A stretch of DNA of 64,000 bases from Silvibacterium acidisoli (GTDB taxonomy: Bacteria > Acidobacteriota > Terriglobia > Terriglobales > Acidobacteriaceae), in assembly GCA_022870745.1 (NCBI GenBank), contig CP085323.1, positions 930,001 to 994,000 of the forward strand, given 5' to 3'. Below the pieces are notes generated by a model. That model was given only the letters and a program-made list of their open reading frames with translations. It searched no databases and was not told where the DNA came from. Of this stretch, positions 1-64,000 are shown in pieces. The position numbers were made by a program, and so were the translations under genes. Numbering within the stretch: position 1 is the stretch's first letter; each line of letters begins with the position of its first letter.

Positions 1-998
1 ATGCTGGCCATGTGAAGCGCCCATGAAGAGAAGGCAAAGCGCGCCATGTAAGTTTCGCCCATCGAGTAGAAGAAGAACTGGAAGTACCAGATCACCCCGG
101 CAAGCGACGCGAGAATATAGTTGCGAAAGAGCGCCGGGGCAGTGAGCCTCTCCTGAATGGAACGCGGATCAATATAGACAGTCGTGCCCAGCGTGGGCGA
201 CGTGCCCAGGGGATTCGACCCAGGGTTACCAGCGAACTGGCCTGCCGAACGGTTCTTGATGATCAGCACAAGCGACCACAGAAAGTTCGTCACAAACCCG
301 CCCCAGAGCACCACTACCAGGACAGGCAGATTCTGCCAGAGGCTGGCGCGATGGGTAGCGGTAAGCCGCGCCAGCGCGATTTCTGCGATCGGCTTGCCTG
401 CATCCAGACCGTAAGCAAAACAGGAGCTCATTACGCCGGCGAAAACCGCGACACTGATGCCCTTTGTAAACGAAAAGTCCCTTTCGCCCGCTGCGGCAAG
501 GTCTTCCCGCGAGGCTTCGTGTTCTTTGCGATAACCCGCGAAACCATTAATCGCGATGGCGGCAAGGCAGATCAGCACGCCCAGCAGGATCACCCTGCCG
601 CTGGGCGTTCCCATGATGGCGGCGAAGCCTCCATGAAAGATTGGCGGGAGCAGTGTGCCGCATGTCGTGCAGAGTCCCAGCGAGATTGCGTAACCGAGGG
701 CGATGCCGAGATAGCGGACTGATAATCCGAAAGTGATGCCGCCAATGCCCCACATCGCGCCCCAGAAAATCGCAGTATGGAGCGGACCGGACGGCGAAGC
801 ACTGATCACCGCAAACGGATGCGGCACGAGCAACAAGACCGCGACCAGCGGCGCCACGATCCAGGCAGCAAATCCCTGCACGATCCAGTAGATCTCCCAG
901 GACCATCGCTTGATGGGACGGAACGGAATAAAGTTGCTGGCCGAAGCAAGTCCGCCAAGCCAGTGATAGATAACGCCGATCCAGGGTGATGCGTTCAT
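1..998 (-). CDS. rhaT: L-rhamnose/H+ symporter RhaT (C-terminus cut by window edge)
   Basis: Inner-membrane proton symporter for L-rhamnose. The frame starting with ATG at 998-996 stays open to the window edge (332 codons). It carries the RhaT signatures GAMWGIG near residue 85, WYFQFFFYSMG late in the protein, and SWALHM close to the edge. E. coli RhaT has 344 residues, so only the last few tens of residues are missing. The N-terminus (WHLGG-type opening, then FIPFRPIKRWSWE) also fits the family. The gene is divergent from rhaI, with about 150 bp of shared control region, which is the expected context for an uptake gene feeding the catabolic operon on the other strand. Confidence is high for function; the stop codon is not visible. 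Confidence 0.93.
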   Translation of the reverse strand, partial: MNASPWIGVIYHWLGGLASASNFIPFRPIKRWSWEIYWIVQGFAAWIVAPLVAVLLLVPHPFAVISASPSGPLHTAIFWGAMWGIGGITFGLSVRYLGIALGYAISLGLCTTCGTLLPPIFHGGFAAIMGTPSGRVILLGVLICLAAIAINGFAGYRKEHEASREDLAAAGERDFSFTKGISVAVFAGVMSSCFAYGLDAGKPIAEIALARLTATHRASLWQNLPVLVVVLWGGFVTNFLWSLVLIIKNRSAGQFAGNPGSNPLGTSPTLGTTVYIDPRSIQERLTAPALFRNYILASLAGVIWYFQFFFYSMGETYMARFAFSSWALHMAS

Positions 999-1150
999 CT
1001 TGTCTCGTCTGCCGTGGTCTCGTCTGCCGCCGGACTGCTTTCCTGTTAGCGACTCCGATAGTAGCAGCCATTAATCTCGATTGGAAATAGATTTGCTATT
1101 GAAACATGACAGGTCTTACGATAAGACCCGGATGTAAAGCGAGGGCTCGG
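999..1150. promoter_or_regulatory. Divergent rhaT/rhaI control region with short inverted repeat
   Basis: This spacer separates the two divergent rhamnose genes. It contains an inverted repeat AATAG-ATTTG-CTATT at 1086-1100, a candidate operator for the pathway regulator encoded downstream. A GAGGG Shine-Dalgarno sequence lies 5 nt before the ATG at 1151, favouring that start over the in-frame ATG at 1106, which lacks a ribosome site and would overlap the repeat. The operator role is inference. Confidence 0.4.
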
Positions 1151-2362
1151 ATGAAATACGGGGAACAGCTGCAGAAGGGTGCGAAGGAACGGGTCTGGCG
1201 TGCGCTGGATGCGTTTGCCATCGAGCTTCCGTCTTGGGGATTTGCCAATACCGGGACCCGGTTCGGAAAGTTTCTGCAGGAAGAAGCAGCCTCAACGCTG
1301 GAAGAAAAGTTCGCAGATTCCGCCGAAGTAAAACGGCTAACGGGTGCGGTATCGGCTGTCGCGCTCCATGTGCTGTGGGATATGCCGAATGGCCTGAAGG
1401 ATGTAGAGGCGGTACGAACCCTCGAAAAGAAGCATGGCATCAAGGCCGGGGCCATCAATCCCAACCTCTTCCAGGATCAGTCCTACAAGCTTGGCTCTCT
1501 CTGCAATGCAAACCCGGAGATTCGCCAGCATGCGCTCGATCACCTGCTGCTCTCAATCGAGATCGCGAAGGAGCTTGGCGTGCGCGACACATCCCTCTGG
1601 CTATCCGATGGATCGAGCTATCCGGGAACACAGAACATTCGCAAGCGCATCGACTGGCTTGTTGATGCGCTCAAAACCGCTCACGCAAAGCTCGGACCAG
1701 GCCAGCAACTGCTCGTGGAATACAAACCCTTCGAGCCATACTTCTACCATACGGATATCGCGGACTGGGGCATGGCTCGCGAGCTTTGCCGCGAAGCGGG
1801 ACCGCAGGCGAAGGTACTCGTCGATACAGGCCATCACTACCAGGGACAGAACATTGAGCAGATCGTTGCATGGCTGCTGCGCAGTGGACTGATGGGTGGA
1901 TTCCACTTCAACGATCGCCGTTATGCGGACGACGACCTGACTCTCGGCTCCATCGACCCCTACGCGATCTTCCGTGTCTTTTACGAAGTGCTCAGCGCAG
2001 CCTCCGTGTCCCATGAGCCTGCGAATATTGCATACATGATCGATCAGAGCCACAACATGAAGGGCAAGATGGAGGCAGCCGTGCAAACAGTCGTCACTGC
2101 CCAGGAACTCTTCGCCCGAGCTGCCCTGGTTGACCTGGAGACGCTCGGCGATCTGCAGGATGCCGGCAGGCTTGTGGAAGCGGAAGAACTCTTTCGCGGC
2201 GCATTCTGGACCGACGTTCGCCCATTGGTGGGCGAATGGCGAAAGGCCCACGGGGCCAGCGCCGATCCCCTGCTTTCGCTCCGTGAAGATGGCTACGTCG
2301 AGCATATCCGGAAGGAACGCCGTGCCCGGAACACGGCAGGGGGAGGCGGCAGCTACGCCTGA
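1151..2362 (+). CDS. rhaI: L-rhamnose isomerase (RhaI/Pseudomonas-type)
   Basis: Converts L-rhamnose to L-rhamnulose, the first cytoplasmic step of rhamnose catabolism. The 403-residue product matches the RhaI type (TIM-barrel, xylose-isomerase-like) rather than E. coli RhaA. Expected metal-site segments are visible: VEYKPFEP (Glu near residue 190), VDTGHH (Asp near 225 and adjacent His) and FHFNDRR (His/Asp near 253-255). The start at 1151 is chosen because GAGGG sits 5 nt upstream; a start at 1106 would add 15 residues without a ribosome site. It is the first gene of a rhaI-regulator-aldolase/dehydrogenase-rhaB run on the plus strand, divergent from rhaT. Confidence in function is high from both motifs and context. 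Confidence 0.92.
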   Translation: MKYGEQLQKGAKERVWRALDAFAIELPSWGFANTGTRFGKFLQEEAASTLEEKFADSAEVKRLTGAVSAVALHVLWDMPNGLKDVEAVRTLEKKHGIKAGAINPNLFQDQSYKLGSLCNANPEIRQHALDHLLLSIEIAKELGVRDTSLWLSDGSSYPGTQNIRKRIDWLVDALKTAHAKLGPGQQLLVEYKPFEPYFYHTDIADWGMARELCREAGPQAKVLVDTGHHYQGQNIEQIVAWLLRSGLMGGFHFNDRRYADDDLTLGSIDPYAIFRVFYEVLSAASVSHEPANIAYMIDQSHNMKGKMEAAVQTVVTAQELFARAALVDLETLGDLQDAGRLVEAEELFRGAFWTDVRPLVGEWRKAHGASADPLLSLREDGYVEHIRKERRARNTAGGGGSYA

Positions 2363-2370
2363 CATATTTA

Positions 2371-2382
2371 GCTTTGCAAAGC
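2371..2382. promoter_or_regulatory. Perfect 12-bp palindrome between rhaI and its regulator
   Basis: GCTTTGCAAAGC is a perfect palindrome in the 62-bp gap between rhaI and the regulator gene. There is no T-run after it, so it is more like a protein-binding site than an intrinsic terminator. Possible autoregulatory operator; function is inferred from position only. Confidence 0.3.
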
Positions 2383-2424
2383 GGATCGAGCCAAGATGAT
2401 ACTGGGTAGATACGGAGATCTTCT

Positions 2425-3519
2425 TTGCGAAAGAAAAGCCAGACGCCCCTGTATCTGATCCCGATCCTGTCCAAGGCCCTCGATGTACTTGAACTGATGG
2501 AGAACGAGAGCGGTTCTCTCACGCTCGAAGCGATTCACAAGCGCACCAGGTTTTCAAAAACGACAACCTATCGAGTGCTGAAGACGCTGGTGCATCGCGG
2601 CTATCTGGCACAGTTGGGCGACGGCTCTTACCGGCACATCTCGCGCCAGAAAAAAGTCGTATTCGGTTACGGAAGCCAGAGCAGCACCATGCCCTTTTCC
2701 GATGCAGTGGAACAGAGCCTTCGTACCGCTGCGGTCGAAGCAGGCGTTGAACTGCTCGTGCTCGACAATCACTACAGCGGTACAACAGCGGTTCAGAATG
2801 CGGACGAATTCGCAAAACGAGGCGTCGACCTCGTGATCGAATTCCAGACCGACCAGGCTGCCGCGCCGATCATTGCCGACAAGATCGCTTCTGCTGGGAT
2901 TCCGCTGATTGCCGTGGACATCCCTCACCCCCATGCTACGTTCTTCGGCGTCGATAATTTCCGCTGCGGCAAGGCCGCGGGAGAAATCCTGGCGCGATGC
3001 ATTGAGGAGCGCTGGGACGGACGCGTGGATTGGATCATCGGGCTCGACCTGGCTTTTGCCGGTCCCATGGTGCAGGCACGTGTCACGGGAGCATTTGAAG
3101 CCATCAACAAAGAACTGCCTTCGATCAAGGCCGATCGTTATGTCCGCATCGATGTACAGGGCCTGCGGGAGAACAGTCACACGGCGATGCTGGAGTTCCT
3201 GCGCGAGCATCCGGCGAGCCGTCGCATCGCCATTGTCGCGTCGAACGACGCGAGCGCTCTCGGCGCAATCGATGCCGCTCGTTCCCTCAAACGTGAAAAG
3301 CACTTAATGATCGTGGGCCAGGATGCGATCGAAGAGATGCTCAACGAAATGCGAAAGTCGAGGACGCCGGCGGTTGCAACCATTTCGCACGGGGCGGAGA
3401 ATTACGGGCGGCAGTTGATTCACGTCGGCCTCGAGATTCTAAAAGGGCGGCACGTTCCACCGTACCACTTTGCAGAGCATAAACTCATCACGCAGAAGAT
3501 GATGGCCGAAGAGGATTAA
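2425..3519 (+). CDS. Chimeric transcription regulator: IclR-type winged HTH fused to sugar-binding (PBP/LacI-like) domain
   Basis: Probable rhamnose-responsive regulator. Residues about 8-65 form an IclR-type winged helix-turn-helix (SKALDVLELM, then SKTTTYRVLKTL, then HRGYLAQ). From about residue 85 to 355 it resembles periplasmic-binding-protein/LacI-type sugar sensors: LVLDNHYSGTTAVQNADEF, IPLIAVDIPH, FFGVDNFRCGKAAGEIL, AIVASNDASALGA and MIVGQDAIEEML. A typical IclR effector domain is absent, and there is no signal peptide. TTG start: ACGGAG lies about 7 nt upstream and no ATG fits. Position between rhaI and the aldolase gene implies control of this operon by rhamnose or a catabolite. Domain assignments are read from sequence; ligand is inferred. 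Confidence 0.85.
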   Translation: MRKKSQTPLYLIPILSKALDVLELMENESGSLTLEAIHKRTRFSKTTTYRVLKTLVHRGYLAQLGDGSYRHISRQKKVVFGYGSQSSTMPFSDAVEQSLRTAAVEAGVELLVLDNHYSGTTAVQNADEFAKRGVDLVIEFQTDQAAAPIIADKIASAGIPLIAVDIPHPHATFFGVDNFRCGKAAGEILARCIEERWDGRVDWIIGLDLAFAGPMVQARVTGAFEAINKELPSIKADRYVRIDVQGLRENSHTAMLEFLREHPASRRIAIVASNDASALGAIDAARSLKREKHLMIVGQDAIEEMLNEMRKSRTPAVATISHGAENYGRQLIHVGLEILKGRHVPPYHFAEHKLITQKMMAEED

Positions 3520-3523
3520 TTCC

Positions 3524-3559
3524 GTATTCGAAATACTTGCTCTATCGGTACGCTATAAT
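3524..3559 (+). promoter_or_regulatory. Inverted repeat and -10-like box before rhaD
   Basis: The 87-bp gap before the aldolase gene contains GTATT-CGA-AATAC (3524-3536), a 5-bp inverted repeat, followed by a consensus TATAAT at 3554-3559. A convincing -35 at 17 bp spacing is not seen, which would fit an activated promoter. It suggests that rhaD-rhaB may have their own regulated promoter in addition to read-through from rhaI. Confidence 0.4.
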
Positions 3560-3606
3560 CCCGAACAGGAAATGCGGGCGGCTTCTGCCCCTGGCTGGAG
3601 AATGAA

Positions 3607-5814
3607 ATGTCGCAAGGTAAGAGTTTAAAGTTTCTTGAGAATCGCTGGGACCCGGCGATCGCCGACACTCTGGATGAGCCGGAGCTGCTTCGCTACAGGT
3701 CGAACCTTCTCGGCTCCGACCTGCGCCTGACCAACTTCGGCGGCGGAAACACGAGCTCCAAGCTGACGATGATTGATCCGCTCTCCGGCGAGCCGGTGAA
3801 GGTGCTCTGGGTTAAAGGATCGGGCGGCGACCTGGGCAGCATCAAGCGTGCGGGCTTCGCTACGCTATATCTCGACAAGCTGCTCGCTCTCGAAAAGATT
3901 TACGCAGGTGTTGAACGCGAAGACGAGATGGTTGCGCTGTATCCGGTTTGCACCTTTGGAAACAATCCTGTCGCTGCATCGATCGACACGCCGCTTCACG
4001 CGTACCTTCCCTTCCCGCATGTGGACCATCTTCATCCCGACTGGGGTATTGCACTTGCAGCAGCCGCGAACGGCCGCGAAAAGATGGACGAGTTCAACAA
4101 GGAGTTTGGCCACAAGCTCGCATGGCTGCCGTGGCAGCGCCCCGGATACGAACTCGGCCTGATGCTGCGCCGCGCTGTGAGCGAGAACCCCGGCTGCGAT
4201 GGAGTTGTGCTTGGCGGACACGGGCTTTTCACCTGGGGTGAAACCCAACGGGAGAGCTACGAGAATACTCTGACGGTGATCGATCACCTCGGCCAGTTTC
4301 TCGATGCGCACGCAGAGAATAAAGGCCGCGTCTTCTTTGGTGGATCGCGTGTGGCCTCGCACGCAGAACGCGAGAAGATTGCCAACGCGATCATGCCGAT
4401 CATCCGCGGCGGCGTATCGGCGAAGAAGCGGGTCATCGGCACTTTTTCCGATGCTCCCGATGTACTTGAGTTTGTGAACTCCGCCTCAGCGAGCAAGCTC
4501 TCCCATCTCGGAACCAGTTGCCCCGATCACTTTATTCGGACCAAGATCCGTCCTCTGTTCGTTGAATGGGACGCTGCGACATTGGAATCAGAATTCACTG
4601 GAATTCTTGAGAGGTCGCTGACTACCTATCGCAGTGAATATGCCGACTACTACACGAAACATGCTCTGACAGATTCCCCCGCCATGCGCGATGCCAACCC
4701 GTCGGTTGTGCTCGTCCCTGGTGTGGGTATGTTCAGCTTCGGCAAGAACAAGACCGAGTCGCGCATCACTGGCGAGTTCTATACCAACGCCATTCACGTG
4801 ATGCAGGGCGCGGGCGTGCTTGATTCTGGCCAGTGTCCGGACGTGTTGCCGCAGTCCGGACCGGCGGCTGACACAAGCGCTTTCACCACGCATGAGAACT
4901 ATGTTGCGCTACCGCCCAGCGAAGCCTTCCGCATCGAATACTGGGCTCTTGAGGAAGCAAAGATCCGCCGGCAGCCGCCGGAGAAGGAACTTAGCCGCCA
5001 GGTCGCGCTCATTGTAGGCGGAGGCAGCGGCATCGGCCGCGAAGCTGCCCTGCTTGCAGCAGAACGGGGTGCGCACCTGGTAATTGCCGATCGCGATCTG
5101 AAAGCTGCGGAGGGTGTCGCCGAAGAAGTCAGAAAGATTGCGGGCCGTGAAGCTGCAATTGCAACCGCCATTGATATCTGTGACCGCACGACGATTGTTG
5201 CCGCGCTCAACGCGACGGTAAAGGCCTTTGGCGGTCTCGACATCGTCGTGAATACAGCCGCCCTGTTCCCTTCTTCGCCGACCGGCGTCATCTCCGATGC
5301 CCAGTGGGCGCAGACCTTGCAGGTGAACGTTACGGGTAATTACCTGCTGGCGGATGAAGTTCACGCATTGCTCAAAAAGCAGGGACTTACTGCTAGCCTG
5401 GTGCTCACCAGTTCAGCCAATGCGGTCGTTGCCAAGCGTGGAAGCGAAGCTTACGACGTGAGCAAGGCTGCGGTCAGCCATCTTGTTCGCGAGCTTGCGG
5501 TTGGATACGCGCCCTTGGTGCGCGTGAACGGCGTGAGCCCCGCTACGGTAGTAAAGGGATCCACGATGTTCCCACGCGATCGCGTAAAGGCGTCCCTGGC
5601 GAAATACAAGATCGCCTTCGACGAGAAGGACAGCGACGAAGAGCTGCGCACGAAGCTCGCAAAATTCTACGCGGAGCGCACGCTGACCCATGTGCCGATC
5701 GATCCAAAGGATTGTGCTGAGGCGATTCTCTTTTTAGCCGGGCCGAAGACTCCTGTCACCACAGGGCACATCATCCCCGTTGACGGCGGACTCGTCGAAG
5801 CGCAGTTGCGATGA
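3607..5814 (+). CDS. rhaD: Bifunctional rhamnulose-1-phosphate aldolase / short-chain alcohol dehydrogenase
   Basis: This 735-residue fusion cleaves L-rhamnulose-1-phosphate to dihydroxyacetone phosphate and L-lactaldehyde, then oxidises lactaldehyde. The N-terminal ~450 residues are a class II aldolase/adducin domain (GGGNTSSKLT, HVDHLHPDW, VLGGHGLFTWGE). The C-terminal ~270 residues are a classical SDR: GGGSGIG nucleotide-binding loop near residue 470, a Ser in SSANA, and YDVSK giving the catalytic Tyr/Lys near residue 616. It matches the known RhaD aldolase-dehydrogenase family of rhizobia, Bacillus and other bacteria. Its TGA overlaps the rhaB ATG (ATGA), so translation is probably coupled. 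CTGGAG upstream supports the ATG at 3607. Confidence 0.93.
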   Translation: MSQGKSLKFLENRWDPAIADTLDEPELLRYRSNLLGSDLRLTNFGGGNTSSKLTMIDPLSGEPVKVLWVKGSGGDLGSIKRAGFATLYLDKLLALEKIYAGVEREDEMVALYPVCTFGNNPVAASIDTPLHAYLPFPHVDHLHPDWGIALAAAANGREKMDEFNKEFGHKLAWLPWQRPGYELGLMLRRAVSENPGCDGVVLGGHGLFTWGETQRESYENTLTVIDHLGQFLDAHAENKGRVFFGGSRVASHAEREKIANAIMPIIRGGVSAKKRVIGTFSDAPDVLEFVNSASASKLSHLGTSCPDHFIRTKIRPLFVEWDAATLESEFTGILERSLTTYRSEYADYYTKHALTDSPAMRDANPSVVLVPGVGMFSFGKNKTESRITGEFYTNAIHVMQGAGVLDSGQCPDVLPQSGPAADTSAFTTHENYVALPPSEAFRIEYWALEEAKIRRQPPEKELSRQVALIVGGGSGIGREAALLAAERGAHLVIADRDLKAAEGVAEEVRKIAGREAAIATAIDICDRTTIVAALNATVKAFGGLDIVVNTAALFPSSPTGVISDAQWAQTLQVNVTGNYLLADEVHALLKKQGLTASLVLTSSANAVVAKRGSEAYDVSKAAVSHLVRELAVGYAPLVRVNGVSPATVVKGSTMFPRDRVKASLAKYKIAFDEKDSDEELRTKLAKFYAERTLTHVPIDPKDCAEAILFLAGPKTPVTTGHIIPVDGGLVEAQLR

Positions 5815-7265
5815 GCGACACGCGAGTAAAGGATCGTCGCGCATTAATCGCAGTCGACCTCGGCGCAGAGAGCTGCCGGGTGTCGCTGTTGAAATGCGAT
5901 GGTCCTGAGCTGAAGGCGACGCTCGTACACCGATTCCCAAATGGACCGGTGGAAACAGAGCAAGGCCTGCACTGGCCCATTACTGCAATCGAAGAAGGCG
6001 TCCTAGAAGGCATCCGGCGATGTGCGGCATTGGCTCCCGAGGGGATTCGTTCCATCGCGGTCGATGGCTGGGCAGTCGATTATGTAAGGCTGGCCCCGAA
6101 TGGAGATCTTCTGGACACGCCTTTCTGTTACCGAGACCCGCGCACCATTGCATCGGAACAGCACATTCACGAGTCCATCTCTCCGGCAAAACTCCGTGCT
6201 CTCTCCGCAATTCAGATTCAACGTATCAATACCGCATATCAGCTGGTAGCCGACAGGCTTGCGGACAGACCCGTTCCTCGATGGCTCAATCTGCCTGAGT
6301 ATCTGCTATATCGACTTGGCGGCAGACCAGTTGCAGAAGTGACGAACGCGAGCCACACACAACTGCTGCAACCAGGCGGCACTGCATGGAACGATGAAAC
6401 CTTTGCGTTGCTCAACCTGGATAGAAACTCCGCTCCAGAGCTTGTCCCGTGTGGAACGATCCTGGGCAAACTACAGGGGCCGCTGGCAGATCTGCCCGAG
6501 TTCGGAGACACAGTCCTAATCGCGCCCGCATGCCACGACACCGCTTCAGCCGTTGCCGGCATCCCGTTACAGGATGGCAGTGAAGACTGGGCATATATCA
6601 GTGGAGGAACATGGTCGCTCGTAGGTACCGTTCTCGACGCGCCCGAAAATAGTGCTCAGGCGGCAGCCGGTAATTACACCAACCTGGCGGCGGCAGGAAA
6701 CCGAGTGCTCTTCCACAAGAACGTAAACGGCATGTGGCTGCTCAGGCAATGCATTGAGACGTGGAAGAAACAAGGTGCATCGCTGGCCGATATTCCAGAG
6801 CTGGTTGCGGCAGCAGAGCAGCTCCCGCCGCCTCAATGTCTCTTTGAGGTCGACGAGCCGGAATTGTTGCTGCCCGGCGATATGCCCAGGCGCATCGCAG
6901 AACAGATCACGCGAAATGGGGGATCTCCGCCACCGCTGACTGCGGATGCCGCGCCTCACTTTGCAAATCTGATCTTTCACAGTCTTGCTCATAAGTACGC
7001 TGTCGTCCTTCGCGAGGCCGAAACCATCACTCACCGCAAATTCAAACGAATCTGCACGATTGGCGGAGGCAGCAGAAACAGGTATCTCAATTGCCTGATC
7101 GAATTGGCTACCGGCCTTCCTGTCTGCAGAGGACCGGCAGAATCGTCGACGATTGGCAACTTTGCCGTGCAGCTTGCGACGCTAGAATCAGGCGACACTG
7201 GCGCTGTTGCGATTGCACGCTGGTCGCAAGCCCTTACAGATCATGGCTGCTCGAGTCATTTGTAA
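5811..7265 (+). CDS. rhaB: Rhamnulokinase
   Basis: Phosphorylates L-rhamnulose to rhamnulose-1-phosphate, the substrate of the upstream aldolase. The 484 residues match the usual length (E. coli RhaB 489). FGGY-kinase features are visible: AVDLGAESCRVSLL at the N-terminus (phosphate loop), VDGWAVDYVRL, and the C-terminal ATPase segment IGGGSRNRYLNCLIE followed by ATGLPV. The start overlaps the rhaD stop by 4 nt (ATGA), so the two are translationally coupled. This is the last gene of the rhamnose operon; a short hairpin follows at 7292. Confidence 0.94.
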   Translation: MSDTRVKDRRALIAVDLGAESCRVSLLKCDGPELKATLVHRFPNGPVETEQGLHWPITAIEEGVLEGIRRCAALAPEGIRSIAVDGWAVDYVRLAPNGDLLDTPFCYRDPRTIASEQHIHESISPAKLRALSAIQIQRINTAYQLVADRLADRPVPRWLNLPEYLLYRLGGRPVAEVTNASHTQLLQPGGTAWNDETFALLNLDRNSAPELVPCGTILGKLQGPLADLPEFGDTVLIAPACHDTASAVAGIPLQDGSEDWAYISGGTWSLVGTVLDAPENSAQAAAGNYTNLAAAGNRVLFHKNVNGMWLLRQCIETWKKQGASLADIPELVAAAEQLPPPQCLFEVDEPELLLPGDMPRRIAEQITRNGGSPPPLTADAAPHFANLIFHSLAHKYAVVLREAETITHRKFKRICTIGGGSRNRYLNCLIELATGLPVCRGPAESSTIGNFAVQLATLESGDTGAVAIARWSQALTDHGCSSHL

Positions 7266-7291
7266 CTTCGTCTCGCCGAGCGAAAAGCCAT

Positions 7292-7307
7292 GCGAATGGG
7301 CATTCGC
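7292..7307. terminator. Short hairpin between convergent rhaB and the czc-operon end
   Basis: GCGAATG-GG-CATTCGC forms a 7-bp inverted repeat between the rhaB stop (plus) and the small membrane-protein stop (minus). It is positioned to serve both strands, but there is no clear T-tract on either side, so intrinsic termination is only a possibility. Confidence 0.35.
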
Positions 7308-7312
7308 CACCT

Positions 7313-7462
7313 TCAACGGCCGGAGTGAGTGAACGCCTGTAGCAGGACCATGATGATCGTCCACGCCAGGAATGCGAGGACAAGCGTCATACCAAGCCAA
7401 AATATGCCTGACTCGAATGACGAATGACTTTTCCTTCGATTGAAGGGTCTATGCCTGTTCAT
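7313..7462 (-). CDS. 49-aa single-helix membrane protein at the 3' end of the czc operon
   Basis: Unrecognised small protein, too short for usual gene calls. ATG at 7462-7460, TGA at 7315-7313. The first 22 residues are basic and polar (MNRHRPFNRRKSHSSF...), followed by one strongly hydrophobic stretch (FWLGMTLVLAFLAWTIIMVLL) and a short polar tail ending HSGR. This is the look of a positive-inside single-pass inner-membrane protein. A purine-rich segment (GAAGGTGGGG) lies upstream of the ATG. It begins 69 nt after the czcC stop, on the same strand, as a fourth gene of the RND operon. Small helices of this kind accompany other membrane complexes (AcrZ, KdpF, CydX); a role in the efflux pump is inference. 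Confidence 0.6.
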   Translation of the reverse strand: MNRHRPFNRRKSHSSFESGIFWLGMTLVLAFLAWTIIMVLLQAFTHSGR

Positions 7463-7531
7463 TTTCTACCCCACCTTCTTCCGTGCAAGGCAGTCAAGCG
7501 AATTTCTGCAAATCAAATGCTCGCGATTTCG

Positions 7532-8842
7532 TCAGGGCGCGACTTCTGTCGCGGTCGCAAAACTCAACTGGTGAATTGCCATCCATGTCTGTGCATACGA
7601 GTTCAGCGCATTCAGGGTTGTTGTGCGGTCATCCTGCAACGCGTTCAGATAGTCGACGAGCGCAATACCGCCGTGCTCGTAAGCGAACTGAGCAATGGAA
7701 AGCACGTCTTTCGCTTCGTCCAGATAATGACCGTTAAATCGGTCGGACATAGTCTTCGCACCGAGATAGCCTGCCCAAGCCTGGGCTACATCGGAATAGA
7801 CCTGGGCACGTGCCGCCATTTCCGAGAAGCGGCTCGCCTGGGCTACATCCTTGGCGGTTTCCTTGTTGCCTTGATTGCGGTCGAAGATACGCAGCGGAAT
7901 GCTCAGATTGAAGCCGGCTGAATTGTATGTGCCGACCCGGTCGTACTCACCCTCGAGAGTTGGGTCCGTTGTTCCATTGGCATATGCCAGTTTCACACCA
8001 GCGTCAGCCACACGTATGGCATCCTGCGAAGCTTTGTAGTCGGGTCGGGCGGCCAGTGCCTTCTGTTCGAAATCCGTCAAGGTGCTGGTCACGGGAGGAG
8101 GCATGAGTTCGCCCGCAATGTCGAAGTTGTCAGCCACACGTTCGAAGCCAATGAGCGTTTGCAGCTGGTAGCTACTCTGCTTCAGATTCAATTCCGCGCT
8201 CGTCTCATCGCTTTCAAATTGCGATAGCTGAAGGTCGAGCCGTTCGTAATCGAGTTTGCCGATGTCGCCTGCGCTGTAGCGTGTCTTGTTGATGTCCAGC
8301 TCATGCCGGAAATCTTTGAGATTGTCCTGCGCCAGCTTCAATGCCGCTTTGGCGAGCAACATGTTTGTAAAGGCCTGCTTCACGGAGAGAATCGTCTGCT
8401 GCTCCTGCAAGGCATACTGGTCACGTGTCTGATCAGTTGTTGAGCGTGCGCTGTCCAGTCTCCAGCGCCTCTTCTCACCGCGTTCGAACAAGCGTGAGAC
8501 CTGGACGCTGTAACTGTAGGGCGATGCGGGGTTGGACGCGGGATTACTGACATCGGTACCGACTAATCCGAGGTTCGGATTTGCCCGGACACCTGCCTGA
8601 ACCTCCTGCGCCTTCACAGAGAGGAGATTTTGTTCAGCCGCGAGAAGGTTCAGATTCTTCGCCTTCGTCAGGCTGATGACTTCTTCGAGCGTCAGAGGAT
8701 GCGTTGGTCCGGCGGGAGCCACGCGTGCAGCAGGTGCGCTGGGTAACGACGATGTTGTCTGTGCGTGCATGAAAGCATTAGCGGACAACATAGCTGCCGC
8801 AACCGACAGAACGCAGACGAGAGGAGCACGACGATTTTGCAT
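7532..8842 (-). CDS. czcC: Outer-membrane efflux channel of the metal RND pump (TolC/CzcC family)
   Basis: Outer-membrane factor completing the tripartite metal efflux pump. The 436-residue protein has a signal peptide ending near MHAQ and then a proline/alanine linker. The TolC-type duplicated domain follows, starting LTLEEVISLTKAKNLNLLAAEQNL, with later RPDYKASQDAIRVADAGVKLA marking the second repeat and long helical coiled segments between. The czcA stop and this ATG share one base (TAATG), so translation is coupled. It is third in a czcB-czcA-czcC order on the minus strand. Family assignment is firm; the metal specificity is not shown by this subunit. Confidence 0.88.
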   Translation of the reverse strand: MQNRRAPLVCVLSVAAAMLSANAFMHAQTTSSLPSAPAARVAPAGPTHPLTLEEVISLTKAKNLNLLAAEQNLLSVKAQEVQAGVRANPNLGLVGTDVSNPASNPASPYSYSVQVSRLFERGEKRRWRLDSARSTTDQTRDQYALQEQQTILSVKQAFTNMLLAKAALKLAQDNLKDFRHELDINKTRYSAGDIGKLDYERLDLQLSQFESDETSAELNLKQSSYQLQTLIGFERVADNFDIAGELMPPPVTSTLTDFEQKALAARPDYKASQDAIRVADAGVKLAYANGTTDPTLEGEYDRVGTYNSAGFNLSIPLRIFDRNQGNKETAKDVAQASRFSEMAARAQVYSDVAQAWAGYLGAKTMSDRFNGHYLDEAKDVLSIAQFAYEHGGIALVDYLNALQDDRTTTLNALNSYAQTWMAIHQLSFATATEVAP

Positions 8843-11800
8843 TAGTTTTCAAACTCCGTCTCAGGATTAGGCAGCACGTCGCCATCGGCCGCGATCCAGA
8901 CATAGAGCGTAGGCAGCAGAAAAACATTGATAGCGAGGGCCGCAATAAGGCCACCTACGATCACGATCGCGAAGGGCCGCTGCGAATCCGACCCGATACC
9001 ATGCGAGGTGGCGGCAGGCAGCAATCCAAGCGTAGCGACCAGCATGGTCATCATGATGGGGCGGAGCCGAAGCACTGCACCCTCCACGGCGGACTCTTCG
9101 ATACTGCGGCCGCGCACGCGAAGCTGATTGATGTATTCGAGCATGATCACACCTGTCTGCACCGAGACGCCGAAGAGCGCGAGAAAACCAACGCCGGACG
9201 AAACGCTGAAGTTAGTGTGTGTAAGCAGCAACGCGAGCATTCCACCCAGCGGCGCCATGGCAACATTACCCATGATGAGCATCGCCCACTTGCCCGACTT
9301 AAACATCGTGTAGAGGATGACGAAGATGAGGATGATCGTGATGGGTAGCACCAGCATCAGTCGCCGCGAAGAGCGCTTCTGGCTCTGGTACTCGCCGGCC
9401 CAGTCGAACTTGTATCCGGGGGGCAGCTTGACCTGCGCATCCACGTGACGAATCGCTTCTTCAACCGTGCTGCCGAGATCGCGGCCACGCACGCTGTACT
9501 TCACGGCAACGTATCGCTGGCCTTCTTCGCGATAGATCTCCTCCGCCCCGTCTTCGGTCTTCACCGTTGTAAGTTGTGCCAGCGAGACGCGTTCTCCAGA
9601 GGGAGACAGCAGGCGAATGTTGTTGATGGCGTCCTGAGTATCACGGTATTGCGGCAGATAACGCGCCACAAGATCGTAGCGAGCCTCCTTCACGAGCACC
9701 TGACTTACTGCATTGCCACCCACTGCCGTCTGAATCGCATCCTGCACGTCGGCTACATTGATGCCGAATCGAGCAGCTGCTTCACGATTCACCGTGTAAT
9801 TAAGGTTCGGCTGACCGATCACGCGGAACAGGCCGAGATCGGCAACGCCCTGCACCTTGCCCATCACATCGACAACCTGGTCTCCGAGCTTCTCAAGTGT
9901 CTTGAGATCATCGCCGTAGATCTTAACGGCAAGCTCTCCTTTTACGCCGCTTACCGCCTCTTCAACGTTGTCTGAAATTGGCTGCGAAAAGTTCCAGATG
10001 ACGCCCGGCATCTTTTCAAGCTCGCGATCGATGGCGGAGATGAGTTCGTCCTTGCTTTGGTGAAAGACCGGACGCCACTCGTTCTTCGGCTTGAGATCGA
10101 CAAAATATTCGGTATTGAAGAAGCCAGTGCTGTCGGTTCCGTCATCGGGACGACCGACCTGGCTCACAACCTGTGTGACCTCAGGGAATGCGGCCATAAT
10201 GTCGCGCGCCTTGTTTGCAACGGCGACGCCCTCGGATGGACCGGTGCTGGGAGCAAGGGTGCCACGCACCCAGATCGCCCCTTCATCGAGGTGAGGCAGA
10301 AACTCCGATCCGATTACCCCGCTGAAGGCGAGGAAGGCCGTCAAGCACAACGCGAGCACTGCACCGCCGACCGTGATGTAGCGGTGCTCGATCGCCCAGG
10401 TGGCCGCACGGCGATAGCGATTCGTGAGCCACGTCATCAGCGGGTTGTGCCACTCTTTCGCTCCCTTCGAGAAGAGGAAGCTCGAGAGCACCGGCGCCAG
10501 CACCATCGAGAAGACGAGAGCGCCAAGCAATGCAAAGGCTACTGTCCAGGCCATAGGCCGAAAGAGACGCCCTTCGACGGCCTGCAGAGTAAAGATGGGA
10601 AGATACGCGGTGATGATGATTCCGATCGCGTAGAAGACAGGCCGCTGCACTTCGTGCGCAGCCTCGCGGATCTGTTCCATCGGGGAGAGATCGCGTTTCC
10701 CGCCATTGCGGCTCAGATGACGAACGATGTTCTCTACCATCACCACTGCGCCATCGACGACCATGCCGAAATCGAGCGCCCCAAGCGAAAGCAGGTTGGC
10801 AGGAATGTGGCGAAGGTCCAGACAGATGGAGGCAAAGAGCAGCGCAAATGGAATGGTGATCGAGACGATTAGCGCGCCACGCACATTGCCCAGGAAGAAG
10901 AAGAGAATGATTACAACGAGGACGATGCCTTCGGTCAGATTGTGAAGCACCGTGTGCGTCGTATAGTGCAGAAGGTCGCTACGATCGAGGAAAGGCACGA
11001 TCTTCACGCCCGGCGGCAGAATGCGATCGTTCAGCTCTTTGACTTTCTCGTGGATTCCCTCGAGAACCTTATCGGAGTCATCGCCCTTCTGCAGCAAAGC
11101 GACGCCTTCCACAACATCGTCATCATCGACGATCTTGCCATCGACCCGATGAATTGCCTTCCCTATTTGCCCGAGACGGATCTTAGGTCCCTGAGCAACA
11201 GTGGCAATGTCTTTCACACGCAGCGCGGTGCCGGATTGCGTTTTGAGAACAATGTTTTCGATATCGGCGACGCTGGTGACCAGGCCGACCTCACGTACAT
11301 TGATCTGCTGCTGGCCCTCTTCGATGAACGCTCCGCCTGCATTTGTGTTGTTGGCGGCCAGCTGCTGCTCAACCTGGCTGATGCTGAGCCCGTAGGAGAT
11401 CAACTTGTCGGGATCGATCCTTACCTGGTACTCGCGCGTCATGCCGCCGAAGCTCGAGACGTCCACAACGCCAGGAACGGACTTCATCTGTTTCTCAAGC
11501 GTCCAGTCTTCGATCGACTTGAGTTCCATGTTGTCGTACTGCGGATTCGTACTTTGGAGCGTGTACCAGTAGATCTGCCCAACGGGGCTCCAGTCGGTTC
11601 CGATTTGCGGCTGCAGATTGGCCGGCAGGTTTACCTGCGTGAGCCGCTCCAGCACCTTTTCACGATTCCAGTCGTTGACCGAGTCGTCGTCGAAGATCAT
11701 CTTGACGTCAGACAGACCGGCCAGCGAAAAGGAACGCAGGTGCTCCATATGGGGAATGCCCGCCATCTGGATCTCGATCGGGATCGTGACCTGCTGCTCC

Positions 11801-11982
11801 ACTTCTTCCGCGGCGCGTCCCGGCCACTGTGTGATCACCTCGACGTAGTTGTTCGCTACATCGGGATAGGCCTCGACGGGCAGGTTATGAAACGAGACGA
11901 TTCCCCAGGCGAAAAGCAGAATCGAAGCGCCGAGCATGAGCCAGCGATTATTGAGAGCGAAGTCGACGAGTCCGCGAATCAT
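8842..11982 (-). CDS. czcA: Heavy-metal efflux RND transporter (CzcA/CusA family)
   Basis: Inner-membrane proton/metal antiporter, the engine of the efflux complex. It is 1046 residues, the usual HME-RND length. The N-terminal helix is followed by the family motif LPVEAYPDV near residue 35. The transmembrane-4 proton-relay segment is LDFGMVVDGAVVMVENIV, with acidic residues at about D404, D410 and E417, closest to Co/Zn/Cd-type CzcA pumps rather than CusA, which has Asn/Met in this segment. GVSVQTGVIMLEYINQLR in the second half is also typical. The ATG overlaps the czcB stop by one base (TAATG), and the czcC ATG overlaps this stop in the same way. Exact metal is not determined. Confidence 0.93.
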   Translation of the reverse strand: MIRGLVDFALNNRWLMLGASILLFAWGIVSFHNLPVEAYPDVANNYVEVITQWPGRAAEEVEQQVTIPIEIQMAGIPHMEHLRSFSLAGLSDVKMIFDDDSVNDWNREKVLERLTQVNLPANLQPQIGTDWSPVGQIYWYTLQSTNPQYDNMELKSIEDWTLEKQMKSVPGVVDVSSFGGMTREYQVRIDPDKLISYGLSISQVEQQLAANNTNAGGAFIEEGQQQINVREVGLVTSVADIENIVLKTQSGTALRVKDIATVAQGPKIRLGQIGKAIHRVDGKIVDDDDVVEGVALLQKGDDSDKVLEGIHEKVKELNDRILPPGVKIVPFLDRSDLLHYTTHTVLHNLTEGIVLVVIILFFFLGNVRGALIVSITIPFALLFASICLDLRHIPANLLSLGALDFGMVVDGAVVMVENIVRHLSRNGGKRDLSPMEQIREAAHEVQRPVFYAIGIIITAYLPIFTLQAVEGRLFRPMAWTVAFALLGALVFSMVLAPVLSSFLFSKGAKEWHNPLMTWLTNRYRRAATWAIEHRYITVGGAVLALCLTAFLAFSGVIGSEFLPHLDEGAIWVRGTLAPSTGPSEGVAVANKARDIMAAFPEVTQVVSQVGRPDDGTDSTGFFNTEYFVDLKPKNEWRPVFHQSKDELISAIDRELEKMPGVIWNFSQPISDNVEEAVSGVKGELAVKIYGDDLKTLEKLGDQVVDVMGKVQGVADLGLFRVIGQPNLNYTVNREAAARFGINVADVQDAIQTAVGGNAVSQVLVKEARYDLVARYLPQYRDTQDAINNIRLLSPSGERVSLAQLTTVKTEDGAEEIYREEGQRYVAVKYSVRGRDLGSTVEEAIRHVDAQVKLPPGYKFDWAGEYQSQKRSSRRLMLVLPITIILIFVILYTMFKSGKWAMLIMGNVAMAPLGGMLALLLTHTNFSVSSGVGFLALFGVSVQTGVIMLEYINQLRVRGRSIEESAVEGAVLRLRPIMMTMLVATLGLLPAATSHGIGSDSQRPFAIVIVGGLIAALAINVFLLPTLYVWIAADGDVLPNPETEFEN

Positions 11983-13121
11983 TACTGCTCCGATGAATTC
12001 TGCAGCTCGAGCGCCCTCGATACCACCTGCTGGCCCGGGTTGAGGCCAGTGGTAATCTCCTGCAGGTTTCCGGGCAGCATCGCTCCGGCCTGTACGCTGA
12101 GACGGCGGAAAGTCCCGTCATTGTTCGGTATGTATACCCAGTCTCTGTCCTGCAGGTGCAGGATCGCGGTTGCGGGAACGACCGTATGCATCTCCGCTCT
12201 TCTGCCATGCAGTGTTGCGGTTGCAAACATGCCGAGGCGCATCAGATTGCCTGGATTTTCCACCTGAATGCGAACTTTTGCGGTACGGATATTCGGGTCC
12301 AGCACGGCGCCTATATCGCCAATCGTCCCGGTCAGCGTTCGATCCGGATAGGCATTGAGGCGAATGTCGGCAGTCTGGCCAATGTGTACAGCGGAGAGAT
12401 CGTTTTCGTAGACATCGCAGATGATCCAGACGTGCGAGAGATCGGCAATGGTGAATGCATTCGGTGATCCGGCGAGCGAAACGCCGGCGGTCGCAGCCTC
12501 CGTCACATTCTGCTGGATGATGAATCCCGATGAGGGCGCATAAACCTTTACCGTTGCGCCCGGATGATCCTTATCGACACCGAGCACACGCAGTTGCTGC
12601 TCGGCTGCTGTCAGGTCTGCCCTGGCGTCGTTTTCACCATCCTCTGCAATCTCAAGCTGGCTCTTTGCGATTGCGCCCTTGTCGTAAAGAATGCGGGCGC
12701 GGTCAAGCTGCGTGTTCGTCAGATGCTCGTCGTTAACCGCTTTCAGATACTGATCATAGGCACCCGAGATGTCCGTGCTCTGCACTTCCATCACCAGCTG
12801 CCCTTTCTTCACGTAATCGCCCAGACGCACGTGCACCGCAATCACGCGTCCGGAAGCAAGCGAAACGACGGGGATCTCCCGCGAGATATCGGGGTTCACT
12901 GTCCCGGTAACATTGAGCGTGGAAGCGGCTTCATGCGATTGCGCTGTTACCAGGGAAAATCGTTCCGGGTGATCGACACGAACGACGCTCACTCCCTGCT
13001 GGTGCTCCACGGTAGCCGGTGGAGGCGCCTCCGCTGCGGGATCGCTAGCCTTCCTGCTGCAACCGATGCCCGTCAGCATCAGCGTCATCGCAATTCCTGT
13101 TGCAACTTTTTTCCTGCTCAC
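11982..13121 (-). CDS. czcB: Periplasmic adaptor (membrane fusion) subunit of the metal RND pump
   Basis: Links the RND pump to the outer-membrane channel. The 379 residues start with a lipoprotein-like signal (TLMLTGIGC, Cys21), so it is probably anchored to the inner membrane. The adaptor order is visible: barrel-sandwich half (SGRVIAVHVRLGDYVKKGQLVMEV), a helical hairpin (about residues 125-175), the second lipoyl half (VYAPSSGFIIQQNV), and the beta-barrel (IADLSHVWIICDVYENDLSAVHIG). It is the first gene of the czcBAC plus small-protein operon and is divergent from a two-component system, a likely regulator. Confidence 0.9.
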   Translation of the reverse strand: MSRKKVATGIAMTLMLTGIGCSRKASDPAAEAPPPATVEHQQGVSVVRVDHPERFSLVTAQSHEAASTLNVTGTVNPDISREIPVVSLASGRVIAVHVRLGDYVKKGQLVMEVQSTDISGAYDQYLKAVNDEHLTNTQLDRARILYDKGAIAKSQLEIAEDGENDARADLTAAEQQLRVLGVDKDHPGATVKVYAPSSGFIIQQNVTEAATAGVSLAGSPNAFTIADLSHVWIICDVYENDLSAVHIGQTADIRLNAYPDRTLTGTIGDIGAVLDPNIRTAKVRIQVENPGNLMRLGMFATATLHGRRAEMHTVVPATAILHLQDRDWVYIPNNDGTFRRLSVQAGAMLPGNLQEITTGLNPGQQVVSRALELQNSSEQ

Positions 13122-13374
13122 CAGACCTCACGCGCCGCGCTGCCTTGTCGAATTCGAGATCCCCACAGGCGCAGGTATCAATCGAAAGTCGATCTGAAAG
13201 CGGACCATTCTCCATCAGAGTCTAGCCGGGTAGGGAGCGACTCCATCCGTATCCTTCGAACACTGACTGTCTATCTTTCGGATACTTCTTGCTTTTTGAC
13301 TTCTGATGTCCTTGCAAGCCGGCTGTCGCATGCATACGCTGTTTTAAAGGCCCCGCGGCTCAAGAGGGAGGGCT

Positions 13375-14799
13375 ATGGCTACACCCCGTTTTCAAGGCGA
13401 CCGGCACAAAGTTCTCTTCATGGTCGCCGCTCTGATCGCAGTCATTGCGTTTGCTGACTGGCAGATCAATCGCGAAGTTCCGGTCGGCTTTCTGTACCTG
13501 CTCCCCATTGTTCTTGCGAGCCGCGTGCTCACGAGACTGCAAACTGCCCTGCTGGGGATCGGATGTACCTTTCTCGCTGAAACCTTCGATGGCTACCAGT
13601 GGACATTGCTCTCCGGTGCGCCCCGTGATCTGCTTTACGCAACAGCCTTCACCGGGATAGGCCTCTTCGCATATGAGATCAGCGCTGGCCGCCGCGCCGC
13701 CGTCTCTCACGTATCGCAACTGGAGAATGAAATCCGAGCCAGGCGCGAGGTGGAAGAACAATTGGAGATACTGGTCGAGAGCAGCCCGGTCGCCATCATC
13801 ACGGTGGATGAGCAGGGTTCGGTGCTACTGGCCAACGATGCCGCGCATCGGTTGTTCGAACTCCAGCAGGGCAATCTTATCGGACACACAATTCGTCCCT
13901 TCATGCCTTCGCTGGTCAATATCCCCGATCTGCGCACCGGGCAGCAATCCTTCCGCACCGTCATGCAATGCAAGGGACGGCGGCAGAACGGCGAGATCTT
14001 TATTGCAGACGTATGGTTCTCCACTTATAGAACGAACGCAGGCCCAAGGCTGGCCGCGATGATTGTCGATACTTCAGAGGATCTGCGCGACCGCGAAGAA
14101 GCCGGCCTCCACCAACTACTCACAGGATCGCGCATACTCATCGGCGCAGTCAGCCACGAGATTCGCAACATCTGCGGAGCAATCGCCCTGGTGCACGAGA
14201 ATCTTTCGCGTAGCGGCATCCTCGCGCAGAATCAGGATTTCGAGGCGCTCGGCACGCTTGTGATCGCACTGGAACGGATTGCGGCCATGGAGTTGAGGCA
14301 GACAAAGAATGAGGCCACGACCGTAGAGTTGCTTTCGTTTCTCGATGAACTGCGTATCGTGATCGGGCCGTCGCTGCGCGAAGACGACATCGAAGCTGAT
14401 TGGATCATTCCCTCCGCATTGCCCGTCGTATGGGCAGATCCGCACAGCCTGATGCAGGTCTTCCTGAATTTGACAAAGAACGCCCAGCGGGCCCTGGCAA
14501 ACAGACGCGACGCTCGTATCCAGGTCGTCGCGGTGGCAGAACCGCAACGCGTGCTGATAACCATCAGCGACAACGGGGATGGTGTCAGCAATCCTGAACT
14601 CCTCTTCAAACCGTTTCAGGCAAAGGCTACCGCTGCCGGAATGGGCTTATATCTCTCACGTGCCCTGATGCGTTCCTTCGGCGGAGATCTCCGCTATCTT
14701 CCCGGCAACGGCGCAAGCTTCACTGTCGAGATTGCGTCTATAGTTGATACAGATGAAAGAAGCCATGGACGAGAAGGTCAGGCTGCTGCTGGTCGATGA
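13375..14799 (+). CDS. PAS-containing sensor histidine kinase
   Basis: Sensor half of a two-component pair. The 474 residues have membrane helices in the first ~100 residues (FMVAALIAVIAFADW, GFLYLLPIVLAS and two more), a short coiled linker, and a PAS domain at about residues 130-240 (LVESSPVAIITVDEQGSVLLAND). The kinase core follows: H-box AVSHEIRNICGAI with His261, N-box NLTKNAQRAL, G1 ISDNGDG and G2 GMGLYLSRAL. A strong GGGAGGG precedes the ATG. The 3' end overlaps the response-regulator gene. It is divergent from czcB, so regulation of the efflux operon is plausible but unproven. Confidence 0.88.
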   Translation: MATPRFQGDRHKVLFMVAALIAVIAFADWQINREVPVGFLYLLPIVLASRVLTRLQTALLGIGCTFLAETFDGYQWTLLSGAPRDLLYATAFTGIGLFAYEISAGRRAAVSHVSQLENEIRARREVEEQLEILVESSPVAIITVDEQGSVLLANDAAHRLFELQQGNLIGHTIRPFMPSLVNIPDLRTGQQSFRTVMQCKGRRQNGEIFIADVWFSTYRTNAGPRLAAMIVDTSEDLRDREEAGLHQLLTGSRILIGAVSHEIRNICGAIALVHENLSRSGILAQNQDFEALGTLVIALERIAAMELRQTKNEATTVELLSFLDELRIVIGPSLREDDIEADWIIPSALPVVWADPHSLMQVFLNLTKNAQRALANRRDARIQVVAVAEPQRVLITISDNGDGVSNPELLFKPFQAKATAAGMGLYLSRALMRSFGGDLRYLPGNGASFTVEIASIVDTDERSHGREGQAAAGR

Positions 14800-15403
14800 T
14801 CACACTTTATTCCGCGAGGGACTTGCTCGGCTTCTCGAAGCGGAATACGGTCTGGAATTGATTGGAAGCTGCGCCTCTCCTGAAGAGGCTTTCACGATTC
14901 TGGAGGCCAGAGGGGTAGACGTTGTACTTCTCGACTTCGATCTGGGAACCAAAAACGGTCTTCACTTCTTCCGTGAGTTTGAGATGCGAAAGTATCCGGG
15001 CCGCATTCTCATGGTCACGGCCGGCATGCGCGATGCCGATACGGTAAGTGCCCTGAAGAATGGCGTCGCCGGCATCTTTCTGAAACATAACCCTCCTGCA
15101 GACCTCATCACGGCCATACGGCGTGTCGCTCGAGGAGAAACATGGCTGGATTCAAACACCATGAGGGCCCTGGTAGCCGGCAGCGCGGAAGAGGAACGAT
15201 CCCGCAAAGCCGACTCGCTCAATGACCGGGAGCAGGCAGTTCTGAAGGGCGTATTTGAGGGCCTCACAAACAAGGAAATCGGAGCGAGGCTGAATATCTC
15301 CGAGAGCTACGTGAAGGCGTTGCTGCAACAGTTATTCGAAAAGACAGGCGTGAGAACCAGAAGCCAACTGGTGCGAGTCGCCCTGGAACGGAATCTGCAG
15401 TAG
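14765..15403 (+). CDS. NarL/FixJ-type response regulator
   Basis: DNA-binding partner of the upstream kinase. The receiver domain has the acidic pair in LLLVDDHTLF, phospho-acceptor Asp57 in VVLLDFDLG, and the conserved Lys in FLKHN. A LuxR-type HTH fills the last ~65 residues (LNDREQAVLKGVFEGLTNKEIGARL). The start is placed at 14765, giving the usual short lead before the receiver domain; in-frame ATGs at 14744 and 14753 would add up to seven residues. The coding region overlaps the kinase gene by about 35 nt, so co-translation is expected. Confidence 0.88.
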   Translation: MDEKVRLLLVDDHTLFREGLARLLEAEYGLELIGSCASPEEAFTILEARGVDVVLLDFDLGTKNGLHFFREFEMRKYPGRILMVTAGMRDADTVSALKNGVAGIFLKHNPPADLITAIRRVARGETWLDSNTMRALVAGSAEEERSRKADSLNDREQAVLKGVFEGLTNKEIGARLNISESYVKALLQQLFEKTGVRTRSQLVRVALERNLQ

Positions 15404-15457
15404 CGGATGGGGGATTCTCAATGGAGACTCTCTCAAGTTTCGATTGAGGTGTGGCAG

Positions 15458-18148
15458 CTATTCAGCGCGAAGCGCTTCGACAGGATTGACAGCTGCCGTG
15501 CGGCGAGCAGGAAGATAGCTTGCCAACGCCGACGCACCGATCAGAACAATCGGCACGAGCAGAAAAGTCGCTGGATCGACTGCGTTAACGCCGAAAAGAA
15601 GGCTGCGCATAAGACGCATGGACATGGCCGCCGCGGCCAGACCCACGGTTGTTCCAATGGCAGTCAGCACCATGGCAGAGCGCACAAACATCCATGCCAT
15701 CTCACCCTTTCTTGCACCCAACGCCATGCGAATACCGATCTCCCTCGTGCGTTGCGAAACGGCATAGGAGATCACTCCATAGATGCCGAGGACGCCGAGG
15801 GCCAGAGCCATGCACCCGGCAATGGCCATCATTACCAGAGTGAATGAGGTTCGGGCCATCGACTCGCTGTAGAAGTCCTGCATCGTCATAATGTCGGCGA
15901 CGGGCAGACTTGCATTGACTGACCACACCGCCTGCTGCATCTCGTCTAGGAAAGCCTGTGTTCCGGCACGGTGTGTGCGCATCACGAAGTAAGCGTCACG
16001 CCAGGCATTCAATCGGTGAGGAACCGGACTATCCGGCATCAAAGCAGACCAGTAAACAGTCGCGGGCGCAACCTGGTTGACTCCGTTCTCGCGCACATCC
16101 TCGACCACGCCGATGACTTCATGCCAGGCTTGACCCTGATATTCGCGGAACCGTTTGCCAATAGCAGCCTGTGGCGATCCCCACAACTCGCGGGCAAGGC
16201 CTTCGGAAACAATGCCGATCGGTCTCGTTTCATAAATCTCTGCCCACGTGAAGTCTCTGCCCGCGACCAACCGCGTTCCGGCAGTGCGAAAATAGCCGGG
16301 CAACACGTAGTTGTAGAGGCGCATGGGTGCGTTGTCACCAGTGGGCTCGGTGCCTTCAACATGGATCGAGTCCCAGTTCGGCTCGGCTCCGCTCATGGGT
16401 ACGTCGGCGGCAAAGCCGGCAGACGAAACACCGGGAAGTGCAGAAAGCTTATCCAGGATATTGTTCTGCAGGCGCGTTACCGTCGTCGCATCGGCGACGA
16501 GCGTCTCTGGGATCGAAATTCGCATCACCTGCAGCGATGTGGGGTCGGAGAAGCCGGGATCCACATTGCGCATCGCGAGGAAGGTGCGGATCATCAGCAC
16601 CGCACCGATCAGGAGTACAAGCGCCATTGCGACCTGAGCAACTACCAGCAGGTTGCGGCCGCGCTGACGATCGCGGCTGACGCTTGTGTTTCTTGCTGCT
16701 CCTTCGAGAGTGAGATTCTGCCGCGAGGGTGCGTAACGGAGAACAGGAATAGATCCGAAGAGCAAGCCGGAAAGCAGCGAGAGCACGAGCGTAAAGCAAA
16801 CGGACCAGCCGTCCAGCGCTATCTCGTTCATGCGCGGAAGATCCGCCGGCCCGATTGCTGTCAGCAGGCGAAGGCTTGCATAGGCCACACCCACTCCGAG
16901 CGCACCGCCAACAAGGCTTAGAGCCACACTCTCAAGCAACAGCTCACGCGCAATCCGCCAACGGCCCGCGCCCAGGGCGGACCGCACGGCAAGCTCCTGC
17001 CGGCGAACGTCCGCGCGCACCAGCAGCAGGTTAGCCACGTTAGTACAGGCGATCAACATCACTAAGCCGATCATCGCCATCACCGCCCATAGCACGGTAT
17101 GGATGCTGCCCACTACGATCTCTTTCAACGGCAGAAACGAAGGTGCAATTTTCCAGCGCTGGTACCAGTGCGAATCGGTACCAGGACCGTTGGTCCAGGT
17201 GTCCATCCACACGTTGAGCAGATGTGCCACATCTGCATTCGCCTGTGGAATGGTCACGCCCGGACGCAGGCGTGCGATGCCGTGATAAGCGAAACCCGCC
17301 AGGCGCTCGTTGATGGGGTCGAGAGCCATCGGCAGCAGCAGGTCGAAATCGTAGCTCACGATCTTGAATCCGCGCGGCATCACCCCGGCAATCACCCGCG
17401 GCTGGGAGTTCACACGGATCGTACGGCCGATCACATTGGGATCTCCGCCGAAGCGGCGTTGCCAGTAGCCGTAGCCCAGCATCACGCGTCCCAGTGCATG
17501 CGGCTCCTGGTCCGCTTCCGAGAGCCATTGGCCATGAAGCGGAGGAACATTCAGAGTTTCCAGGACGCCCTGGGAAATCTCCGCTGTCGCGATCTGCTCA
17601 GGCTTGGCGAGGCCGGTGATGCTGGCGCTTCCTGGATTCCAGATGCCCAGGGACTGAAAGACGCGATTGTGCGTGGCGAAGGTAAAGTACATCGAGGCCG
17701 AAAGGCGCAGCTCATCGCGGAACTCGGCGAGCCCAGGGGCGCCGGGCGCATTCAGGCGAAGCGACACCAGTTGCTGCGGCTGCGGATAGGGCAGCGGTTG
17801 TAACAGCACACGGTTGAGCACACTGAAGACTGCAGTATTGGCTCCGATACCGATCGCCAGCGTCAAAAGCACCGTAATGGAAAAGCCGGGAGTGCGGCAT
17901 AAGCGGCGGCAGATATGCCTGAGATCCGCAAGCAATGATTCCAGCCACAACCACTGCCAGGACTCGCGGCTGCGTTCTTCAAGCAGCGTGACATTACCGA
18001 ATTCGCGGCGTGCCATGCATTCAGCATCGACACGCGCATGCCCTTCTTCCATTAGCTCGTCTATTCGCTCATCGAGATGTTCGCGAATCGAGACAGAGAT
18101 ATCGTCATAGCGGCGTTTTCTGAAGAGGACGCGAAAAAAGGGTGGCAT
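15458..18148 (-). CDS. ADOP-family orphan ABC-type permease (FtsX/MacB-like)
   Basis: Large membrane protein (896 residues) of the acidobacterial duplicated orphan permease family. It opens with a cytoplasmic prefix (REHLDERIDELMEEG... MARREFGN, residues ~20-70). Two MacB-periplasmic-core/FtsX units follow: TM1 near residue 85 (FSITVLLTLAIGIGANTAVFSV), a large extracytoplasmic part, a three-helix block (MIGLVMLIACTNVANLLLVRA), then the second unit ending in ISYAVSQRTREIGIRMALGA and a final helix pair. No ATPase gene is adjacent, which is normal for ADOPs. The PadR repressor gene lies 10 nt upstream with GAGGTGAG before this ATG, so the two form an operon. Substrate is unknown. Confidence 0.9.
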   Translation of the reverse strand: MPPFFRVLFRKRRYDDISVSIREHLDERIDELMEEGHARVDAECMARREFGNVTLLEERSRESWQWLWLESLLADLRHICRRLCRTPGFSITVLLTLAIGIGANTAVFSVLNRVLLQPLPYPQPQQLVSLRLNAPGAPGLAEFRDELRLSASMYFTFATHNRVFQSLGIWNPGSASITGLAKPEQIATAEISQGVLETLNVPPLHGQWLSEADQEPHALGRVMLGYGYWQRRFGGDPNVIGRTIRVNSQPRVIAGVMPRGFKIVSYDFDLLLPMALDPINERLAGFAYHGIARLRPGVTIPQANADVAHLLNVWMDTWTNGPGTDSHWYQRWKIAPSFLPLKEIVVGSIHTVLWAVMAMIGLVMLIACTNVANLLLVRADVRRQELAVRSALGAGRWRIARELLLESVALSLVGGALGVGVAYASLRLLTAIGPADLPRMNEIALDGWSVCFTLVLSLLSGLLFGSIPVLRYAPSRQNLTLEGAARNTSVSRDRQRGRNLLVVAQVAMALVLLIGAVLMIRTFLAMRNVDPGFSDPTSLQVMRISIPETLVADATTVTRLQNNILDKLSALPGVSSAGFAADVPMSGAEPNWDSIHVEGTEPTGDNAPMRLYNYVLPGYFRTAGTRLVAGRDFTWAEIYETRPIGIVSEGLARELWGSPQAAIGKRFREYQGQAWHEVIGVVEDVRENGVNQVAPATVYWSALMPDSPVPHRLNAWRDAYFVMRTHRAGTQAFLDEMQQAVWSVNASLPVADIMTMQDFYSESMARTSFTLVMMAIAGCMALALGVLGIYGVISYAVSQRTREIGIRMALGARKGEMAWMFVRSAMVLTAIGTTVGLAAAAMSMRLMRSLLFGVNAVDPATFLLVPIVLIGASALASYLPARRTAAVNPVEALRAE

Positions 18149-18158
18149 GTCTCACCTC

Positions 18159-18503
18159 TTATGCTTTGGCTGCAGCAAGTACGCGATGAAAGCCTGTGAA
18201 CATCTTCTCGAAGCTCAGAATCTCGCCTTCGAGATGGCGAATACCGGTATCCGTGAGCCGGTAGATTCGCGTAGGACGCCCTTTGGCCGATATCCCGCTT
18301 TCCGTCTCCAGCCAGCCCTCTCTGAGCATGCGCTGTAAAGCCGGATAAAGAGAGCCTTCCTCCACCCGGAGCAGGTCATCGGAGACCTGCTTGATATGCT
18401 TCACCAACGCATAACCATGCATCGGCCTGAGGCGTAGCGATTGGAGAATCATGACCTCCAGGGCGCCGGGAAAGAGATCACGATGTGCGGGCTTCTTTGC
18501 CAT
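18159..18503 (-). CDS. PadR-family transcriptional repressor
   Basis: Small winged-helix repressor of 114 residues with the PadR order: LEVMILQSLRLRPMHGYALVKHI, then EEGSLYPALQRMLREGWLE, then GRPTRIYRLTDTGIRHL. It is co-transcribed with the ADOP permease downstream. A perfect 35-bp palindrome lies only 14 bp upstream of the ATG, so it very probably represses its own operon. PadR-ADOP pairs are common in Acidobacteria. The inducer is unknown. Confidence 0.92.
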   Translation of the reverse strand: MAKKPAHRDLFPGALEVMILQSLRLRPMHGYALVKHIKQVSDDLLRVEEGSLYPALQRMLREGWLETESGISAKGRPTRIYRLTDTGIRHLEGEILSFEKMFTGFHRVLAAAKA

Positions 18504-18517
18504 GCAAGCAATATTAG

Positions 18518-18552
18518 CCGCAAATACCTATTTTGAAAATAGGTATTTGCGG
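18518..18552. promoter_or_regulatory. Perfect 35-bp palindrome: likely PadR operator
   Basis: Two 17-bp arms, CCGCAAATACCTATTTT (18518-18534) and its exact complement AAAATAGGTATTTGCGG (18536-18552), flank a single G. The core ATACCTA...TAGGTAT resembles the AT-rich dyads bound by PadR repressors. It lies between the padR start and its upstream region, so bound protein would block the padR-ADOP promoter. Confidence 0.8.
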
Positions 18553-18789
18553 AAATATTTGCTGCGGGATCCCGCTTATCCGGAAAGATGCTCCCAGTGT
18601 TCTCAGAGTGCCCACCCCATATGAGCAGGATCGCCCCCGGCGACTTCATCGACGGCGGCGCCCCAGCTAACCGCAGGCTACACGCCGCTAAAGATACAGA
18701 TCGCCATGCGTCAATCTTTCCAGCTCGCCAGCACACATGGCGAAAAGCGATCAGCAACCTTCATTGGTAACAGTCACAAAGACATATAG
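18553..18789. other. Intergenic region without recognised content
   Basis: Apart from the upstream side of the padR promoter, no gene, repeat or hairpin is supported here. Short open frames on both strands lack ribosome sites and recognisable protein features. Confidence 0.5.
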
Positions 18790-20742
18790 CTAAGGTAAAG
18801 CGAACGCGACTACTGCATCCCCAAGAGACTCCTCAGAAATTGCCTGGTGGCCACCTGCGGCGATCACAACGTATTGTTTTCCATTTACCTCGTAGGTCAT
18901 TGGCGTCGCGTTTCCAGCAGCAGGTAATGCCGCACTCCAGAGCTCTTCACCAGTCTCGACATTGAATGCCCGAATACGCGAGTCGGTAGTGCCTGCGATG
19001 AAAACCAAACCGCCCTCCGTGGTGATTGGTCCCCCCAGGCTGATAGAACCAGGCGGTGTGGAACCGTGCTCGCCACCAAAGCCCCGCATCGAGCCGAAAG
19101 GAATTTGCCAGCGGATCGCTCCTTTCGCCATATCGACGGCAGTCAGTGTTCCCCACGGAGGTGCTCCACACGGCAAATCCGATGGAGATTGCAGGAAGCG
19201 CCGGCGCATTCCATAAGGAGTGCCGAGTTGCGGCCCATAGTTTCCATCTTCGTTATCGGAATCGGCCTTGTCGCGCGGAATCAATCGTATGCGGGCGATG
19301 AGATTGTTCGTGTTCACGATCAGGAGATTATGTCGTGGGTCGAAAGCATAGCCACTCCAGTTCATACCGCCAAGGTTGCCAGGGATTGCCAAAGTACCCT
19401 GCACACTGGGAGGGGTGAAGATACCTTCATTGCGGAGCTTTGCCACGGCCTCCCTGCACGCCTTACGATCCGCCGGAGTTGGCCCCCAAGCATCTTCGAC
19501 CGAAAGGTGATGTGGAACGAGAGAGGGCGGCAAGAGCGGAAAGGGCTGAGTTGGCGAGGCCTTCTCGCCGGGTACATCGCTCGGCGGGACAGCTCGTTCT
19601 TCAACCGGGAAAACCGGCTTGCCTGTGTCGCGATCAAGTACATACAGGAACCCTGTCTTATTTCCCTGGATAACAACTGGAATGTTTCTTCCATCTCTCG
19701 GCAATGTGGCCAGCAGAGGAGAAGCGGCAGTATCGTAATCCCATAAATCGTGATGCACCAACTGGAAGCCCCACGCCACTGTTCCGGATCTGGCATGAAG
19801 AGCCACAACGGAGTTAGCCCACTTGTTATCTCCCGGACGGAGCCCGCCATAATAATCCGGGCTCGCACTCCCAGTGGGAATAAAAACCAGGTCACGCGCC
19901 GAATCCACCGTCATAATCGACCAGGCGTTTGCCGCCCCGATATTAGAAGCGGAAGCAACGCCTGATCGACTCCGAGAAATTGGATCCCAGCTCCACCGCA
20001 AGGCTCCGGTACGCGCATCGAAAGCCCGTACAACACCTGATGGCATGTCGACTCTATGATTGTCGTCAATAGAGGATCCGACGATGACCATATCGTCGAT
20101 CGTTACCGGAGGCGAGGTCATGTGATACCAGCCCCAAGTGTGTTGTCCCAGGCCAGAGTGCCGATAGCCCGGAACATTCCGAAGATCTACTTGTCCCGAC
20201 CCGCCAAAGCCCGGACACGGAGCTCCGGTTCCTGCGTCCAGCGCAATCAATCGGGCATCGAGCGTCGCTTCGAAGATTCGACGCCTGCACATCTTTCCTG
20301 CTGCGAGCGACGAGTCAAGCCAGGTAGCTACACCTCGATTGATAAGACCATCTCCATAATCGAGGCTCTGATCGATCCCGGGATCGTAGGACCAGAGTTG
20401 TTTCCCTGTCACAGGATCAAGCGCGATAACCCGATTGAAAGGCGTTGTGAGATAAAGCTTCCCGTCCACAAGAAGTGGAGTGGTTTCGAATCCACTTCGT
20501 TTTCTACCGTTCTCGCCATTGGAGATGTCTCCTGTATGAAAGACCCACGCGACCTTAAGCTTCTCTACGTTCTCCCGGTTAATTTGAGAAAGAGATGAAT
20601 GCCGCATACCGCCCGGATCATTGCCGTAGTTGGGCCAGTCCGATTCCGATCCAACCTCGGCTTGGGAGTGGGGGCCAATGTTGATTGCAATCCAGACGAA
20701 TACGGTAAGACGAGCAAGACGCAGCCATCTTTGAAGTTTCAT
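18790..20742 (-). CDS. PQQ-dependent dehydrogenase (quinoprotein glucose dehydrogenase-like)
   Basis: Periplasmic quinoprotein oxidising a sugar or alcohol. The 650-residue product starts with a signal peptide (MKLQRWLRLARLTVFVWIAINI). The eight-bladed PQQ propeller follows, with Trp-docking blade ends such as GKQLWSYDPG, GALRWSWDP, GTVAWGFQ, GAIRWQIPFG and GEELWSAALP. The opening DWPNYGNDPGGMRHS and the tail EVNGKQYVVIAAGGH are typical of membrane-type glucose dehydrogenases. It lacks the N-terminal five-helix anchor of E. coli Gcd and any cytochrome domain, so electron transfer needs a partner not seen here. It is divergent from a LytS/LytTR-type system that may control it. PQQ biosynthesis genes are not in the window. 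Confidence 0.87.
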   Translation of the reverse strand: MKLQRWLRLARLTVFVWIAINIGPHSQAEVGSESDWPNYGNDPGGMRHSSLSQINRENVEKLKVAWVFHTGDISNGENGRKRSGFETTPLLVDGKLYLTTPFNRVIALDPVTGKQLWSYDPGIDQSLDYGDGLINRGVATWLDSSLAAGKMCRRRIFEATLDARLIALDAGTGAPCPGFGGSGQVDLRNVPGYRHSGLGQHTWGWYHMTSPPVTIDDMVIVGSSIDDNHRVDMPSGVVRAFDARTGALRWSWDPISRSRSGVASASNIGAANAWSIMTVDSARDLVFIPTGSASPDYYGGLRPGDNKWANSVVALHARSGTVAWGFQLVHHDLWDYDTAASPLLATLPRDGRNIPVVIQGNKTGFLYVLDRDTGKPVFPVEERAVPPSDVPGEKASPTQPFPLLPPSLVPHHLSVEDAWGPTPADRKACREAVAKLRNEGIFTPPSVQGTLAIPGNLGGMNWSGYAFDPRHNLLIVNTNNLIARIRLIPRDKADSDNEDGNYGPQLGTPYGMRRRFLQSPSDLPCGAPPWGTLTAVDMAKGAIRWQIPFGSMRGFGGEHGSTPPGSISLGGPITTEGGLVFIAGTTDSRIRAFNVETGEELWSAALPAAGNATPMTYEVNGKQYVVIAAGGHQAISEESLGDAVVAFALP

Positions 20743-20926
20743 AAGAAACTACTACGGCGAAAGATATCCCTCGGCAACGAAATGGGGACGACCAGGCCTG
20801 CGGCAGGGACCAGGTGGATATTAGCCAACGCTTCGCAACTTGGTATTCGAACCACCCCGCGATTGCGGTAACTTGTATTTACCCGTGCAATCCAATCACC
20901 AAGCCGCCGAGAATACCAGCCGCTGG

Positions 20927-22009
20927 ATGCAGCCCGGAATTTCATGGCTCCTCTCGTTCCTCGGATTTACGGCGTTCGGGTTCTTCAATTTTGAATACCG
21001 CTACCTCGACAATCTGGCTCGAGGAATACATCACACGTTTGCGATTCATCTCTTCGAAGAGATGACCGGGACATACGTCGGGCTGGCGTTATTTCCTTTT
21101 GTGATTTGGGCGATACGACGGTTCCGTATCCGTCGCGACAACTGGCGGATTATGGTGCCGATCAATCTCTTGATCATGTGCGCATTCTCGGTGGCGGACA
21201 CCACCGGCATGAGCATTGTGCGAAGCCTGCTGTCTCCCTTGTTTGGTCTGGGCCAATACGACTACGGCATCATGCTGTACCGCTATCCGATGGAGTTCGC
21301 ACAACACGTTCTCTTCTTCTGGTTCGCGGTAGGAGGGATCTACGCATTCGATTCCTACCGCGAGGCTCGCGACCGTCAGGTAGCATCGGCAGACCTTGAA
21401 GCGCGCCTTGCCGAAGCACAGTTGCAAAACCTCCAACTTCAGTTACAGCCGCACTTTCTGTTCAACGCCTTGAATACCATTTCGTCCGTGATGTACGACG
21501 ATGTGCGTCGTGCTGACGCCATGCTGGCGCGGCTCAGCGACTTGCTCAGGCGCACATTGCAGACAGGCCACTCACAGGAAGTTCCTCTTGGAGAGGAACT
21601 TGCTCTGGTGAAGAGCTATATCGCGATCATGGAAGAACGGTTTGGAGATCACCTGCAGGTGGAATTTGCAGTGGACCCGCATGTCATGCGTACCCTCGTT
21701 CCTCAATTGATTCTCCAGCCACTCGTCGAAAACGCGATGCGCCACGGACGCAACCCTCAAACATCGAAGCTCGCTCTACGCATAGCGGCAATACAGGAAG
21801 ACAGTAACCTTCTGCTTCGAGTGCAGGATAACGGGCCGGGAATGAGCGTTGATTCCAGCGATCAAATGAGCAAAGGTATTGGGCTTTCAAATACAGAGCA
21901 GCGATTGCTCAGTTTGTATGGAACACGTCAGCAGATGCTGCTTGAAAACGCGAATGGTCTTCGGATAACGATCCGCCTTCCTTTACATACTGAGGCAGTA
22001 TCGATATGA
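20927..22009 (+). CDS. LytS/YehU-type sensor histidine kinase
   Basis: Sensor kinase of the His_kinase (LytS-like) class. Several membrane helices occupy the first ~170 residues (SWLLSFLGFTAFGFF, GLALFPFVIWAI, VPINLLIMCAFS, VLFFWFAVGGIYAF). A short coiled stretch leads to the phosphorylation motif QLQPHFLFNALNTI, with His at residue 176 from this ATG. The ATPase part has LILQPLVENAMRHG, VQDNGPGM and GIGLSNTEQRL. The start is uncertain: TTG at 20840 and GTG at 20885 are in frame, and none has a good ribosome site. The stop overlaps the next ATG (ATGA). A small inverted repeat GGTAA/TTACC at 20867-20883 lies in the divergent region. Confidence 0.85.
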   Translation: MQPGISWLLSFLGFTAFGFFNFEYRYLDNLARGIHHTFAIHLFEEMTGTYVGLALFPFVIWAIRRFRIRRDNWRIMVPINLLIMCAFSVADTTGMSIVRSLLSPLFGLGQYDYGIMLYRYPMEFAQHVLFFWFAVGGIYAFDSYREARDRQVASADLEARLAEAQLQNLQLQLQPHFLFNALNTISSVMYDDVRRADAMLARLSDLLRRTLQTGHSQEVPLGEELALVKSYIAIMEERFGDHLQVEFAVDPHVMRTLVPQLILQPLVENAMRHGRNPQTSKLALRIAAIQEDSNLLLRVQDNGPGMSVDSSDQMSKGIGLSNTEQRLLSLYGTRQQMLLENANGLRITIRLPLHTEAVSI

Positions 22010-22773
22010 ATCCTGCATCTACTCTGCGCGTATTTGTGACGGATGATGAGGCGCCTGCCCGGCGAAAGCTACTGCGCTTTCTTGCTGAAGAGCCGGATGT
22101 TGTCATAGTCGGCGAAACGAGTAACGGCCCGGACACGATTTCCGGCGTGCGAGACACTCGGCCCGACCTTATATTTCTGGATATCCAGATGCCAGGGATG
22201 GATGGCTTCGAAATTGTCGATGCTCTGGGAGAAGTGAGTCCAAAAATCATCTTCGTCACCGCACACGATGAGTATGCGCTTCGCGCCCTAGAGATTCATG
22301 CCTTCGACTATCTTTTAAAGCCCTTCGATCAGACGCGCTTCTCCAAAGTGCTCGCCGATGCGAGGCATGAGGCCGTAAAAGTGAGGCAACGTGAATCGCA
22401 TGTCGGCCCGCAACATCTGCAAAAAGAGGTCCGCTCGCCACGCAATCCACGATTGCTCGTTGAAGAGAATGGCCGTGGAATACTGGTCGCCTTGAATTTG
22501 ATCGACTGGGCCGAAGCGGATCGCAACTACGTTAAGCTGCATCTTGGAAGTCACACTTACACTGTGCGCGGAACGATTGAAGGTATAGAACAGAAACTCG
22601 ACTCGGGATACTTCCTGCGAATCAACCGATCCGCACTGATCCGCATGGATTTCATTGATGAGCTGCAAAAATGGACTCATGGCGAATACCGCGTCATACT
22701 GCGATCCGGTCAGACGCTCATGTGGACCCGTCGCTATCTCGATCGGCATTCCGATTTGCTTCGAAAGATTTGA
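22006..22773 (+). CDS. LytTR-type response regulator
   Basis: Response regulator of 255 residues paired with the upstream LytS-like kinase by a 4-nt ATGA overlap. The receiver domain has FVTDDEAPARRK, phospho-acceptor Asp59 in IFLDIQMPG, and Lys in YLLKPFD. The C-terminal LytTR DNA-binding domain begins near residue 150 (LIDWAEADRNYVKLHL, FLRINRSALIRMDFI, LMWTRRYLDRH). LytTR proteins bind direct repeats upstream of targets; the divergent PQQ dehydrogenase is a plausible target by position only. Confidence 0.9.
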   Translation: MNPASTLRVFVTDDEAPARRKLLRFLAEEPDVVIVGETSNGPDTISGVRDTRPDLIFLDIQMPGMDGFEIVDALGEVSPKIIFVTAHDEYALRALEIHAFDYLLKPFDQTRFSKVLADARHEAVKVRQRESHVGPQHLQKEVRSPRNPRLLVEENGRGILVALNLIDWAEADRNYVKLHLGSHTYTVRGTIEGIEQKLDSGYFLRINRSALIRMDFIDELQKWTHGEYRVILRSGQTLMWTRRYLDRHSDLLRKI

Positions 22774-22962
22774 AAGCGCGCCTCTCTGAATGCACGGCCA
22801 AGTCGACCGTACAATGCCAGACAAAATCTTTCAGCAGCGCCCTTCCCACGTCGCCGGATCGGAATCGTTAGCCAGACCTGCCGGCAACCTCGGATGTCCG
22901 ACCCTGCGCTCTACTTTTGCTCTATTTCCTTCACGATCTGTGAACGGTACACATCAAGATGC

Positions 22963-25674
22963 CTACGGTCTGCCATCCTGTAGTTGAAGTTCAACCCGTT
23001 GGATCTGCTCCAATGCTTTAGTCCGTGCATCTTCGCCCTCCTCCGGTGCCTTCATTGATTTGACTGTTGCAGAAAGGCTCTCCACCGATTGCATAGCGTC
23101 GGCGTATCTTTGTTTGAAGGCCGCAAGCTCCTCTGCAGCATTCTCCGGGTGATACGTCAGGCGGTCGCCCGTCTGGCTGGCGAGGATGAGCGGATCGGGT
23201 GGAGCAGCAATCGGGTATAGATTATTCAGCTCGTCGTAGGCCATCTGGAGCCGCTGGAGCGAGCCGGCAAAACCATTCTGAATTGCAGAGTGATTCACGG
23301 ATGCAGCGGAATGGTGCAGCCTGATCTCGACTGCCTGATGGACTGAAAACTCGGGCGTACGAATAACCGTAGTCATCGTCTGCCCTTCAAAACGCCAGCC
23401 TGTGGCATTTTCATTTCGCCCGACAAAGTCAAGCTTTGTATTTCCAACTGTGACCGAATCAGGCGGCCAGCTTGCGGGCAAGCGGAGTTGATAACTTCTT
23501 TGCTCAGGCATTCCAGGATAGCTTCCCTTCACCGGGTCGATATGAACGACCAGATCTCCCTGATCCTGCTGCGTGTCGATCGTCGTCCAGGCAGCTACAT
23601 CGTTCTTGTAATCCTCTGCATGGCCATCGTCTTCATACAGTGTGTAGGTCGATGCCTTATCGCTTGCAGGAGCGTAAGCCTCAATCAACAGCGGGTCTAC
23701 AGGCTTCTGTCCCGTGTACTGCATGGGCGGCTGCATCGGAATGATTGCACCGGCCCGAACAAAAACCGGGATCTGGTCAATGGAGTAGCTTCGCTGCACT
23801 TCCATCGGACCGTGGAAGTGCTTCCCTGTCCAACGCTCGATCCAGTCACCTTCGGGGATCCACAACTTCACCACAGCCAGCTGTGTCTTCGGGTCGGCTG
23901 AAGTGACCACGGGCGCCACGATCATCTGACTTCCGAACATATATTCACTCTTGCTTTCGTATGCAGCGTTTTCCTCTGGCCACTCATAATAGAGCGGGTG
24001 CAGAAACGCTACTCCAGAATCATAGGTATGACGTGCCTCCGTGTAGAGGTAGGGCTCCATTGCATAACGAAGATGGAACGCGCTCTTCATTATGTCGGAG
24101 TATGGTTCCGGATATGCCCAGATCCGGCGTTCCGCGCTTGCATTCTTGGTCGTATGTGTACGCAGGATAGGACTGAACACGCCGAACTGAATCCAGCGTG
24201 TGTACAGTTCCGGATCCACGGCTCCCGGCATGTGACCGCCAATGTCATGGCTCCAGTACGCATAGCCAACATTTGCCGCTGTTGCGGTGAACCATGGCTG
24301 AAACGCCAGCGAATCCCAGACTGAAACGGTATCCCCTGAAAAACCGATCTGATACCGGTGATTCCCTAAACCTCCCCAGCGGTGAAACAGCAGCGGTCGC
24401 CTGCCTTCACGCTCCTGATCGGTGAAGTGGACATAGTTGAGCCACCAGGTAGGGTTCAGGCCTGCCACCTTGGTCGTCTTCTCCTGCTGCCAGTCAAGCC
24501 ACCAGAAGTCTATGCCCTGCTTCTCTAAGGGGTGATGCAGCAGGTCCATATAGTTTTGTGCGTACTTCTTGTCGGTGATATCGAATGGCACATATCGCTT
24601 CGTCGCCGGATCAATGCCCATCGCGCGCGCCATCTCGGGATATGGCTTTTCAAACGGCTGCACACCGGAGGCAGGATGAAGGTTCAGTGTTGCCTTCAGA
24701 CCTTCCTCCTGCAAATGACCCAAAAACTCTTTCGGGTCGGGAAAGAGCAGAGGATTCCATGTATACCCTGACCAACCCAGGTTGTTCTCCGACTGATCGG
24801 TCTCATGCTTTGCTTCCAACTGAGCTTTGTTCAGATGCCAGTCCATGTCGATGACCAGCACATCGAGCGGTACATCGTTGTTGCGGAAACCGCTAACCAG
24901 GTTGTCGAGTTCCCGATCGCTGTATGCCCAGTAACGCGACCACCATGCCCCGAAAGCGAAGCGTGGCGGCAGAGGGATACGGCCTGCCACCTGCACATAG
25001 TCCTGCAGAGCCTGTTTGTAATTGTGACCGTATCCGAAGAAATACCAATCCTGCCGTTCCCCGGCGGCCCGCGGCATCACCCACGGCCACGGACTTTTCT
25101 CGCCTTGCTTGAACTCGAAATTCGTCGAGTCGAAGAGGTTTCTGTCCGAATCGTCCACCAGCGTCCAGCCGGCACGTGAGAGCAGCCCCTGCTCCATCGG
25201 AGATTTCAGGACACTGCCCCGGGCTCCGTCGAGCGTTCGTGTTGTGCCCAGCAGGTTCTTCGTATCCTCCATCCCCGGATGCCACTGGATTGAATTACCC
25301 TCGAATTTCAACGTGATCGTGAGGTTCTCGGGCGCAAAGCGGCCGTCCGATCCAGATGCAGGGTGATAGTCGAGATGCAGGGCGGAGGTATCCAACACGA
25401 CTCTCGACTTCGAGTGATGCTGTGTAAACCTGGGTACGGGCATGCGCCGGTTGATAAACACCAGCGAGGCATGGTCTTCAAAATGTTTGTCCGCCGCCCA
25501 CTCGAGGCGAATCATCTGAGGCGTCAGCACTGTAAACCGGGCGTGACCTGCTACAACCACAGCAGCAGGGTCAGCAACAGGGTTGTCTGTCCCCGTAGCT
25601 TGTGCGGACGCGGACTGACAAGACGCAATAAGACCAGCGCAGAAAAAGATTCCCACCCGAAACAACGGCTGCAC
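22963..25674 (-). CDS. Secreted glycoside hydrolase family 31 (alpha-glucosidase/alpha-xylosidase type)
   Basis: Exported alpha-glycosidase of 903 residues. A signal peptide (residues 1-25, ending ASAQA) is followed by a beta-sandwich N-domain, the GH31 barrel (FGAWWSRYWAYSD, LVIDMDWH), and C-terminal beta domains. The nucleophile is the Asp in WWLDWQQE (near residue 392) and the acid/base the Asp in FSGDTVSVW (near 447). About 100 extra residues at the C-terminus look helical (LQRLQMAYDELNNLY, LSATVKSMK) and lie outside the core. GTG start with GGGG 6 nt upstream. A LacI regulator gene lies 196 nt upstream on the same strand and is the likely controller. Exact substrate is not determined. 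Confidence 0.88.
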   Translation of the reverse strand: MQPLFRVGIFFCAGLIASCQSASAQATGTDNPVADPAAVVVAGHARFTVLTPQMIRLEWAADKHFEDHASLVFINRRMPVPRFTQHHSKSRVVLDTSALHLDYHPASGSDGRFAPENLTITLKFEGNSIQWHPGMEDTKNLLGTTRTLDGARGSVLKSPMEQGLLSRAGWTLVDDSDRNLFDSTNFEFKQGEKSPWPWVMPRAAGERQDWYFFGYGHNYKQALQDYVQVAGRIPLPPRFAFGAWWSRYWAYSDRELDNLVSGFRNNDVPLDVLVIDMDWHLNKAQLEAKHETDQSENNLGWSGYTWNPLLFPDPKEFLGHLQEEGLKATLNLHPASGVQPFEKPYPEMARAMGIDPATKRYVPFDITDKKYAQNYMDLLHHPLEKQGIDFWWLDWQQEKTTKVAGLNPTWWLNYVHFTDQEREGRRPLLFHRWGGLGNHRYQIGFSGDTVSVWDSLAFQPWFTATAANVGYAYWSHDIGGHMPGAVDPELYTRWIQFGVFSPILRTHTTKNASAERRIWAYPEPYSDIMKSAFHLRYAMEPYLYTEARHTYDSGVAFLHPLYYEWPEENAAYESKSEYMFGSQMIVAPVVTSADPKTQLAVVKLWIPEGDWIERWTGKHFHGPMEVQRSYSIDQIPVFVRAGAIIPMQPPMQYTGQKPVDPLLIEAYAPASDKASTYTLYEDDGHAEDYKNDVAAWTTIDTQQDQGDLVVHIDPVKGSYPGMPEQRSYQLRLPASWPPDSVTVGNTKLDFVGRNENATGWRFEGQTMTTVIRTPEFSVHQAVEIRLHHSAASVNHSAIQNGFAGSLQRLQMAYDELNNLYPIAAPPDPLILASQTGDRLTYHPENAAEELAAFKQRYADAMQSVESLSATVKSMKAPEEGEDARTKALEQIQRVELQLQDGRP

Positions 25675-25870
25675 GTATTACCCCATTTCTCGTCAGTTTT
25701 GCCTGCTTCTCAAACTGCTCGCGAGTTGCAGAAATCAAGATTGTGGAATGCTTCGTGACAAGGCAAAGAGCATTCGCAGGCTTGCTATTCGTATTGTCCG
25801 TCAGCACGCCCGGATTTACGAACTGCCGGTGTAGCGAAAAGGCAAATCACAGGATCCTTTCCAGGTTGCG

Positions 25871-26890
25871 TCAGACGCGCTTGCTGCGTTTGGCGACGCC
25901 TACCGGTCCGGTGCTTTCACGCACTTTCAATTCCGGCTTTACCGTAAAGCAACGACCTTTGCGATCCACGTCTTCCTTTGTGTAGTTCAACGCTTTCAGG
26001 CATTCATCTGCCAGGCGCCTCCGTGGAATACGAATGGTGGTAAGCGCGGGCTGTAGAACTTCAGCCATGAGAACGTCATCGAGGCCGATGACAGAGACAT
26101 CACCAGGAACGCTCAAGCCCAGTCGATGCAGTCCGCGGACGGCGCCGAAGGCCGTCATATCATTTGCCGTGAGAATGGCCGTCGGCTTGATGCGGCTTTT
26201 CATCAATGTAAACAAGGCCTGTTCTCCACCAGCGATGCGGTAGTCGCCGCCAGTTACCAACTCTTCCCGGTAGACAAGATCCGCCGCCTCAACCGCTTTC
26301 CGAAAGGCCTTCAGCCGATCGGCGGAGGTCTTCAAACCTTCGATGCCGCCAATAAAACCGAGCCGCTGATGTCCCAGCAGGCAAAGGTGCCGTACCGCCT
26401 CCAGGTATCCCGCATTGAAATCGACGGCGACGTCACTACAGCCTTCTTCCGCCACACGGCGATCTACTGTAACTAACGGGATGCGGTGGCGGAACAGTGC
26501 ATCCACCTTTTCAGTATCAAACTCCGAGCCCATGAATACGACGCCGTCGACCTGTCTCATCAACATGCGGCGAACATTCTTCTCTAGCTTCTCTGGAGAC
26601 TCCGAAACCGTGACCAGCACCTCATGGTCAATTTCCGTCATGAGTTCTTCAAATATGCCGAGAAACTCCGCGTAGAACGGATTCGTGATGTCAGGGATTA
26701 CCAGTCCATAAGTCTTACTGCGTCCATACTTCAAAGTTGTCGCGGAAGGGTTGGGGATGAATTTCACATCCTCCAGGATCTTCCGCACCCGCGCTGCAGT
26801 CTTCTCACGGACCAGTGGCGACCCGTTGATGACACGGGAAACGGTAGCACTCGATACACCCGCTCGCCGGGCAATGTCCCGCATGTTCAT
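25871..26890 (-). CDS. LacI-family transcriptional regulator
   Basis: Sugar-responsive repressor of 339 residues. The N-terminal HTH is canonical (MRDIARRAGVSSATVSRVIN, with the hinge FIPNPSATTLKYGRSKTYG), followed by the periplasmic-binding-like effector domain (LVIPDITNPFYAEFL, VDGVVFMGSE, AILTANDMTAFGAVRGL, VSVIGLDDV). It lies directly upstream of the GH31 gene in the same orientation and probably controls it. A TACCGGTA-centred dyad 58 bp upstream of the ATG could be an autoregulatory operator. Confidence 0.92.
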   Translation of the reverse strand: MNMRDIARRAGVSSATVSRVINGSPLVREKTAARVRKILEDVKFIPNPSATTLKYGRSKTYGLVIPDITNPFYAEFLGIFEELMTEIDHEVLVTVSESPEKLEKNVRRMLMRQVDGVVFMGSEFDTEKVDALFRHRIPLVTVDRRVAEEGCSDVAVDFNAGYLEAVRHLCLLGHQRLGFIGGIEGLKTSADRLKAFRKAVEAADLVYREELVTGGDYRIAGGEQALFTLMKSRIKPTAILTANDMTAFGAVRGLHRLGLSVPGDVSVIGLDDVLMAEVLQPALTTIRIPRRRLADECLKALNYTKEDVDRKGRCFTVKPELKVRESTGPVGVAKRSKRV

Positions 26891-26943
26891 AGCAACTACA
26901 AAACTATCTCAGTTCTGCCAACTTCTCTCGCTAAAAATACCGT

Positions 26944-26961
26944 TTGATACCGGTACCTTCT
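26944..26961. promoter_or_regulatory. LacI-type operator-like dyad (GATACCGGTACC)
   Basis: The 8-bp perfect palindrome TACCGGTA (26948-26955) has the central CG-containing dyad typical of LacI-family operators. It sits in the 74-bp gap between the LacI start and the end of the upstream gene. Autoregulation is inferred from position. Confidence 0.45.
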
Positions 26962-26964
26962 CCG

Positions 26965-27711
26965 CTATCCTCCCACATCTGTCTCTGCTGCCCTGCCCCC
27001 CTCGGGCTCGTTCAATTTACCAATGACGGTGAGGAGCCACCCTATGACATACAACACATAGCCGGCAATCGTGAAACCCTGCAAAAAACGATCTCCTGAC
27101 TGCTCAGCCTGCCTGGCAACCGAGACCGCCTCTAACGCAAAGGCAGGGACCGCTTGCGCAAACAGGGTAACGTCCTTGTGAAACTTTTCCAGGTGCGAGA
27201 TTTGATCTGGACTCAACGGCCGGGCGTTATCGTCCGTCGAGTTCGGCAGGGAACCCACGTTTTCCCGGTCGGAGTTAATTGCAGTTTGCGCATCCCTGGC
27301 TACTTTCCTCAATCCCTCGGTCTTCTTACTGTGAGGGACAGCGCCAAAGATTTCATCAGCATCGTAGAGCTCGCTGTCTAACAACATCGACACACGCATG
27401 TCAGCGGCGAGACCAGCGCGCGCTTGTAAAATATCGTTCGGCCGCTGCGCGAAGGTTTGCGTGGAGATCCGATCTCCGTTTCCAGTCCAGGCTGTATCAG
27501 CAATTCTGTTTGAAAGCTCAATAAGCCTTGCACAGTCGTCGCTTGTCGCCTCAACCGCCCTGATGCCGGCCAGAAGGTTTTTCTCTCTCTCCGAAAGGTA
27601 TTCCTTTACCGAGAACGTGACGAACAGGATGGTGGCGCCCCACACAGAGACACCTCGATAGTGCCTTTTGAAATATCCCTTCAACCGATCTTTTCTTAAG
27701 ACCGCATCCAT
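26965..27711 (-). CDS. Hypothetical two-helix membrane protein
   Basis: Not recognised. The 248-residue product has a basic N-terminus, one helix near residues 21-38 (VSVWGATILFVTFSVKEYL), a polar helical middle of about 170 residues, and a second helix near 212-232 (FTIAGYVLYVIGWLLTVIG). This suggests a membrane protein with a large soluble loop, possibly sensing. It lies 74 bp upstream of the LacI gene on the same strand, but nothing links the two functionally. No domain family can be named from the sequence. Confidence 0.6.
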   Translation of the reverse strand: MDAVLRKDRLKGYFKRHYRGVSVWGATILFVTFSVKEYLSEREKNLLAGIRAVEATSDDCARLIELSNRIADTAWTGNGDRISTQTFAQRPNDILQARAGLAADMRVSMLLDSELYDADEIFGAVPHSKKTEGLRKVARDAQTAINSDRENVGSLPNSTDDNARPLSPDQISHLEKFHKDVTLFAQAVPAFALEAVSVARQAEQSGDRFLQGFTIAGYVLYVIGWLLTVIGKLNEPEGGRAAETDVGG

Positions 27712-28089
27712 TACCGATCTCCGCTACGGGATTCGGGCCTACCCAGGATTCCCTGCCTTCAAGTGCAAGCTTCTCGCCGTCTTCAGCATGCAGTTCGAAA
27801 AAACCATCGCGCCGTGAGGACGAAACTATACACCTTTCAAGCGCACAACGAATGCCCGTTGCCAGCTCTTCACCTCTCGCAATGACGAAAAAACAGGCCT
27901 GTAAGGCCATGCAACTGTCTGCCTGGATCTACTGTGGAAACACCCGTGACATCGTGCCGAGCATCCAGTACCAGCCCTCAAGTGCCAATGTAGGGAATAT
28001 ATCCGCCAAACAATCGGCTCTTCGTTGAACTTTGTAATCGAAGGGAATTCAAGCTGATAGGTTTGGATTACCAGTCAGGGATACGAAAT
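27712..28089. other. Intergenic region upstream of the condensation-domain gene
   Basis: This 378-bp stretch holds the promoter regions of the two divergent flanking genes. A 48-codon plus-strand frame (27882-28028, MTKKQACKAM...) is open but has no ribosome site and no recognisable feature, so it is not called. No strong hairpin is seen. Confidence 0.4.
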
Positions 28090-29352
28090 ATGAACGCATC
28101 GATTACAGACAGGCACAGTGCAAGCCTTGAGCACAAGCTTCGTAGTCTCGATTCTTTTGAAGAGTTCTTCTTTTACATGGAGCAGGTTTCTCCCGCACTG
28201 CATTGCCAGATGGTTCACTTCACCGGTTCAGTTGAGGAGGGGCGATGGAGAAAGGCATGGGAGGACCTTCATTTTTATCACCCCTTGCTGCATACCCAAC
28301 TTTGCAAAGAACCAGGTGAGCGTCCTTGCTTCGTTAGAAGCAAGGGACTGGCTCCCATCTCCGTCATCGATTCGCACCCGATCCAGCAGATGACTACATT
28401 TCTTGAGGCCGAACTGGCCAAGCCCTTTCAGTTCAGAGAAGGCCCATTGGTTCGCGCAGCGATTATCCGCGGACCAAACGAGAGTCTCGTGGCCGTTCTC
28501 GCTCACCACAGCTTGTACGACGGGATGGGATCTCTACTTCTGTTACAGGATTTGCTTCGCGCCGCCAGTGGTGCTTCCAGGCATTCGTCGGTCGGAGCAT
28601 GGACCTCACTGCGCGACGCCGTTGGCAGCCCAGACCGCGGGGGATATCGAAAAGTGTTGGGCGACGCTGAGTGGGAAAAGCAAAACGATTACGAAACAGT
28701 GGATACTCGCGTGTACACGCGGTATCTCAAGCTCAGCAGCGAACTGACTTCAGGCATTGAGCAACGAGCTCGAGTAGAGGGAACCACGCCGCACGGTGCC
28801 CTGATGGCAGCCATGCAACTGGCAGGGGGCCGAACTCGCGCCGAATGGCTTAGAGATGGGTTGTATTGCAACACACCGCACGATGTCAGGCGAGCCCTTC
28901 CCAATGCGAACAACCTGCCCGGGATGCTCACCATTCCGCTGATCACCTTCCTGCGGCCGGCCGGGGATCGTCCCTTCTGGGAAATGGCTCGGGAATATCG
29001 TGCCGATCTAGCTCAGCCCCGTAGCGCAGAGGCTAGACTAGCCTTCGTCCGTCAGATGGACGAACTTACAACGGATGAGCAGACTCCCGCTGCATTCTTG
29101 CAGCGGTTGATAAAAAGCCCGATACAGTACGAACTAATGATTACGGACTTTGCTGCATACCGCCCGGTTGTCGATTATGGCGATCTTCACTTGAAGGCCA
29201 TTGCCACAGGAAATAACGGAGGCGCGACGCAGACGCAGACGATCGGCGTCTGCACCCTGGATGGATCGATGAATCTGACACAAATCAGCAAACAGCCTAT
29301 TGAACATTTACTCGAGAGCGCCCGAGAGATTCTGTCCAAGGCCTGCTCTTAG
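28090..29352 (+). CDS. Stand-alone condensation-domain-like acyltransferase
   Basis: Member of the condensation/CoA-dependent acyltransferase superfamily. The active-site motif HHxxxDG is intact as HHSLYDG (His139, His140, Asp144, Gly145). The N-terminal half (FEEFFFYMEQ, LHCQMVHFTGSVEEG, then HPLLHTQL) follows the family opening, where the protein grades 'FxxxxxLxGxLdxxxLxxAwxxlxxxHPlL'. At 420 residues it is a single domain with no adenylation or carrier domain attached or nearby, so it is not part of an NRPS line here; PapA5-like ester or amide formation is an alternative. The start at 28090 is preferred because CAGGGA lies about 8 nt upstream; a TTG at 28063 is possible. Substrate unknown. 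Confidence 0.75.
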   Translation: MNASITDRHSASLEHKLRSLDSFEEFFFYMEQVSPALHCQMVHFTGSVEEGRWRKAWEDLHFYHPLLHTQLCKEPGERPCFVRSKGLAPISVIDSHPIQQMTTFLEAELAKPFQFREGPLVRAAIIRGPNESLVAVLAHHSLYDGMGSLLLLQDLLRAASGASRHSSVGAWTSLRDAVGSPDRGGYRKVLGDAEWEKQNDYETVDTRVYTRYLKLSSELTSGIEQRARVEGTTPHGALMAAMQLAGGRTRAEWLRDGLYCNTPHDVRRALPNANNLPGMLTIPLITFLRPAGDRPFWEMAREYRADLAQPRSAEARLAFVRQMDELTTDEQTPAAFLQRLIKSPIQYELMITDFAAYRPVVDYGDLHLKAIATGNNGGATQTQTIGVCTLDGSMNLTQISKQPIEHLLESAREILSKACS

Positions 29353-29498
29353 CCTGTCCTCGATCGACTGAAAAACGCGACTTCAGCTTTACGGACAGAG
29401 ACGCAGCGCGCTCAATACACACAGCTAAGAGATCGAAGTTGTTTCCCCTCCGAAGAGATTAGAACGGCAGCATGAGAAGCGACATAATCCAAAGCCGG

Positions 29499-30035
29499 CT
29501 AGTTTTTCCCCAGAACCACCAGGACTTTGGCGACTGCTGAGCCCAGCCTTCGAAGCCTGTGCTGCAGTGCGGCGTCGTAGGTTGCACAATCTCCAACACT
29601 CAGAGTGATCAACTGATCTGCAACGGCTACCTCGACTCGTCCTTGAAGAACATAGAGAAATTCCTGTCCGACGTGGTCAGGAACATCATGATCCAGAAAG
29701 GTACGCCCCGGCACAACAATGTACGAAGCAAGAGGACGCGACGCTGATCCAGCGATGAGCGCCTCGATGAGATAAGTACCCGCATCTCCCGTGGTAATTC
29801 TCTCCGACTGGCGGACGACTGTGATCTCGTGTTCGTTCGCCTTTTCGCCGAACAACTCCGCCATCCCAACCCGGAGCGCTCTCGCAATCGCTTCGAGCGT
29901 CGCAAGCGATGGCGCTTTCTCGCCGGTTTCGATTCGAGAAAGATGCCCTTTATGTATACCGACTGATCCGGCTAGCGCCTCCAGCGTCAAACCGTTCTTT
30001 CGTCGAAGATGGCGAATTCTGCTGGGAACTGACAT
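29499..30035 (-). CDS. XRE-family regulator with C-terminal cupin domain
   Basis: Transcription factor of 178 residues. The N-terminal Cro/CI-type HTH is clear (IRHLRRKNGLTLEALAGSV, HKGHLSRIETGEKAPSLATL). The C-terminal ~90 residues form a cupin-2 fold (VPDHVGQEFLYVLQGRVEVAVAD, then LSVGDCATYDAALQHRLRR). Such proteins often sense small metabolites. The start is placed at ATG 30035 just before the HTH; a TTG at 30068 would add 11 residues. It is divergent from aceE, and a perfect 30-bp dyad lies between the two, so it probably regulates itself and aceE. Confidence 0.87.
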   Translation of the reverse strand: MSVPSRIRHLRRKNGLTLEALAGSVGIHKGHLSRIETGEKAPSLATLEAIARALRVGMAELFGEKANEHEITVVRQSERITTGDAGTYLIEALIAGSASRPLASYIVVPGRTFLDHDVPDHVGQEFLYVLQGRVEVAVADQLITLSVGDCATYDAALQHRLRRLGSAVAKVLVVLGKN

Positions 30036-30074
30036 GAGCTTAGTATCGCCCAGATGGGCATCGGACAAAATAAC

Positions 30075-30104
30075 GCCCTATGGACAACTTGTTGTCCATA
30101 GGGC
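30075..30104. promoter_or_regulatory. Perfect 14-bp-arm dyad between the XRE-cupin gene and aceE
   Basis: GCCCTATGGACAAC (30075-30088) and its exact complement GTTGTCCATAGGGC (30091-30104) flank TT. The dyad lies in the 118-bp divergent intergenic region. Arms of this length with a 2-nt centre are typical of a homodimeric HTH operator; the adjacent XRE-cupin protein is the obvious candidate binder. Confidence 0.75.
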
Positions 30105-30153
30105 TATCGTCTGTAGAGAACGCTTCGGTAAAGCGAATTTGCAGGAGATGAAC

Positions 30154-32856
30154 ATGCCAGGTTATGTAGTTCAAAGCGTGCCGGACTCAGTTGGAGAAAT
30201 AGACTACCAGGGCGCAGATCCAGGGCAGGCATCCGAATGGCTGGAGGCCCTGGACCAGGTGATTGCCGCAGACGGCCCACGTGAGGCCGTTTTGCTGCTT
30301 GAAGCGCTACTGCGGCATGCTGGCTCGGCCGGCGTGTCCAGGTTGAGCGCAGGCGTTCGTCCTTATGTGAATACCATCGCTCGCGCCCAGGAGGTCGACT
30401 ATCCGGGCAATCAACGCATTGAAGAAAATATTGAAAATCTCATCCGCTACAACGCCCTTGCCATGGTGGCTCGCGCGAATAAGCACGACGAGAACATCGG
30501 CGGACATATGTCCTCCTTCGCGTCACTGGCGACACTTCTAGAGGTAGGCTTCAATCATTTCTTTCGCGGTTCAGTGCAGGGTGCGGCAGGAGATCTGGTT
30601 TACTTCCAGGGACATTCTTCACCGGGAATCTACGCCCGAGCCTATCTGGAAGGCAGGCTCACGGCGGAGCACCTGCACAACTTCCGGCACGAGCTCCGTG
30701 ACCACCCCGGACTATCCTCGTACCCTCATCCGTGGCTGATGCCCGACTTCTGGCAGTTCCCGACGGTCTCGATGGGCCTCGGCCCGATCAATGCGATCTA
30801 TCAGGCCCGCTTCATCAAGTATCTCGAAAATCGAGGCATTATCCCTGCTTCGAATCGTAAGGTCTGGGCATTTCTAGGCGATGGCGAGCAGGACGAGCCT
30901 GAGTCGCGCGGCGCTCTCACCGTCGCCAGCCGTGAAGGGCTGGACAATCTCATCTTCGTGATTAATTGCAACCTGCAGCGCCTCGATGGCCCCGTGCGGG
31001 GTAATGGGAGGATCATCGATGAGCTTGAAGCAAACTTCCTCGGTGCAGGCTGGAATGTCATCAAGTGCCTGTGGGGTAGCAGGTGGGACGATCTGCTTGC
31101 TCAAGACCGTACAGGACTTCTGCGTCAGCGCATGGCGGAATGCGTCGATGGTGAGTACCAGGCGTTCAAAGCCCTGGGCGGCGCCTATCTTCGCGAACAT
31201 TTCTTCGGCAAGTATCCTGAGCTGCTGCAATCAGTGGAACACCTGACGGACGACGAACTCGCTGCGCTGAACAGGGGAGGCCACGATCGGGTCAAGGTCT
31301 ACAACGCATATAAGCAGGCGTACGAACACCCTGGCGGCCCGACCGTGATTCTCGTGAAGACTATCAAGGGATACGGTCTGGGCGATGCGGCCGAAGGACG
31401 TAATTTCGCACACAACGCCAAGAAGCTGAAGGACAGTCAACTCGCATACGTGGTCAATCGATTTTCCATGAACCTCCCCAATGAGAAGATAGACAATCTC
31501 GACCTTCACCATCCGGGTGCGCAAAGCGAGGAAATCCAGTATCTGCGAGAGCGGAGAGAGCGCCTCGGCGGTTATATCCCGAGCCGCGACGCGCACAAAG
31601 AAATCGCTTTCACTGCGCCGCCACTCAGCATTTTCGATGGTGTTCTGGAGGGGACCAAAGGACGCGCAGCCTCGACGACATCCGGCTTCAATGCTGTTCT
31701 CAATGCATTGCTTAAGCAGAAAGATATCGCACAGTACATCGTGCCGATCATTCCAGACGAAGGACGCACCTTCGGCATGGAATCTCTGTTTCGCCAGATC
31801 GGCATATACGCATCGCACGGCCAACTCTACACGCCGGTCGATAGCAGCCAGTTCCTTTACTACCGCGAGTCGCAAGACGGTCAGCTTCTCGAAGAAGGAA
31901 TTACGGAGGCCGGATCGATGGCGAGCTTCACTGCCGCTGGCACTGCGTACGCAAACTTTGGCGTGCCCATGATTCCCTTCTTTGTGTTCTATTCCATGTT
32001 CGGTTTTCAACGGATAGGCGACCTCGCTTGGGCATTTGGAGACGCGCGTGGCAAAGGATTCATGATCGGCGGAACCGCGGGACGAACCACACTCCTTGGA
32101 GAAGGACTTCAGCACGAAGACGGCCATAGCCATGTGCTGGCGAGCACCTTGCCGACTTGCGCAGCCTACGATCCGGCGTTCGCCTATGAAATTGCAGTCA
32201 TCGTTCGTAACGGACTGTGGCGCATGTATGAAGCGAAAGAAGACATCTTCTACTACCTCACGGTCTATAACGAGAACTATGCTCAACCGCCGATGCCACC
32301 GGGAATTGAGGACGGGATTCTAAAGGGCCTTTACATGCTGAAGTCGGCCAAAAAAAATCAGGCAAAGGTCCAACTCTTCGGTTCTGGCCCAATCCTGAAC
32401 GAGGCACTGCGCGCTCAGCAGATTCTGTCCGATCAATTTGGCATAGATGCAGATGTATGGAGTCTCACGAGCTTCAGCGAACTTCGCCGGAATGCTCTCT
32501 CATGTGACCGTTGGAACCGGCTTCATCCAGGTGCTCCCGCAAAGGTCCCCTATCTACTCCAGGTGCTTAGCGGGCACGACGGGCCAATCATCGCAGCCAC
32601 CGATTACATGAAAATTGTCGTGGACGGCCTGGCTCCCTGGCTTAGCGGACGTTTGGTCGCTCTCGGAACGGATGGTTATGGCCGGAGCGAGAACCGCCAG
32701 CGTCTGCGTCGTCATTTTGAAATCGACGCTGAGAACATCGCCATCGCAGCGCTTTCCGCACTGGCCAAAGATGGCCATGTTTCCGCAGATCTTGTTGGGC
32801 AGGCAATTGCCTCTCTTGGCATCGATCCTGACAAACCGGATGCAGCTCATGCGTAA
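30154..32856 (+). CDS. aceE: Pyruvate dehydrogenase E1 component (homodimeric AceE type)
   Basis: Thiamine-diphosphate enzyme decarboxylating pyruvate and acetylating the E2 lipoyl domain. At 900 residues it fits AceE (E. coli 887), not the alpha/beta split E1. The ThDP motif GDGEQDEPESRG starts near residue 243 and continues to NCNLQRLDGPVRGNG. Other family segments are GFNAVLNALLKQ, EGRTFGMESLFRQ, LLGEGLQHEDGHSH and the C-terminal YGRSENRQRLRRHFEID. The start at 30154 has GGAG 6 nt upstream; the open frame reaches further but has no family match before this point. No E2/E3 gene is adjacent, so this is an orphan E1, apparently controlled by the divergent XRE-cupin regulator. Confidence 0.93.
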   Translation: MPGYVVQSVPDSVGEIDYQGADPGQASEWLEALDQVIAADGPREAVLLLEALLRHAGSAGVSRLSAGVRPYVNTIARAQEVDYPGNQRIEENIENLIRYNALAMVARANKHDENIGGHMSSFASLATLLEVGFNHFFRGSVQGAAGDLVYFQGHSSPGIYARAYLEGRLTAEHLHNFRHELRDHPGLSSYPHPWLMPDFWQFPTVSMGLGPINAIYQARFIKYLENRGIIPASNRKVWAFLGDGEQDEPESRGALTVASREGLDNLIFVINCNLQRLDGPVRGNGRIIDELEANFLGAGWNVIKCLWGSRWDDLLAQDRTGLLRQRMAECVDGEYQAFKALGGAYLREHFFGKYPELLQSVEHLTDDELAALNRGGHDRVKVYNAYKQAYEHPGGPTVILVKTIKGYGLGDAAEGRNFAHNAKKLKDSQLAYVVNRFSMNLPNEKIDNLDLHHPGAQSEEIQYLRERRERLGGYIPSRDAHKEIAFTAPPLSIFDGVLEGTKGRAASTTSGFNAVLNALLKQKDIAQYIVPIIPDEGRTFGMESLFRQIGIYASHGQLYTPVDSSQFLYYRESQDGQLLEEGITEAGSMASFTAAGTAYANFGVPMIPFFVFYSMFGFQRIGDLAWAFGDARGKGFMIGGTAGRTTLLGEGLQHEDGHSHVLASTLPTCAAYDPAFAYEIAVIVRNGLWRMYEAKEDIFYYLTVYNENYAQPPMPPGIEDGILKGLYMLKSAKKNQAKVQLFGSGPILNEALRAQQILSDQFGIDADVWSLTSFSELRRNALSCDRWNRLHPGAPAKVPYLLQVLSGHDGPIIAATDYMKIVVDGLAPWLSGRLVALGTDGYGRSENRQRLRRHFEIDAENIAIAALSALAKDGHVSADLVGQAIASLGIDPDKPDAAHA

Positions 32857-33055
32857 CTCGATCCCCCAACGAGAACTCAGACCGGCGTGCCGCAGGACCT
32901 CGCCATTGGTTCGAAAATGGTTGCGCGTGTATGGGATCGATCCCGTTTACGTCAGGGTGCCTATCGACCAGGATCGCCTCTCAAAACTAGACGTCCAGCA
33001 GTTTATGGCCGAAGAGGGAGACGCGATACTACGCAACTCGGCTTCTCATAAGTAA
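32849..33055 (+). CDS. Possible 68-aa protein overlapping the aceE stop
   Basis: Unrecognised. ATG at 32849 overlaps the last codons of aceE; a further in-frame ATG is at 32840. The product (MRNSIPQREL..., KWLRVYGIDPVYVRVPIDQD, QQFMAEEGDAILRN) is basic at the N-terminus and acidic near the end, with protein-like composition. The overlap would allow translational coupling to aceE, and the DinB gene follows 61 bp later on the same strand. No family can be named and no ribosome site is evident, so it remains a candidate. Confidence 0.35.
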   Translation: MRNSIPQRELRPACRRTSPLVRKWLRVYGIDPVYVRVPIDQDRLSKLDVQQFMAEEGDAILRNSASHK

Positions 33056-33116
33056 GCGTTCTAACATTGATGGCAGCGATCTTCAGCGTGGCGTCTCAAC
33101 CACCGCAAAGGAGCCT

Positions 33117-33629
33117 ATGTCAGAACTCACTCCATGGTTCTCCCGAAGTTTTCCATTCCCGGTTTCCGTCGAACTCCTGCCTCATATCGCGAGCCGATTG
33201 CGAGGAACTCCAGTAAGGCTGGAGGCGCTTCTAAAGGATGTCGACTCCGAACGGTTGAAATCGAAGCAGCACGGGCAATGGTCGATCCAGGAACATGCCG
33301 GGCACTTGCTCGACATCGAGCCGCTTTGGCTCTCTCGTGTAGAGGACTTTGCAAACGGCGCATCGGAGCTTACGCCGACGGATCTACGAAACAGTAGAAC
33401 TGATGAAGCCGATCACAATGCCAAATCCCTCGCCGCGATACTGCATGCGTTCAGCAGCGCGCGTGCGGCGCTGTTGCGCAGGATCGAAGATCCCACTGTC
33501 ATTCAAATCTCGAAAAGCATTCAGCATCCGCGGCTGTGCGTTCCCATGGGCATCGCTGATCACTTGTACTTTGTCGCCGAGCACGACGATCACCATCTGG
33601 CGACAATACATTCACTGCTAACGCTGTAG
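33117..33629 (+). CDS. DinB/YfiT-family four-helix protein
   Basis: Small metal-binding four-helix-bundle protein of 170 residues. The DinB pattern of three His ligands appears as a first His in WSIQEHAGHLLDIEPLW and later His residues in AEHDDHHLATI. Members act as bacillithiol/mycothiol-type S-transferases or remain uncharacterised. AAGGAG lies 5 nt before the ATG. It is downstream of aceE and could be co-transcribed. Substrate cannot be inferred. Confidence 0.8.
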   Translation: MSELTPWFSRSFPFPVSVELLPHIASRLRGTPVRLEALLKDVDSERLKSKQHGQWSIQEHAGHLLDIEPLWLSRVEDFANGASELTPTDLRNSRTDEADHNAKSLAAILHAFSSARAALLRRIEDPTVIQISKSIQHPRLCVPMGIADHLYFVAEHDDHHLATIHSLLTL

Positions 33630-33694
33630 GCGTTTCAGTTTTCGAGATTAAGGACCTTCACGTCATCCGGCCGGTTCGCCCCCCGATCACAGGC

Positions 33695-33773
33695 CGAAGC
33701 AGCAATTGCTTCGACAACAGTTGGTGAACTTGCCAAGAGGGCAACCAGTCTTGCGAGAATGCACCTATTCTCG
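33695..33773. promoter_or_regulatory. Two inverted repeats upstream of the LysR gene
   Basis: CGAAGCA-gcaat-TGCTTCG (33695-33713) and CGAGAAT-gcacct-ATTCTCG (33754-33773) are both perfect 7-bp dyads in the 230-bp gap between the DinB stop and the LysR start. LysR-type proteins bind two such sites per promoter, so these are candidate recognition and activation sites. The first could instead terminate the DinB transcript, although it has no T-run. Confidence 0.4.
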
Positions 33774-33860
33774 ACGGAACATGGCCAGAATTTCTTCCAG
33801 ATCTGTAACAGTTCACGACCTTTCTCTCAGGAGCGCCACTGCGAGGAGTAGATTCAAGGA

Positions 33861-34790
33861 GTGGATCTTATCAATGGGCTAAAAACGTTCCTGCGTGTGG
33901 CGCAGACAGGATCTTTCTCCGCGGTAGCGAACGAACGCGGCGTAACTCAGCCGTCGGTCTCGCGCCAGGTGAGCGCGCTTGAAAAACATCTCGGAATGCT
34001 GCTTGTCCAGCGGAACACGCAAGCAGTGACACTGACCGAAGAAGGCCGCGATCTGCTGGAGCCTGCTCAGCGGCTCGTGGACGAGGCGGATGCTCTTCAA
34101 TCAGCGATTGGCGAACGCCGGGGCAAGGCGGTCGGTTGCGTCAAAGTCGCCATGCCTGTTGCGCTTGGCTTATTTCTGAGCGAGCGGCTGAAGCCCCTGC
34201 TTCGCGAGCACGAAGACCTGACGATCGATATGGTACTGCGGGATGGCGCCAGCAACCTTGTGGAAGATGGACTCGATCTTGAAATCAGGCTTGGGCCGTT
34301 GGACGATTCATCGACGATCGCTCGGCTGATCGGGCATACGACTGCGTATCTGGTTGCGACGCCTACATATCTCGCAGCTCATCCACCGTTGCGTCACCCC
34401 GCGGACCTACAGCATCACGACTCCATTGTTCATCCACGCTGGGCGCTCGACTCGCGATGGTGGTTCAGCGATCCGGAAGAAGTGGGCTCGGAGATTGCAG
34501 TGCAGGTCAAGGCCCGCATTCAAACGAACAACGCAGCTGCGGTCTATCGCGCGACGCTTGCGAGTGAAGGCATCGCGGTCTTGTCACATTTGCTGGTGGC
34601 TGAAGATATTCGATCAGGAAGGCTGCGCCATCTTCTTCCGAAGTATCCGCCGCGGCGTTTTCCCATCTACCTTCTTTATCCCTCGAAGCGAATTCTGCCG
34701 CCGAGAACGCAGGTGTTCATGGAGTTTCTGACCACACTGATCAAGAACGATCCCCTGATGGCGCCGATCTCTTCCCCGAAGAGCGATTGA
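33861..34790 (+). CDS. LysR-family transcriptional regulator
   Basis: Regulator of 309 residues with the usual LysR layout. The N-terminal HTH is LKTFLRVAQTGSFSAVANERGVTQPSVSRQ, followed by LEKHLGMLLVQR and a substrate-binding domain from about residue 90 (VGCVKVAMPVALGLFLSERL to the C-terminal YPSKRILPPRTQVFMEFL). The C-terminal end resembles the CrgA/AaeR-like subgroup (RFPIYLLYPSKR). GTG start; the GAGGAG 13 nt upstream is a little distant, so the exact start is not certain. No divergent target gene lies beside it; the two dyads upstream suggest autoregulation. Confidence 0.9.
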   Translation: MDLINGLKTFLRVAQTGSFSAVANERGVTQPSVSRQVSALEKHLGMLLVQRNTQAVTLTEEGRDLLEPAQRLVDEADALQSAIGERRGKAVGCVKVAMPVALGLFLSERLKPLLREHEDLTIDMVLRDGASNLVEDGLDLEIRLGPLDDSSTIARLIGHTTAYLVATPTYLAAHPPLRHPADLQHHDSIVHPRWALDSRWWFSDPEEVGSEIAVQVKARIQTNNAAAVYRATLASEGIAVLSHLLVAEDIRSGRLRHLLPKYPPRRFPIYLLYPSKRILPPRTQVFMEFLTTLIKNDPLMAPISSPKSD

Positions 34791-34914
34791 TCTTCATACC
34801 AACGGTATGAGGTGCTATACGAGCGGTACACGCATCTCACGTGTCGTGCGTCACATCGTATTTCCGAATTCCAGCGGGATCTGGTGGTGACAAGCACTGT
34901 CACGGAGGCGATGA

Positions 34915-36273
34915 TTGCGGCATAGAGTAGGCTTTGTTGGACTTGCGATCTTTTTGTTCGCATGCGTTGGCTGCGGAGGCAGTGGCATAGTCGGCAGCCA
35001 GCCAACAGGAACGAACCCACCTCCGTCGGCCGGCAACCAGCTCGGCCTGGACTTCGACGGGCTGCCACAACGGTTCGGCACCGACGATACGGAGTTTTCC
35101 AGAACACACGCGAAATGGCTCCGTGCCTTCTATGACGTGACAGCGGCCCTGAAGGCGGCCAACAGCTGCGACGTGACAGACGATCCGGAACTCAATGAGT
35201 TGAGGATGATCCATCAGACCTATGCAGACAAGTACAAGATTGTCTTCACACTGAAATATGATTTCACTGTCAATGGCACGAAGGAAGAGCCGCCTCTCAG
35301 CGGGCCGCAATATGACGCAGTCGTCGCATGCACGAACACCGCCCTCGACTATGTCTACGGCAGCATCGATATCCTTGTATCGGGCAATGAGCCCTTCGAG
35401 ACTAACCCCTTCTCCGATATGACGGTCGCGACCTTCTATCAGCAGATGACGGACAGTGACATCGCGTATCGTGCGAAGCAATCGACATCCGTTCCGATCT
35501 ACGTTGGCGCATTCAACGATCTACAGCAACCCTATGCACAAACCGCCGCTGCGAAAGCGTTGCTCAGCTACGCCAACAGCAATCCATCTGTGGCCGGTAT
35601 CGACCTGCATCTGCATGTTGCTTCGTTCAACGGCGACGACGGAGCCGAGAATGGTCGATTCAGCTCGCTGGATAGCGGCTTGGTGGGGGCAGTAAGCTTC
35701 GCGCGGACACAGGTGCCGTCAAAGACATTCATTAGCTCGGAATTCTCGTTGGTGAGCTACTTCCTGCCGTTCCTTAAGGACCCCATCAGCACGCAATTCA
35801 AGTCGAAGAGCCCGGCCTATGCGGCTGATGCCATGGCTTCTGTCGCCAATGACCCGCTCGGAAATCAGACCGTGCTCGGCTTCTACAACTACGCGGTGGC
35901 CCGGGGAAAATCCGGTAACCCGATCACCCACCAGGAATGGGTGGATTTTCTATCGATTGGCGATGCCGTGTCTCCGAACTGGTTCACAGACCGCTTCGTC
36001 GGCGATACCAATTTTCTGGCGCAGGCGCAGGACTTCTTTAACAAGAACAACTTCGTTGTGACGACCTATTCGCTGCCATACCAGCAAACCGGTCAGGTCA
36101 AAGGCAACAATCCGTCTGATCCGTACGCCACTCCGGTCTATTGGCTTGGGGCCTTATTCTGCAACGCAACGTGTCCCCAGGGGTCGATCAGCGGATCGAG
36201 CGGGACTGGTAATCAATTCTCGCTTGGGGTGGCCGATGACTTCATCGGCCTGCAGCCCGCGGGTGGATCCTGA
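34915..36273 (+). CDS. Lipoprotein with GH-A-clan-like features (possible glycoside hydrolase)
   Basis: Exported lipoprotein of 452 residues, not assigned to a named family. The signal FVGLAIFLFACVGCGG has Cys17 or Cys20 as lipidation site, then a Gly/Pro linker. The mature part reads like an (alpha/beta)8 barrel. IDILVSGNEPFE carries an Asn-Glu-Pro triad at E159, as in clan GH-A acid/base motifs. KTFISSEFSLV supplies Glu276 about 117 residues later, a typical spacing for the nucleophile at strand 7. TTG start is well supported by GGAGG 6 nt upstream. It is followed 100 bp later by another lipoprotein with GH43-like features. Enzymatic role is inference. Confidence 0.6.
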   Translation: MRHRVGFVGLAIFLFACVGCGGSGIVGSQPTGTNPPPSAGNQLGLDFDGLPQRFGTDDTEFSRTHAKWLRAFYDVTAALKAANSCDVTDDPELNELRMIHQTYADKYKIVFTLKYDFTVNGTKEEPPLSGPQYDAVVACTNTALDYVYGSIDILVSGNEPFETNPFSDMTVATFYQQMTDSDIAYRAKQSTSVPIYVGAFNDLQQPYAQTAAAKALLSYANSNPSVAGIDLHLHVASFNGDDGAENGRFSSLDSGLVGAVSFARTQVPSKTFISSEFSLVSYFLPFLKDPISTQFKSKSPAYAADAMASVANDPLGNQTVLGFYNYAVARGKSGNPITHQEWVDFLSIGDAVSPNWFTDRFVGDTNFLAQAQDFFNKNNFVVTTYSLPYQQTGQVKGNNPSDPYATPVYWLGALFCNATCPQGSISGSSGTGNQFSLGVADDFIGLQPAGGS

Positions 36274-36375
36274 CAGGTCGAAGCAAGACGCGCGAACGTA
36301 TACGAACGTCTTTACTCTGCGCCGAGCAGCACCGACCTCTTGCGCAATAAGCAAAACCTTTTCAGGGAGACAATC

Positions 36376-37677
36376 TTGACGAACAACGAGTTCACGCTGA
36401 AGCCCAGCGGTAGACTGAGGGCAAATTTTCTGCTGATTGCGGCGATCATTTTTGCAAGCTCGCTCGCGCTACTGGGATGCGGCTCGTCATCGAGCACAAC
36501 CTCACCTTCAGGCGGTACAGGGCCTTCTTCCTCGCAGATCAGCATTCAGCCAATGACGAACGTGAACGTCAGTGCCGGAACCGGCTATTTTCAAGATCCA
36601 TACCCGATCCACACGACTTCTTCGAGCACATCATCCGGACTTCCGACGTTCAGCGGAACGACACAGCAACTGCTTTCCTGCTCAGGTTCGCTTCAACCGG
36701 CCTGCTTCACCTCCACGCGAATCACCCTGGACCCGGGTCCTTTCACCACGAAGACGCAAGCTGCCGGTTCCTCGATCAACAACTTTGAAGGCCTCAATAT
36801 CTATCAGGACAGCAGCGGCGCATGGCAGATGGCCGTGACAGCTCACCTTACCAACTCATCGACGAGTTGGAACGTCATTCTCCATGCTCAACCGAAGGGA
36901 GCCTTTTCGGGCATACCAACGTCCTGGATCGCGGACGCGCTGCTCGTTGGCTCGCTGAGCACGCCTGATACAGATGATTACGATGGGAAATACTTCGAAG
37001 ACTCCGGCACGCTGTACCTGACCTACAACAAGAATGTGGGCAAGGATCAGGACGGCGTTGTGGCCCAGGCGATGGTGTCGGCATCCGTGCCGGCTATGAG
37101 CAGCCCCGTGCCACTATTGGGGCCTGAAACCAGCGATGGAGGATATAACTCCGAGTACGCTGATGGCTTGAACTCTTCCAGCTCCGTCAAACTGATCGAA
37201 ACCGGAAACATCACAAAGATCCAGGGCAAGTATGTGATGACGTATTCGGATGGAACCTATAACCGGCCTGACTACAAGGCCGGCATTGCCTGGTCCGATA
37301 CCTTCCTGCCGCAATCGGGCACTTACTACCAGAGGGTGCAAAAAATCGACACCGCGGGAGTCTGGGGACAGCCGAATCACGCCGAGGTGCAGTACCTGCT
37401 GCAGTCGCAGATCGCTCAGTGGCCAAACTATGTGGCGAGCCAGGTGCTGGCGCCCGGCGTCCCAGCGATCATCACCGATGCGAACGGGGACTACTATCTT
37501 AGCTTTGCAGGCTACGATCCCTCAGATGCTCCCACCGATTCAAGCGGACTCTACCAGGGCACTCACCGCCGGCCGTATTACATCAAGCTTCAGGTGCAAA
37601 TCCCATCGGGGGCAACAGTCTCGGATACCTCACCGCAAGACCTCGTGAACTGGCTACAACCCGTTACCGGCTCATAA
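36376..37677 (+). CDS. Lipoprotein with five-bladed-propeller (GH43-like) features
   Basis: Exported lipoprotein of 433 residues. The signal (FLLIAAIIFASSLALLGCG) has a good lipobox LLGC, followed by a Ser/Thr-rich linker. The rest is beta-rich with repeated blade-like segments: NNFEGLNIYQDSSGAWQMAV, DYDGKYFEDSGTLYLTYN, YNSEYADG, TKIQGKYVMTYSDG and ITDANGDYYLSFAGYD. These resemble GH43/GH32/DUF-type five-bladed propellers, where such segments often hold catalytic acids, but no family is assigned. TTG start: AGGGAGA lies 5 nt upstream. It lies 102 bp after the previous lipoprotein, so the two may act together on a polysaccharide outside the cell. Confidence 0.55.
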   Translation: MTNNEFTLKPSGRLRANFLLIAAIIFASSLALLGCGSSSSTTSPSGGTGPSSSQISIQPMTNVNVSAGTGYFQDPYPIHTTSSSTSSGLPTFSGTTQQLLSCSGSLQPACFTSTRITLDPGPFTTKTQAAGSSINNFEGLNIYQDSSGAWQMAVTAHLTNSSTSWNVILHAQPKGAFSGIPTSWIADALLVGSLSTPDTDDYDGKYFEDSGTLYLTYNKNVGKDQDGVVAQAMVSASVPAMSSPVPLLGPETSDGGYNSEYADGLNSSSSVKLIETGNITKIQGKYVMTYSDGTYNRPDYKAGIAWSDTFLPQSGTYYQRVQKIDTAGVWGQPNHAEVQYLLQSQIAQWPNYVASQVLAPGVPAIITDANGDYYLSFAGYDPSDAPTDSSGLYQGTHRRPYYIKLQVQIPSGATVSDTSPQDLVNWLQPVTGS

Positions 37678-37777
37678 AGAATCCAGCACTCCCCAGACGA
37701 CAGCGCCTGGCTTCGCAGCAGTGCGGCTGTGAGGTCCTGCGCCCAAACCACGCAATAGACGAAAGGATGTTTGCTCA

Positions 37778-38578
37778 ATGGATCTTCATTTGACCGGCAA
37801 GTGTGCCCTCATCACCGGTAGCACCAGCGGCATCGGTAAGCAAACGGCGAAATTACTCGCGGCAGAGGGAGCCAGCGTCATCATTCATGGTCGACGCAAG
37901 CCCGAAGCAGATCGTATCGTGCAAGAGATCGTCAGCGCAGGCGGAAGAGCGTTCGCAGCAATCGGCGAACTCGCAAGTGATGACCAGGTAGCAGAAGTGG
38001 TCAAGACTGCAACCGCTGCTTTCGGCGGTATCGATATCCTCGTGAACAACGCTGGGGCTTTCCCCATGAAACCATGGCTGCAGACAACGGCGAGCGATTG
38101 GACTGATCTCTATAACTCCAACGTCGGCTCCGTCGTTCGTCTGGTCACGCTGATCGCTCCGGCGATGGTCGAACGCAAATGGGGTCGCATCATCATGATT
38201 GGAAGCTATCTTGGTTCTATGCCCGGTTCTCCGGCCGCGAACTACGCGACCACAAAAACAGCCATGATCGCGCAGGCGGTTTCTCTTGCCCGGGAACTTG
38301 GCGGAACCGGCGTCACGGCCAATACCGTCAGCCCGGGACCCATTCGCACTCCTGGCATGGAAGGCCTTGCAAAGAAAATGGCCGCGGCACAAGGCCAAGA
38401 ATATGACTTCGAAGCCTTCGAGCACGCCTACGTGGAACGAACCCGGCTGCCCGCAGGCAAGATAGGCGCACCAGCGGATATCGCGAATGCCGTTGCCTTT
38501 CTTTCAAGTCCGCTGGCTGACTTCATCACCGGGGCCAATCTGCGCGTAGATGGTGGAATGGTGCCGACGATCAATTGA
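37778..38578 (+). CDS. Short-chain dehydrogenase/reductase (SDR)
   Basis: Classical NAD(P)-dependent oxidoreductase of 266 residues. The nucleotide loop TGSTSGIG is at the N-terminus; NNAG, the Ser in MIGSYLGS, and catalytic Tyr156/Lys160 (YATTK) are all present, followed by VSPGPI and C-terminal GANLRVDGG. GRRKP after strand 2 suggests NADP preference. An AAAGGA lies about 11 nt before ATG. Physiological substrate is unknown; neighbours suggest sugar or secondary metabolite oxidation-reduction. Confidence 0.92.
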   Translation: MDLHLTGKCALITGSTSGIGKQTAKLLAAEGASVIIHGRRKPEADRIVQEIVSAGGRAFAAIGELASDDQVAEVVKTATAAFGGIDILVNNAGAFPMKPWLQTTASDWTDLYNSNVGSVVRLVTLIAPAMVERKWGRIIMIGSYLGSMPGSPAANYATTKTAMIAQAVSLARELGGTGVTANTVSPGPIRTPGMEGLAKKMAAAQGQEYDFEAFEHAYVERTRLPAGKIGAPADIANAVAFLSSPLADFITGANLRVDGGMVPTIN

Positions 38579-38966
38579 CCTGAGTGCGGTACGAACAGCG
38601 GGCCGGAGACCTTGAACCTGTGCAGGTCTCCCGCCGATCTGTGTACATGCCAACTTTGCCATGGAGGAGCGGCGACGGACTCGAATATAGACTGTCCAGG
38701 TAGGCCGCCAGTGGCCGTGGCTTACGCCGTCTCTTTCATATCCTGCCCTCAATCCCCAGCGTTATGTCCGGATGCTGATCGGCCACATTCTCCTCGCTCA
38801 AGTTGATCTCCTTTGCAAAATTGATGGATGGCCTACCGCTCTCTCTGACTGGTTTCTGAGTGACATCTATGGCCGTCTCTTCGCAAGACGCGATAGGATG
38901 GCCAGGGAACGCTACCCCTCCTGATCGGGGTCGTGCATCCTAATTTTTCCGGATTGAGACTTTAAC
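38579..38966. other. Intergenic region with a 50-codon open frame
   Basis: This 388-bp gap has no recognised gene. A plus-strand frame 38772-38924 begins at ATG and encodes MLIGHILLAQ... ending RMARERYPS (50 residues). The frame is open upstream to about 38692, and the peptide looks protein-like (KIDGWPTALSDWFLSDIYGRL), so it may be the relic of a longer gene. It has no ribosome site. A CCCC/GGGG stem follows its stop. Confidence 0.3.
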
Positions 38967-40091
38967 ATGCTGCGTTACGTCCGCCTGATGCTTACAGCAT
39001 CCGTTGTGATTTCCGCGGGAGCGATCTCCCTTCTCGCGCAATCTGCTGCCAAACCTCCCATACGCGTTGCCATCGTTGGCCTTACACACGGCCATGTAAG
39101 AGGTTTCCTGCATACCCTGCCTGACAGTTCCAGCGCCAGGCTTGTCGCCATCGTCGAGCCTAACCAGCAACTAGCCGAGCAGTACCGCAATGAATACAAA
39201 CTTGATCCGTCGCTCTTCTATACAGACGAAGAGACAATGATCAACAAGCTGCACCCGGATGCGGTCCTTGCTTACGGAACGATCGCGGAACATCGGAAAG
39301 TCATCGAAATCGCTGCGAGCCATGGCGTGAACAGCATGGTCGAAAAGCCATTGGCCACGACTGTCGAAGATGCCATCGCGATTCGCAACGCTGCGCAGGA
39401 ACATCACGTGCAGGTCCTCGTGAATTACGAGACCACCTGGTACAACTCAAACGCTGAAGCCCTTCGCGAGGCCCGCGCTGGCAAGCTCGGCACCGTTCGA
39501 AAGATTCTGGTCCGTGACGGTCATGAAGGCCCGAAAGAGATTGGCGTTGGCCCCGAGTGGCTGCCGTGGCTAACCGACCCCAAGCAGAACGGTGCAGGAG
39601 CGCTCTTCGACTTTGGATGCTATGGCGCCGATCTGGCTACCGTCATCAACAAAGGTGCAACACCCTTGAGCGTTACCGCCTTTGCTCAAACGCACAAGCC
39701 GGATATCTACACGAAGACCGAGGACGACGCCACGGTGATTGTGGCCTATCCCGGCATGCAGGCCATTCTCATGCCGAGCTGGGACTGGAGCTTCGCAGTC
39801 AAGAACATGGAGGTTTATGGCAACGAAGGTGAGATCTTCACCGTCGGTCCCGGCAACATCGTGACACGATATAAGGGACAAAAGGTGGAATCTGCCATCT
39901 ACCCTGCACCGGAACTCAGGCAGAACGAGAGCAACTCACTCGACTACCTCGCCGCGGTGCTGCACCACGAGATCGACCCCAAGGGAGATTTGTCCTCGCT
40001 TGAGACAAACATGATCGTCGTGCAGATTCTCGACGCTGCGCGCACCTCGATAGAGCAAGGTAAGACAGTGACTCTGAAACCATTGCCCTGA
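38967..40091 (+). CDS. Exported Gfo/Idh/MocA-family oxidoreductase
   Basis: NAD(P)-linked sugar oxidoreductase of 374 residues with an N-terminal signal peptide (LTASVVISAGAISLLAQSA) before the Rossmann domain (IRVAIVGLTHGHV). The family motif EKPLATT is present near residue 130, and the C-terminal domain contains GAGALFDFGCYGADL. Acidobacteria encode many exported Gfo/Idh/MocA proteins that carry tightly bound cofactor; that is likely here. A strong hairpin follows at 40108-40140. Substrate unknown. Confidence 0.87.
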   Translation: MLRYVRLMLTASVVISAGAISLLAQSAAKPPIRVAIVGLTHGHVRGFLHTLPDSSSARLVAIVEPNQQLAEQYRNEYKLDPSLFYTDEETMINKLHPDAVLAYGTIAEHRKVIEIAASHGVNSMVEKPLATTVEDAIAIRNAAQEHHVQVLVNYETTWYNSNAEALREARAGKLGTVRKILVRDGHEGPKEIGVGPEWLPWLTDPKQNGAGALFDFGCYGADLATVINKGATPLSVTAFAQTHKPDIYTKTEDDATVIVAYPGMQAILMPSWDWSFAVKNMEVYGNEGEIFTVGPGNIVTRYKGQKVESAIYPAPELRQNESNSLDYLAAVLHHEIDPKGDLSSLETNMIVVQILDAARTSIEQGKTVTLKPLP

Positions 40092-40107
40092 GAGTGTTGA
40101 ATTGCAA

Positions 40108-40140
40108 AGACGGCAGCAATAGGGTATTGGTCTGCCGTCT
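40108..40140 (+). terminator. Intrinsic terminator after the Gfo/Idh/MocA gene
   Basis: A perfect 9-bp stem AGACGGCAG/CTGCCGTCT (40108-40116 and 40132-40140) has an inner CAAT/ATTG pair and is followed by GCTCTTCTT. It lies 16 bp after the stop codon, so it is well placed to end the transcript. Confidence 0.65.
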
Positions 40141-40351
40141 GCTCTTCTTACGGATATGAGCGGCCTCGAGGCCGCTGTCGTACACAATAGAAACGTTACA
40201 GGCAATCTGGCCTCGGCAAGCACGGAGGCGATTTGGCGTTCATCAAGATCTCAACCGACGAGAAGCCCGCTTCTCGGGACTAGGCCTTAAGGGTCACTCT
40301 TGCTACAAAAATCGCCAAGCGCTTTATAAATCTAAGCGTCTTTAAGATGTG

Positions 40352-41695
40352 ATGACCCACCGTCGAAGATTCCCCCACCGCAAGCTGCTGTTTGCCATAT
40401 TGGCGTATGGTTTCTGCTTGTGCACTCTAAACCTGTGCGCTCAAAGTGCCGTGGGCACTTGGCAAGGATTGCTGCCTGGGGCCGTGAAGGAACGGCTTGT
40501 ACTGATTATTACCCAAGACAGTAGAGGTTCTCTCTCTGCTCAACTCCTTGCCGTCGATCATGAACTCACAAACAAGTTGGACCCGATAACCTTCGAGCGC
40601 GGTACGCTTCGATTCAGTCTGCCCTCCTACGGGGCAACTTTCGAAGGTGCCCTTACGCCAAATGCACAAGCCATCAGAGGTATCTGGAAATGGAGCCCGG
40701 ATGGAGCAGGAATTCCTCTCCAACTTGATCGCGCTACAGCAAAGACGAGCTGGGCTGTAGACCACACAATCCACAAAGCTACGCTCATAACCGTAGAGCC
40801 CGGAATCAGATTAGAGGTGCTGGATTGGGGCGGTTCAGGACGTCCACTGGTCCTGCTCTCGGGACTAGGCGACACCGCGCATGTCTTTGACGTGATCGCG
40901 CCCAAACTGGCGACGAAGTACCACGTCTATGGAATAACTAGAAGGGGGTTCGGCGCATCAGACTCGCCGCCGATGCTGTGGCAGAACTACGCTTCAGACC
41001 GACTCGGTGACGACGTTCTGTCTGTCATCAACCAGCTAAAGCTAAATCACCCAGTTTTGCTAGGGCATTCCATAGCCGGAGAAGAATTGAGTTCGATCGG
41101 AAGTCGGCATCCGGAAAGCGTGGCCGGTCTTATCTACCTGGAAGCAGGCTACCCTTACGCACTTTACGTTCACTCACCAAACAGCATTGCCGTCAGTTGG
41201 AGTGCTATGAGGCAGAAGGTTGACGCAATCAGCGATGCCACCACGCCACAAGAGAAGAAGAGACTGATCCACGAAATGCTCAATACGGATTTACCCGCGT
41301 ACGGGGAATCCCTGAAACAAATGAGCGCTGCTCTGGAGACCGTACCCGATCAGAACCCTCCATCAGCGGAAACTCTACAAAGCCGTATGTTTCAAGCCAC
41401 ACAAGCCGTGCACGATGGCGCTCAGATCTATACCAAGATTACGTGTCCTCTGCTCGCAATCTTCAATGAGCCGTCTCCTCCGATTGTGGAGACGGATTCA
41501 GACGCTAAGGCCAAGGACAAAGCCGCACGCTTCGCAGTGAACCTGAAAGGGCTTCGCGAACAGGAAGATGCATTCAGGGCACTCGGTCAGAATGCACATG
41601 TCATTTTGATCAAAGACGCGAATCACTATATTTTCCGCTCGAACGAGGCGGAAGTTATTCATGACATTGATACGTTTATAGCCACACTTCCTTAG
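40352..41695 (+). CDS. Exported alpha/beta-hydrolase
   Basis: Secreted or periplasmic hydrolase of 447 residues. A signal peptide (LLFAILAYGFCLCTLNLCAQ) precedes an N-terminal beta-rich region of about 110 residues, seen in many acidobacterial exported hydrolases. The alpha/beta-hydrolase core follows, with GLGDTAHVFD (oxyanion loop region), GITRRGFGASD, and nucleophile Ser240 in GHSIAGEE. DANHYIFRSN supplies the catalytic His near the C-terminus. The start is ATG 40352; a GTG one codon earlier is equivalent. No operon partner is evident. Confidence 0.85.
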   Translation: MTHRRRFPHRKLLFAILAYGFCLCTLNLCAQSAVGTWQGLLPGAVKERLVLIITQDSRGSLSAQLLAVDHELTNKLDPITFERGTLRFSLPSYGATFEGALTPNAQAIRGIWKWSPDGAGIPLQLDRATAKTSWAVDHTIHKATLITVEPGIRLEVLDWGGSGRPLVLLSGLGDTAHVFDVIAPKLATKYHVYGITRRGFGASDSPPMLWQNYASDRLGDDVLSVINQLKLNHPVLLGHSIAGEELSSIGSRHPESVAGLIYLEAGYPYALYVHSPNSIAVSWSAMRQKVDAISDATTPQEKKRLIHEMLNTDLPAYGESLKQMSAALETVPDQNPPSAETLQSRMFQATQAVHDGAQIYTKITCPLLAIFNEPSPPIVETDSDAKAKDKAARFAVNLKGLREQEDAFRALGQNAHVILIKDANHYIFRSNEAEVIHDIDTFIATLP

Positions 41696-41703
41696 TGACG
41701 CTT

Positions 41704-41970
41704 TCAAGCGAACCGGTAGCGACAAGTCGGCTTCTCGGAAGTAATCTCAACTGGCGAGAACAGGCCAATGCGCTCCTTGAGTTGGAAAGCGGAACCGATC
41801 ACTTCTGCGAAGCCTATTTCCCGATGCTTCCAGACCAGTGCGATAGCGTTCTGCCCGAGGCAGTTCGCTGATTGGGGCTGACACAGCAGCCATGCCTGCC
41901 GGAAACACCTCCCGCTGAAAGTACTCTCTGTTAGAACCCACACGACGACATTAAGTCCGTCCCCAAACAT
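41704..41970 (-). CDS. Uncertain 88-aa hypothetical protein
   Basis: Unrecognised open frame convergent with the hydrolase gene, with ATG at 41970. The product (FGDGLNVVVWVLTE, ANCLGQNAIALVWKHREIG, FQLKERIGLFSPVEI) has balanced, protein-like composition but no ribosome site and no family. The rest of the 477-bp gap (41971-42171) shows nothing recognisable. It may be a fragment. Confidence 0.3.
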   Translation of the reverse strand: MFGDGLNVVVWVLTESTFSGRCFRQAWLLCQPQSANCLGQNAIALVWKHREIGFAEVIGSAFQLKERIGLFSPVEITSEKPTCRYRFA

Positions 41971-42171
41971 GCGTGCTGCCTGTAGAGGCGAGGCGTTCGG
42001 GCTCCAAGGTGCGTTGGCGCAATCTCGTGTGACCTATAGATCACCAAAGAAGCCGTACTCGAGGTTCAAGCGTTGAGCAAGTAGGCCAATGCTTGGCATC
42101 CCTTTGATCGGTGCGATCGAAAATGGAACACGAGTTATCGAGAGCGTAATCACTATGCAATACAATGAGCG

Positions 42172-43044
42172 GTGTCTTTCAAGCTTGTCTCGCCGCATGG
42201 CTTAGCTCAATTCGCGGTCCAGCAACAGCAATGGCTGGGCGTCGATCTCCACTGCGTCACGCAGAACATCTTCGCTAAGAAGTCGTGGCAAAGTTTCGCG
42301 TCGGATCAGGCTACAGTTTCAGTCATCCTTCGCCAAGGCGGTGCGGGGTTCTGCGAGCCAAGGAAGAGAATCAATGCTCCTCTCGCCCGCACACGCTATG
42401 ATGCAGGACATTCCCTTTACATCCCACCCCATGCAGAGATTTGGGGCTTCGGTGATTCCACAAGTCTCGTTTGCGATCTGCGTGCGCGCTTTCAGCTGCC
42501 CGCGGTGGAAGCCATGCTGGGGGATCAATTTGACAGACACAAATGGAGTGAACCAGTTCTCCTGGTCTACGACGAGCGGGTTCGTAAAATAGCCGCTCTC
42601 CTTTGGGACGAGTGCCACGCACCGGCGGGTGGCTCTTCGCTTTGCGGCGAGAGCCTGACTACAGCCCTTATGGCCAGCTTCTTTACGGCAAGCCGTACCG
42701 TACAGGAATCCAGCCAAAGAGGCCTTTCACGGCCGATGCTGAAAAGAATCCTGGATTACATGGAAGCTAACCTTGCCCGGGAAATGCACCTGGACGAACT
42801 GGCGGCAGTGGTCGATTTATCGTGTTCTCACTTCGGCCGGGGCTTTAAGGCGTCCTTGGGTGTTTCACCGCATCAGTGGCTTATGCAACGAAGGATAGCT
42901 CTTGCTCAGGAGCTGCTTCTTCGCAGGGAAAACATCGCGGTAGCTGCTCAGATGGCTGGATTTGCAAACCAAAGTCACTTCACCAGAATCTTCCGAACAA
43001 TCACAGGCACGACTCCGCGGCGGTGGCTTGACCAAGCTGATTGA
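42172..43044 (+). CDS. AraC-family transcriptional regulator
   Basis: Regulator of 290 residues. The last ~95 residues contain both AraC HTH motifs (MHLDELAAVVDLSCSHFGRGFK and AQMAGFANQSHFTRIFRTITG, ending TPRRWLDQAD). The N-terminal domain has several Cys residues (LHCVTQ, GFCEP, LVCDLR, DECHA, SLCGE). E. coli RclR, the AraC regulator of rclABC, senses oxidants through cysteines. With RclC- and RclA-like genes downstream this may be an analogue, but that is inference. GTG start without a strong ribosome site. Confidence 0.87.
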   Translation: MSFKLVSPHGLAQFAVQQQQWLGVDLHCVTQNIFAKKSWQSFASDQATVSVILRQGGAGFCEPRKRINAPLARTRYDAGHSLYIPPHAEIWGFGDSTSLVCDLRARFQLPAVEAMLGDQFDRHKWSEPVLLVYDERVRKIAALLWDECHAPAGGSSLCGESLTTALMASFFTASRTVQESSQRGLSRPMLKRILDYMEANLAREMHLDELAAVVDLSCSHFGRGFKASLGVSPHQWLMQRRIALAQELLLRRENIAVAAQMAGFANQSHFTRIFRTITGTTPRRWLDQAD

Positions 43045-43356
43045 TGGCTGTGCAACACCAAAGTTGTTTTGGAACATTTTTAGTTACTTTGGGAGATACT
43101 TTCGCCTTCAGGTTTGATTCACTTAGCGTATCGCCAGAGAGCTAGTTCGAATCCCTGTGGCAAAACGTACATACAGCCAATCCACTAGCAAACCGGCGGT
43201 ACTACGGTGTTCTCCATGACAAGAGCCGCAGTCTCCCACTAATGATGGGGCAAGAGCAGGAGCACGCTCGGACGGTGTATTCAAAACAATCTCGAGTGGT
43301 CGAGTAGAGTTAGCCAACATGCCAGATCAGCAGCAGGTGCGATAGGAGAAGCAATC
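43045..43356. other. Intergenic region with a tRNA-like TTCGAATCC segment
   Basis: No gene is supported in this 312-bp gap. A run at 43146-43160 (TTCGAATCCCTGTGG) resembles the T-loop and 3' side of a tRNA, but no acceptor, D or anticodon arms are found upstream, so it is at most a remnant. The upstream part is the promoter region of the MBL gene. Confidence 0.35.
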
Positions 43357-44274
43357 ATGAAGAACGAAACCGACCAAGCAGCCGCACCACCGTGGGATGC
43401 TTCTCTTGTAAATCTCACCTCCAAAGAACTCGCATCCGGCGTATTCGCCGTACTGCCAGACGACGTGTTCGATAAAGATCACGTGGCTACGACAGCCGGA
43501 TTCGTGATCGGCGAGCGGGCAGTCTTGGTGATCGAGTCTATGCTCAACGGCGACCTCGCATCGCAGCTCATTGGCCTCGTGCGAAAGGAAACGAGCAAGC
43601 CCATCCGCTTCCTAGTGAACACGAGTTATCACGGAGATCACGCTTACGGGAATTATGTGTTCCCGGAAAGCACGGTCATCGTTCAACATCCCGCCACCAA
43701 ACGATATATGGATGAGCACTTCGAAGACGATCGTAACTTCATGTTAGGACTCATGGGCAGAGGTAAAGGCATAGAACGCGTTCAATCGCGGAGCGCAGAT
43801 ATTGTGGTGCCTGAGATGATTACTGTCGATCTGGGTGGCCGAACGGTAGAAATACGGCACCTCGGGTTCGCACAGACCCCTGGAGATCTCGTCGTCTGGG
43901 CTCCCGATGCAAAAGTGCTCTGGGTAGGCAATATGATTCAGGCGCCATCGCCCGCTCTTCCCTGGCTCTTGGAAGGCCGTCATCATGATGCGATAGAGAC
44001 TCTTAGTCGCGTAAAGCAATTCCTTCCAGCGGACGCAACCATCATTCCTGGACATGGCAAGCCAATGCGTCCATCGGATATCGACTTCCCCCTCAACTAT
44101 CTTCGGGAGCTCGACGGCTCGGTACGTAAAGCCCTCGATGAAGGCCGCTCGGCAGAGGAGGCTCAGGATGCAGTCGCGATGGCTCACTACGGGGACTACA
44201 GCCTCTTCGAGTGGGCGCACAAGACCGTCAACGTGCCTGCTGCTTACCGTCACCTGCAAAGCAAGACCGTGTAG
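43357..44274 (+). CDS. MBL-fold protein with altered metal-binding residues
   Basis: Metallo-beta-lactamase-fold protein of 305 residues. The fold is clear from FVIGERAVLVIESM, NTSYHGDHAYGN, GFAQTPGDLVVW, LWVGNMI and IIPGHGKP. The usual first His of HxHxDH is Ser90, the third-motif His is Gln173, and the bridging Asp of the GD motif is Asn192. His92, Asp94, His95 and His233 remain. So a classical dinuclear zinc site is unlikely; one metal or a non-hydrolytic role is possible. GGAGAAG precedes the ATG. It lies between an AraC regulator and the rcl-like operon, on the same strand. Confidence 0.8.
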   Translation: MKNETDQAAAPPWDASLVNLTSKELASGVFAVLPDDVFDKDHVATTAGFVIGERAVLVIESMLNGDLASQLIGLVRKETSKPIRFLVNTSYHGDHAYGNYVFPESTVIVQHPATKRYMDEHFEDDRNFMLGLMGRGKGIERVQSRSADIVVPEMITVDLGGRTVEIRHLGFAQTPGDLVVWAPDAKVLWVGNMIQAPSPALPWLLEGRHHDAIETLSRVKQFLPADATIIPGHGKPMRPSDIDFPLNYLRELDGSVRKALDEGRSAEEAQDAVAMAHYGDYSLFEWAHKTVNVPAAYRHLQSKTV

Positions 44275-44419
44275 ACCCATCGGTGAAACGGAACGGCTGT
44301 AAGTCGGGTCATGTCAACTCGATCTCGAAGTCGCTCAGAGGTGGACATGAGCGCAACATCGAGTGACGAGCCTCTTTTCTTCAAAATGAAGATTAGGGAG
44401 CCATCCACGTCGAGGAGCC

Positions 44420-44741
44420 CTATGCCCGCGTGCCGGCGTTTTCTGACAGGTCGAGTCTCTCGTCAGACTCGCTCGTAAGTGTGCCACGAGAAGAACCATT
44501 GTAGCCAACGGAGATCTTCACGCGGATGGGCAGGGTCTCAAGGTCCTGCAGGATGACGCGGATATTGTCAGCTGCGGCAGAGCAGCTTGAGCGGATTCGG
44601 ATCTTAAACTCGGCATCGCATCGGAATCGCCGCTGAACACATTCGAGGTTACGGGTGCTCTTCCGCGTTGCGAGTATCGAAGAGCAGATTTGTTGACTTG
44701 GCGATCAACTGAACCAAATCGCGTGAGCTAAGAACGCGCAA
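44420..44741 (-). pseudogene. Frameshifted reading frame, unrecognised protein
   Basis: Two adjacent minus-strand frames look coding. The first reads ...LVQLIAKSTNLLFDTRNAEEHP, then stops. A frame shifted by one base continues RNLECVQRRFRCDAEFKI, then VILQDLETLPIRVKISVGYN, and ends ...LDLSENAGTRA at a TAG (44422-44420). Removing one C from the CCC run near the shift joins them into one product of about 106 residues. The upstream end (TTG near 44741) is uncertain and no family is recognised. The rest of the gap 44275-44756 shows nothing else. It may be a pseudogene or a sequencing error, or chance. Confidence 0.3.
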
Positions 44742-44756
44742 ATAAAGAAGGTGAAT

Positions 44757-45296
44757 ATGAGTAGTGCCTTTACACAACAGGAATCTCGCGGCGAACTCGC
44801 GGCCAGTGGCCCGCTCACTCGCTTATCACTTTGGGTCACGCTTCAAAACTTACCCTTTTGGGTGCTGAGTATTGGCATGATCGTGATGCTTCTTTGGGCT
44901 GGTGCATTCAAGATGACCAAGCCCGGGGCTGAGGGCATCATTCCCCTGGTGTCAAACAGTCCGTTGATATGGTGGCAGTTCAAGCTACTCGGCCCCTATT
45001 TAGGCTCGGACATGATCGGAGCTACCGAGTGGACTGCGGCTCTGCTATTCATCATCGGCTATGCCCGCCCGAAGGCTGGCCTTATCGGAGCTCTGATAAC
45101 CACGATGATGTTCTTCATCACCAGCACTATGCTCCTCTCTACACCGGACGCGACCATTGCGTGGAGGGGATTCCGCTACATGAACAACCTGGGGTTGTTT
45201 CTCTTCAAGGATGTGATCTCTTTCGGCGTTTCGCTGTACTTCATCAGCTATTACGGCCGTAAGTCGATGCCTGACGACGCCAAAGCCACATCGTAG
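44757..45296 (+). CDS. RclC/YkgB-like inner-membrane protein (DUF417)
   Basis: Membrane protein of 179 residues with about four helices: LPFWVLSIGMIVMLLWAGAF, WTAALLFIIGYA, AGLIGALITTMMFFITSTML and LGLFLFKDVISFGVSLYFIS. MTKPGAEGIIPLVSNSPLIWW and NNLGLFLFKD match the DUF417 family, which includes E. coli RclC of the reactive-chlorine resistance operon. AAGAAGG lies 5 nt before this ATG. It is followed after 42 bp by a hydrolase and then an RclA-like flavoprotein, so the operon resembles rclABC in content. Function in oxidant resistance is inferred from this. Confidence 0.82.
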   Translation: MSSAFTQQESRGELAASGPLTRLSLWVTLQNLPFWVLSIGMIVMLLWAGAFKMTKPGAEGIIPLVSNSPLIWWQFKLLGPYLGSDMIGATEWTAALLFIIGYARPKAGLIGALITTMMFFITSTMLLSTPDATIAWRGFRYMNNLGLFLFKDVISFGVSLYFISYYGRKSMPDDAKATS

Positions 45297-45338
45297 CGAA
45301 GAGCATTTTCGAAGAAAGAACACGGAGACCCTTTAACC

Positions 45339-46070
45339 ATGGGATCGCAAGTACAGAAACCCACGATCGTTCTTGTACACGGAGCCTTCGAAGATGCGTC
45401 GATCTGGAATGGCGTCATCGCTCGGCTTCAGAGCCAAGGCTTCCCAGTCATTGCGTTCGGCAATCCCTTACTTGGGGTGGCGGTCGACACCGCGTACCTG
45501 CGGAGCATCTTGAACAGGATTCAAGGTCCCATAGTATTGGCGGCTCACTCCTATGGTGGGGCTGTGATCACCCAGGCCGGCGCAGAAGATGCAAAAGTGA
45601 AAGCCCTTGTGTACGCCGCCGCGATCATGCCGGCGCCGGGAGAAGCCGCATCGAACCTTCTCGAACGCTACCCCGGCAGCACTTTCCCCACATCGGTTGA
45701 GCCAGTCAAGTACACGCTTCCTGATGGAACGAGTGGCACATATCTGCTTTATCAAGCTGACAAGTTCCACAGTAACGTCGCTGCCGATGTCCCCGGCAGA
45801 GACGCGGCACTCATGTTCATCACTCAACGTCCGATGAATCTGGCTGCATTGAACGAGAAGGTAACGGAGGCCGGCTGGGAGACCAAGCCGAGTTGGCAGA
45901 TCAGGACTCTGCAGGATCTCGCCATACCTGTCGATGAGCAGAAGTTTGAGGCGGATCGAGCGCATGCCCATGTTCTCGAAGTTGATTCGTCACACTCCGT
46001 TACTGTCTCCCACCCTGATGTTGTCGCTGCGGCAATCGAACAAGCGGCTAACTCCATCTCAAACGAATAA
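45339..46070 (+). CDS. Cytoplasmic alpha/beta-hydrolase
   Basis: Small hydrolase of 243 residues with no signal peptide. IVLVHGAFEDASIW gives the oxyanion loop, AHSYGGAVI the nucleophile Ser71, and DSSHSVTVSHP the catalytic His near the C-terminus. Similar proteins are annotated as esterases or haloperoxidase-like hydrolases. It is the middle gene between the RclC-like and RclA-like genes, with GGAG about 9 nt upstream of the ATG. Substrate unknown. Confidence 0.87.
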   Translation: MGSQVQKPTIVLVHGAFEDASIWNGVIARLQSQGFPVIAFGNPLLGVAVDTAYLRSILNRIQGPIVLAAHSYGGAVITQAGAEDAKVKALVYAAAIMPAPGEAASNLLERYPGSTFPTSVEPVKYTLPDGTSGTYLLYQADKFHSNVAADVPGRDAALMFITQRPMNLAALNEKVTEAGWETKPSWQIRTLQDLAIPVDEQKFEADRAHAHVLEVDSSHSVTVSHPDVVAAAIEQAANSISNE

Positions 46071-46088
46071 AGATCCTGGAGGATAGGC

Positions 46089-47522
46089 ATGGTGGAACCT
46101 CAGACGCAGATCGAAGACTACGACCTCGTCATCTTGGGAAGTGGGGCGGCCTCGAAGCTACTAGCATGGACGTTTGCAAGCAGCGGCAAGAAAGTCGCGG
46201 TCGTGGAGCGGAAGTACGTCGGCGGTGCATGTCCAAACGTCGCTTGCCTACCTAGCAAGAATGTGATCCATACGGCTCAAGTTGTGTACGACGCACGTCG
46301 CGTCGGAGTCTTCCGCTCGACTGCCTCCGATTGCTTTTCCATCGAGATGACGCGTGTGACAGATCGCAAGCGAAGGATGGTCAAAGGGCTCGTCGACGCG
46401 CATCTCGCCTTGTATAGTGGCAGTGGTGCGGAACTGATCATGGGGTCAGGGAAGTTTATAGCGGCGAAGACGCTGGAGGTCGACTTAAATGATGGCACCA
46501 CGCGCGTCTTGCGAGGAGAGAACGTCATCATCGGAACCGGAACTCATGCCAAGGTCGACGGCCGCATCCCAGGCATGCTCTCGGCGAAACCACTAACTCA
46601 CGTTGAGGCACTCGAGCTGGAGCAGACGCCAGAACATCTTGTCATCTTGGGCGCCGGATATGTTGGGTTGGAATTTGCGCAGGCGATGCGCAGGCTCGGC
46701 AGCAAAGTGACGGTCATAGACCACAATCACCATGTCCTTCACCGCGAGGACGAGGATGTCGTCGAAGGACTGCATTCGGTCCTCAAGGACGAGGGTATCG
46801 AACTGATTCTCAATGCGAACATCCAGAGCGTTTCCGGCACCTCGGGAGATTCCATTCAAGTCAACGTCGACATCTCCGGGGAACCCAAATCGATCGAGGG
46901 AACACATCTCTTAGTTGCAGCCGGACGCCTGCCCAACACGAAAGGCATCGATGCCGAAAAGGCAGGTATAGAACTGACCGAGGGCGGCTTCGTCAAGGTT
47001 GACTCTCGTTTGCAGACGACCGCGGCCGGCGTTTGGGCGGTAGGGGAGGTTGCGGGAAGCCCTCAGTTTACCCACGTCAGCGTCGATGACTTTCGAGTGG
47101 TCCATGACAACTTGTTAGGCGGGAATCATGTCACAACAGGAAGGCAGGTGCCTTTCTGCCTCTTTACCGACCCGGAGTTTGCAAGGGTAGGACTGAGCGA
47201 GAAAGAAGCCTTGGCAACTGGCATTGATTATCGCCTCTTCAGAATTCCGATGGCGGAGGTTCTGCGAGCACAGAGCGTGATGGAGACTCGTGGCTTCATC
47301 AAGTGCTTGGTTGATTCCCGAACAGACCACATTCTGGGCTTCGCCATGTTCGGGAAAGGAGCCGGCGAGGTTATGACCTGCGTACAGATAGCGATGCTGG
47401 CAAAGCTTCCATACACCGCCCTTCGCGATCTGATGATCGCTCACCCAACATTTGCCGAAAGCTTAGCCTCGCTGTTTTCTTCCGCCCCAAGAACGGTCAA
47501 CAGACCCCGAAGTGACTCGTGA
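46089..47522 (+). CDS. RclA/mercuric-reductase-like pyridine nucleotide-disulfide oxidoreductase
   Basis: FAD-dependent disulfide oxidoreductase of 477 residues. The FAD loop ILGSGAASKLLAWTFASSG is near the N-terminus. The redox-active pair is Cys48 and Cys53 in GGACPNVACLPSKN, and the NAD-binding loop ILGAGYVGLEFAQAM is intact. The C-terminal dimer motif is IAHPTFAESLASLF. E. coli RclA is a Cu-linked reductase of this class protecting against reactive chlorine; mercuric reductase is an alternative, but there is no MerA N-terminal metal domain or C-terminal vicinal Cys pair. GGAGGA lies 5 nt upstream. It is the last gene of the rcl-like operon. Confidence 0.85.
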   Translation: MVEPQTQIEDYDLVILGSGAASKLLAWTFASSGKKVAVVERKYVGGACPNVACLPSKNVIHTAQVVYDARRVGVFRSTASDCFSIEMTRVTDRKRRMVKGLVDAHLALYSGSGAELIMGSGKFIAAKTLEVDLNDGTTRVLRGENVIIGTGTHAKVDGRIPGMLSAKPLTHVEALELEQTPEHLVILGAGYVGLEFAQAMRRLGSKVTVIDHNHHVLHREDEDVVEGLHSVLKDEGIELILNANIQSVSGTSGDSIQVNVDISGEPKSIEGTHLLVAAGRLPNTKGIDAEKAGIELTEGGFVKVDSRLQTTAAGVWAVGEVAGSPQFTHVSVDDFRVVHDNLLGGNHVTTGRQVPFCLFTDPEFARVGLSEKEALATGIDYRLFRIPMAEVLRAQSVMETRGFIKCLVDSRTDHILGFAMFGKGAGEVMTCVQIAMLAKLPYTALRDLMIAHPTFAESLASLFSSAPRTVNRPRSDS

Positions 47523-47793
47523 CCGCTGTACCATTGGGCGGACTTCTTCGACATAAGCTCTACAGGATCGGAGTCTGATGTACGTAATACCTACAAGTCG
47601 GACTGCGTTGACGAACCGATCGCCCGACTGTCGAAAACAGGGCAATGCACTTGTAGAGGGCCAGCAGTCTGAGTCTGCGCCGGAATGCACCGGAGTCCAG
47701 GGAGATCAGTGGCTTGGGCGATGATGCATCATGGGGCATGGAGACAATCCGGCTCCGCAAACCTTCTCCACACCGCTCAATGATGGAATCAGC

Positions 47794-47827
47794 TGACCCT
47801 TCCAATCAATTAATTGGAAGGGTCAGG
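47794..47827 (-). terminator. Perfect 14-bp hairpin spanning the stop codon of the IPT lipoprotein gene
   Basis: CTGACCCTTCCAAT (47794-47807) and its exact complement ATTGGAAGGGTCAG (47814-47827) flank CAATTA. The gene's TAA lies inside, so the last six codons form one arm of the hairpin. No T-run follows, so it is more an mRNA-end stabiliser or rho-assisted terminator, and it may limit transcription from the opposing rclA-like gene. Confidence 0.6.
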
Positions 47828-50800
47828 TTCGTGGAAGCGCCGGATCCGGGGTTTTCTACAGTCAGTGAAATGGTTTGTGGCGAATTCACATCGGCTGCGG
47901 AAACAGCAAATTTGAGATGGGTAGCATCGACATAAGTAGTGGTGTGTGGAACTCCATTCCAAAGAACCACCGCGCCTGGCATGAAGCCGCTCCCAGTAAT
48001 CGTCAAGTATTGATTGCCGCTTTTGTGGATTACAGCGGCGGGTGCCACGCTGACAAGACCCGGTATTGGATTCGAGTGCGCCTCCGCCGGCAGAACGAAC
48101 GGTCCCTTGAAGAGAAGCAACTGGTACGCTGCCAAACTTCCTTCAATGGGATCAAAAGCTCGAACCGCTAGTCCATCCTGTCCCCACCGTAGCAATTGGT
48201 AACTTTCTTCACCACTGCCGTTGGGAATGGGTAGCTCGTAGCTTTCTTCATTCGTGTAATTCGTAGTGTCGAATCGCTCCAGGTAAGCCGTGAAAGTTCC
48301 CGCCTGGTTCAGGCCAATCAGAAACACTTTCCTTTGCGCGGAGTCGGGCGCTACCGCATCGCCCGAAAGTCCATACCCAGGCGCACCGGGCGTAATCGGC
48401 AACAGAGCAACCTGTGAGGGTGGAGTAGTGGTAGGGTTGACGATTCCTCCATTATCTCCATACACCAGGCCATCCTGCCCGAGCGCGATGCTAAAGCCGG
48501 TGCCGCCTAATCCATTTAGACCTAGACTGTCGACCAGTGTGAGACCATTCGTGTCGACCGAATATCGAAGCAGATATTCATCAGCCGTATTTGAACCCTC
48601 GGAATAAAGATGAGTCTGATCTCCAAAGGCTATAGAGTTGCCCGCACCAAAGTTTGGTCGAAAGGCACCGCTGTTTCCGGAGATGTCGAAGATACCTGCT
48701 CCGTAGTAGCCGAAGTTGATCGCAAGTGTCGTATCACTCCCGGGTTGAACTGCAAGATCAGTAGGCGGCACGCTTCCCTGGCCAGGAACCGAAAGTGGAA
48801 AGCTTGCAGTAACGGCTTGATTCATCAGATTGAGTTGGCCGAGTGTATTGTTTCCACTGAATCCGATATACAACAGATTTCCATCTGCCGTTTCCGCCAT
48901 GGCACCTGGCCCGTTGCCCAAGACCGTTGGAGTGCTGACGGTACCGCTGAGCGGATCAATCTGCACAAGACTGTTTCCGGCAATATTCGTCGCAACGGCA
49001 GGTACGGTCGCATAGAGCTTTCTGGTGAATGGCTCGTATAGCACATCCGTTGTCGGCACGTTCACCGACTGATAAATGCTCACGATCAATGGAGACGATT
49101 GCCCTCCTCCCGGAGAAGGAGTCGATACAGTGACCTTCCCCCAACCCAAAGTTGCAAGATAGCTGGACGGCGCGACTGCAGTCAGCTGCGTGGTACTCAA
49201 ATAAGTAGTAGGCAACGGGTTGCCGTTCCACAGGACCACTGAAAGGGTGTTGAATCCCATTCCATCGACCGTGAGCGTGGCCGCATCCGACCCTGCGAGA
49301 ATCAGCGAGGGCGAGACAGAAGTCATCGTCGGAGCAGCTGAGTAGTCTGCTCCGCTCACGGTCGTGGTTGCAGTGCCAACATTGTTTGACTCGACTGGAT
49401 CGTAAGTACCGGACGAGACAAGCGCCGTGCTTTCGACAGATCCTGAATTCAGAACAGTTCCGGTGACCTGGACGGTTGCAGTCTGACCGCTCGCCAGACT
49501 GCCCAGGTTGCAGATCACCTGGCTGGTACCGCTGCAGCTGCCTGCGGAGGACACTGTGCCCTGATACGCGATGGTGTCTGCGAGCGTAGCGCTGAGACTG
49601 ATTCCCTGTGCAGTGGCAGGTCCGGAATTTTTAACCGTGATTGTGTAAGTAAGACCGCCCCCTGTCGAGGACGAGGCTGGTGCCTTGACGGCGACAGAAA
49701 GATCAGCAGGAGATGCCGACAGATCCTTGACCACGGGAGATTGCAAAATATAGATCTGCTCGGAATTGTTGAACGCGAGGCCGTTTTGCCCCCAGCGAAC
49801 AAGGTCGATCGCGTTAAAAGAAGGTCCGTTTGCGCTGGTGCCAGCCAGCACGATCGAACCTGTCTGAAGGAACGTTTTCTCGTCGAAGGCGAGGATTTGA
49901 TTGCCGTCAGAAGGGGTGAGTGTATTTTGCGGAAGAACCCAGGCGCGTCCCAGTCCTGAATCGGAGACGGTGGGGCCTGCGGCCAAGTTCGTGCCGCTTG
50001 TGTAAAACTGCCCGGCCTTTGCGCCGGTGGTTGCATCCAACACCGCTCCATCATTCAAATACAGGTACCCAGCGTCATATTGGAGCGACGAGAAAGCAAA
50101 GTATGGCGAGACGAAAGTGGTGCTTCCGGTAATTCCGGTGCTATCGAGACTAAGTTCATTCAACCCGCTGGGACCATCGCTGAAGGTGGTGGAGTAAAGC
50201 GTTCCCGCGGAGAGCCCGAAACTCAGTGCTCCAGCGTTTTGATTGAAGTAACCATCCAAGACCCCTGGGCTCTGGCGAGCAATTCCGGAATCAAAGACGT
50301 TTACTTTCGCATCGCTTTGCAATACGGCGACCGAATTAGGCTGTCCGGGGAGAGCCGCTACACTCGCGGCAGTGATCGGATAGCTATACGTTTGATCTAG
50401 GTCATACTCGCCAAGAGAAATTTGACGGCTTGGTGTCGCCCCCGTCAGGTCGATTTGCTCGATGGCCGCGGCCCCATCCAGTGAAACGAAGAGCTCTGTG
50501 CCAGTGTCAGAGATGCTCAGCTTGTCCGGCTCGCTCCCCACTGGAATGGTCCGCGCGATGACGCCGGTACCCGGGTTGATAGCAACGACACTATTTCCCA
50601 GGCCAGAACCAGCATAGCCAGGAACCGAGGCGTACAACATACCGTCTTTTGAGTTGTAAGCCAGGTTATTCGTCGGCAGTGCCAAGTAGGTTGGAAATGC
50701 CTGCGATTGCGAAATGGCCGATGCATCTTCTGGGTTGGATACCGTAATGGAGCCGATGGTTGGCATACTCAAGTACGCAGCAGGGATTGTCGCACTCAAA

Positions 50801-52200
50801 GTCGCACCGCCGTAGGGCGACTTAACGAGCTGGGTGGCCAGGGGCCGAGTATTCCAGCTCACGATGGAGTCTGCCGTGAAGCCTGTACCAGACACCTGGA
50901 GCGTTAAGTCCGGGCTGCCGATCGGGGCGGACACGGGCGACAAAGCATCGATGGAAGGAACTGCGACGACAACGTTAAAGGCATAAGTGGGCGATTGCAC
51001 TGAAACCGGGGTGGGATCTGTGACCACGAGAGCCAGTTTCCCCGCCTGGGCCAGATAGGACGCTGGAATGACGGCCGTGATCGATGTGGCGGTTTGGCTG
51101 CTTATCGCCAGCTTGTTGCCATTGATGGTGAGGACAGCGTTTGAAGCGAAGCCGGTCCCGGCAATGGTAATTGCGGTCTCCGCCGATCCCACCACAACAG
51201 AACCCGGTGTTACGGACGCGATCACGGGGGGCGCTATCCCCACCGTAAGGTAGGCCGTTGGAGAGGTTCCACCTCCGGGTGCCGGAGTCACTACCCTCAC
51301 TGCAAGCGTTCCCGACTTCATCTGATCGGCAACCGTCGCGACAAAGGTCAATGTGGTTGGATTCACATAGGTGGTGCTACGCGTGTTGCCATTCACCTCT
51401 ACCTGCGAGGTGGGCGTGAACGTCTGGCCCGTAACCGTGATCGTCGTTGCAGAGGTCGCCCCCATTGTAAGTGTCGACGGGTTCAGTTGAACGGGGCCGA
51501 CTGAAGGGTTATTCACCGTTAGAGCTACCGCGGTCGAAGTGCCTCCGCCCGGTGCAGGATTCACAGCGGTTATGGAAAGAGCGCCGGCGGCAGATACGTC
51601 CGTTGCATTGAGCGGCGCGCTGACTTGAGTAGAATTCTGGAAAGCAGTGGTCCGGGGAATGCCGTTGACAAGGATGACAGTCGCAGGCACGAATCCTGTG
51701 CCAGTCACGGTTACAACCGGTGAGGCAGCATCGATCAGTTCACTCGTCGGCGAAACCGAAGTAAGGGTCGGCGCCGGATTGTCGACTTCCAGGTTGATTG
51801 GTGAACTGGAGCCGCTACCTGCGGGTCCGTTGGATACGACCACCGCTAACTCTGCCCCGCTCTGCAACTGATTTGCCGGAACCGTGGCGGTTAATTGATC
51901 ACTACTGACATAGGTGGTCGCCTCGGCAGCGCCGTTCACCTGGACCACACTGGCACTGACGAATCCTGAGCCATTCACAGTCAGCGTCAGGGCGCTGGAT
52001 CCTGCCGTGACGATCGCCGGGCTGATCGATGAAGCAGCCGGGCCGGGAGTGGTACCGCTACCAGAAGTGGTGCCGCTTCCAGAAACTGTCGAGCTCGTTC
52101 CGCCGCAGCCGCTCATGGAGAGAACAAATCCGGATGTTAGAACCAATGCAGAAAAATAAATCAGAGGCAGACTTAACCGCCATTGCGAGCACATTTTCAC
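47806..52200 (-). CDS. Giant IPT/TIG-repeat lipoprotein with two beta-propellers
   Basis: Cell-surface lipoprotein of 1464 residues. The signal ends at SMSGC (Cys32), followed by a Gly/Ser/Thr linker. Five IPT/TIG immunoglobulin-like repeats follow, each opening like 'SISPAIVTAGS' or 'SVTPGSVVVGS' and containing 'GTGF...VNG'. A propeller (LPTNNLAYNSKDGMLYASVPGYA, SVVAINPGTGVIARTIPVGSEPD) comes next. Then a DUF11-like domain (LTYTITVKNSGPATAQ), a sixth IPT, a second propeller (VPTTDVLYEPFTRKLYATVPAVA, SLVQIDPLSGTV) and a final IPT. The IPT-propeller unit is thus duplicated. GTG at 52200 or ATG at 52194 are both possible starts. Role is probably adhesive or polymer-binding; not known. Confidence 0.8.
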   Translation of the reverse strand: MKMCSQWRLSLPLIYFSALVLTSGFVLSMSGCGGTSSTVSGSGTTSGSGTTPGPAASSISPAIVTAGSSALTLTVNGSGFVSASVVQVNGAAEATTYVSSDQLTATVPANQLQSGAELAVVVSNGPAGSGSSSPINLEVDNPAPTLTSVSPTSELIDAASPVVTVTGTGFVPATVILVNGIPRTTAFQNSTQVSAPLNATDVSAAGALSITAVNPAPGGGTSTAVALTVNNPSVGPVQLNPSTLTMGATSATTITVTGQTFTPTSQVEVNGNTRSTTYVNPTTLTFVATVADQMKSGTLAVRVVTPAPGGGTSPTAYLTVGIAPPVIASVTPGSVVVGSAETAITIAGTGFASNAVLTINGNKLAISSQTATSITAVIPASYLAQAGKLALVVTDPTPVSVQSPTYAFNVVVAVPSIDALSPVSAPIGSPDLTLQVSGTGFTADSIVSWNTRPLATQLVKSPYGGATLSATIPAAYLSMPTIGSITVSNPEDASAISQSQAFPTYLALPTNNLAYNSKDGMLYASVPGYAGSGLGNSVVAINPGTGVIARTIPVGSEPDKLSISDTGTELFVSLDGAAAIEQIDLTGATPSRQISLGEYDLDQTYSYPITAASVAALPGQPNSVAVLQSDAKVNVFDSGIARQSPGVLDGYFNQNAGALSFGLSAGTLYSTTFSDGPSGLNELSLDSTGITGSTTFVSPYFAFSSLQYDAGYLYLNDGAVLDATTGAKAGQFYTSGTNLAAGPTVSDSGLGRAWVLPQNTLTPSDGNQILAFDEKTFLQTGSIVLAGTSANGPSFNAIDLVRWGQNGLAFNNSEQIYILQSPVVKDLSASPADLSVAVKAPASSSTGGGLTYTITVKNSGPATAQGISLSATLADTIAYQGTVSSAGSCSGTSQVICNLGSLASGQTATVQVTGTVLNSGSVESTALVSSGTYDPVESNNVGTATTTVSGADYSAAPTMTSVSPSLILAGSDAATLTVDGMGFNTLSVVLWNGNPLPTTYLSTTQLTAVAPSSYLATLGWGKVTVSTPSPGGGQSSPLIVSIYQSVNVPTTDVLYEPFTRKLYATVPAVATNIAGNSLVQIDPLSGTVSTPTVLGNGPGAMAETADGNLLYIGFSGNNTLGQLNLMNQAVTASFPLSVPGQGSVPPTDLAVQPGSDTTLAINFGYYGAGIFDISGNSGAFRPNFGAGNSIAFGDQTHLYSEGSNTADEYLLRYSVDTNGLTLVDSLGLNGLGGTGFSIALGQDGLVYGDNGGIVNPTTTPPSQVALLPITPGAPGYGLSGDAVAPDSAQRKVFLIGLNQAGTFTAYLERFDTTNYTNEESYELPIPNGSGEESYQLLRWGQDGLAVRAFDPIEGSLAAYQLLLFKGPFVLPAEAHSNPIPGLVSVAPAAVIHKSGNQYLTITGSGFMPGAVVLWNGVPHTTTYVDATHLKFAVSAADVNSPQTISLTVENPGSGASTNLTLPIN

Positions 52201-52297
52201 CGTGGGACCTTGTCTTCAAAATGCAAGTGAGGGTGTGCTTACAATAACCCATCAGTATGTAAACTTCTAAGGATAATTTGGCCGTGAGCATACTTAA

Positions 52298-52696
52298 CGG
52301 CGCAGACGTTCCCGATCGCAGAACACCATACCGCGTTTCGATGACCCCACTTCGGCTGAACTCCCAAAAAGAGGCGCGGCTTCCCTACCAGGCGAAACGA
52401 ACCGCGAGAAACTGGAACAGCCGCAGATCCCCGCCGACCTGGTTTCGCAACTAGACGAGGTCTCGGCGTCCGACGCGCCACCGCTCCGCCAGACGTGCGC
52501 TGTTACTACCCCGATAGATATTAAGCCCTCAAAGCTACTAGTCGGGGAAATGGTCGTCTGCGTCGTGGAGCGACCGGAATTCAGGAAGATCTGCGTGTCG
52601 GTCGAGCAGGCCGGTCCAATCCTAATGGAGCTCCAGCAGATGAGCAGGCGTTTTACGATCCACCCAACTTGGGCAGCTGGGTGTCTTTTTTTCTAA
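52298..52696 (+). pseudogene. Hidden ~130-codon open frame, start disrupted
   Basis: A plus-strand frame runs open for about 132 codons to TAA at 52694-52696 but has no start near its 5' end, so it escapes gene calling. Its product has coding-like composition: AELPKRGAASLPGE, EQPQIPADLVSQLDEVSASD, KPSKLLVGEMVVCVVERPEF, ICVSVEQAGPILMELQQMSR. A GTG at 52284 with AAGGA upstream begins MSILNGADVPDR in the neighbouring frame, so one indel near 52310-52335 would join them. A terminator-like hairpin overlaps the stop. No family is recognised. A pseudogene or a sequence error are both possible. Confidence 0.4.
52661..52692 (+). terminator. Intrinsic terminator with T-tract
   Basis: CACCCA (52661-52666) pairs with TGGGTG (52678-52683), with CT/AG pairs inside, and is followed by TCTTTTTTTC. 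This is a classic rho-independent terminator on the plus strand, overlapping the end of the hidden reading frame. The rest of the 650-bp gap 52201-52849 shows no further feature. Confidence 0.6.
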
Positions 52697-52849
52697 ATAC
52701 CTGGTTTTTTAAAGTTATTTTGGTTTCCCCCAGGGATTCCTACTGTTGCACGCAAGAGTTATTTCAGCATCATCGGAGAATATTCCCATTTGTATCCTCA
52801 GCCGGACGACGAGTACATTCGCTCGCGATTAAATCCTCTCCCCGACAAC

Positions 52850-55800
52850 TTAACTTGTTGCTGCCGCATTCTGCCGCACCAGAGCCAGGGCGGATACGAG
52901 CGCCAAGGTTGAATCTCCGGGAAACAACCCGTCCGGCCCGTGCGGGTGGATATCTGTGAACGGGCTCTCGTAGAGCTTTGCAAGTTCGATCCAGCCTCGT
53001 GCAGCAAGATGATTGATCACCATGTCTATAAACTCAATCTGGTTGGCTGTCATATGGCGATCCTGAATGAAGCGGGCGAGCGCACTTTTAGCGGCCTCCC
53101 GGTCCATGCCTACAAGGGACCGCACGAAGAGCCCGAGACCCTCCGCCTCTTCAGCGGCAACATCGATTTCTTCCCTGGTCGTTCCTTCGGAGAGAAAGAT
53201 CGCTTCCAGTGCGGAAAGGTCGTCAGGCGTCAGCGGCTCGTTGAATCTGAGCTTGTGGAGTGCGGCGTCATCCTCGTGCTTTTTCAGGAACACCCTCGCC
53301 TTCTCTCGCAACTTTTCGATATCTACTCCGATCGATGTTCCCGGAAGATCGATGATGCTCCCTTCGCCGATGTGATCTTCGATATCCGTGATGACATGGG
53401 CTCGCTTGCGGCGCTCGATGAACTGGACCAGGTCGCGCAGACCCTTCCTCACTGTCTCGAGAGTCACAACCGTTGCGCCCTCCCAGAACGCAGCCGTCTG
53501 GATCTCTTGCAGCATCGGAAGCTTTGCAGCTACGGCTGGAATCGCCGTCTGCGTCTCGAGAAGGCGCGCAATCTCCTGTACCTTCTCCTGGAGCTTCGTG
53601 AAACCAGCCTCCCCGCGTAAAAGCTTGAGTTGCATCTGCAGAAGCATCAGGTCAAACTGTTTGGCCTCAGGCCTCTCCGCTGGCAACGCCGAAGGCAGAC
53701 CGGCGACATGGCTTGCAAGCGCGTTGCGATCTTCTTCTGACAATGCCTCCCAGGCCTCCGGTTGCGTAAACTGTTCCACCAGCCTGCGGTGCGGACGCAC
53801 GAGAAAGTTCTCGATAGTCATGGCGGCGACCTCGCGATGCAGGCGCTCAGCCAGATCTTTACGCAGAGCATGCTCGGCCTCAACGGCCTCAGGCGTGTCG
53901 TGGATGAAGCGGAATGCCATGGCCGCGATCAGCTCCAGACGACTCACGAACAACCTCTTGCTGAGTGAGTCTGCGGTCGATCCCTCGGTCGTTTCCGGGT
54001 TTTCGCTGAAAAACTCGAGATTCTGACAGAAGTCGAAGATCAGGAAACGTTTCTTGTCCCTGCCTGGTCCCATCAGCTCCGGACACAGGCGCGTGCCGCG
54101 GCCTACCATCTGCCAGAACTTCGTCTTCGAGCGCACCAGCTTGAAGAAGACGAGATTGACTACCTCCGGCACATCTATGCCCGTGTCCAGCATGTCGACG
54201 GAAACGGCGATGTGGGGATTTTTCTCGGAATGCGAAAAGCTATCGATCAGGCTTTGCGCATAAGGGATACTGAAGTCGATCAGGCGGGCAAAGTGACCCG
54301 CGTAGTGCGGATAATTTTCGTCAAAGCGCTGCACGATAAACTCGGCGTGCCGGTGATTCTTCGCGAAAATAATGGTCTTGCCCAGGCGATCTCCGCCCGC
54401 GACCTTGTCTCCGTGGGTCATGAGATGAGCCAGAACCTTGTCGACCGTGTCCTTGTTGAAGAGCCAGTTGTTCACATCGGCAGCGCTCACCTCGTCGGGC
54501 ACTTCGCCTTCTTCGTCATCCCACTCTAGTGCGTCCCAATGATCTTTCTGCTCTTCGGTCAACTCGTTGTACTTGATGCCTTCGCGCTGGAACTTCAGCG
54601 GCACGGAGACAGCCTTCGGAGGCACGAGGAACTTGTCCTTAATGGCGTCGTCCAGCGAATACTCATCGGTCGGCACCCCGTCCTCGAGCGCGAACAGGCG
54701 ATAGGTGTTGCGATCGACCTCGTCCTTTGGCGTTGCGGTCAACCCGACTAGATAGGAATCGAAGTAATCGAAAATAGCCGCGTACTTCTGATAGATCGAG
54801 CGATGCGCCTCGTCCACGATCACGAGGTCGAAGTGTCCGGTGCCGAAGCGGCGCGTGCCGTTCTCGCGCTTCTCATCGATCAGGCCCATCATCGTGGGAT
54901 AGGTCGAGATATACACGCGGCCGCTCTCGCTCTTTTCGGTGACAAGGTTCACCGGCGAGGACGAAGGCAGAAACGCCTTGAACGCATTTGTAGCCTGCTT
55001 CACCAGCGCCACGCGATCGGCGAGGAAGAGCACGCGCTTCGCCCATCCGGCCTTCATCAGCAAGTCGCACAACGCGATCACGGTGCGCGTCTTGCCTGCG
55101 CCGGTGGCCATCACCAGCAGGGCCTTACGCTGGCGATCCGTCTCAAATCGCTCGGCGACCTTGCGGATGGCGCGCGTCTGGTAGTAGCGCTCGACAATTT
55201 CAGCATCGATCTCTTCCACGGCCAGCGGCTTGCGCGTCTGCCTGCGCTGGATCAGCAGCTCCAGCTCGTCGTGCGTGTAGAAGCCGCTCACCGGGCGCGG
55301 CGGATGCTGGAGATCGTCCCACATCCAATGGTCGTAGCCGTTGGTGTAGAAGATGACCGGGCGCTGTCCGAACTGCGCCTCCAGGCAATCGGCATAAAGC
55401 TTGGCCTGCTGCTGGCCGGTGTGCGGACTCTTGCGCGTGCGCTTGGCCTCCACCAGCCCGAGCGGCTTGCCGTCCTTGCCCCAGAGCACGTAATCCACGT
55501 AGCCGATGCCGGAGTTCGACGGCATGCCGGTGACCTTGTACTCGCGATCCTGCTTGTGCTTCAGCTCCCAGCCGGCCTCGGCCAGCAGCAGGTCGAGGAA
55601 GGCATCGCGCGTCTCCTGCTCGTTGTAATCGTGGGTGTCGGGCGCAGCCTCGTTGCGCTTGCGGGCCTCGGCAATCTCGGCGCGGAGCTGCTGCAGCTCG
55701 GCATCCATCGCCGCCTGCCCGGTCAGCAGTTCGGCGAGCTTCGCGTCTTTCTCGCTCAGGGATGTTTCGAGTTCCTGCAGCTTCGCCTTTGTCGCCGGAG

Positions 55801-56245
55801 GAATGGGCGAGGTCGTCGGCAGCAGCATGGGCAGGAAATGGATCGTGTCGACGGGCTTGGCGCCGCGCGCGTAGGTGCGCGCCATCCAGAAAGAGAGGTG
55901 GAAAAGCTCGCGGACCGCGGCCAGCGCGTGTTCTTTCGTCACGGGGCGATTGCCGGCGTGGGCGGCATTGTTGCCGTGCTGGATGATGAGCCGCGCCTTG
56001 GCCTGCAGATCCTGCCCGGCCACGTTCACGAAGGTCTCTTCATGCACCATCGCGCTGAGGTTGGTCTGGTAGGGCAGACGCATACGGCTGTCTGCCTTGA
56101 AGAGCCAGTGCATCACCAGCTCCAGCGTGCGCCGCGCATGGATACAGGCCGTAGCCGGATCAGGGTACACAAACGATTCGGCTTTGACCGCGGACTCGTA
56201 AATCTGCGGCCACTCCACCTGGAGGAAACCGAAGTTTGTCGACAT
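52850..56245 (-). CDS. hsdR: Type I restriction endonuclease subunit R (HsdR, EcoEI-like)
   Basis: Motor and nuclease subunit of the type I enzyme, 1131 residues. An N-terminal DUF4145-like helical domain (about residues 15-125) is followed by a coiled coil (150-205). The nuclease comes next (YVDYVLWGKDG with Asp251, then LVEAKRT with Glu266 and Lys268). The SF2 helicase has Walker A MATGAGKT near 379-386, DEAH at 478-481, LTATP and QMVGRGTRL. The C-terminal part matches the EcoEI-R type. The ATG follows the hsdS stop by 2 nt, so it is the third gene of an M-S-R operon. Reads intact. Confidence 0.93.
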   Translation of the reverse strand: MSTNFGFLQVEWPQIYESAVKAESFVYPDPATACIHARRTLELVMHWLFKADSRMRLPYQTNLSAMVHEETFVNVAGQDLQAKARLIIQHGNNAAHAGNRPVTKEHALAAVRELFHLSFWMARTYARGAKPVDTIHFLPMLLPTTSPIPPATKAKLQELETSLSEKDAKLAELLTGQAAMDAELQQLRAEIAEARKRNEAAPDTHDYNEQETRDAFLDLLLAEAGWELKHKQDREYKVTGMPSNSGIGYVDYVLWGKDGKPLGLVEAKRTRKSPHTGQQQAKLYADCLEAQFGQRPVIFYTNGYDHWMWDDLQHPPRPVSGFYTHDELELLIQRRQTRKPLAVEEIDAEIVERYYQTRAIRKVAERFETDRQRKALLVMATGAGKTRTVIALCDLLMKAGWAKRVLFLADRVALVKQATNAFKAFLPSSSPVNLVTEKSESGRVYISTYPTMMGLIDEKRENGTRRFGTGHFDLVIVDEAHRSIYQKYAAIFDYFDSYLVGLTATPKDEVDRNTYRLFALEDGVPTDEYSLDDAIKDKFLVPPKAVSVPLKFQREGIKYNELTEEQKDHWDALEWDDEEGEVPDEVSAADVNNWLFNKDTVDKVLAHLMTHGDKVAGGDRLGKTIIFAKNHRHAEFIVQRFDENYPHYAGHFARLIDFSIPYAQSLIDSFSHSEKNPHIAVSVDMLDTGIDVPEVVNLVFFKLVRSKTKFWQMVGRGTRLCPELMGPGRDKKRFLIFDFCQNLEFFSENPETTEGSTADSLSKRLFVSRLELIAAMAFRFIHDTPEAVEAEHALRKDLAERLHREVAAMTIENFLVRPHRRLVEQFTQPEAWEALSEEDRNALASHVAGLPSALPAERPEAKQFDLMLLQMQLKLLRGEAGFTKLQEKVQEIARLLETQTAIPAVAAKLPMLQEIQTAAFWEGATVVTLETVRKGLRDLVQFIERRKRAHVITDIEDHIGEGSIIDLPGTSIGVDIEKLREKARVFLKKHEDDAALHKLRFNEPLTPDDLSALEAIFLSEGTTREEIDVAAEEAEGLGLFVRSLVGMDREAAKSALARFIQDRHMTANQIEFIDMVINHLAARGWIELAKLYESPFTDIHPHGPDGLFPGDSTLALVSALALVRQNAAATS

Positions 56246-56247
56246 GG

Positions 56248-57432
56248 TTAGAGCTCACCTCGGAAGGCTTTGTGTTGGAGGGATGCGAACATGGTATTTG
56301 AAACATCTATCGCTTTGATTGACCGGCTTCGGAGGGATTGAATCATGTCAGCCTCCTCACCAAATCGGCGCTGTAAATTGGCATCTGGAAGATGCACTGG
56401 TAAGGACTTCAGATCGCCAAGATTCAGCCCGGAAACGGCCGCGCCCTTTGTGTGCTTTTGCATCCATCTTTGATATGGAACTGTTCGGAGCAGCTCTCGG
56501 ATATATCGAGGATCGGCCTTGCTGATAGCTAGCCTCGCGGAGTCTTGTGTTATGTTTGCGCCGTCTAGTTCTTTGGCGATGGATGCAAGTCTGCCAACAT
56601 GACCTCGGATGGACATCAAGAGATCGCCACGCTTGAGAAGAGAACGGCGATATTGATTGGAAATTGCTTCGGTCGTTTTCCTCACACCTCTCAGATCAAC
56701 TGCACCGTCCTTCATATCAGCCACACGCACATATTGCACGCCTTGATCTTGCGGTTCTCCCGGCATAAGTATGCCGTAACAAATAGGACGATCCGGGTCG
56801 ACGATATCTTGAAGCGCTTGCTTCATGCTGCGAGTATCGGGCTCAATGCGGCCGAACATTTCGAGGAAGAGGGATTGGGTGAGGGTGTCGAGTTTGGCGA
56901 GAGCCTGGCGGCGCTTGGCCCGCAACGCCTCCGCCTGATCCAGAATCGCCGCGATCCTCCGCTGCTCCTCAAGGGCTGGCACGGGAGTTTCGAGTCCTTC
57001 GAGAAAGTGCCGAGGTACGCGTCTCTGCCCTGCACTCCCAGTCATCTTCCGTTCACCTTCTGATACGATCCACGGCTGCCGCAGGAAGTGCGTTAGGTAC
57101 TTTGCATCGAGAATTGCGGGCTTAACGCGAATGACATGGAACTCAGTTGTGCCGAAGCCGCACTCGTGTGAGATATCCGCAATGGCAATCTTCCCATTCT
57201 CGAAACACGGCGTAATTTTTGCCACGAGAACATCTTCAGCTTGGAAATAAGTGTATCCGGCCAAAACCTCCGCAGCCGGTCTTTCCAGTGCTGTCGTCGC
57301 AACGGAGCTTTCGGAGACAACGGAAGCCATAGGCATAAATGCGACGACGGGGTTCACAGCTAATAGCTGCTTACGTGGCGGCGTTGGATCGAAGTCGACG
57401 AGTTGTTTGAGTGGTAGTACAGGCCACTTCAC
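56248..57432 (-). CDS. hsdS: Type I restriction specificity subunit S
   Basis: DNA-recognition subunit of 394 residues with two target-recognition domains. The first covers about residues 1-160 (WPVLPLKQLVDF opening, LEGLETPVPALEEQRRIAAIL end). The second covers residues 200-390 (RPICYGILMPGE, RGDLLMSIRGHVGRL, LPDANLQRRFGEEAD). A helical spacer (AEALRAKRRQALAKLDTLTQSLFLEMF) lies between. GTG start within GTGA overlapping the hsdM stop by 4 nt; the stop is 2 nt before hsdR. The second domain contains family residues typical of HsdS, so it appears complete. Target sequence cannot be predicted. Confidence 0.9.
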   Translation of the reverse strand: MKWPVLPLKQLVDFDPTPPRKQLLAVNPVVAFMPMASVVSESSVATTALERPAAEVLAGYTYFQAEDVLVAKITPCFENGKIAIADISHECGFGTTEFHVIRVKPAILDAKYLTHFLRQPWIVSEGERKMTGSAGQRRVPRHFLEGLETPVPALEEQRRIAAILDQAEALRAKRRQALAKLDTLTQSLFLEMFGRIEPDTRSMKQALQDIVDPDRPICYGILMPGEPQDQGVQYVRVADMKDGAVDLRGVRKTTEAISNQYRRSLLKRGDLLMSIRGHVGRLASIAKELDGANITQDSARLAISKADPRYIRELLRTVPYQRWMQKHTKGAAVSGLNLGDLKSLPVHLPDANLQRRFGEEADMIQSLRSRSIKAIDVSNTMFASLQHKAFRGEL

Positions 57433-58967
57433 CGCAGCATCCCCTCCAACTCTTTCAGCCCGGCTTCAATCTCCTTCTCCAGATCCATCAGCTCGCGCAG
57501 GATCACCTGCGGCGGCACGTGCTCGACCTCTTCATAGACCACCTGCTTGTAGCGATTGAGGCTGAGGTCGTAGTTGTTTTCGGCGATCTCGCTCTTCGGT
57601 ACGCTGAAGCTCTGCGCGGTGCGCGGGCGCTCGCGTTCGGCTGCGTCCCGCTGCTTCCAGCGGGCGAGCGCGTCGGGCAGGTTATTCTTCGCGTGTTCGG
57701 CTTCAGTCAGCGGCTGCTTCGGGACAGCTCCCAGCTTTTCGAACGGCAGCAGCTCCTGGCGCTTGTCGTCGAGCGACCAGCCGTCGGCCTCCATGTCATA
57801 GAACCAGACCTGGTCGGTGCCGCCTGAATTTGTCTTGGTAAAGCAGAGGATGGCGGTGGAGACGCCGGCATACGGGCGGAAGGATCCCGAGGGCAGCGAG
57901 ACCACGGCGTCGAGCTTCTGGTCTTCGACCAGGATGCGGCGCAGTTCCCTGTGCGCCTTGCTCGAGCCGAAGAGCACGCCGTCGGGCACGATGACGGCGG
58001 CGCGTCCGCCGGGCTTGAGCAGGCGCAGGAAGAGCGCGAGGAAGAGCAGTTCGGTCTTCTTGGTCTTGACCACCTGCTGCAGGTCTTTCGCGACATTCTC
58101 GTGATCGAGCGAGCCGGCAAAGGGCGGATTGGCAAGCACCAGCGTGTACTTCTCGTCCTCGCCCGAGTGGTCCTGCGAGAGCGCATCGCGGCGCTGGACA
58201 TCCGGATTGTCGACGCCGTGCAGCAGCATGTTCATGCTGCCGATCCGCAGCATGGCCGCGTCATTCTCAAAGGCGTGAAAGAGGCCTTCATGGAAATGCT
58301 TGTTCAGCTTCGGATCGGCGAAGAGCCCGGCATGGTTCTCGCGCAGATATTCGCCTGCCGCCATCAGGAATCCGCAGGTGCCGGCAGCCGGGTCCACCAT
58401 CACCTCGTCCAGAACAGGCCTGGGCGCCATCATCTCCACCATGAGGCGGATGATGTGGCGCGGCGTCCGGAACTGGCCGTTGGTGCCGGAGGTAGCCAGC
58501 TTGCCCAGCATGTACTCGTAGACGTCGCCCTTGGTGTCGCGGTCGTCCATGGGCACGCTGTCGATAAGGTCGACGGCGCGGGCGATGAGCGACTCGGGGA
58601 TGGTGAAGCGGGCGTCGCGCATATAGTGCGCGTAGGTCGAGCCCTCGCCGAGCGTACGCAGCCAGGGGAAGATGTGGTCCGTGAAGCGCGTATACATCTC
58701 CTGCGCCGAGGCGTTCTTCAGGCGGCGCCAGCGGAAGTCTTCATAAGGCACGCCCTTCGGGTCGTTGCCTTCAGGAAAGATGACGCGCTCGATCGGCTTG
58801 CCTGTGTTGCGAGCCTTGTTCTCGGCAGCGGTCTGGATTTCGTCGAGGCGCTTGAGGAAGAGCAGGTAAGTGATCTGCTCGATGACATCAACCGGGTTGG
58901 CGATGCCGCCGGACCAGAAAGCGTCCCAGATACGGTCGATTTGATTGCGGATTTCACCAGTCAGCAT
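57429..58967 (-). CDS. hsdM: Type I restriction-modification DNA methyltransferase subunit M
   Basis: N6-adenine methyltransferase subunit of 512 residues. The N-terminal HsdM helical domain (RNQIDRIWDAFWSGG, then VIEQITYLLFLKRLDEI) is followed by the SAM-dependent core, with motif I VDPAAGTCGF near residues 191-200 and the catalytic NPPF motif at residues 280-283 (LVLANPPFAGS). The C-terminal part has GVSTAILCFTK. First gene of the hsdM-hsdS-hsdR operon. It is divergent from the frameshifted helicase-nuclease gene, with about 265 bp between. Confidence 0.94.
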   Translation of the reverse strand: MLTGEIRNQIDRIWDAFWSGGIANPVDVIEQITYLLFLKRLDEIQTAAENKARNTGKPIERVIFPEGNDPKGVPYEDFRWRRLKNASAQEMYTRFTDHIFPWLRTLGEGSTYAHYMRDARFTIPESLIARAVDLIDSVPMDDRDTKGDVYEYMLGKLATSGTNGQFRTPRHIIRLMVEMMAPRPVLDEVMVDPAAGTCGFLMAAGEYLRENHAGLFADPKLNKHFHEGLFHAFENDAAMLRIGSMNMLLHGVDNPDVQRRDALSQDHSGEDEKYTLVLANPPFAGSLDHENVAKDLQQVVKTKKTELLFLALFLRLLKPGGRAAVIVPDGVLFGSSKAHRELRRILVEDQKLDAVVSLPSGSFRPYAGVSTAILCFTKTNSGGTDQVWFYDMEADGWSLDDKRQELLPFEKLGAVPKQPLTEAEHAKNNLPDALARWKQRDAAERERPRTAQSFSVPKSEIAENNYDLSLNRYKQVVYEEVEHVPPQVILRELMDLEKEIEAGLKELEGMLR

Positions 58968-59232
58968 TGCATTACCACTATCTCACCAAGGTTACCGGGT
59001 ATGCATCCAGAGCCCGCCTGACCACCTGATTTCGATGCGGCAGACTAGATAGAGGATGAGTAAACAAAGATGCGCGAGTCAAAAGGTTTTAGCCTCTAAA
59101 TGACGATGTTCAAGCGCCAGATCCTGGTCGAAAAAAGTATTTACCTGCCAGTATCCAAGGAGTAAAAATAGCTATTCCCTATCTGCTTCACTTTTGCTTT
59201 TGCTCGAAACCTGCCTTTGTTCTGGAGTGACG

Positions 59233-62200
59233 TTGGAAACCCTTGACCGTGAGACTGCAACTTCCAGGCCTTCCCATCAGGATGGCATCGTCCAGCTATT
59301 CGAGGACGTCCGCCGGCGGCTCGTCGAAACCGGTACCCGCAACCGGCTGATCCATGTGAACCGGTCGACAACACGCGGGCCCGTGCTGAACCTGATCAAC
59401 GAGCGCTCGAACGATGTGTATGCAACGCTCTCCGCCCGCAAGATGATGCGCTTTCTGGCACGTGGCGTCGACAGAACCAGTGAGTCGAACGAGACCTCGC
59501 TGGCATTGCCGGATCCGGTTGAGACGATGGATCCCTCCCGTTTTACCGATGAGTTTCTGGAGACGCCGCTTGGCCCGGATGGGCTCCAGAAGAAGCTACT
59601 GAAGATTGCGCAGGAGGCGCGCACCGCCGAGGAAGAACAAGGCGTGAACATCCTCTATCTCGCACTGGGCTTCCTCACCTGGTATGAAGACAAGACTTCG
59701 CGCGTGCCGCGCGTCGCGCCGCTGATTCTGCTGCCGGTAGACCTGATCCGAAACGATCGCACATCTACATTCGACATTCGGATGCGGGAGGAAGACCTGA
59801 TCGCCAATCTTCCGCTCTCGATCCGCCTGAGGGACGACTTCGGGATCCATCTGCCGGAACTGGAGGCGGAGGAGGAGTGGACACCGGCCGGCTACTTCGA
59901 TCTGGTCGCAGCGGCGATCACGCATTGGCCTGCCTGGTCAATCGATCGGGACGCCATGCAGCTTGGATTCTTCTCCTTTTCGAAGCTGCTGATGTTCCAG
60001 GATCTTTCACCGTCCGCATGGCCGGACGGCTCACTACAGAAACATGCTCTGACGCGGGGATTGCTCTTCGAGGGCTTCGAGGGGCAGAGGATCTCCGAAG
60101 ACCTCGACAGGAATTTGGATGATGCCCTGCCGCCGGCGAAGCTCTTCCATGTAGTCGATGCCGACGCATCGCAGGCCATTGCGATTGAAGAGGTACGCTC
60201 GGGACGCAACCTTGTAATCCAGGGGCCTCCTGGAACAGGTAAGTCGCAGACGATCTGCAACATCATCGCCACCGCTGTGAGAGAAGGCAAGACAGTTCTC
60301 TTCGTAGCGGAGAAGATGGCTGCTCTCTCCGTTGTGCATGATCGGCTTGTCAAGGTCGGGCTGCGAGATGTTTGCCTGGAGCTGCATTCGAGATCTGCAA
60401 ACAAGAAGACCGTCGTCGAAGAATTGAGCAGAACATTGGACGCAGCGCAGGCTATCCCACGGGTTCCAGAAGACCCGGCTCCGCTGACAGCAGCGCGAGA
60501 CCGGCTCAATCGAATTGCAAAAACCCTACACCAGCCGATCGGCGAGTCTGGAGAGACTGGCATCGGGGTTCTTGCCCGGCAGGCGCGCTATCTCGGCATG
60601 GGATACACACCGCCGAAGTTCGCCTCGGCGAAGCTGCTCACAATGAACCGCACAGAAGAAGATCAGCTATGCCTGTTGATTGAAGAGTACGGCAAGCTCA
60701 TCACCACTCTTGGATCGCCTGAGACGAATCCTCTGCGAGCCTTACAGCGGCTCGACTTGCAGCCCACCGATCTCGCGAGGGCGACCGCGCTCCTGGAACA
60801 GACCATTGCTTCACTCGATGCGTTGGCAGCAGCAATCAAAAACTGCACCGATGCGCTCGGGCTGAGCTTGGACTGTACGGTATCCGATGCGGAAGAGATA
60901 GTCGCCCTGCTGCACCTTCTCACTTCATTGCCTGCAGAAAGTGTTCCCGCTGCGGAATCTTGCGTCGGAGTGACTGATCGTAAGCGACTGAGTGCCGCGC
61001 TGGAAGCCGGAATACGCTGGAGAGAAGCCGCAACTGCAGCCCGCGAACGATTTATGGAGCAGGCGCTCGACGCGCCGGTTTTCAATCTTCGTGCGGCAAT
61101 CGAGGCGGGACAACGGTCTTTCTTTAGCCGGCTTGGGAGAAATTACAAGCAGGCCTCAATGCAGCTCGGCGGATATCTCACTGGGCCGATACCCAAGTCA
61201 GCGGGCGAACGGCTTGCACTGGTCGAAGAGCTGCTCAGGGTACAGTCTCTTCGCAAGCAGCTCAGGGACGAAGAGGCATACTGCGCGCAGAGCCTTGGGT
61301 CGCTCTGGCGCGGCGAACAAACGGACTTCGCGCATCTGCAGCCAGTCGCTGGCTGGCTTGCCCAGGTGGAGCAGTCCACGCTGGCCGTCTCACTCGAACG
61401 CGCTGTTAAACTCTCGGAAGAGCGCCCACGGCTGAAGAACCTCGTTGCGGAACTTGAGCAGACCGCACCACCCGCACGGCAATTGCTTGAGCAGGCATGC
61501 CGTGCGCTGAGCATCGACATGACGCAGTGGACGACCGGTTCGGCCGAGGATCGGTCGCTTCGCGATACAGTGGAGTCGCTGCGCCTGCTGCGCCTCCATC
61601 TCAAGGACTACGTAGCGTGGTCGAACTCCGCACGAACACGCACCAGGATGATCGACCTCGGACTCAAGTCGATCGTTGACGATATGCACGCTGGAGTTCT
61701 CCAGCCTGGAGCAGCAGGAGTGGAGCTTCGCTTCGCACGTGCAGAGCGGCTGTGGTCTGAGGCCCGCTCGATATATCCGCTTCTCCAGGAGCTGGATGGA
61801 ATCAACCGCCATGAGCTGGTAAAGACCTTCTCCTCTCTGGAACGCGGTCACCTCCGGGATAACGTCACCCATATTCGCAACAGGCATCTGTCCCACATGC
61901 CCACGGGAGCACTCGGCGAGATGAAGATCGTGCGAGGAGAGATTGCCAAGCGACGCAGACTCATGTCTCTTCGCAAACTCATGAACAGCGCGCCGAATGC
62001 GATTCAGCGCATCAAGCCTGTGCTGCTAATGAGCCCGATCTCTGTTGCGCAGTATCTCCAGCCAGGAGTGTTCAAGTTTGATCTCCTTGTTATCGACGAG
62101 GCCAGCCAGGTGCGGCCGGAAGATGCACTCGGGGCCGTCGCGCGCGCAGACAAACTTGTCGTTGTCGGCGACCCTCGCCAGCTACCTCCTACCTCCTTCT

Positions 62201-62544
62201 TCGACAGGCTCCTGCTTGATGATGAAACTCGCGAGAATGAAGGTGGCGAGGATGAAGATCTCCTTGAAGGAGCGGCGAAGCTAGAGGAGATGGAGAGTAT
62301 CCTGACTCTCTGCGAAGCACGTGGGCTCGGCCGGCGAATGCTGAAGTGGCACTATCGCTCGAAGGACCCATCTCTCATCGAAGTTTCAAATGCCGAATTC
62401 TATGACAACGAACTCGTACTTCTTCCCTCCCCTCTCAAGAACGATCCACGGTTCGGGCTTTGCTTCACCCGCGTGTCGGGTGCGTATGACCGCGGCGGCA
62501 AGCGGACAATCGCCTCGAGGGAGAAGCGCTGGTCAGGAGAGTAG
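59233..62544 (+). CDS. DUF4011/SF1 helicase protein, N-terminal part (frameshifted)
   Basis: N-terminal part of a large defence-type protein. Residues 1-270 show the DUF4011 pattern (FEDVRRRLVETGTRNRLIHVNR). The SF1 helicase has Walker A QGPPGTGKSQT near residue 331 and VIDEASQVRPEDA near 954, then VVGDPRQLPPTSFF and HYRSKDPSLIEVSN. The frame is lost near 62508, where ...DRGGKRT runs into a short unrelated tail (IASREKRWSGE). A single extra base there would join it to the next frame (NRLEGEAL...). TTG start with GGAG 5 nt upstream; a TTG at 59194 lacks one. It lies beside type I R-M genes, as expected for a defence island. Confidence 0.8.
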   Translation: METLDRETATSRPSHQDGIVQLFEDVRRRLVETGTRNRLIHVNRSTTRGPVLNLINERSNDVYATLSARKMMRFLARGVDRTSESNETSLALPDPVETMDPSRFTDEFLETPLGPDGLQKKLLKIAQEARTAEEEQGVNILYLALGFLTWYEDKTSRVPRVAPLILLPVDLIRNDRTSTFDIRMREEDLIANLPLSIRLRDDFGIHLPELEAEEEWTPAGYFDLVAAAITHWPAWSIDRDAMQLGFFSFSKLLMFQDLSPSAWPDGSLQKHALTRGLLFEGFEGQRISEDLDRNLDDALPPAKLFHVVDADASQAIAIEEVRSGRNLVIQGPPGTGKSQTICNIIATAVREGKTVLFVAEKMAALSVVHDRLVKVGLRDVCLELHSRSANKKTVVEELSRTLDAAQAIPRVPEDPAPLTAARDRLNRIAKTLHQPIGESGETGIGVLARQARYLGMGYTPPKFASAKLLTMNRTEEDQLCLLIEEYGKLITTLGSPETNPLRALQRLDLQPTDLARATALLEQTIASLDALAAAIKNCTDALGLSLDCTVSDAEEIVALLHLLTSLPAESVPAAESCVGVTDRKRLSAALEAGIRWREAATAARERFMEQALDAPVFNLRAAIEAGQRSFFSRLGRNYKQASMQLGGYLTGPIPKSAGERLALVEELLRVQSLRKQLRDEEAYCAQSLGSLWRGEQTDFAHLQPVAGWLAQVEQSTLAVSLERAVKLSEERPRLKNLVAELEQTAPPARQLLEQACRALSIDMTQWTTGSAEDRSLRDTVESLRLLRLHLKDYVAWSNSARTRTRMIDLGLKSIVDDMHAGVLQPGAAGVELRFARAERLWSEARSIYPLLQELDGINRHELVKTFSSLERGHLRDNVTHIRNRHLSHMPTGALGEMKIVRGEIAKRRRLMSLRKLMNSAPNAIQRIKPVLLMSPISVAQYLQPGVFKFDLLVIDEASQVRPEDALGAVARADKLVVVGDPRQLPPTSFFDRLLLDDETRENEGGEDEDLLEGAAKLEEMESILTLCEARGLGRRMLKWHYRSKDPSLIEVSNAEFYDNELVLLPSPLKNDPRFGLCFTRVSGAYDRGGKRTIASREKRWSGE

Positions 62545-62597
62545 CAGAACATGCTCGAATCAACCCGGAACACTCGCTCGGTATCGCGACCTTCTCC

Positions 62598-63941
62598 GTG
62601 GCGCAGAGGAATCTCATCACCGAGTTGTTGGAACTAGCCAGACGCTCCGACACGGCACTCGACAAGTTCCTGAGCGAGACTTCGAAAGAAAGCGTCTTCG
62701 TCAAGAATATTGAAAACATCCAGGGTGACGAACGGGATGTGATCCTGATCAGCGTTTGTTACGGTCCCGCTATAGCCGGCGTCCGCCTCAGCAGCCTATC
62801 GTTCGGTCCCGTAAACGGCGAGGGCGGGGGACGAAGACTCAACGTCCTGTTCACACGCGCACGCCTGCGCTGCGAAGTCTTTGCCTCATTCGATCCTGCC
62901 GAAATTGATCTCAGCCGGGCGCGCGGCGAAGGGGTGCGGATTTTCAAGCGATACCTCGACTTCGCAAAGAGCGGCAAGCTCGAGCAAAGTGTGCCAACAG
63001 GGGAGAGTGCAGACTCCTCTCTCGAAGAAGACGTGATCGCCGTGATTCGCGAGTTTGGCTTCATCGCCGATCCGCAGGTAGGCTCGAACGGCTTTCGTAT
63101 CGATATCGGCGTACGGCATCCGTCCCGGCCCGGAAGCTACCTCTTGGCCGTCGAATGCGACGGGGCGACATATCACCATGCTTTGTGGGCGCGCGAACGC
63201 GACCGCATGCGCCAGGAAGTGCTGGAGCATCTCGGCTGGCGCTTCCACAGAATATGGAGCACCGACTGGTTCTATCGCCGCCCCGAAGAGATAGACCGAT
63301 TGAAAGAGGCCTTACTGGCTGCTCTCAGTGTGGGGACCCAGGGCTATGTCGAAGCGGACGATAGCGGATCAGAGCATGCATTAGAAATATCTGACTTTGA
63401 AGCGGACGCTCTACTCGTGGAGCAGGGTAATGTCCGTGAGATACCGATGTATACCCGGGCTGTTTTCACCGTCGATTCTTCAGCCGAACCTCATGAAGCA
63501 GACAACAGACTGTTAGAGGCAACGGTTTTAAGAATTGTGGAGGTAGAGGGTCCCATTCATGAGGACGAAATCGCACGGCGTCTCGCCGCGTGCTTTGGAA
63601 AAGAACGTGCCGGTACACGCATCGCGTCCGCTGTCAAAGCAGCACTGCGGAGAGCCTCACGACAAACTCCTCAGCTATTAACCGAGTCGCGATTCTGGTT
63701 CACAGAAAACCAGCGCCAAACACCCTCCGTACGCGACCGCTCGCTGGAAGAAGGTCCGATATTGAAAGCAGAGTACATATCCCTGCTGGAGTTCCGGGCG
63801 GCACTGGAGTATGCGCGCGATGAAAATGGAGGAGGTTCAGATGCTGACCTCATTCGTGCTGCTGCTCGTTATCTCGGGTTCCGGCGCGTAGGAGCGGACC
63901 TCCAAAAGCGAATTCAGGAAGCCATCGAATGGCATACCTGA
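62598..63941 (+). CDS. Helicase C-terminus plus REase_MTES_1575 nuclease and DUF3320 (frameshifted part)
   Basis: Continues the preceding protein in a shifted frame. In this frame, residues NRLEGEALVRRVAEHARINPEH lie upstream of the listed start, so translation alone begins at MAQRNLITELL. The first part completes the helicase (NIENIQGDERDVILISVCYG, RLNVLFTRARLRCEVF). The nuclease follows: SSLEEDVIAVIREFGF, FRIDIGVRHPSR, LAVECDGATYHHALWARERDR, LGWRFHRIWSTDWF, matching REase_MTES_1575 (PD-(D/E)xK type). A DUF3320 segment follows (IVEVEGPIHEDEIARRL, CFGKERAGTRI). Complete homologues are single proteins of 1500 residues or more. So this is a pseudogene part, a sequence error, or a programmed shift. 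Confidence 0.8.
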   Translation: MAQRNLITELLELARRSDTALDKFLSETSKESVFVKNIENIQGDERDVILISVCYGPAIAGVRLSSLSFGPVNGEGGGRRLNVLFTRARLRCEVFASFDPAEIDLSRARGEGVRIFKRYLDFAKSGKLEQSVPTGESADSSLEEDVIAVIREFGFIADPQVGSNGFRIDIGVRHPSRPGSYLLAVECDGATYHHALWARERDRMRQEVLEHLGWRFHRIWSTDWFYRRPEEIDRLKEALLAALSVGTQGYVEADDSGSEHALEISDFEADALLVEQGNVREIPMYTRAVFTVDSSAEPHEADNRLLEATVLRIVEVEGPIHEDEIARRLAACFGKERAGTRIASAVKAALRRASRQTPQLLTESRFWFTENQRQTPSVRDRSLEEGPILKAEYISLLEFRAALEYARDENGGGSDADLIRAAARYLGFRRVGADLQKRIQEAIEWHT

Positions 63942-64000
63942 AGCCAGTGCAAGCTGCAAGAACGAAGTCTTACTCCACAACCTAAGCCTCTTCTTATCCG

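What the first reader, a model, noticed from the sequence alone, without database searches (positions are those of the whole stretch)
7313..7462. Unmarked 49-aa membrane protein closing the czcBAC operon
Seen: a clean ATG-to-TGA frame on the czc strand, 69 nt after czcC, with a basic N-terminus and one hydrophobic helix. Known: short single-helix subunits bind RND and other membrane complexes (AcrZ with AcrB). Inference: possible new accessory subunit of a metal RND pump.
Basis: partly seen in the sequence, partly recalled or inferred. Interest (0 to 1): 0.7.

Follow-up and report, generated by a model that had tools for sequence, protein, structure and literature searches.

The report
Small helix protein beside metal pump
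A tiny, previously unnamed one-helix membrane protein encoded at the end of a heavy-metal pump operon is a real gene with relatives beside the same kind of pump in other acidobacteria, so it is probably a helper of the pump, though this has not been shown by experiment.

Summary
The 49-codon frame at 7313-7462 (minus strand) is real. It starts 69 nt after czcC and encodes a basic N-terminus plus one hydrophobic helix. I found no family model for it. It belongs to a family of 17 intact and 2 damaged members, all in one acidobacterial family. Of the 17, 14 follow czcA directly (one inferred across a contig break), 2 sit divergently upstream of czcC, and the window's own follows czcC. One damaged copy lies beside the pump's kinase/regulator genes in a genome where no CzcA of this kind was found. 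Amino-acid constraint is weak and seen mainly in aggregate.

The gene belongs mainly to czcC-czcB-czcA operons. Only 16 of 106 compared CzcA rows carry it, so it is optional.

Best explanation: a small partner helix that binds CzcA and tunes or stabilises the pump, working like AcrZ on AcrB but with no sequence match to it. Gene and linkage are shown; binding and function are inferred.

The parts
7313..7462 (-). Small single-helix membrane protein gene (49 aa plus stop)
   Evidence: homologues; AlphaFold2 of the single sequence gives helix 15-48, mean pLDDT 81.7
7463..7531 (-). 69-nt spacer between czcC and the small gene, with a purine-rich SD-like stretch before the ATG; no promoter-like site found
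7292..7307 (-). Terminator-like hairpin directly after the small gene
   Evidence: 1 found, 0.5 expected; the wider fold is not unusual, z 0.06
7532..8842 (-). czcC, outer-membrane channel (OEP)
8842..11982 (-). czcA, heavy-metal RND permease (CusA/CzcA family TIGR00914, above cutoff)
11982..13121 (-). czcB, periplasmic adaptor
13375..14799 (+). PAS-domain histidine kinase, divergent from the czc operon
   Evidence: homologues within the fetched stretch of part of the other czc loci
14744..15403 (+). LuxR-type response regulator

Best explanation
The gene encodes a small inner-membrane protein (basic N-terminus probably in the cytoplasm, one helix, very short tail) made together with the CzcBAC metal efflux pump. 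Most likely its helix packs against the membrane part of CzcA and stabilises it or tunes its transport, in the manner of AcrZ on AcrB. Shown here: a real gene family, tight linkage to czcA, and one case of a broken copy in a genome without this kind of pump. Inferred: co-transcription, topology, binding to CzcA, and effect on transport. It is dispensable, because most related pumps lack it.
For: Single-sequence searches found three clear homologues, each directly behind a czcA gene. A profile of these four matched 24 further genomes of 398 at E<=0.01. Of the 13 below E 1e-4, 9 lie directly behind czcA (one of them, G747, frame-broken), 2 divergently upstream of czcC, 1 (G521) at a contig end in a genome whose czcA also stops at a contig end, and 1 (G498) is a broken copy beside the czc-type kinase/regulator pair. 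All 17 intact members have a CzcA of this kind in the genome. G498 has 13 RND matches, but its best is only 49-50% identical (E 1.9e-21), below the cut that 265 of 398 genomes passed. Amino-acid differences over 6 pairs sum to 148 against 176 if neutral, 0 of 5000 simulations as low. The N-side flank is more positive in 17 of 17.
Against: Only 16 of 106 CzcA rows carry the gene. Of the window's four nearest CzcA relatives, three (G006, G001, G484) visibly lack it after czcC; the fourth (G008) runs off the contig, and no copy was found elsewhere in that genome. Constraint is weak in single pairs (3 of 6 below p 0.05), and the pairs were picked and aligned as proteins, which favours the result. 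Identity to the window copy is only 23-39%. Of the 11 weaker profile hits (E 4.8e-4 to 0.0094) 10 are not at such a czc locus; one of these, G644, lies near a distant RND operon. No interaction evidence. CzcA F553 goes with the gene (16 of 16 with, 46 of 90 without) but came from 1527 tests and is not significant on independent pairs (median p 0.125).
Confidence: 0.55

Rival explanations
1. The peptide is a membrane-bound regulator: it signals pump presence or envelope metal stress to the divergent PAS histidine kinase, rather than acting on CzcA.
For: A related kinase gene lies in the fetched stretch of 10 of 16 rows with the small gene, against 19 of 48 B-A-C and 15 of 42 other rows without it (stretches are of unequal reach); the broken copy in G498 lies beside the kinase pair.
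Against: The gene follows czcA rather than the kinase; several loci have the kinase pair but no small gene (for example L150, L166, L183, L184).
Confidence: 0.15
2. It is a membrane insertion or assembly factor for the pump, acting transiently during biogenesis and not in the finished complex.
For: Position as last gene of the operon; kept in operons with quite different CzcC proteins (window CzcC is 31-38% identical to those of the acidobacterial C-B-A operons).
Against: Nothing specific; it is absent from most related pumps.
Confidence: 0.18
3. It is a small hydrophobic stress or toxin-like peptide, or another membrane peptide, that merely hitch-hikes with the operon.
For: Size, basic end and one helix would suit such a peptide; patchy distribution.
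Against: All 17 intact copies found are at czc loci (one inferred across a contig break), mostly in one position; a search of plasmid records with the G271 protein found nothing. Toxicity was not tested.
Confidence: 0.06
4. Chance open frame without a product.
For: Not seen after czcC in any of 48 other B-A-C rows, 5 of which cannot be judged.
Against: Protein-level homologues in eight genus groups, the window's included, at the same kind of pump, aggregate amino-acid constraint, low background of such frames (2 of 90).
Confidence: 0.03

Closest known systems
AcrZ (E. coli, 49 aa, binds AcrB)
   Same: Length, single helix, association with an RND pump; AcrZ is co-regulated with acrAB and sits in a membrane groove of AcrB (PMC7267776, passages seen).
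   Different: No AcrZ family among the Pfam or NCBIfam matches; pump is of the metal type; encoded in the pump operon itself; patchy; binding untested.
KdpF and other small transporter partners (SgrT, the small protein that promotes MgtA)
   Same: Short proteins that modulate a transporter (named in PMC7267776, passages).
   Different: Different transporters; no such family matched here.
CusF
   Same: Extra, nonessential protein of a heavy-metal RND system (PMC8277102, passage).
   Different: CusF is a metal-ion chaperone (periplasmic, from recall); this is a membrane helix, and no His, Cys or Met is among the invariant or nearly invariant columns.

Membership tests
AcrZ family | Sequence match to the known AcrZ family | tested here: not met
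   Neither the window protein nor any of 13 members hit it; that AcrZ has its own model in these libraries is recalled, not shown by a call
AcrZ family | About 50 aa with a single membrane helix | tested here: met
   49 aa, one helix 15-48, hydrophobic segment 23-41
AcrZ family | Binds the RND permease and changes its activity | not testable with these tools
   No complex prediction or experiment available
czc-linked small-helix family described here | Located at a czcCBA or czcBAC locus | tested here: met
   17 of 17 intact members, one of them inferred across a contig break
czc-linked small-helix family described here | Loosely conserved helix pattern (W-x-G-x-x-L ... Q/E-A) | tested here: met
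   Window residues W22, G24, L27, Q42, A43; G24 and A43 invariant in 13 members; of the later-added members G742 departs at both and G335 at A43
czc-linked small-helix family described here | Placed directly after czcA | tested here: not met
   In the window czcC lies between czcA and the gene; two others (G625, G532) are divergently upstream of czcC
CzcCBA heavy-metal RND efflux system (host operon) | CusA/CzcA-family permease with adaptor and outer-membrane channel | tested here: met
   TIGR00914 950.6 bits against cutoff 701.45; OEP and HlyD_D23 above cutoff

The most novel reading that the evidence does not exclude
Acidobacteria evolved, independently of AcrZ, a dedicated one-helix allosteric subunit for heavy-metal RND pumps. 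It is encoded in the pump operon, survived a swap of the outer-membrane channel gene, and decays when the pump is lost.
Probability: 0.35. Interest if true: 0.65.

Novelty: new member of a known kind. Interest (0 to 1): 0.5.

Why it matters
Among the papers I saw, AcrZ is the only one-helix partner described for an RND pump, and I found none described for the metal-exporting branch (searches; open-licence library only). A natural set of related pumps with and without the helix makes the question 'what does a small helix do to an RND pump' directly testable.

Tried and rejected
Relic of an RND helix: the window peptide resembles a membrane helix of some other RND proteins in four weak hits. With the family profile, none of the six best matches shown among 1098 long frames was in a frame of RND length (they are 359-590 codons; what they encode was not identified, and several of those loci had been fetched because they matched weakly), so I dropped this.

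Homologues outside family f1: a class-wide profile search (250 genomes) gave one marginal hit outside f1 (G946, E 8.8e-4), not followed up. A single-sequence phylum-wide search (396 genomes) gave one weak hit outside f1 (G109, E 0.007), which lies across a 473-codon frame of the other strand and was judged unrelated. Viral contigs (window protein) and plasmids (G271 protein) gave none. Among the 23 named loci the profile found no small gene, but three of these loci end within czcA or czcC or within about 115 nt of the pump genes.

Remnants in operons lacking the gene: best 6.6 bits, equal to the best of the reverse-strand control. That profile was built from the members themselves, so their own scores there are circular.

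CzcA residues linked to the gene: only F553 was followed; a post hoc lead.

Solved structures: nothing below E 0.77. The Pfam and NCBIfam best matches of single members (down to E 0.0013) fall in different families, at most 2 members in any, and were taken as chance.

Rows dropped before the 106-row count (121 loci in): eight skipped as second copies (L061, L062, L063, L067, L076, L080 share all 200-base pieces tested with L135, L178, L177, L182, L132, L147; L092 and L096 are parts of the L188 and L211 stretches); L094 and L097 (no czcA in the stretch); L082 (too distant); L169 (internal stop); L186, L194 (fragments); L197 (interrupted). L206 was counted as lacking the gene although its contig ends there and the gene is on another contig of that genome (G521). 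The 106 rows include three that are not acidobacterial by title (L077, L079, L081).

Full report
Observation. The frame at 7313-7462 (minus) is present as described: ATG, 49 residues, TGA, 69 nt after czcC. czcB, czcA and czcC are adjacent on the same strand; the permease scores 950.6 bits to the CusA/CzcA family model, cutoff 701.45. The window CzcA carries DFGMVVDGAVVMVEN; from recall, not from a call, that motif type marks pumps for divalent metals. The window lies in a one-contig genome of 5.36 Mb that gave one match to the peptide. Its genus group contains G006, whose czc stretch is shared with the Silvibacterium bohemicum record, so I infer that genus.

It is a gene family. The peptide alone found one clear homologue in 61 genomes of a relatives search (G025, E 4e-7) and two more in 396 genomes of the phylum (G271, G107). 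All three lie directly after a czcA gene. A profile of these four, run on 398 genomes of the taxonomic family, matched 28 at E<=0.01, the four seeds included. Of the other 24, the 13 best are tied to czc: 9 directly after czcA (one frame-broken), 2 divergently upstream of czcC, 1 at a contig end in a genome whose czcA also stops at a contig end, 1 broken copy next to the czc-type kinase pair. Among the 11 weakest only G742 lies behind such a czcA; of the other 10, G644 lies near a distant RND operon. G335 was recognised later. In total there are 17 intact members in eight genus codes of family f1, plus two damaged ones (G747 after czcA; G498 without this kind of pump). Genus-wide profile searches around G107, G610, G625 and G524 (62, 10, 12 and 4 genomes) added no further clear member.

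Where it sits. There are two operon orders: B-A-C (the window's) and C-B-A. Identity of CzcC to the window's is 53-82% in the B-A-C rows apart from four at 31-35%, and 31-38% in C-B-A rows apart from two at 22 and 25% (two non-acidobacterial records are in this set); CzcA stays at 66-90% in all but three rows at 41-42%. In 106 CzcA rows (49 labelled B-A-C, 40 C-B-A, 17 unassigned) 16 have the gene: the window alone among B-A-C, 12 C-B-A, 3 unassigned, one of these frame-broken. On a FastTree CzcA tree the gene occurs in both large clades and needs at least 10 changes. The window falls in a 100-support set with four other B-A-C rows: three visibly lack the gene after czcC; in the fourth (G008) the contig ends within czcC, with no copy found elsewhere in that genome. 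The simplest account, inferred, is an old czcA-linked gene lost many times, with a different czcC placed between czcA and the gene in the ancestry of the window's operon. Transfer into this operon is not excluded.

Control. Looking without the profile for any short, strongly hydrophobic frame within 1 kb of the czc genes and outside long frames, 14 of 18 frames found were this family; only 2 of 90 rows without the gene had one. A search for remnants gave nothing above the reverse-strand control (6.6 bits in both).

Link to the pump. The divergent histidine kinase and response regulator of the window (13375-15403) have relatives beside part of the other czc operons: a kinase match over 40% identity in 10 of 16 rows with the small gene (the window's own included), 19 of 48 B-A-C and 15 of 42 other rows without it; stretches are of unequal reach. 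In G498 the kinase pair and a frame-broken small gene remain, with no czc gene in the 9 kb fetched. That genome (100% complete by its listing) has 13 RND matches, the best only 49-50% identical at E 1.9e-21, so other RND pumps remain but none of this kind was found. One case suggests, no more, that the gene is not kept without its pump.

Selection. Amino-acid differences across six pairs sum to 148 against 176 in neutral simulation, 0 of 5000 as low; single pairs give p 0.0024 to 0.29, three of six under 0.05. The pairs were picked and aligned as proteins, which leans towards this result. Nei-Gojobori dN is below dS in all 11 pairs printed (for example 0.16 against 0.30), but the script printed only pairs with low amino-acid divergence plus two named ones.

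Anatomy. The N-side flank is more positive than the C-side in 17 of 17 members, some of them entered without a sure start codon, so by the positive-inside rule (recalled) the N-terminus is cytoplasmic. AlphaFold2 on the single sequence gives one helix, 15-48, mean pLDDT 81.7, pTM 0.45. G24 and A43 are invariant in the 13-member alignment; of later-added members G742 departs at both and G335 at A43.

Function. No Pfam or NCBIfam model hits the window protein at E<=1, and no solved structure is near. The closest working likeness is AcrZ, also 49 residues, which forms a helix on the membrane part of AcrB and modulates it (PMC7267776; passages seen). I propose that the protein is a small partner of CzcA (0.55). 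Rivals are an assembly factor (0.18), a membrane signal to the kinase (0.15), a hitch-hiking peptide (0.06) and a chance frame (0.03). CzcA F553, placed by eye near one end of a membrane helix, is present in 16 of 16 rows with the gene and 46 of 90 without, but it came from 1527 tests and is not significant on independent pairs.

Literature. Searches showed no report of a small membrane partner of a metal RND pump. I saw listings and abstract starts, plus term passages of PMC7267776, PMC10903887 and PMC8277102 (only the first 300,000 characters of PMC8277102 are held). One listed abstract (PMC13095208) reports a lipoprotein, YbjP, on TolC, another kind of pump accessory. Most subscription papers are not in that library.

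Noticed in passing
window 7532-8842 and loci L084-L211: B-A-C and C-B-A czc operons share CzcA but mostly have clearly different CzcC proteins, pointing to replacement of the outer-membrane channel gene.
   Followed up: partly
window 13375-15403: PAS histidine kinase plus LuxR-type regulator divergent from czcB, with relatives beside part of the other acidobacterial czc operons.
   Followed up: partly
L094 4880-5010: Broken small gene next to the kinase pair in a genome (G498) where no CzcA of this kind was found.
   Followed up: yes
L188 and L211: Small gene on the far side of czcC and divergent from it, with a kinase/regulator pair beyond czcA: a differently arranged czc locus.
   Followed up: partly
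L093 1986-2165: A second short hydrophobic frame (59 aa) directly after the small gene, no match to the family profile.
   Followed up: no
window 1106-7265: Plus-strand sugar-catabolism gene cluster (FGGY kinase confirmed; rhamnose pathway guessed from recall) converging on the czc operon.
   Followed up: no
L062 10455-11309: Transposase-like frames directly after czcC in this related operon (judged by eye).
   Followed up: no
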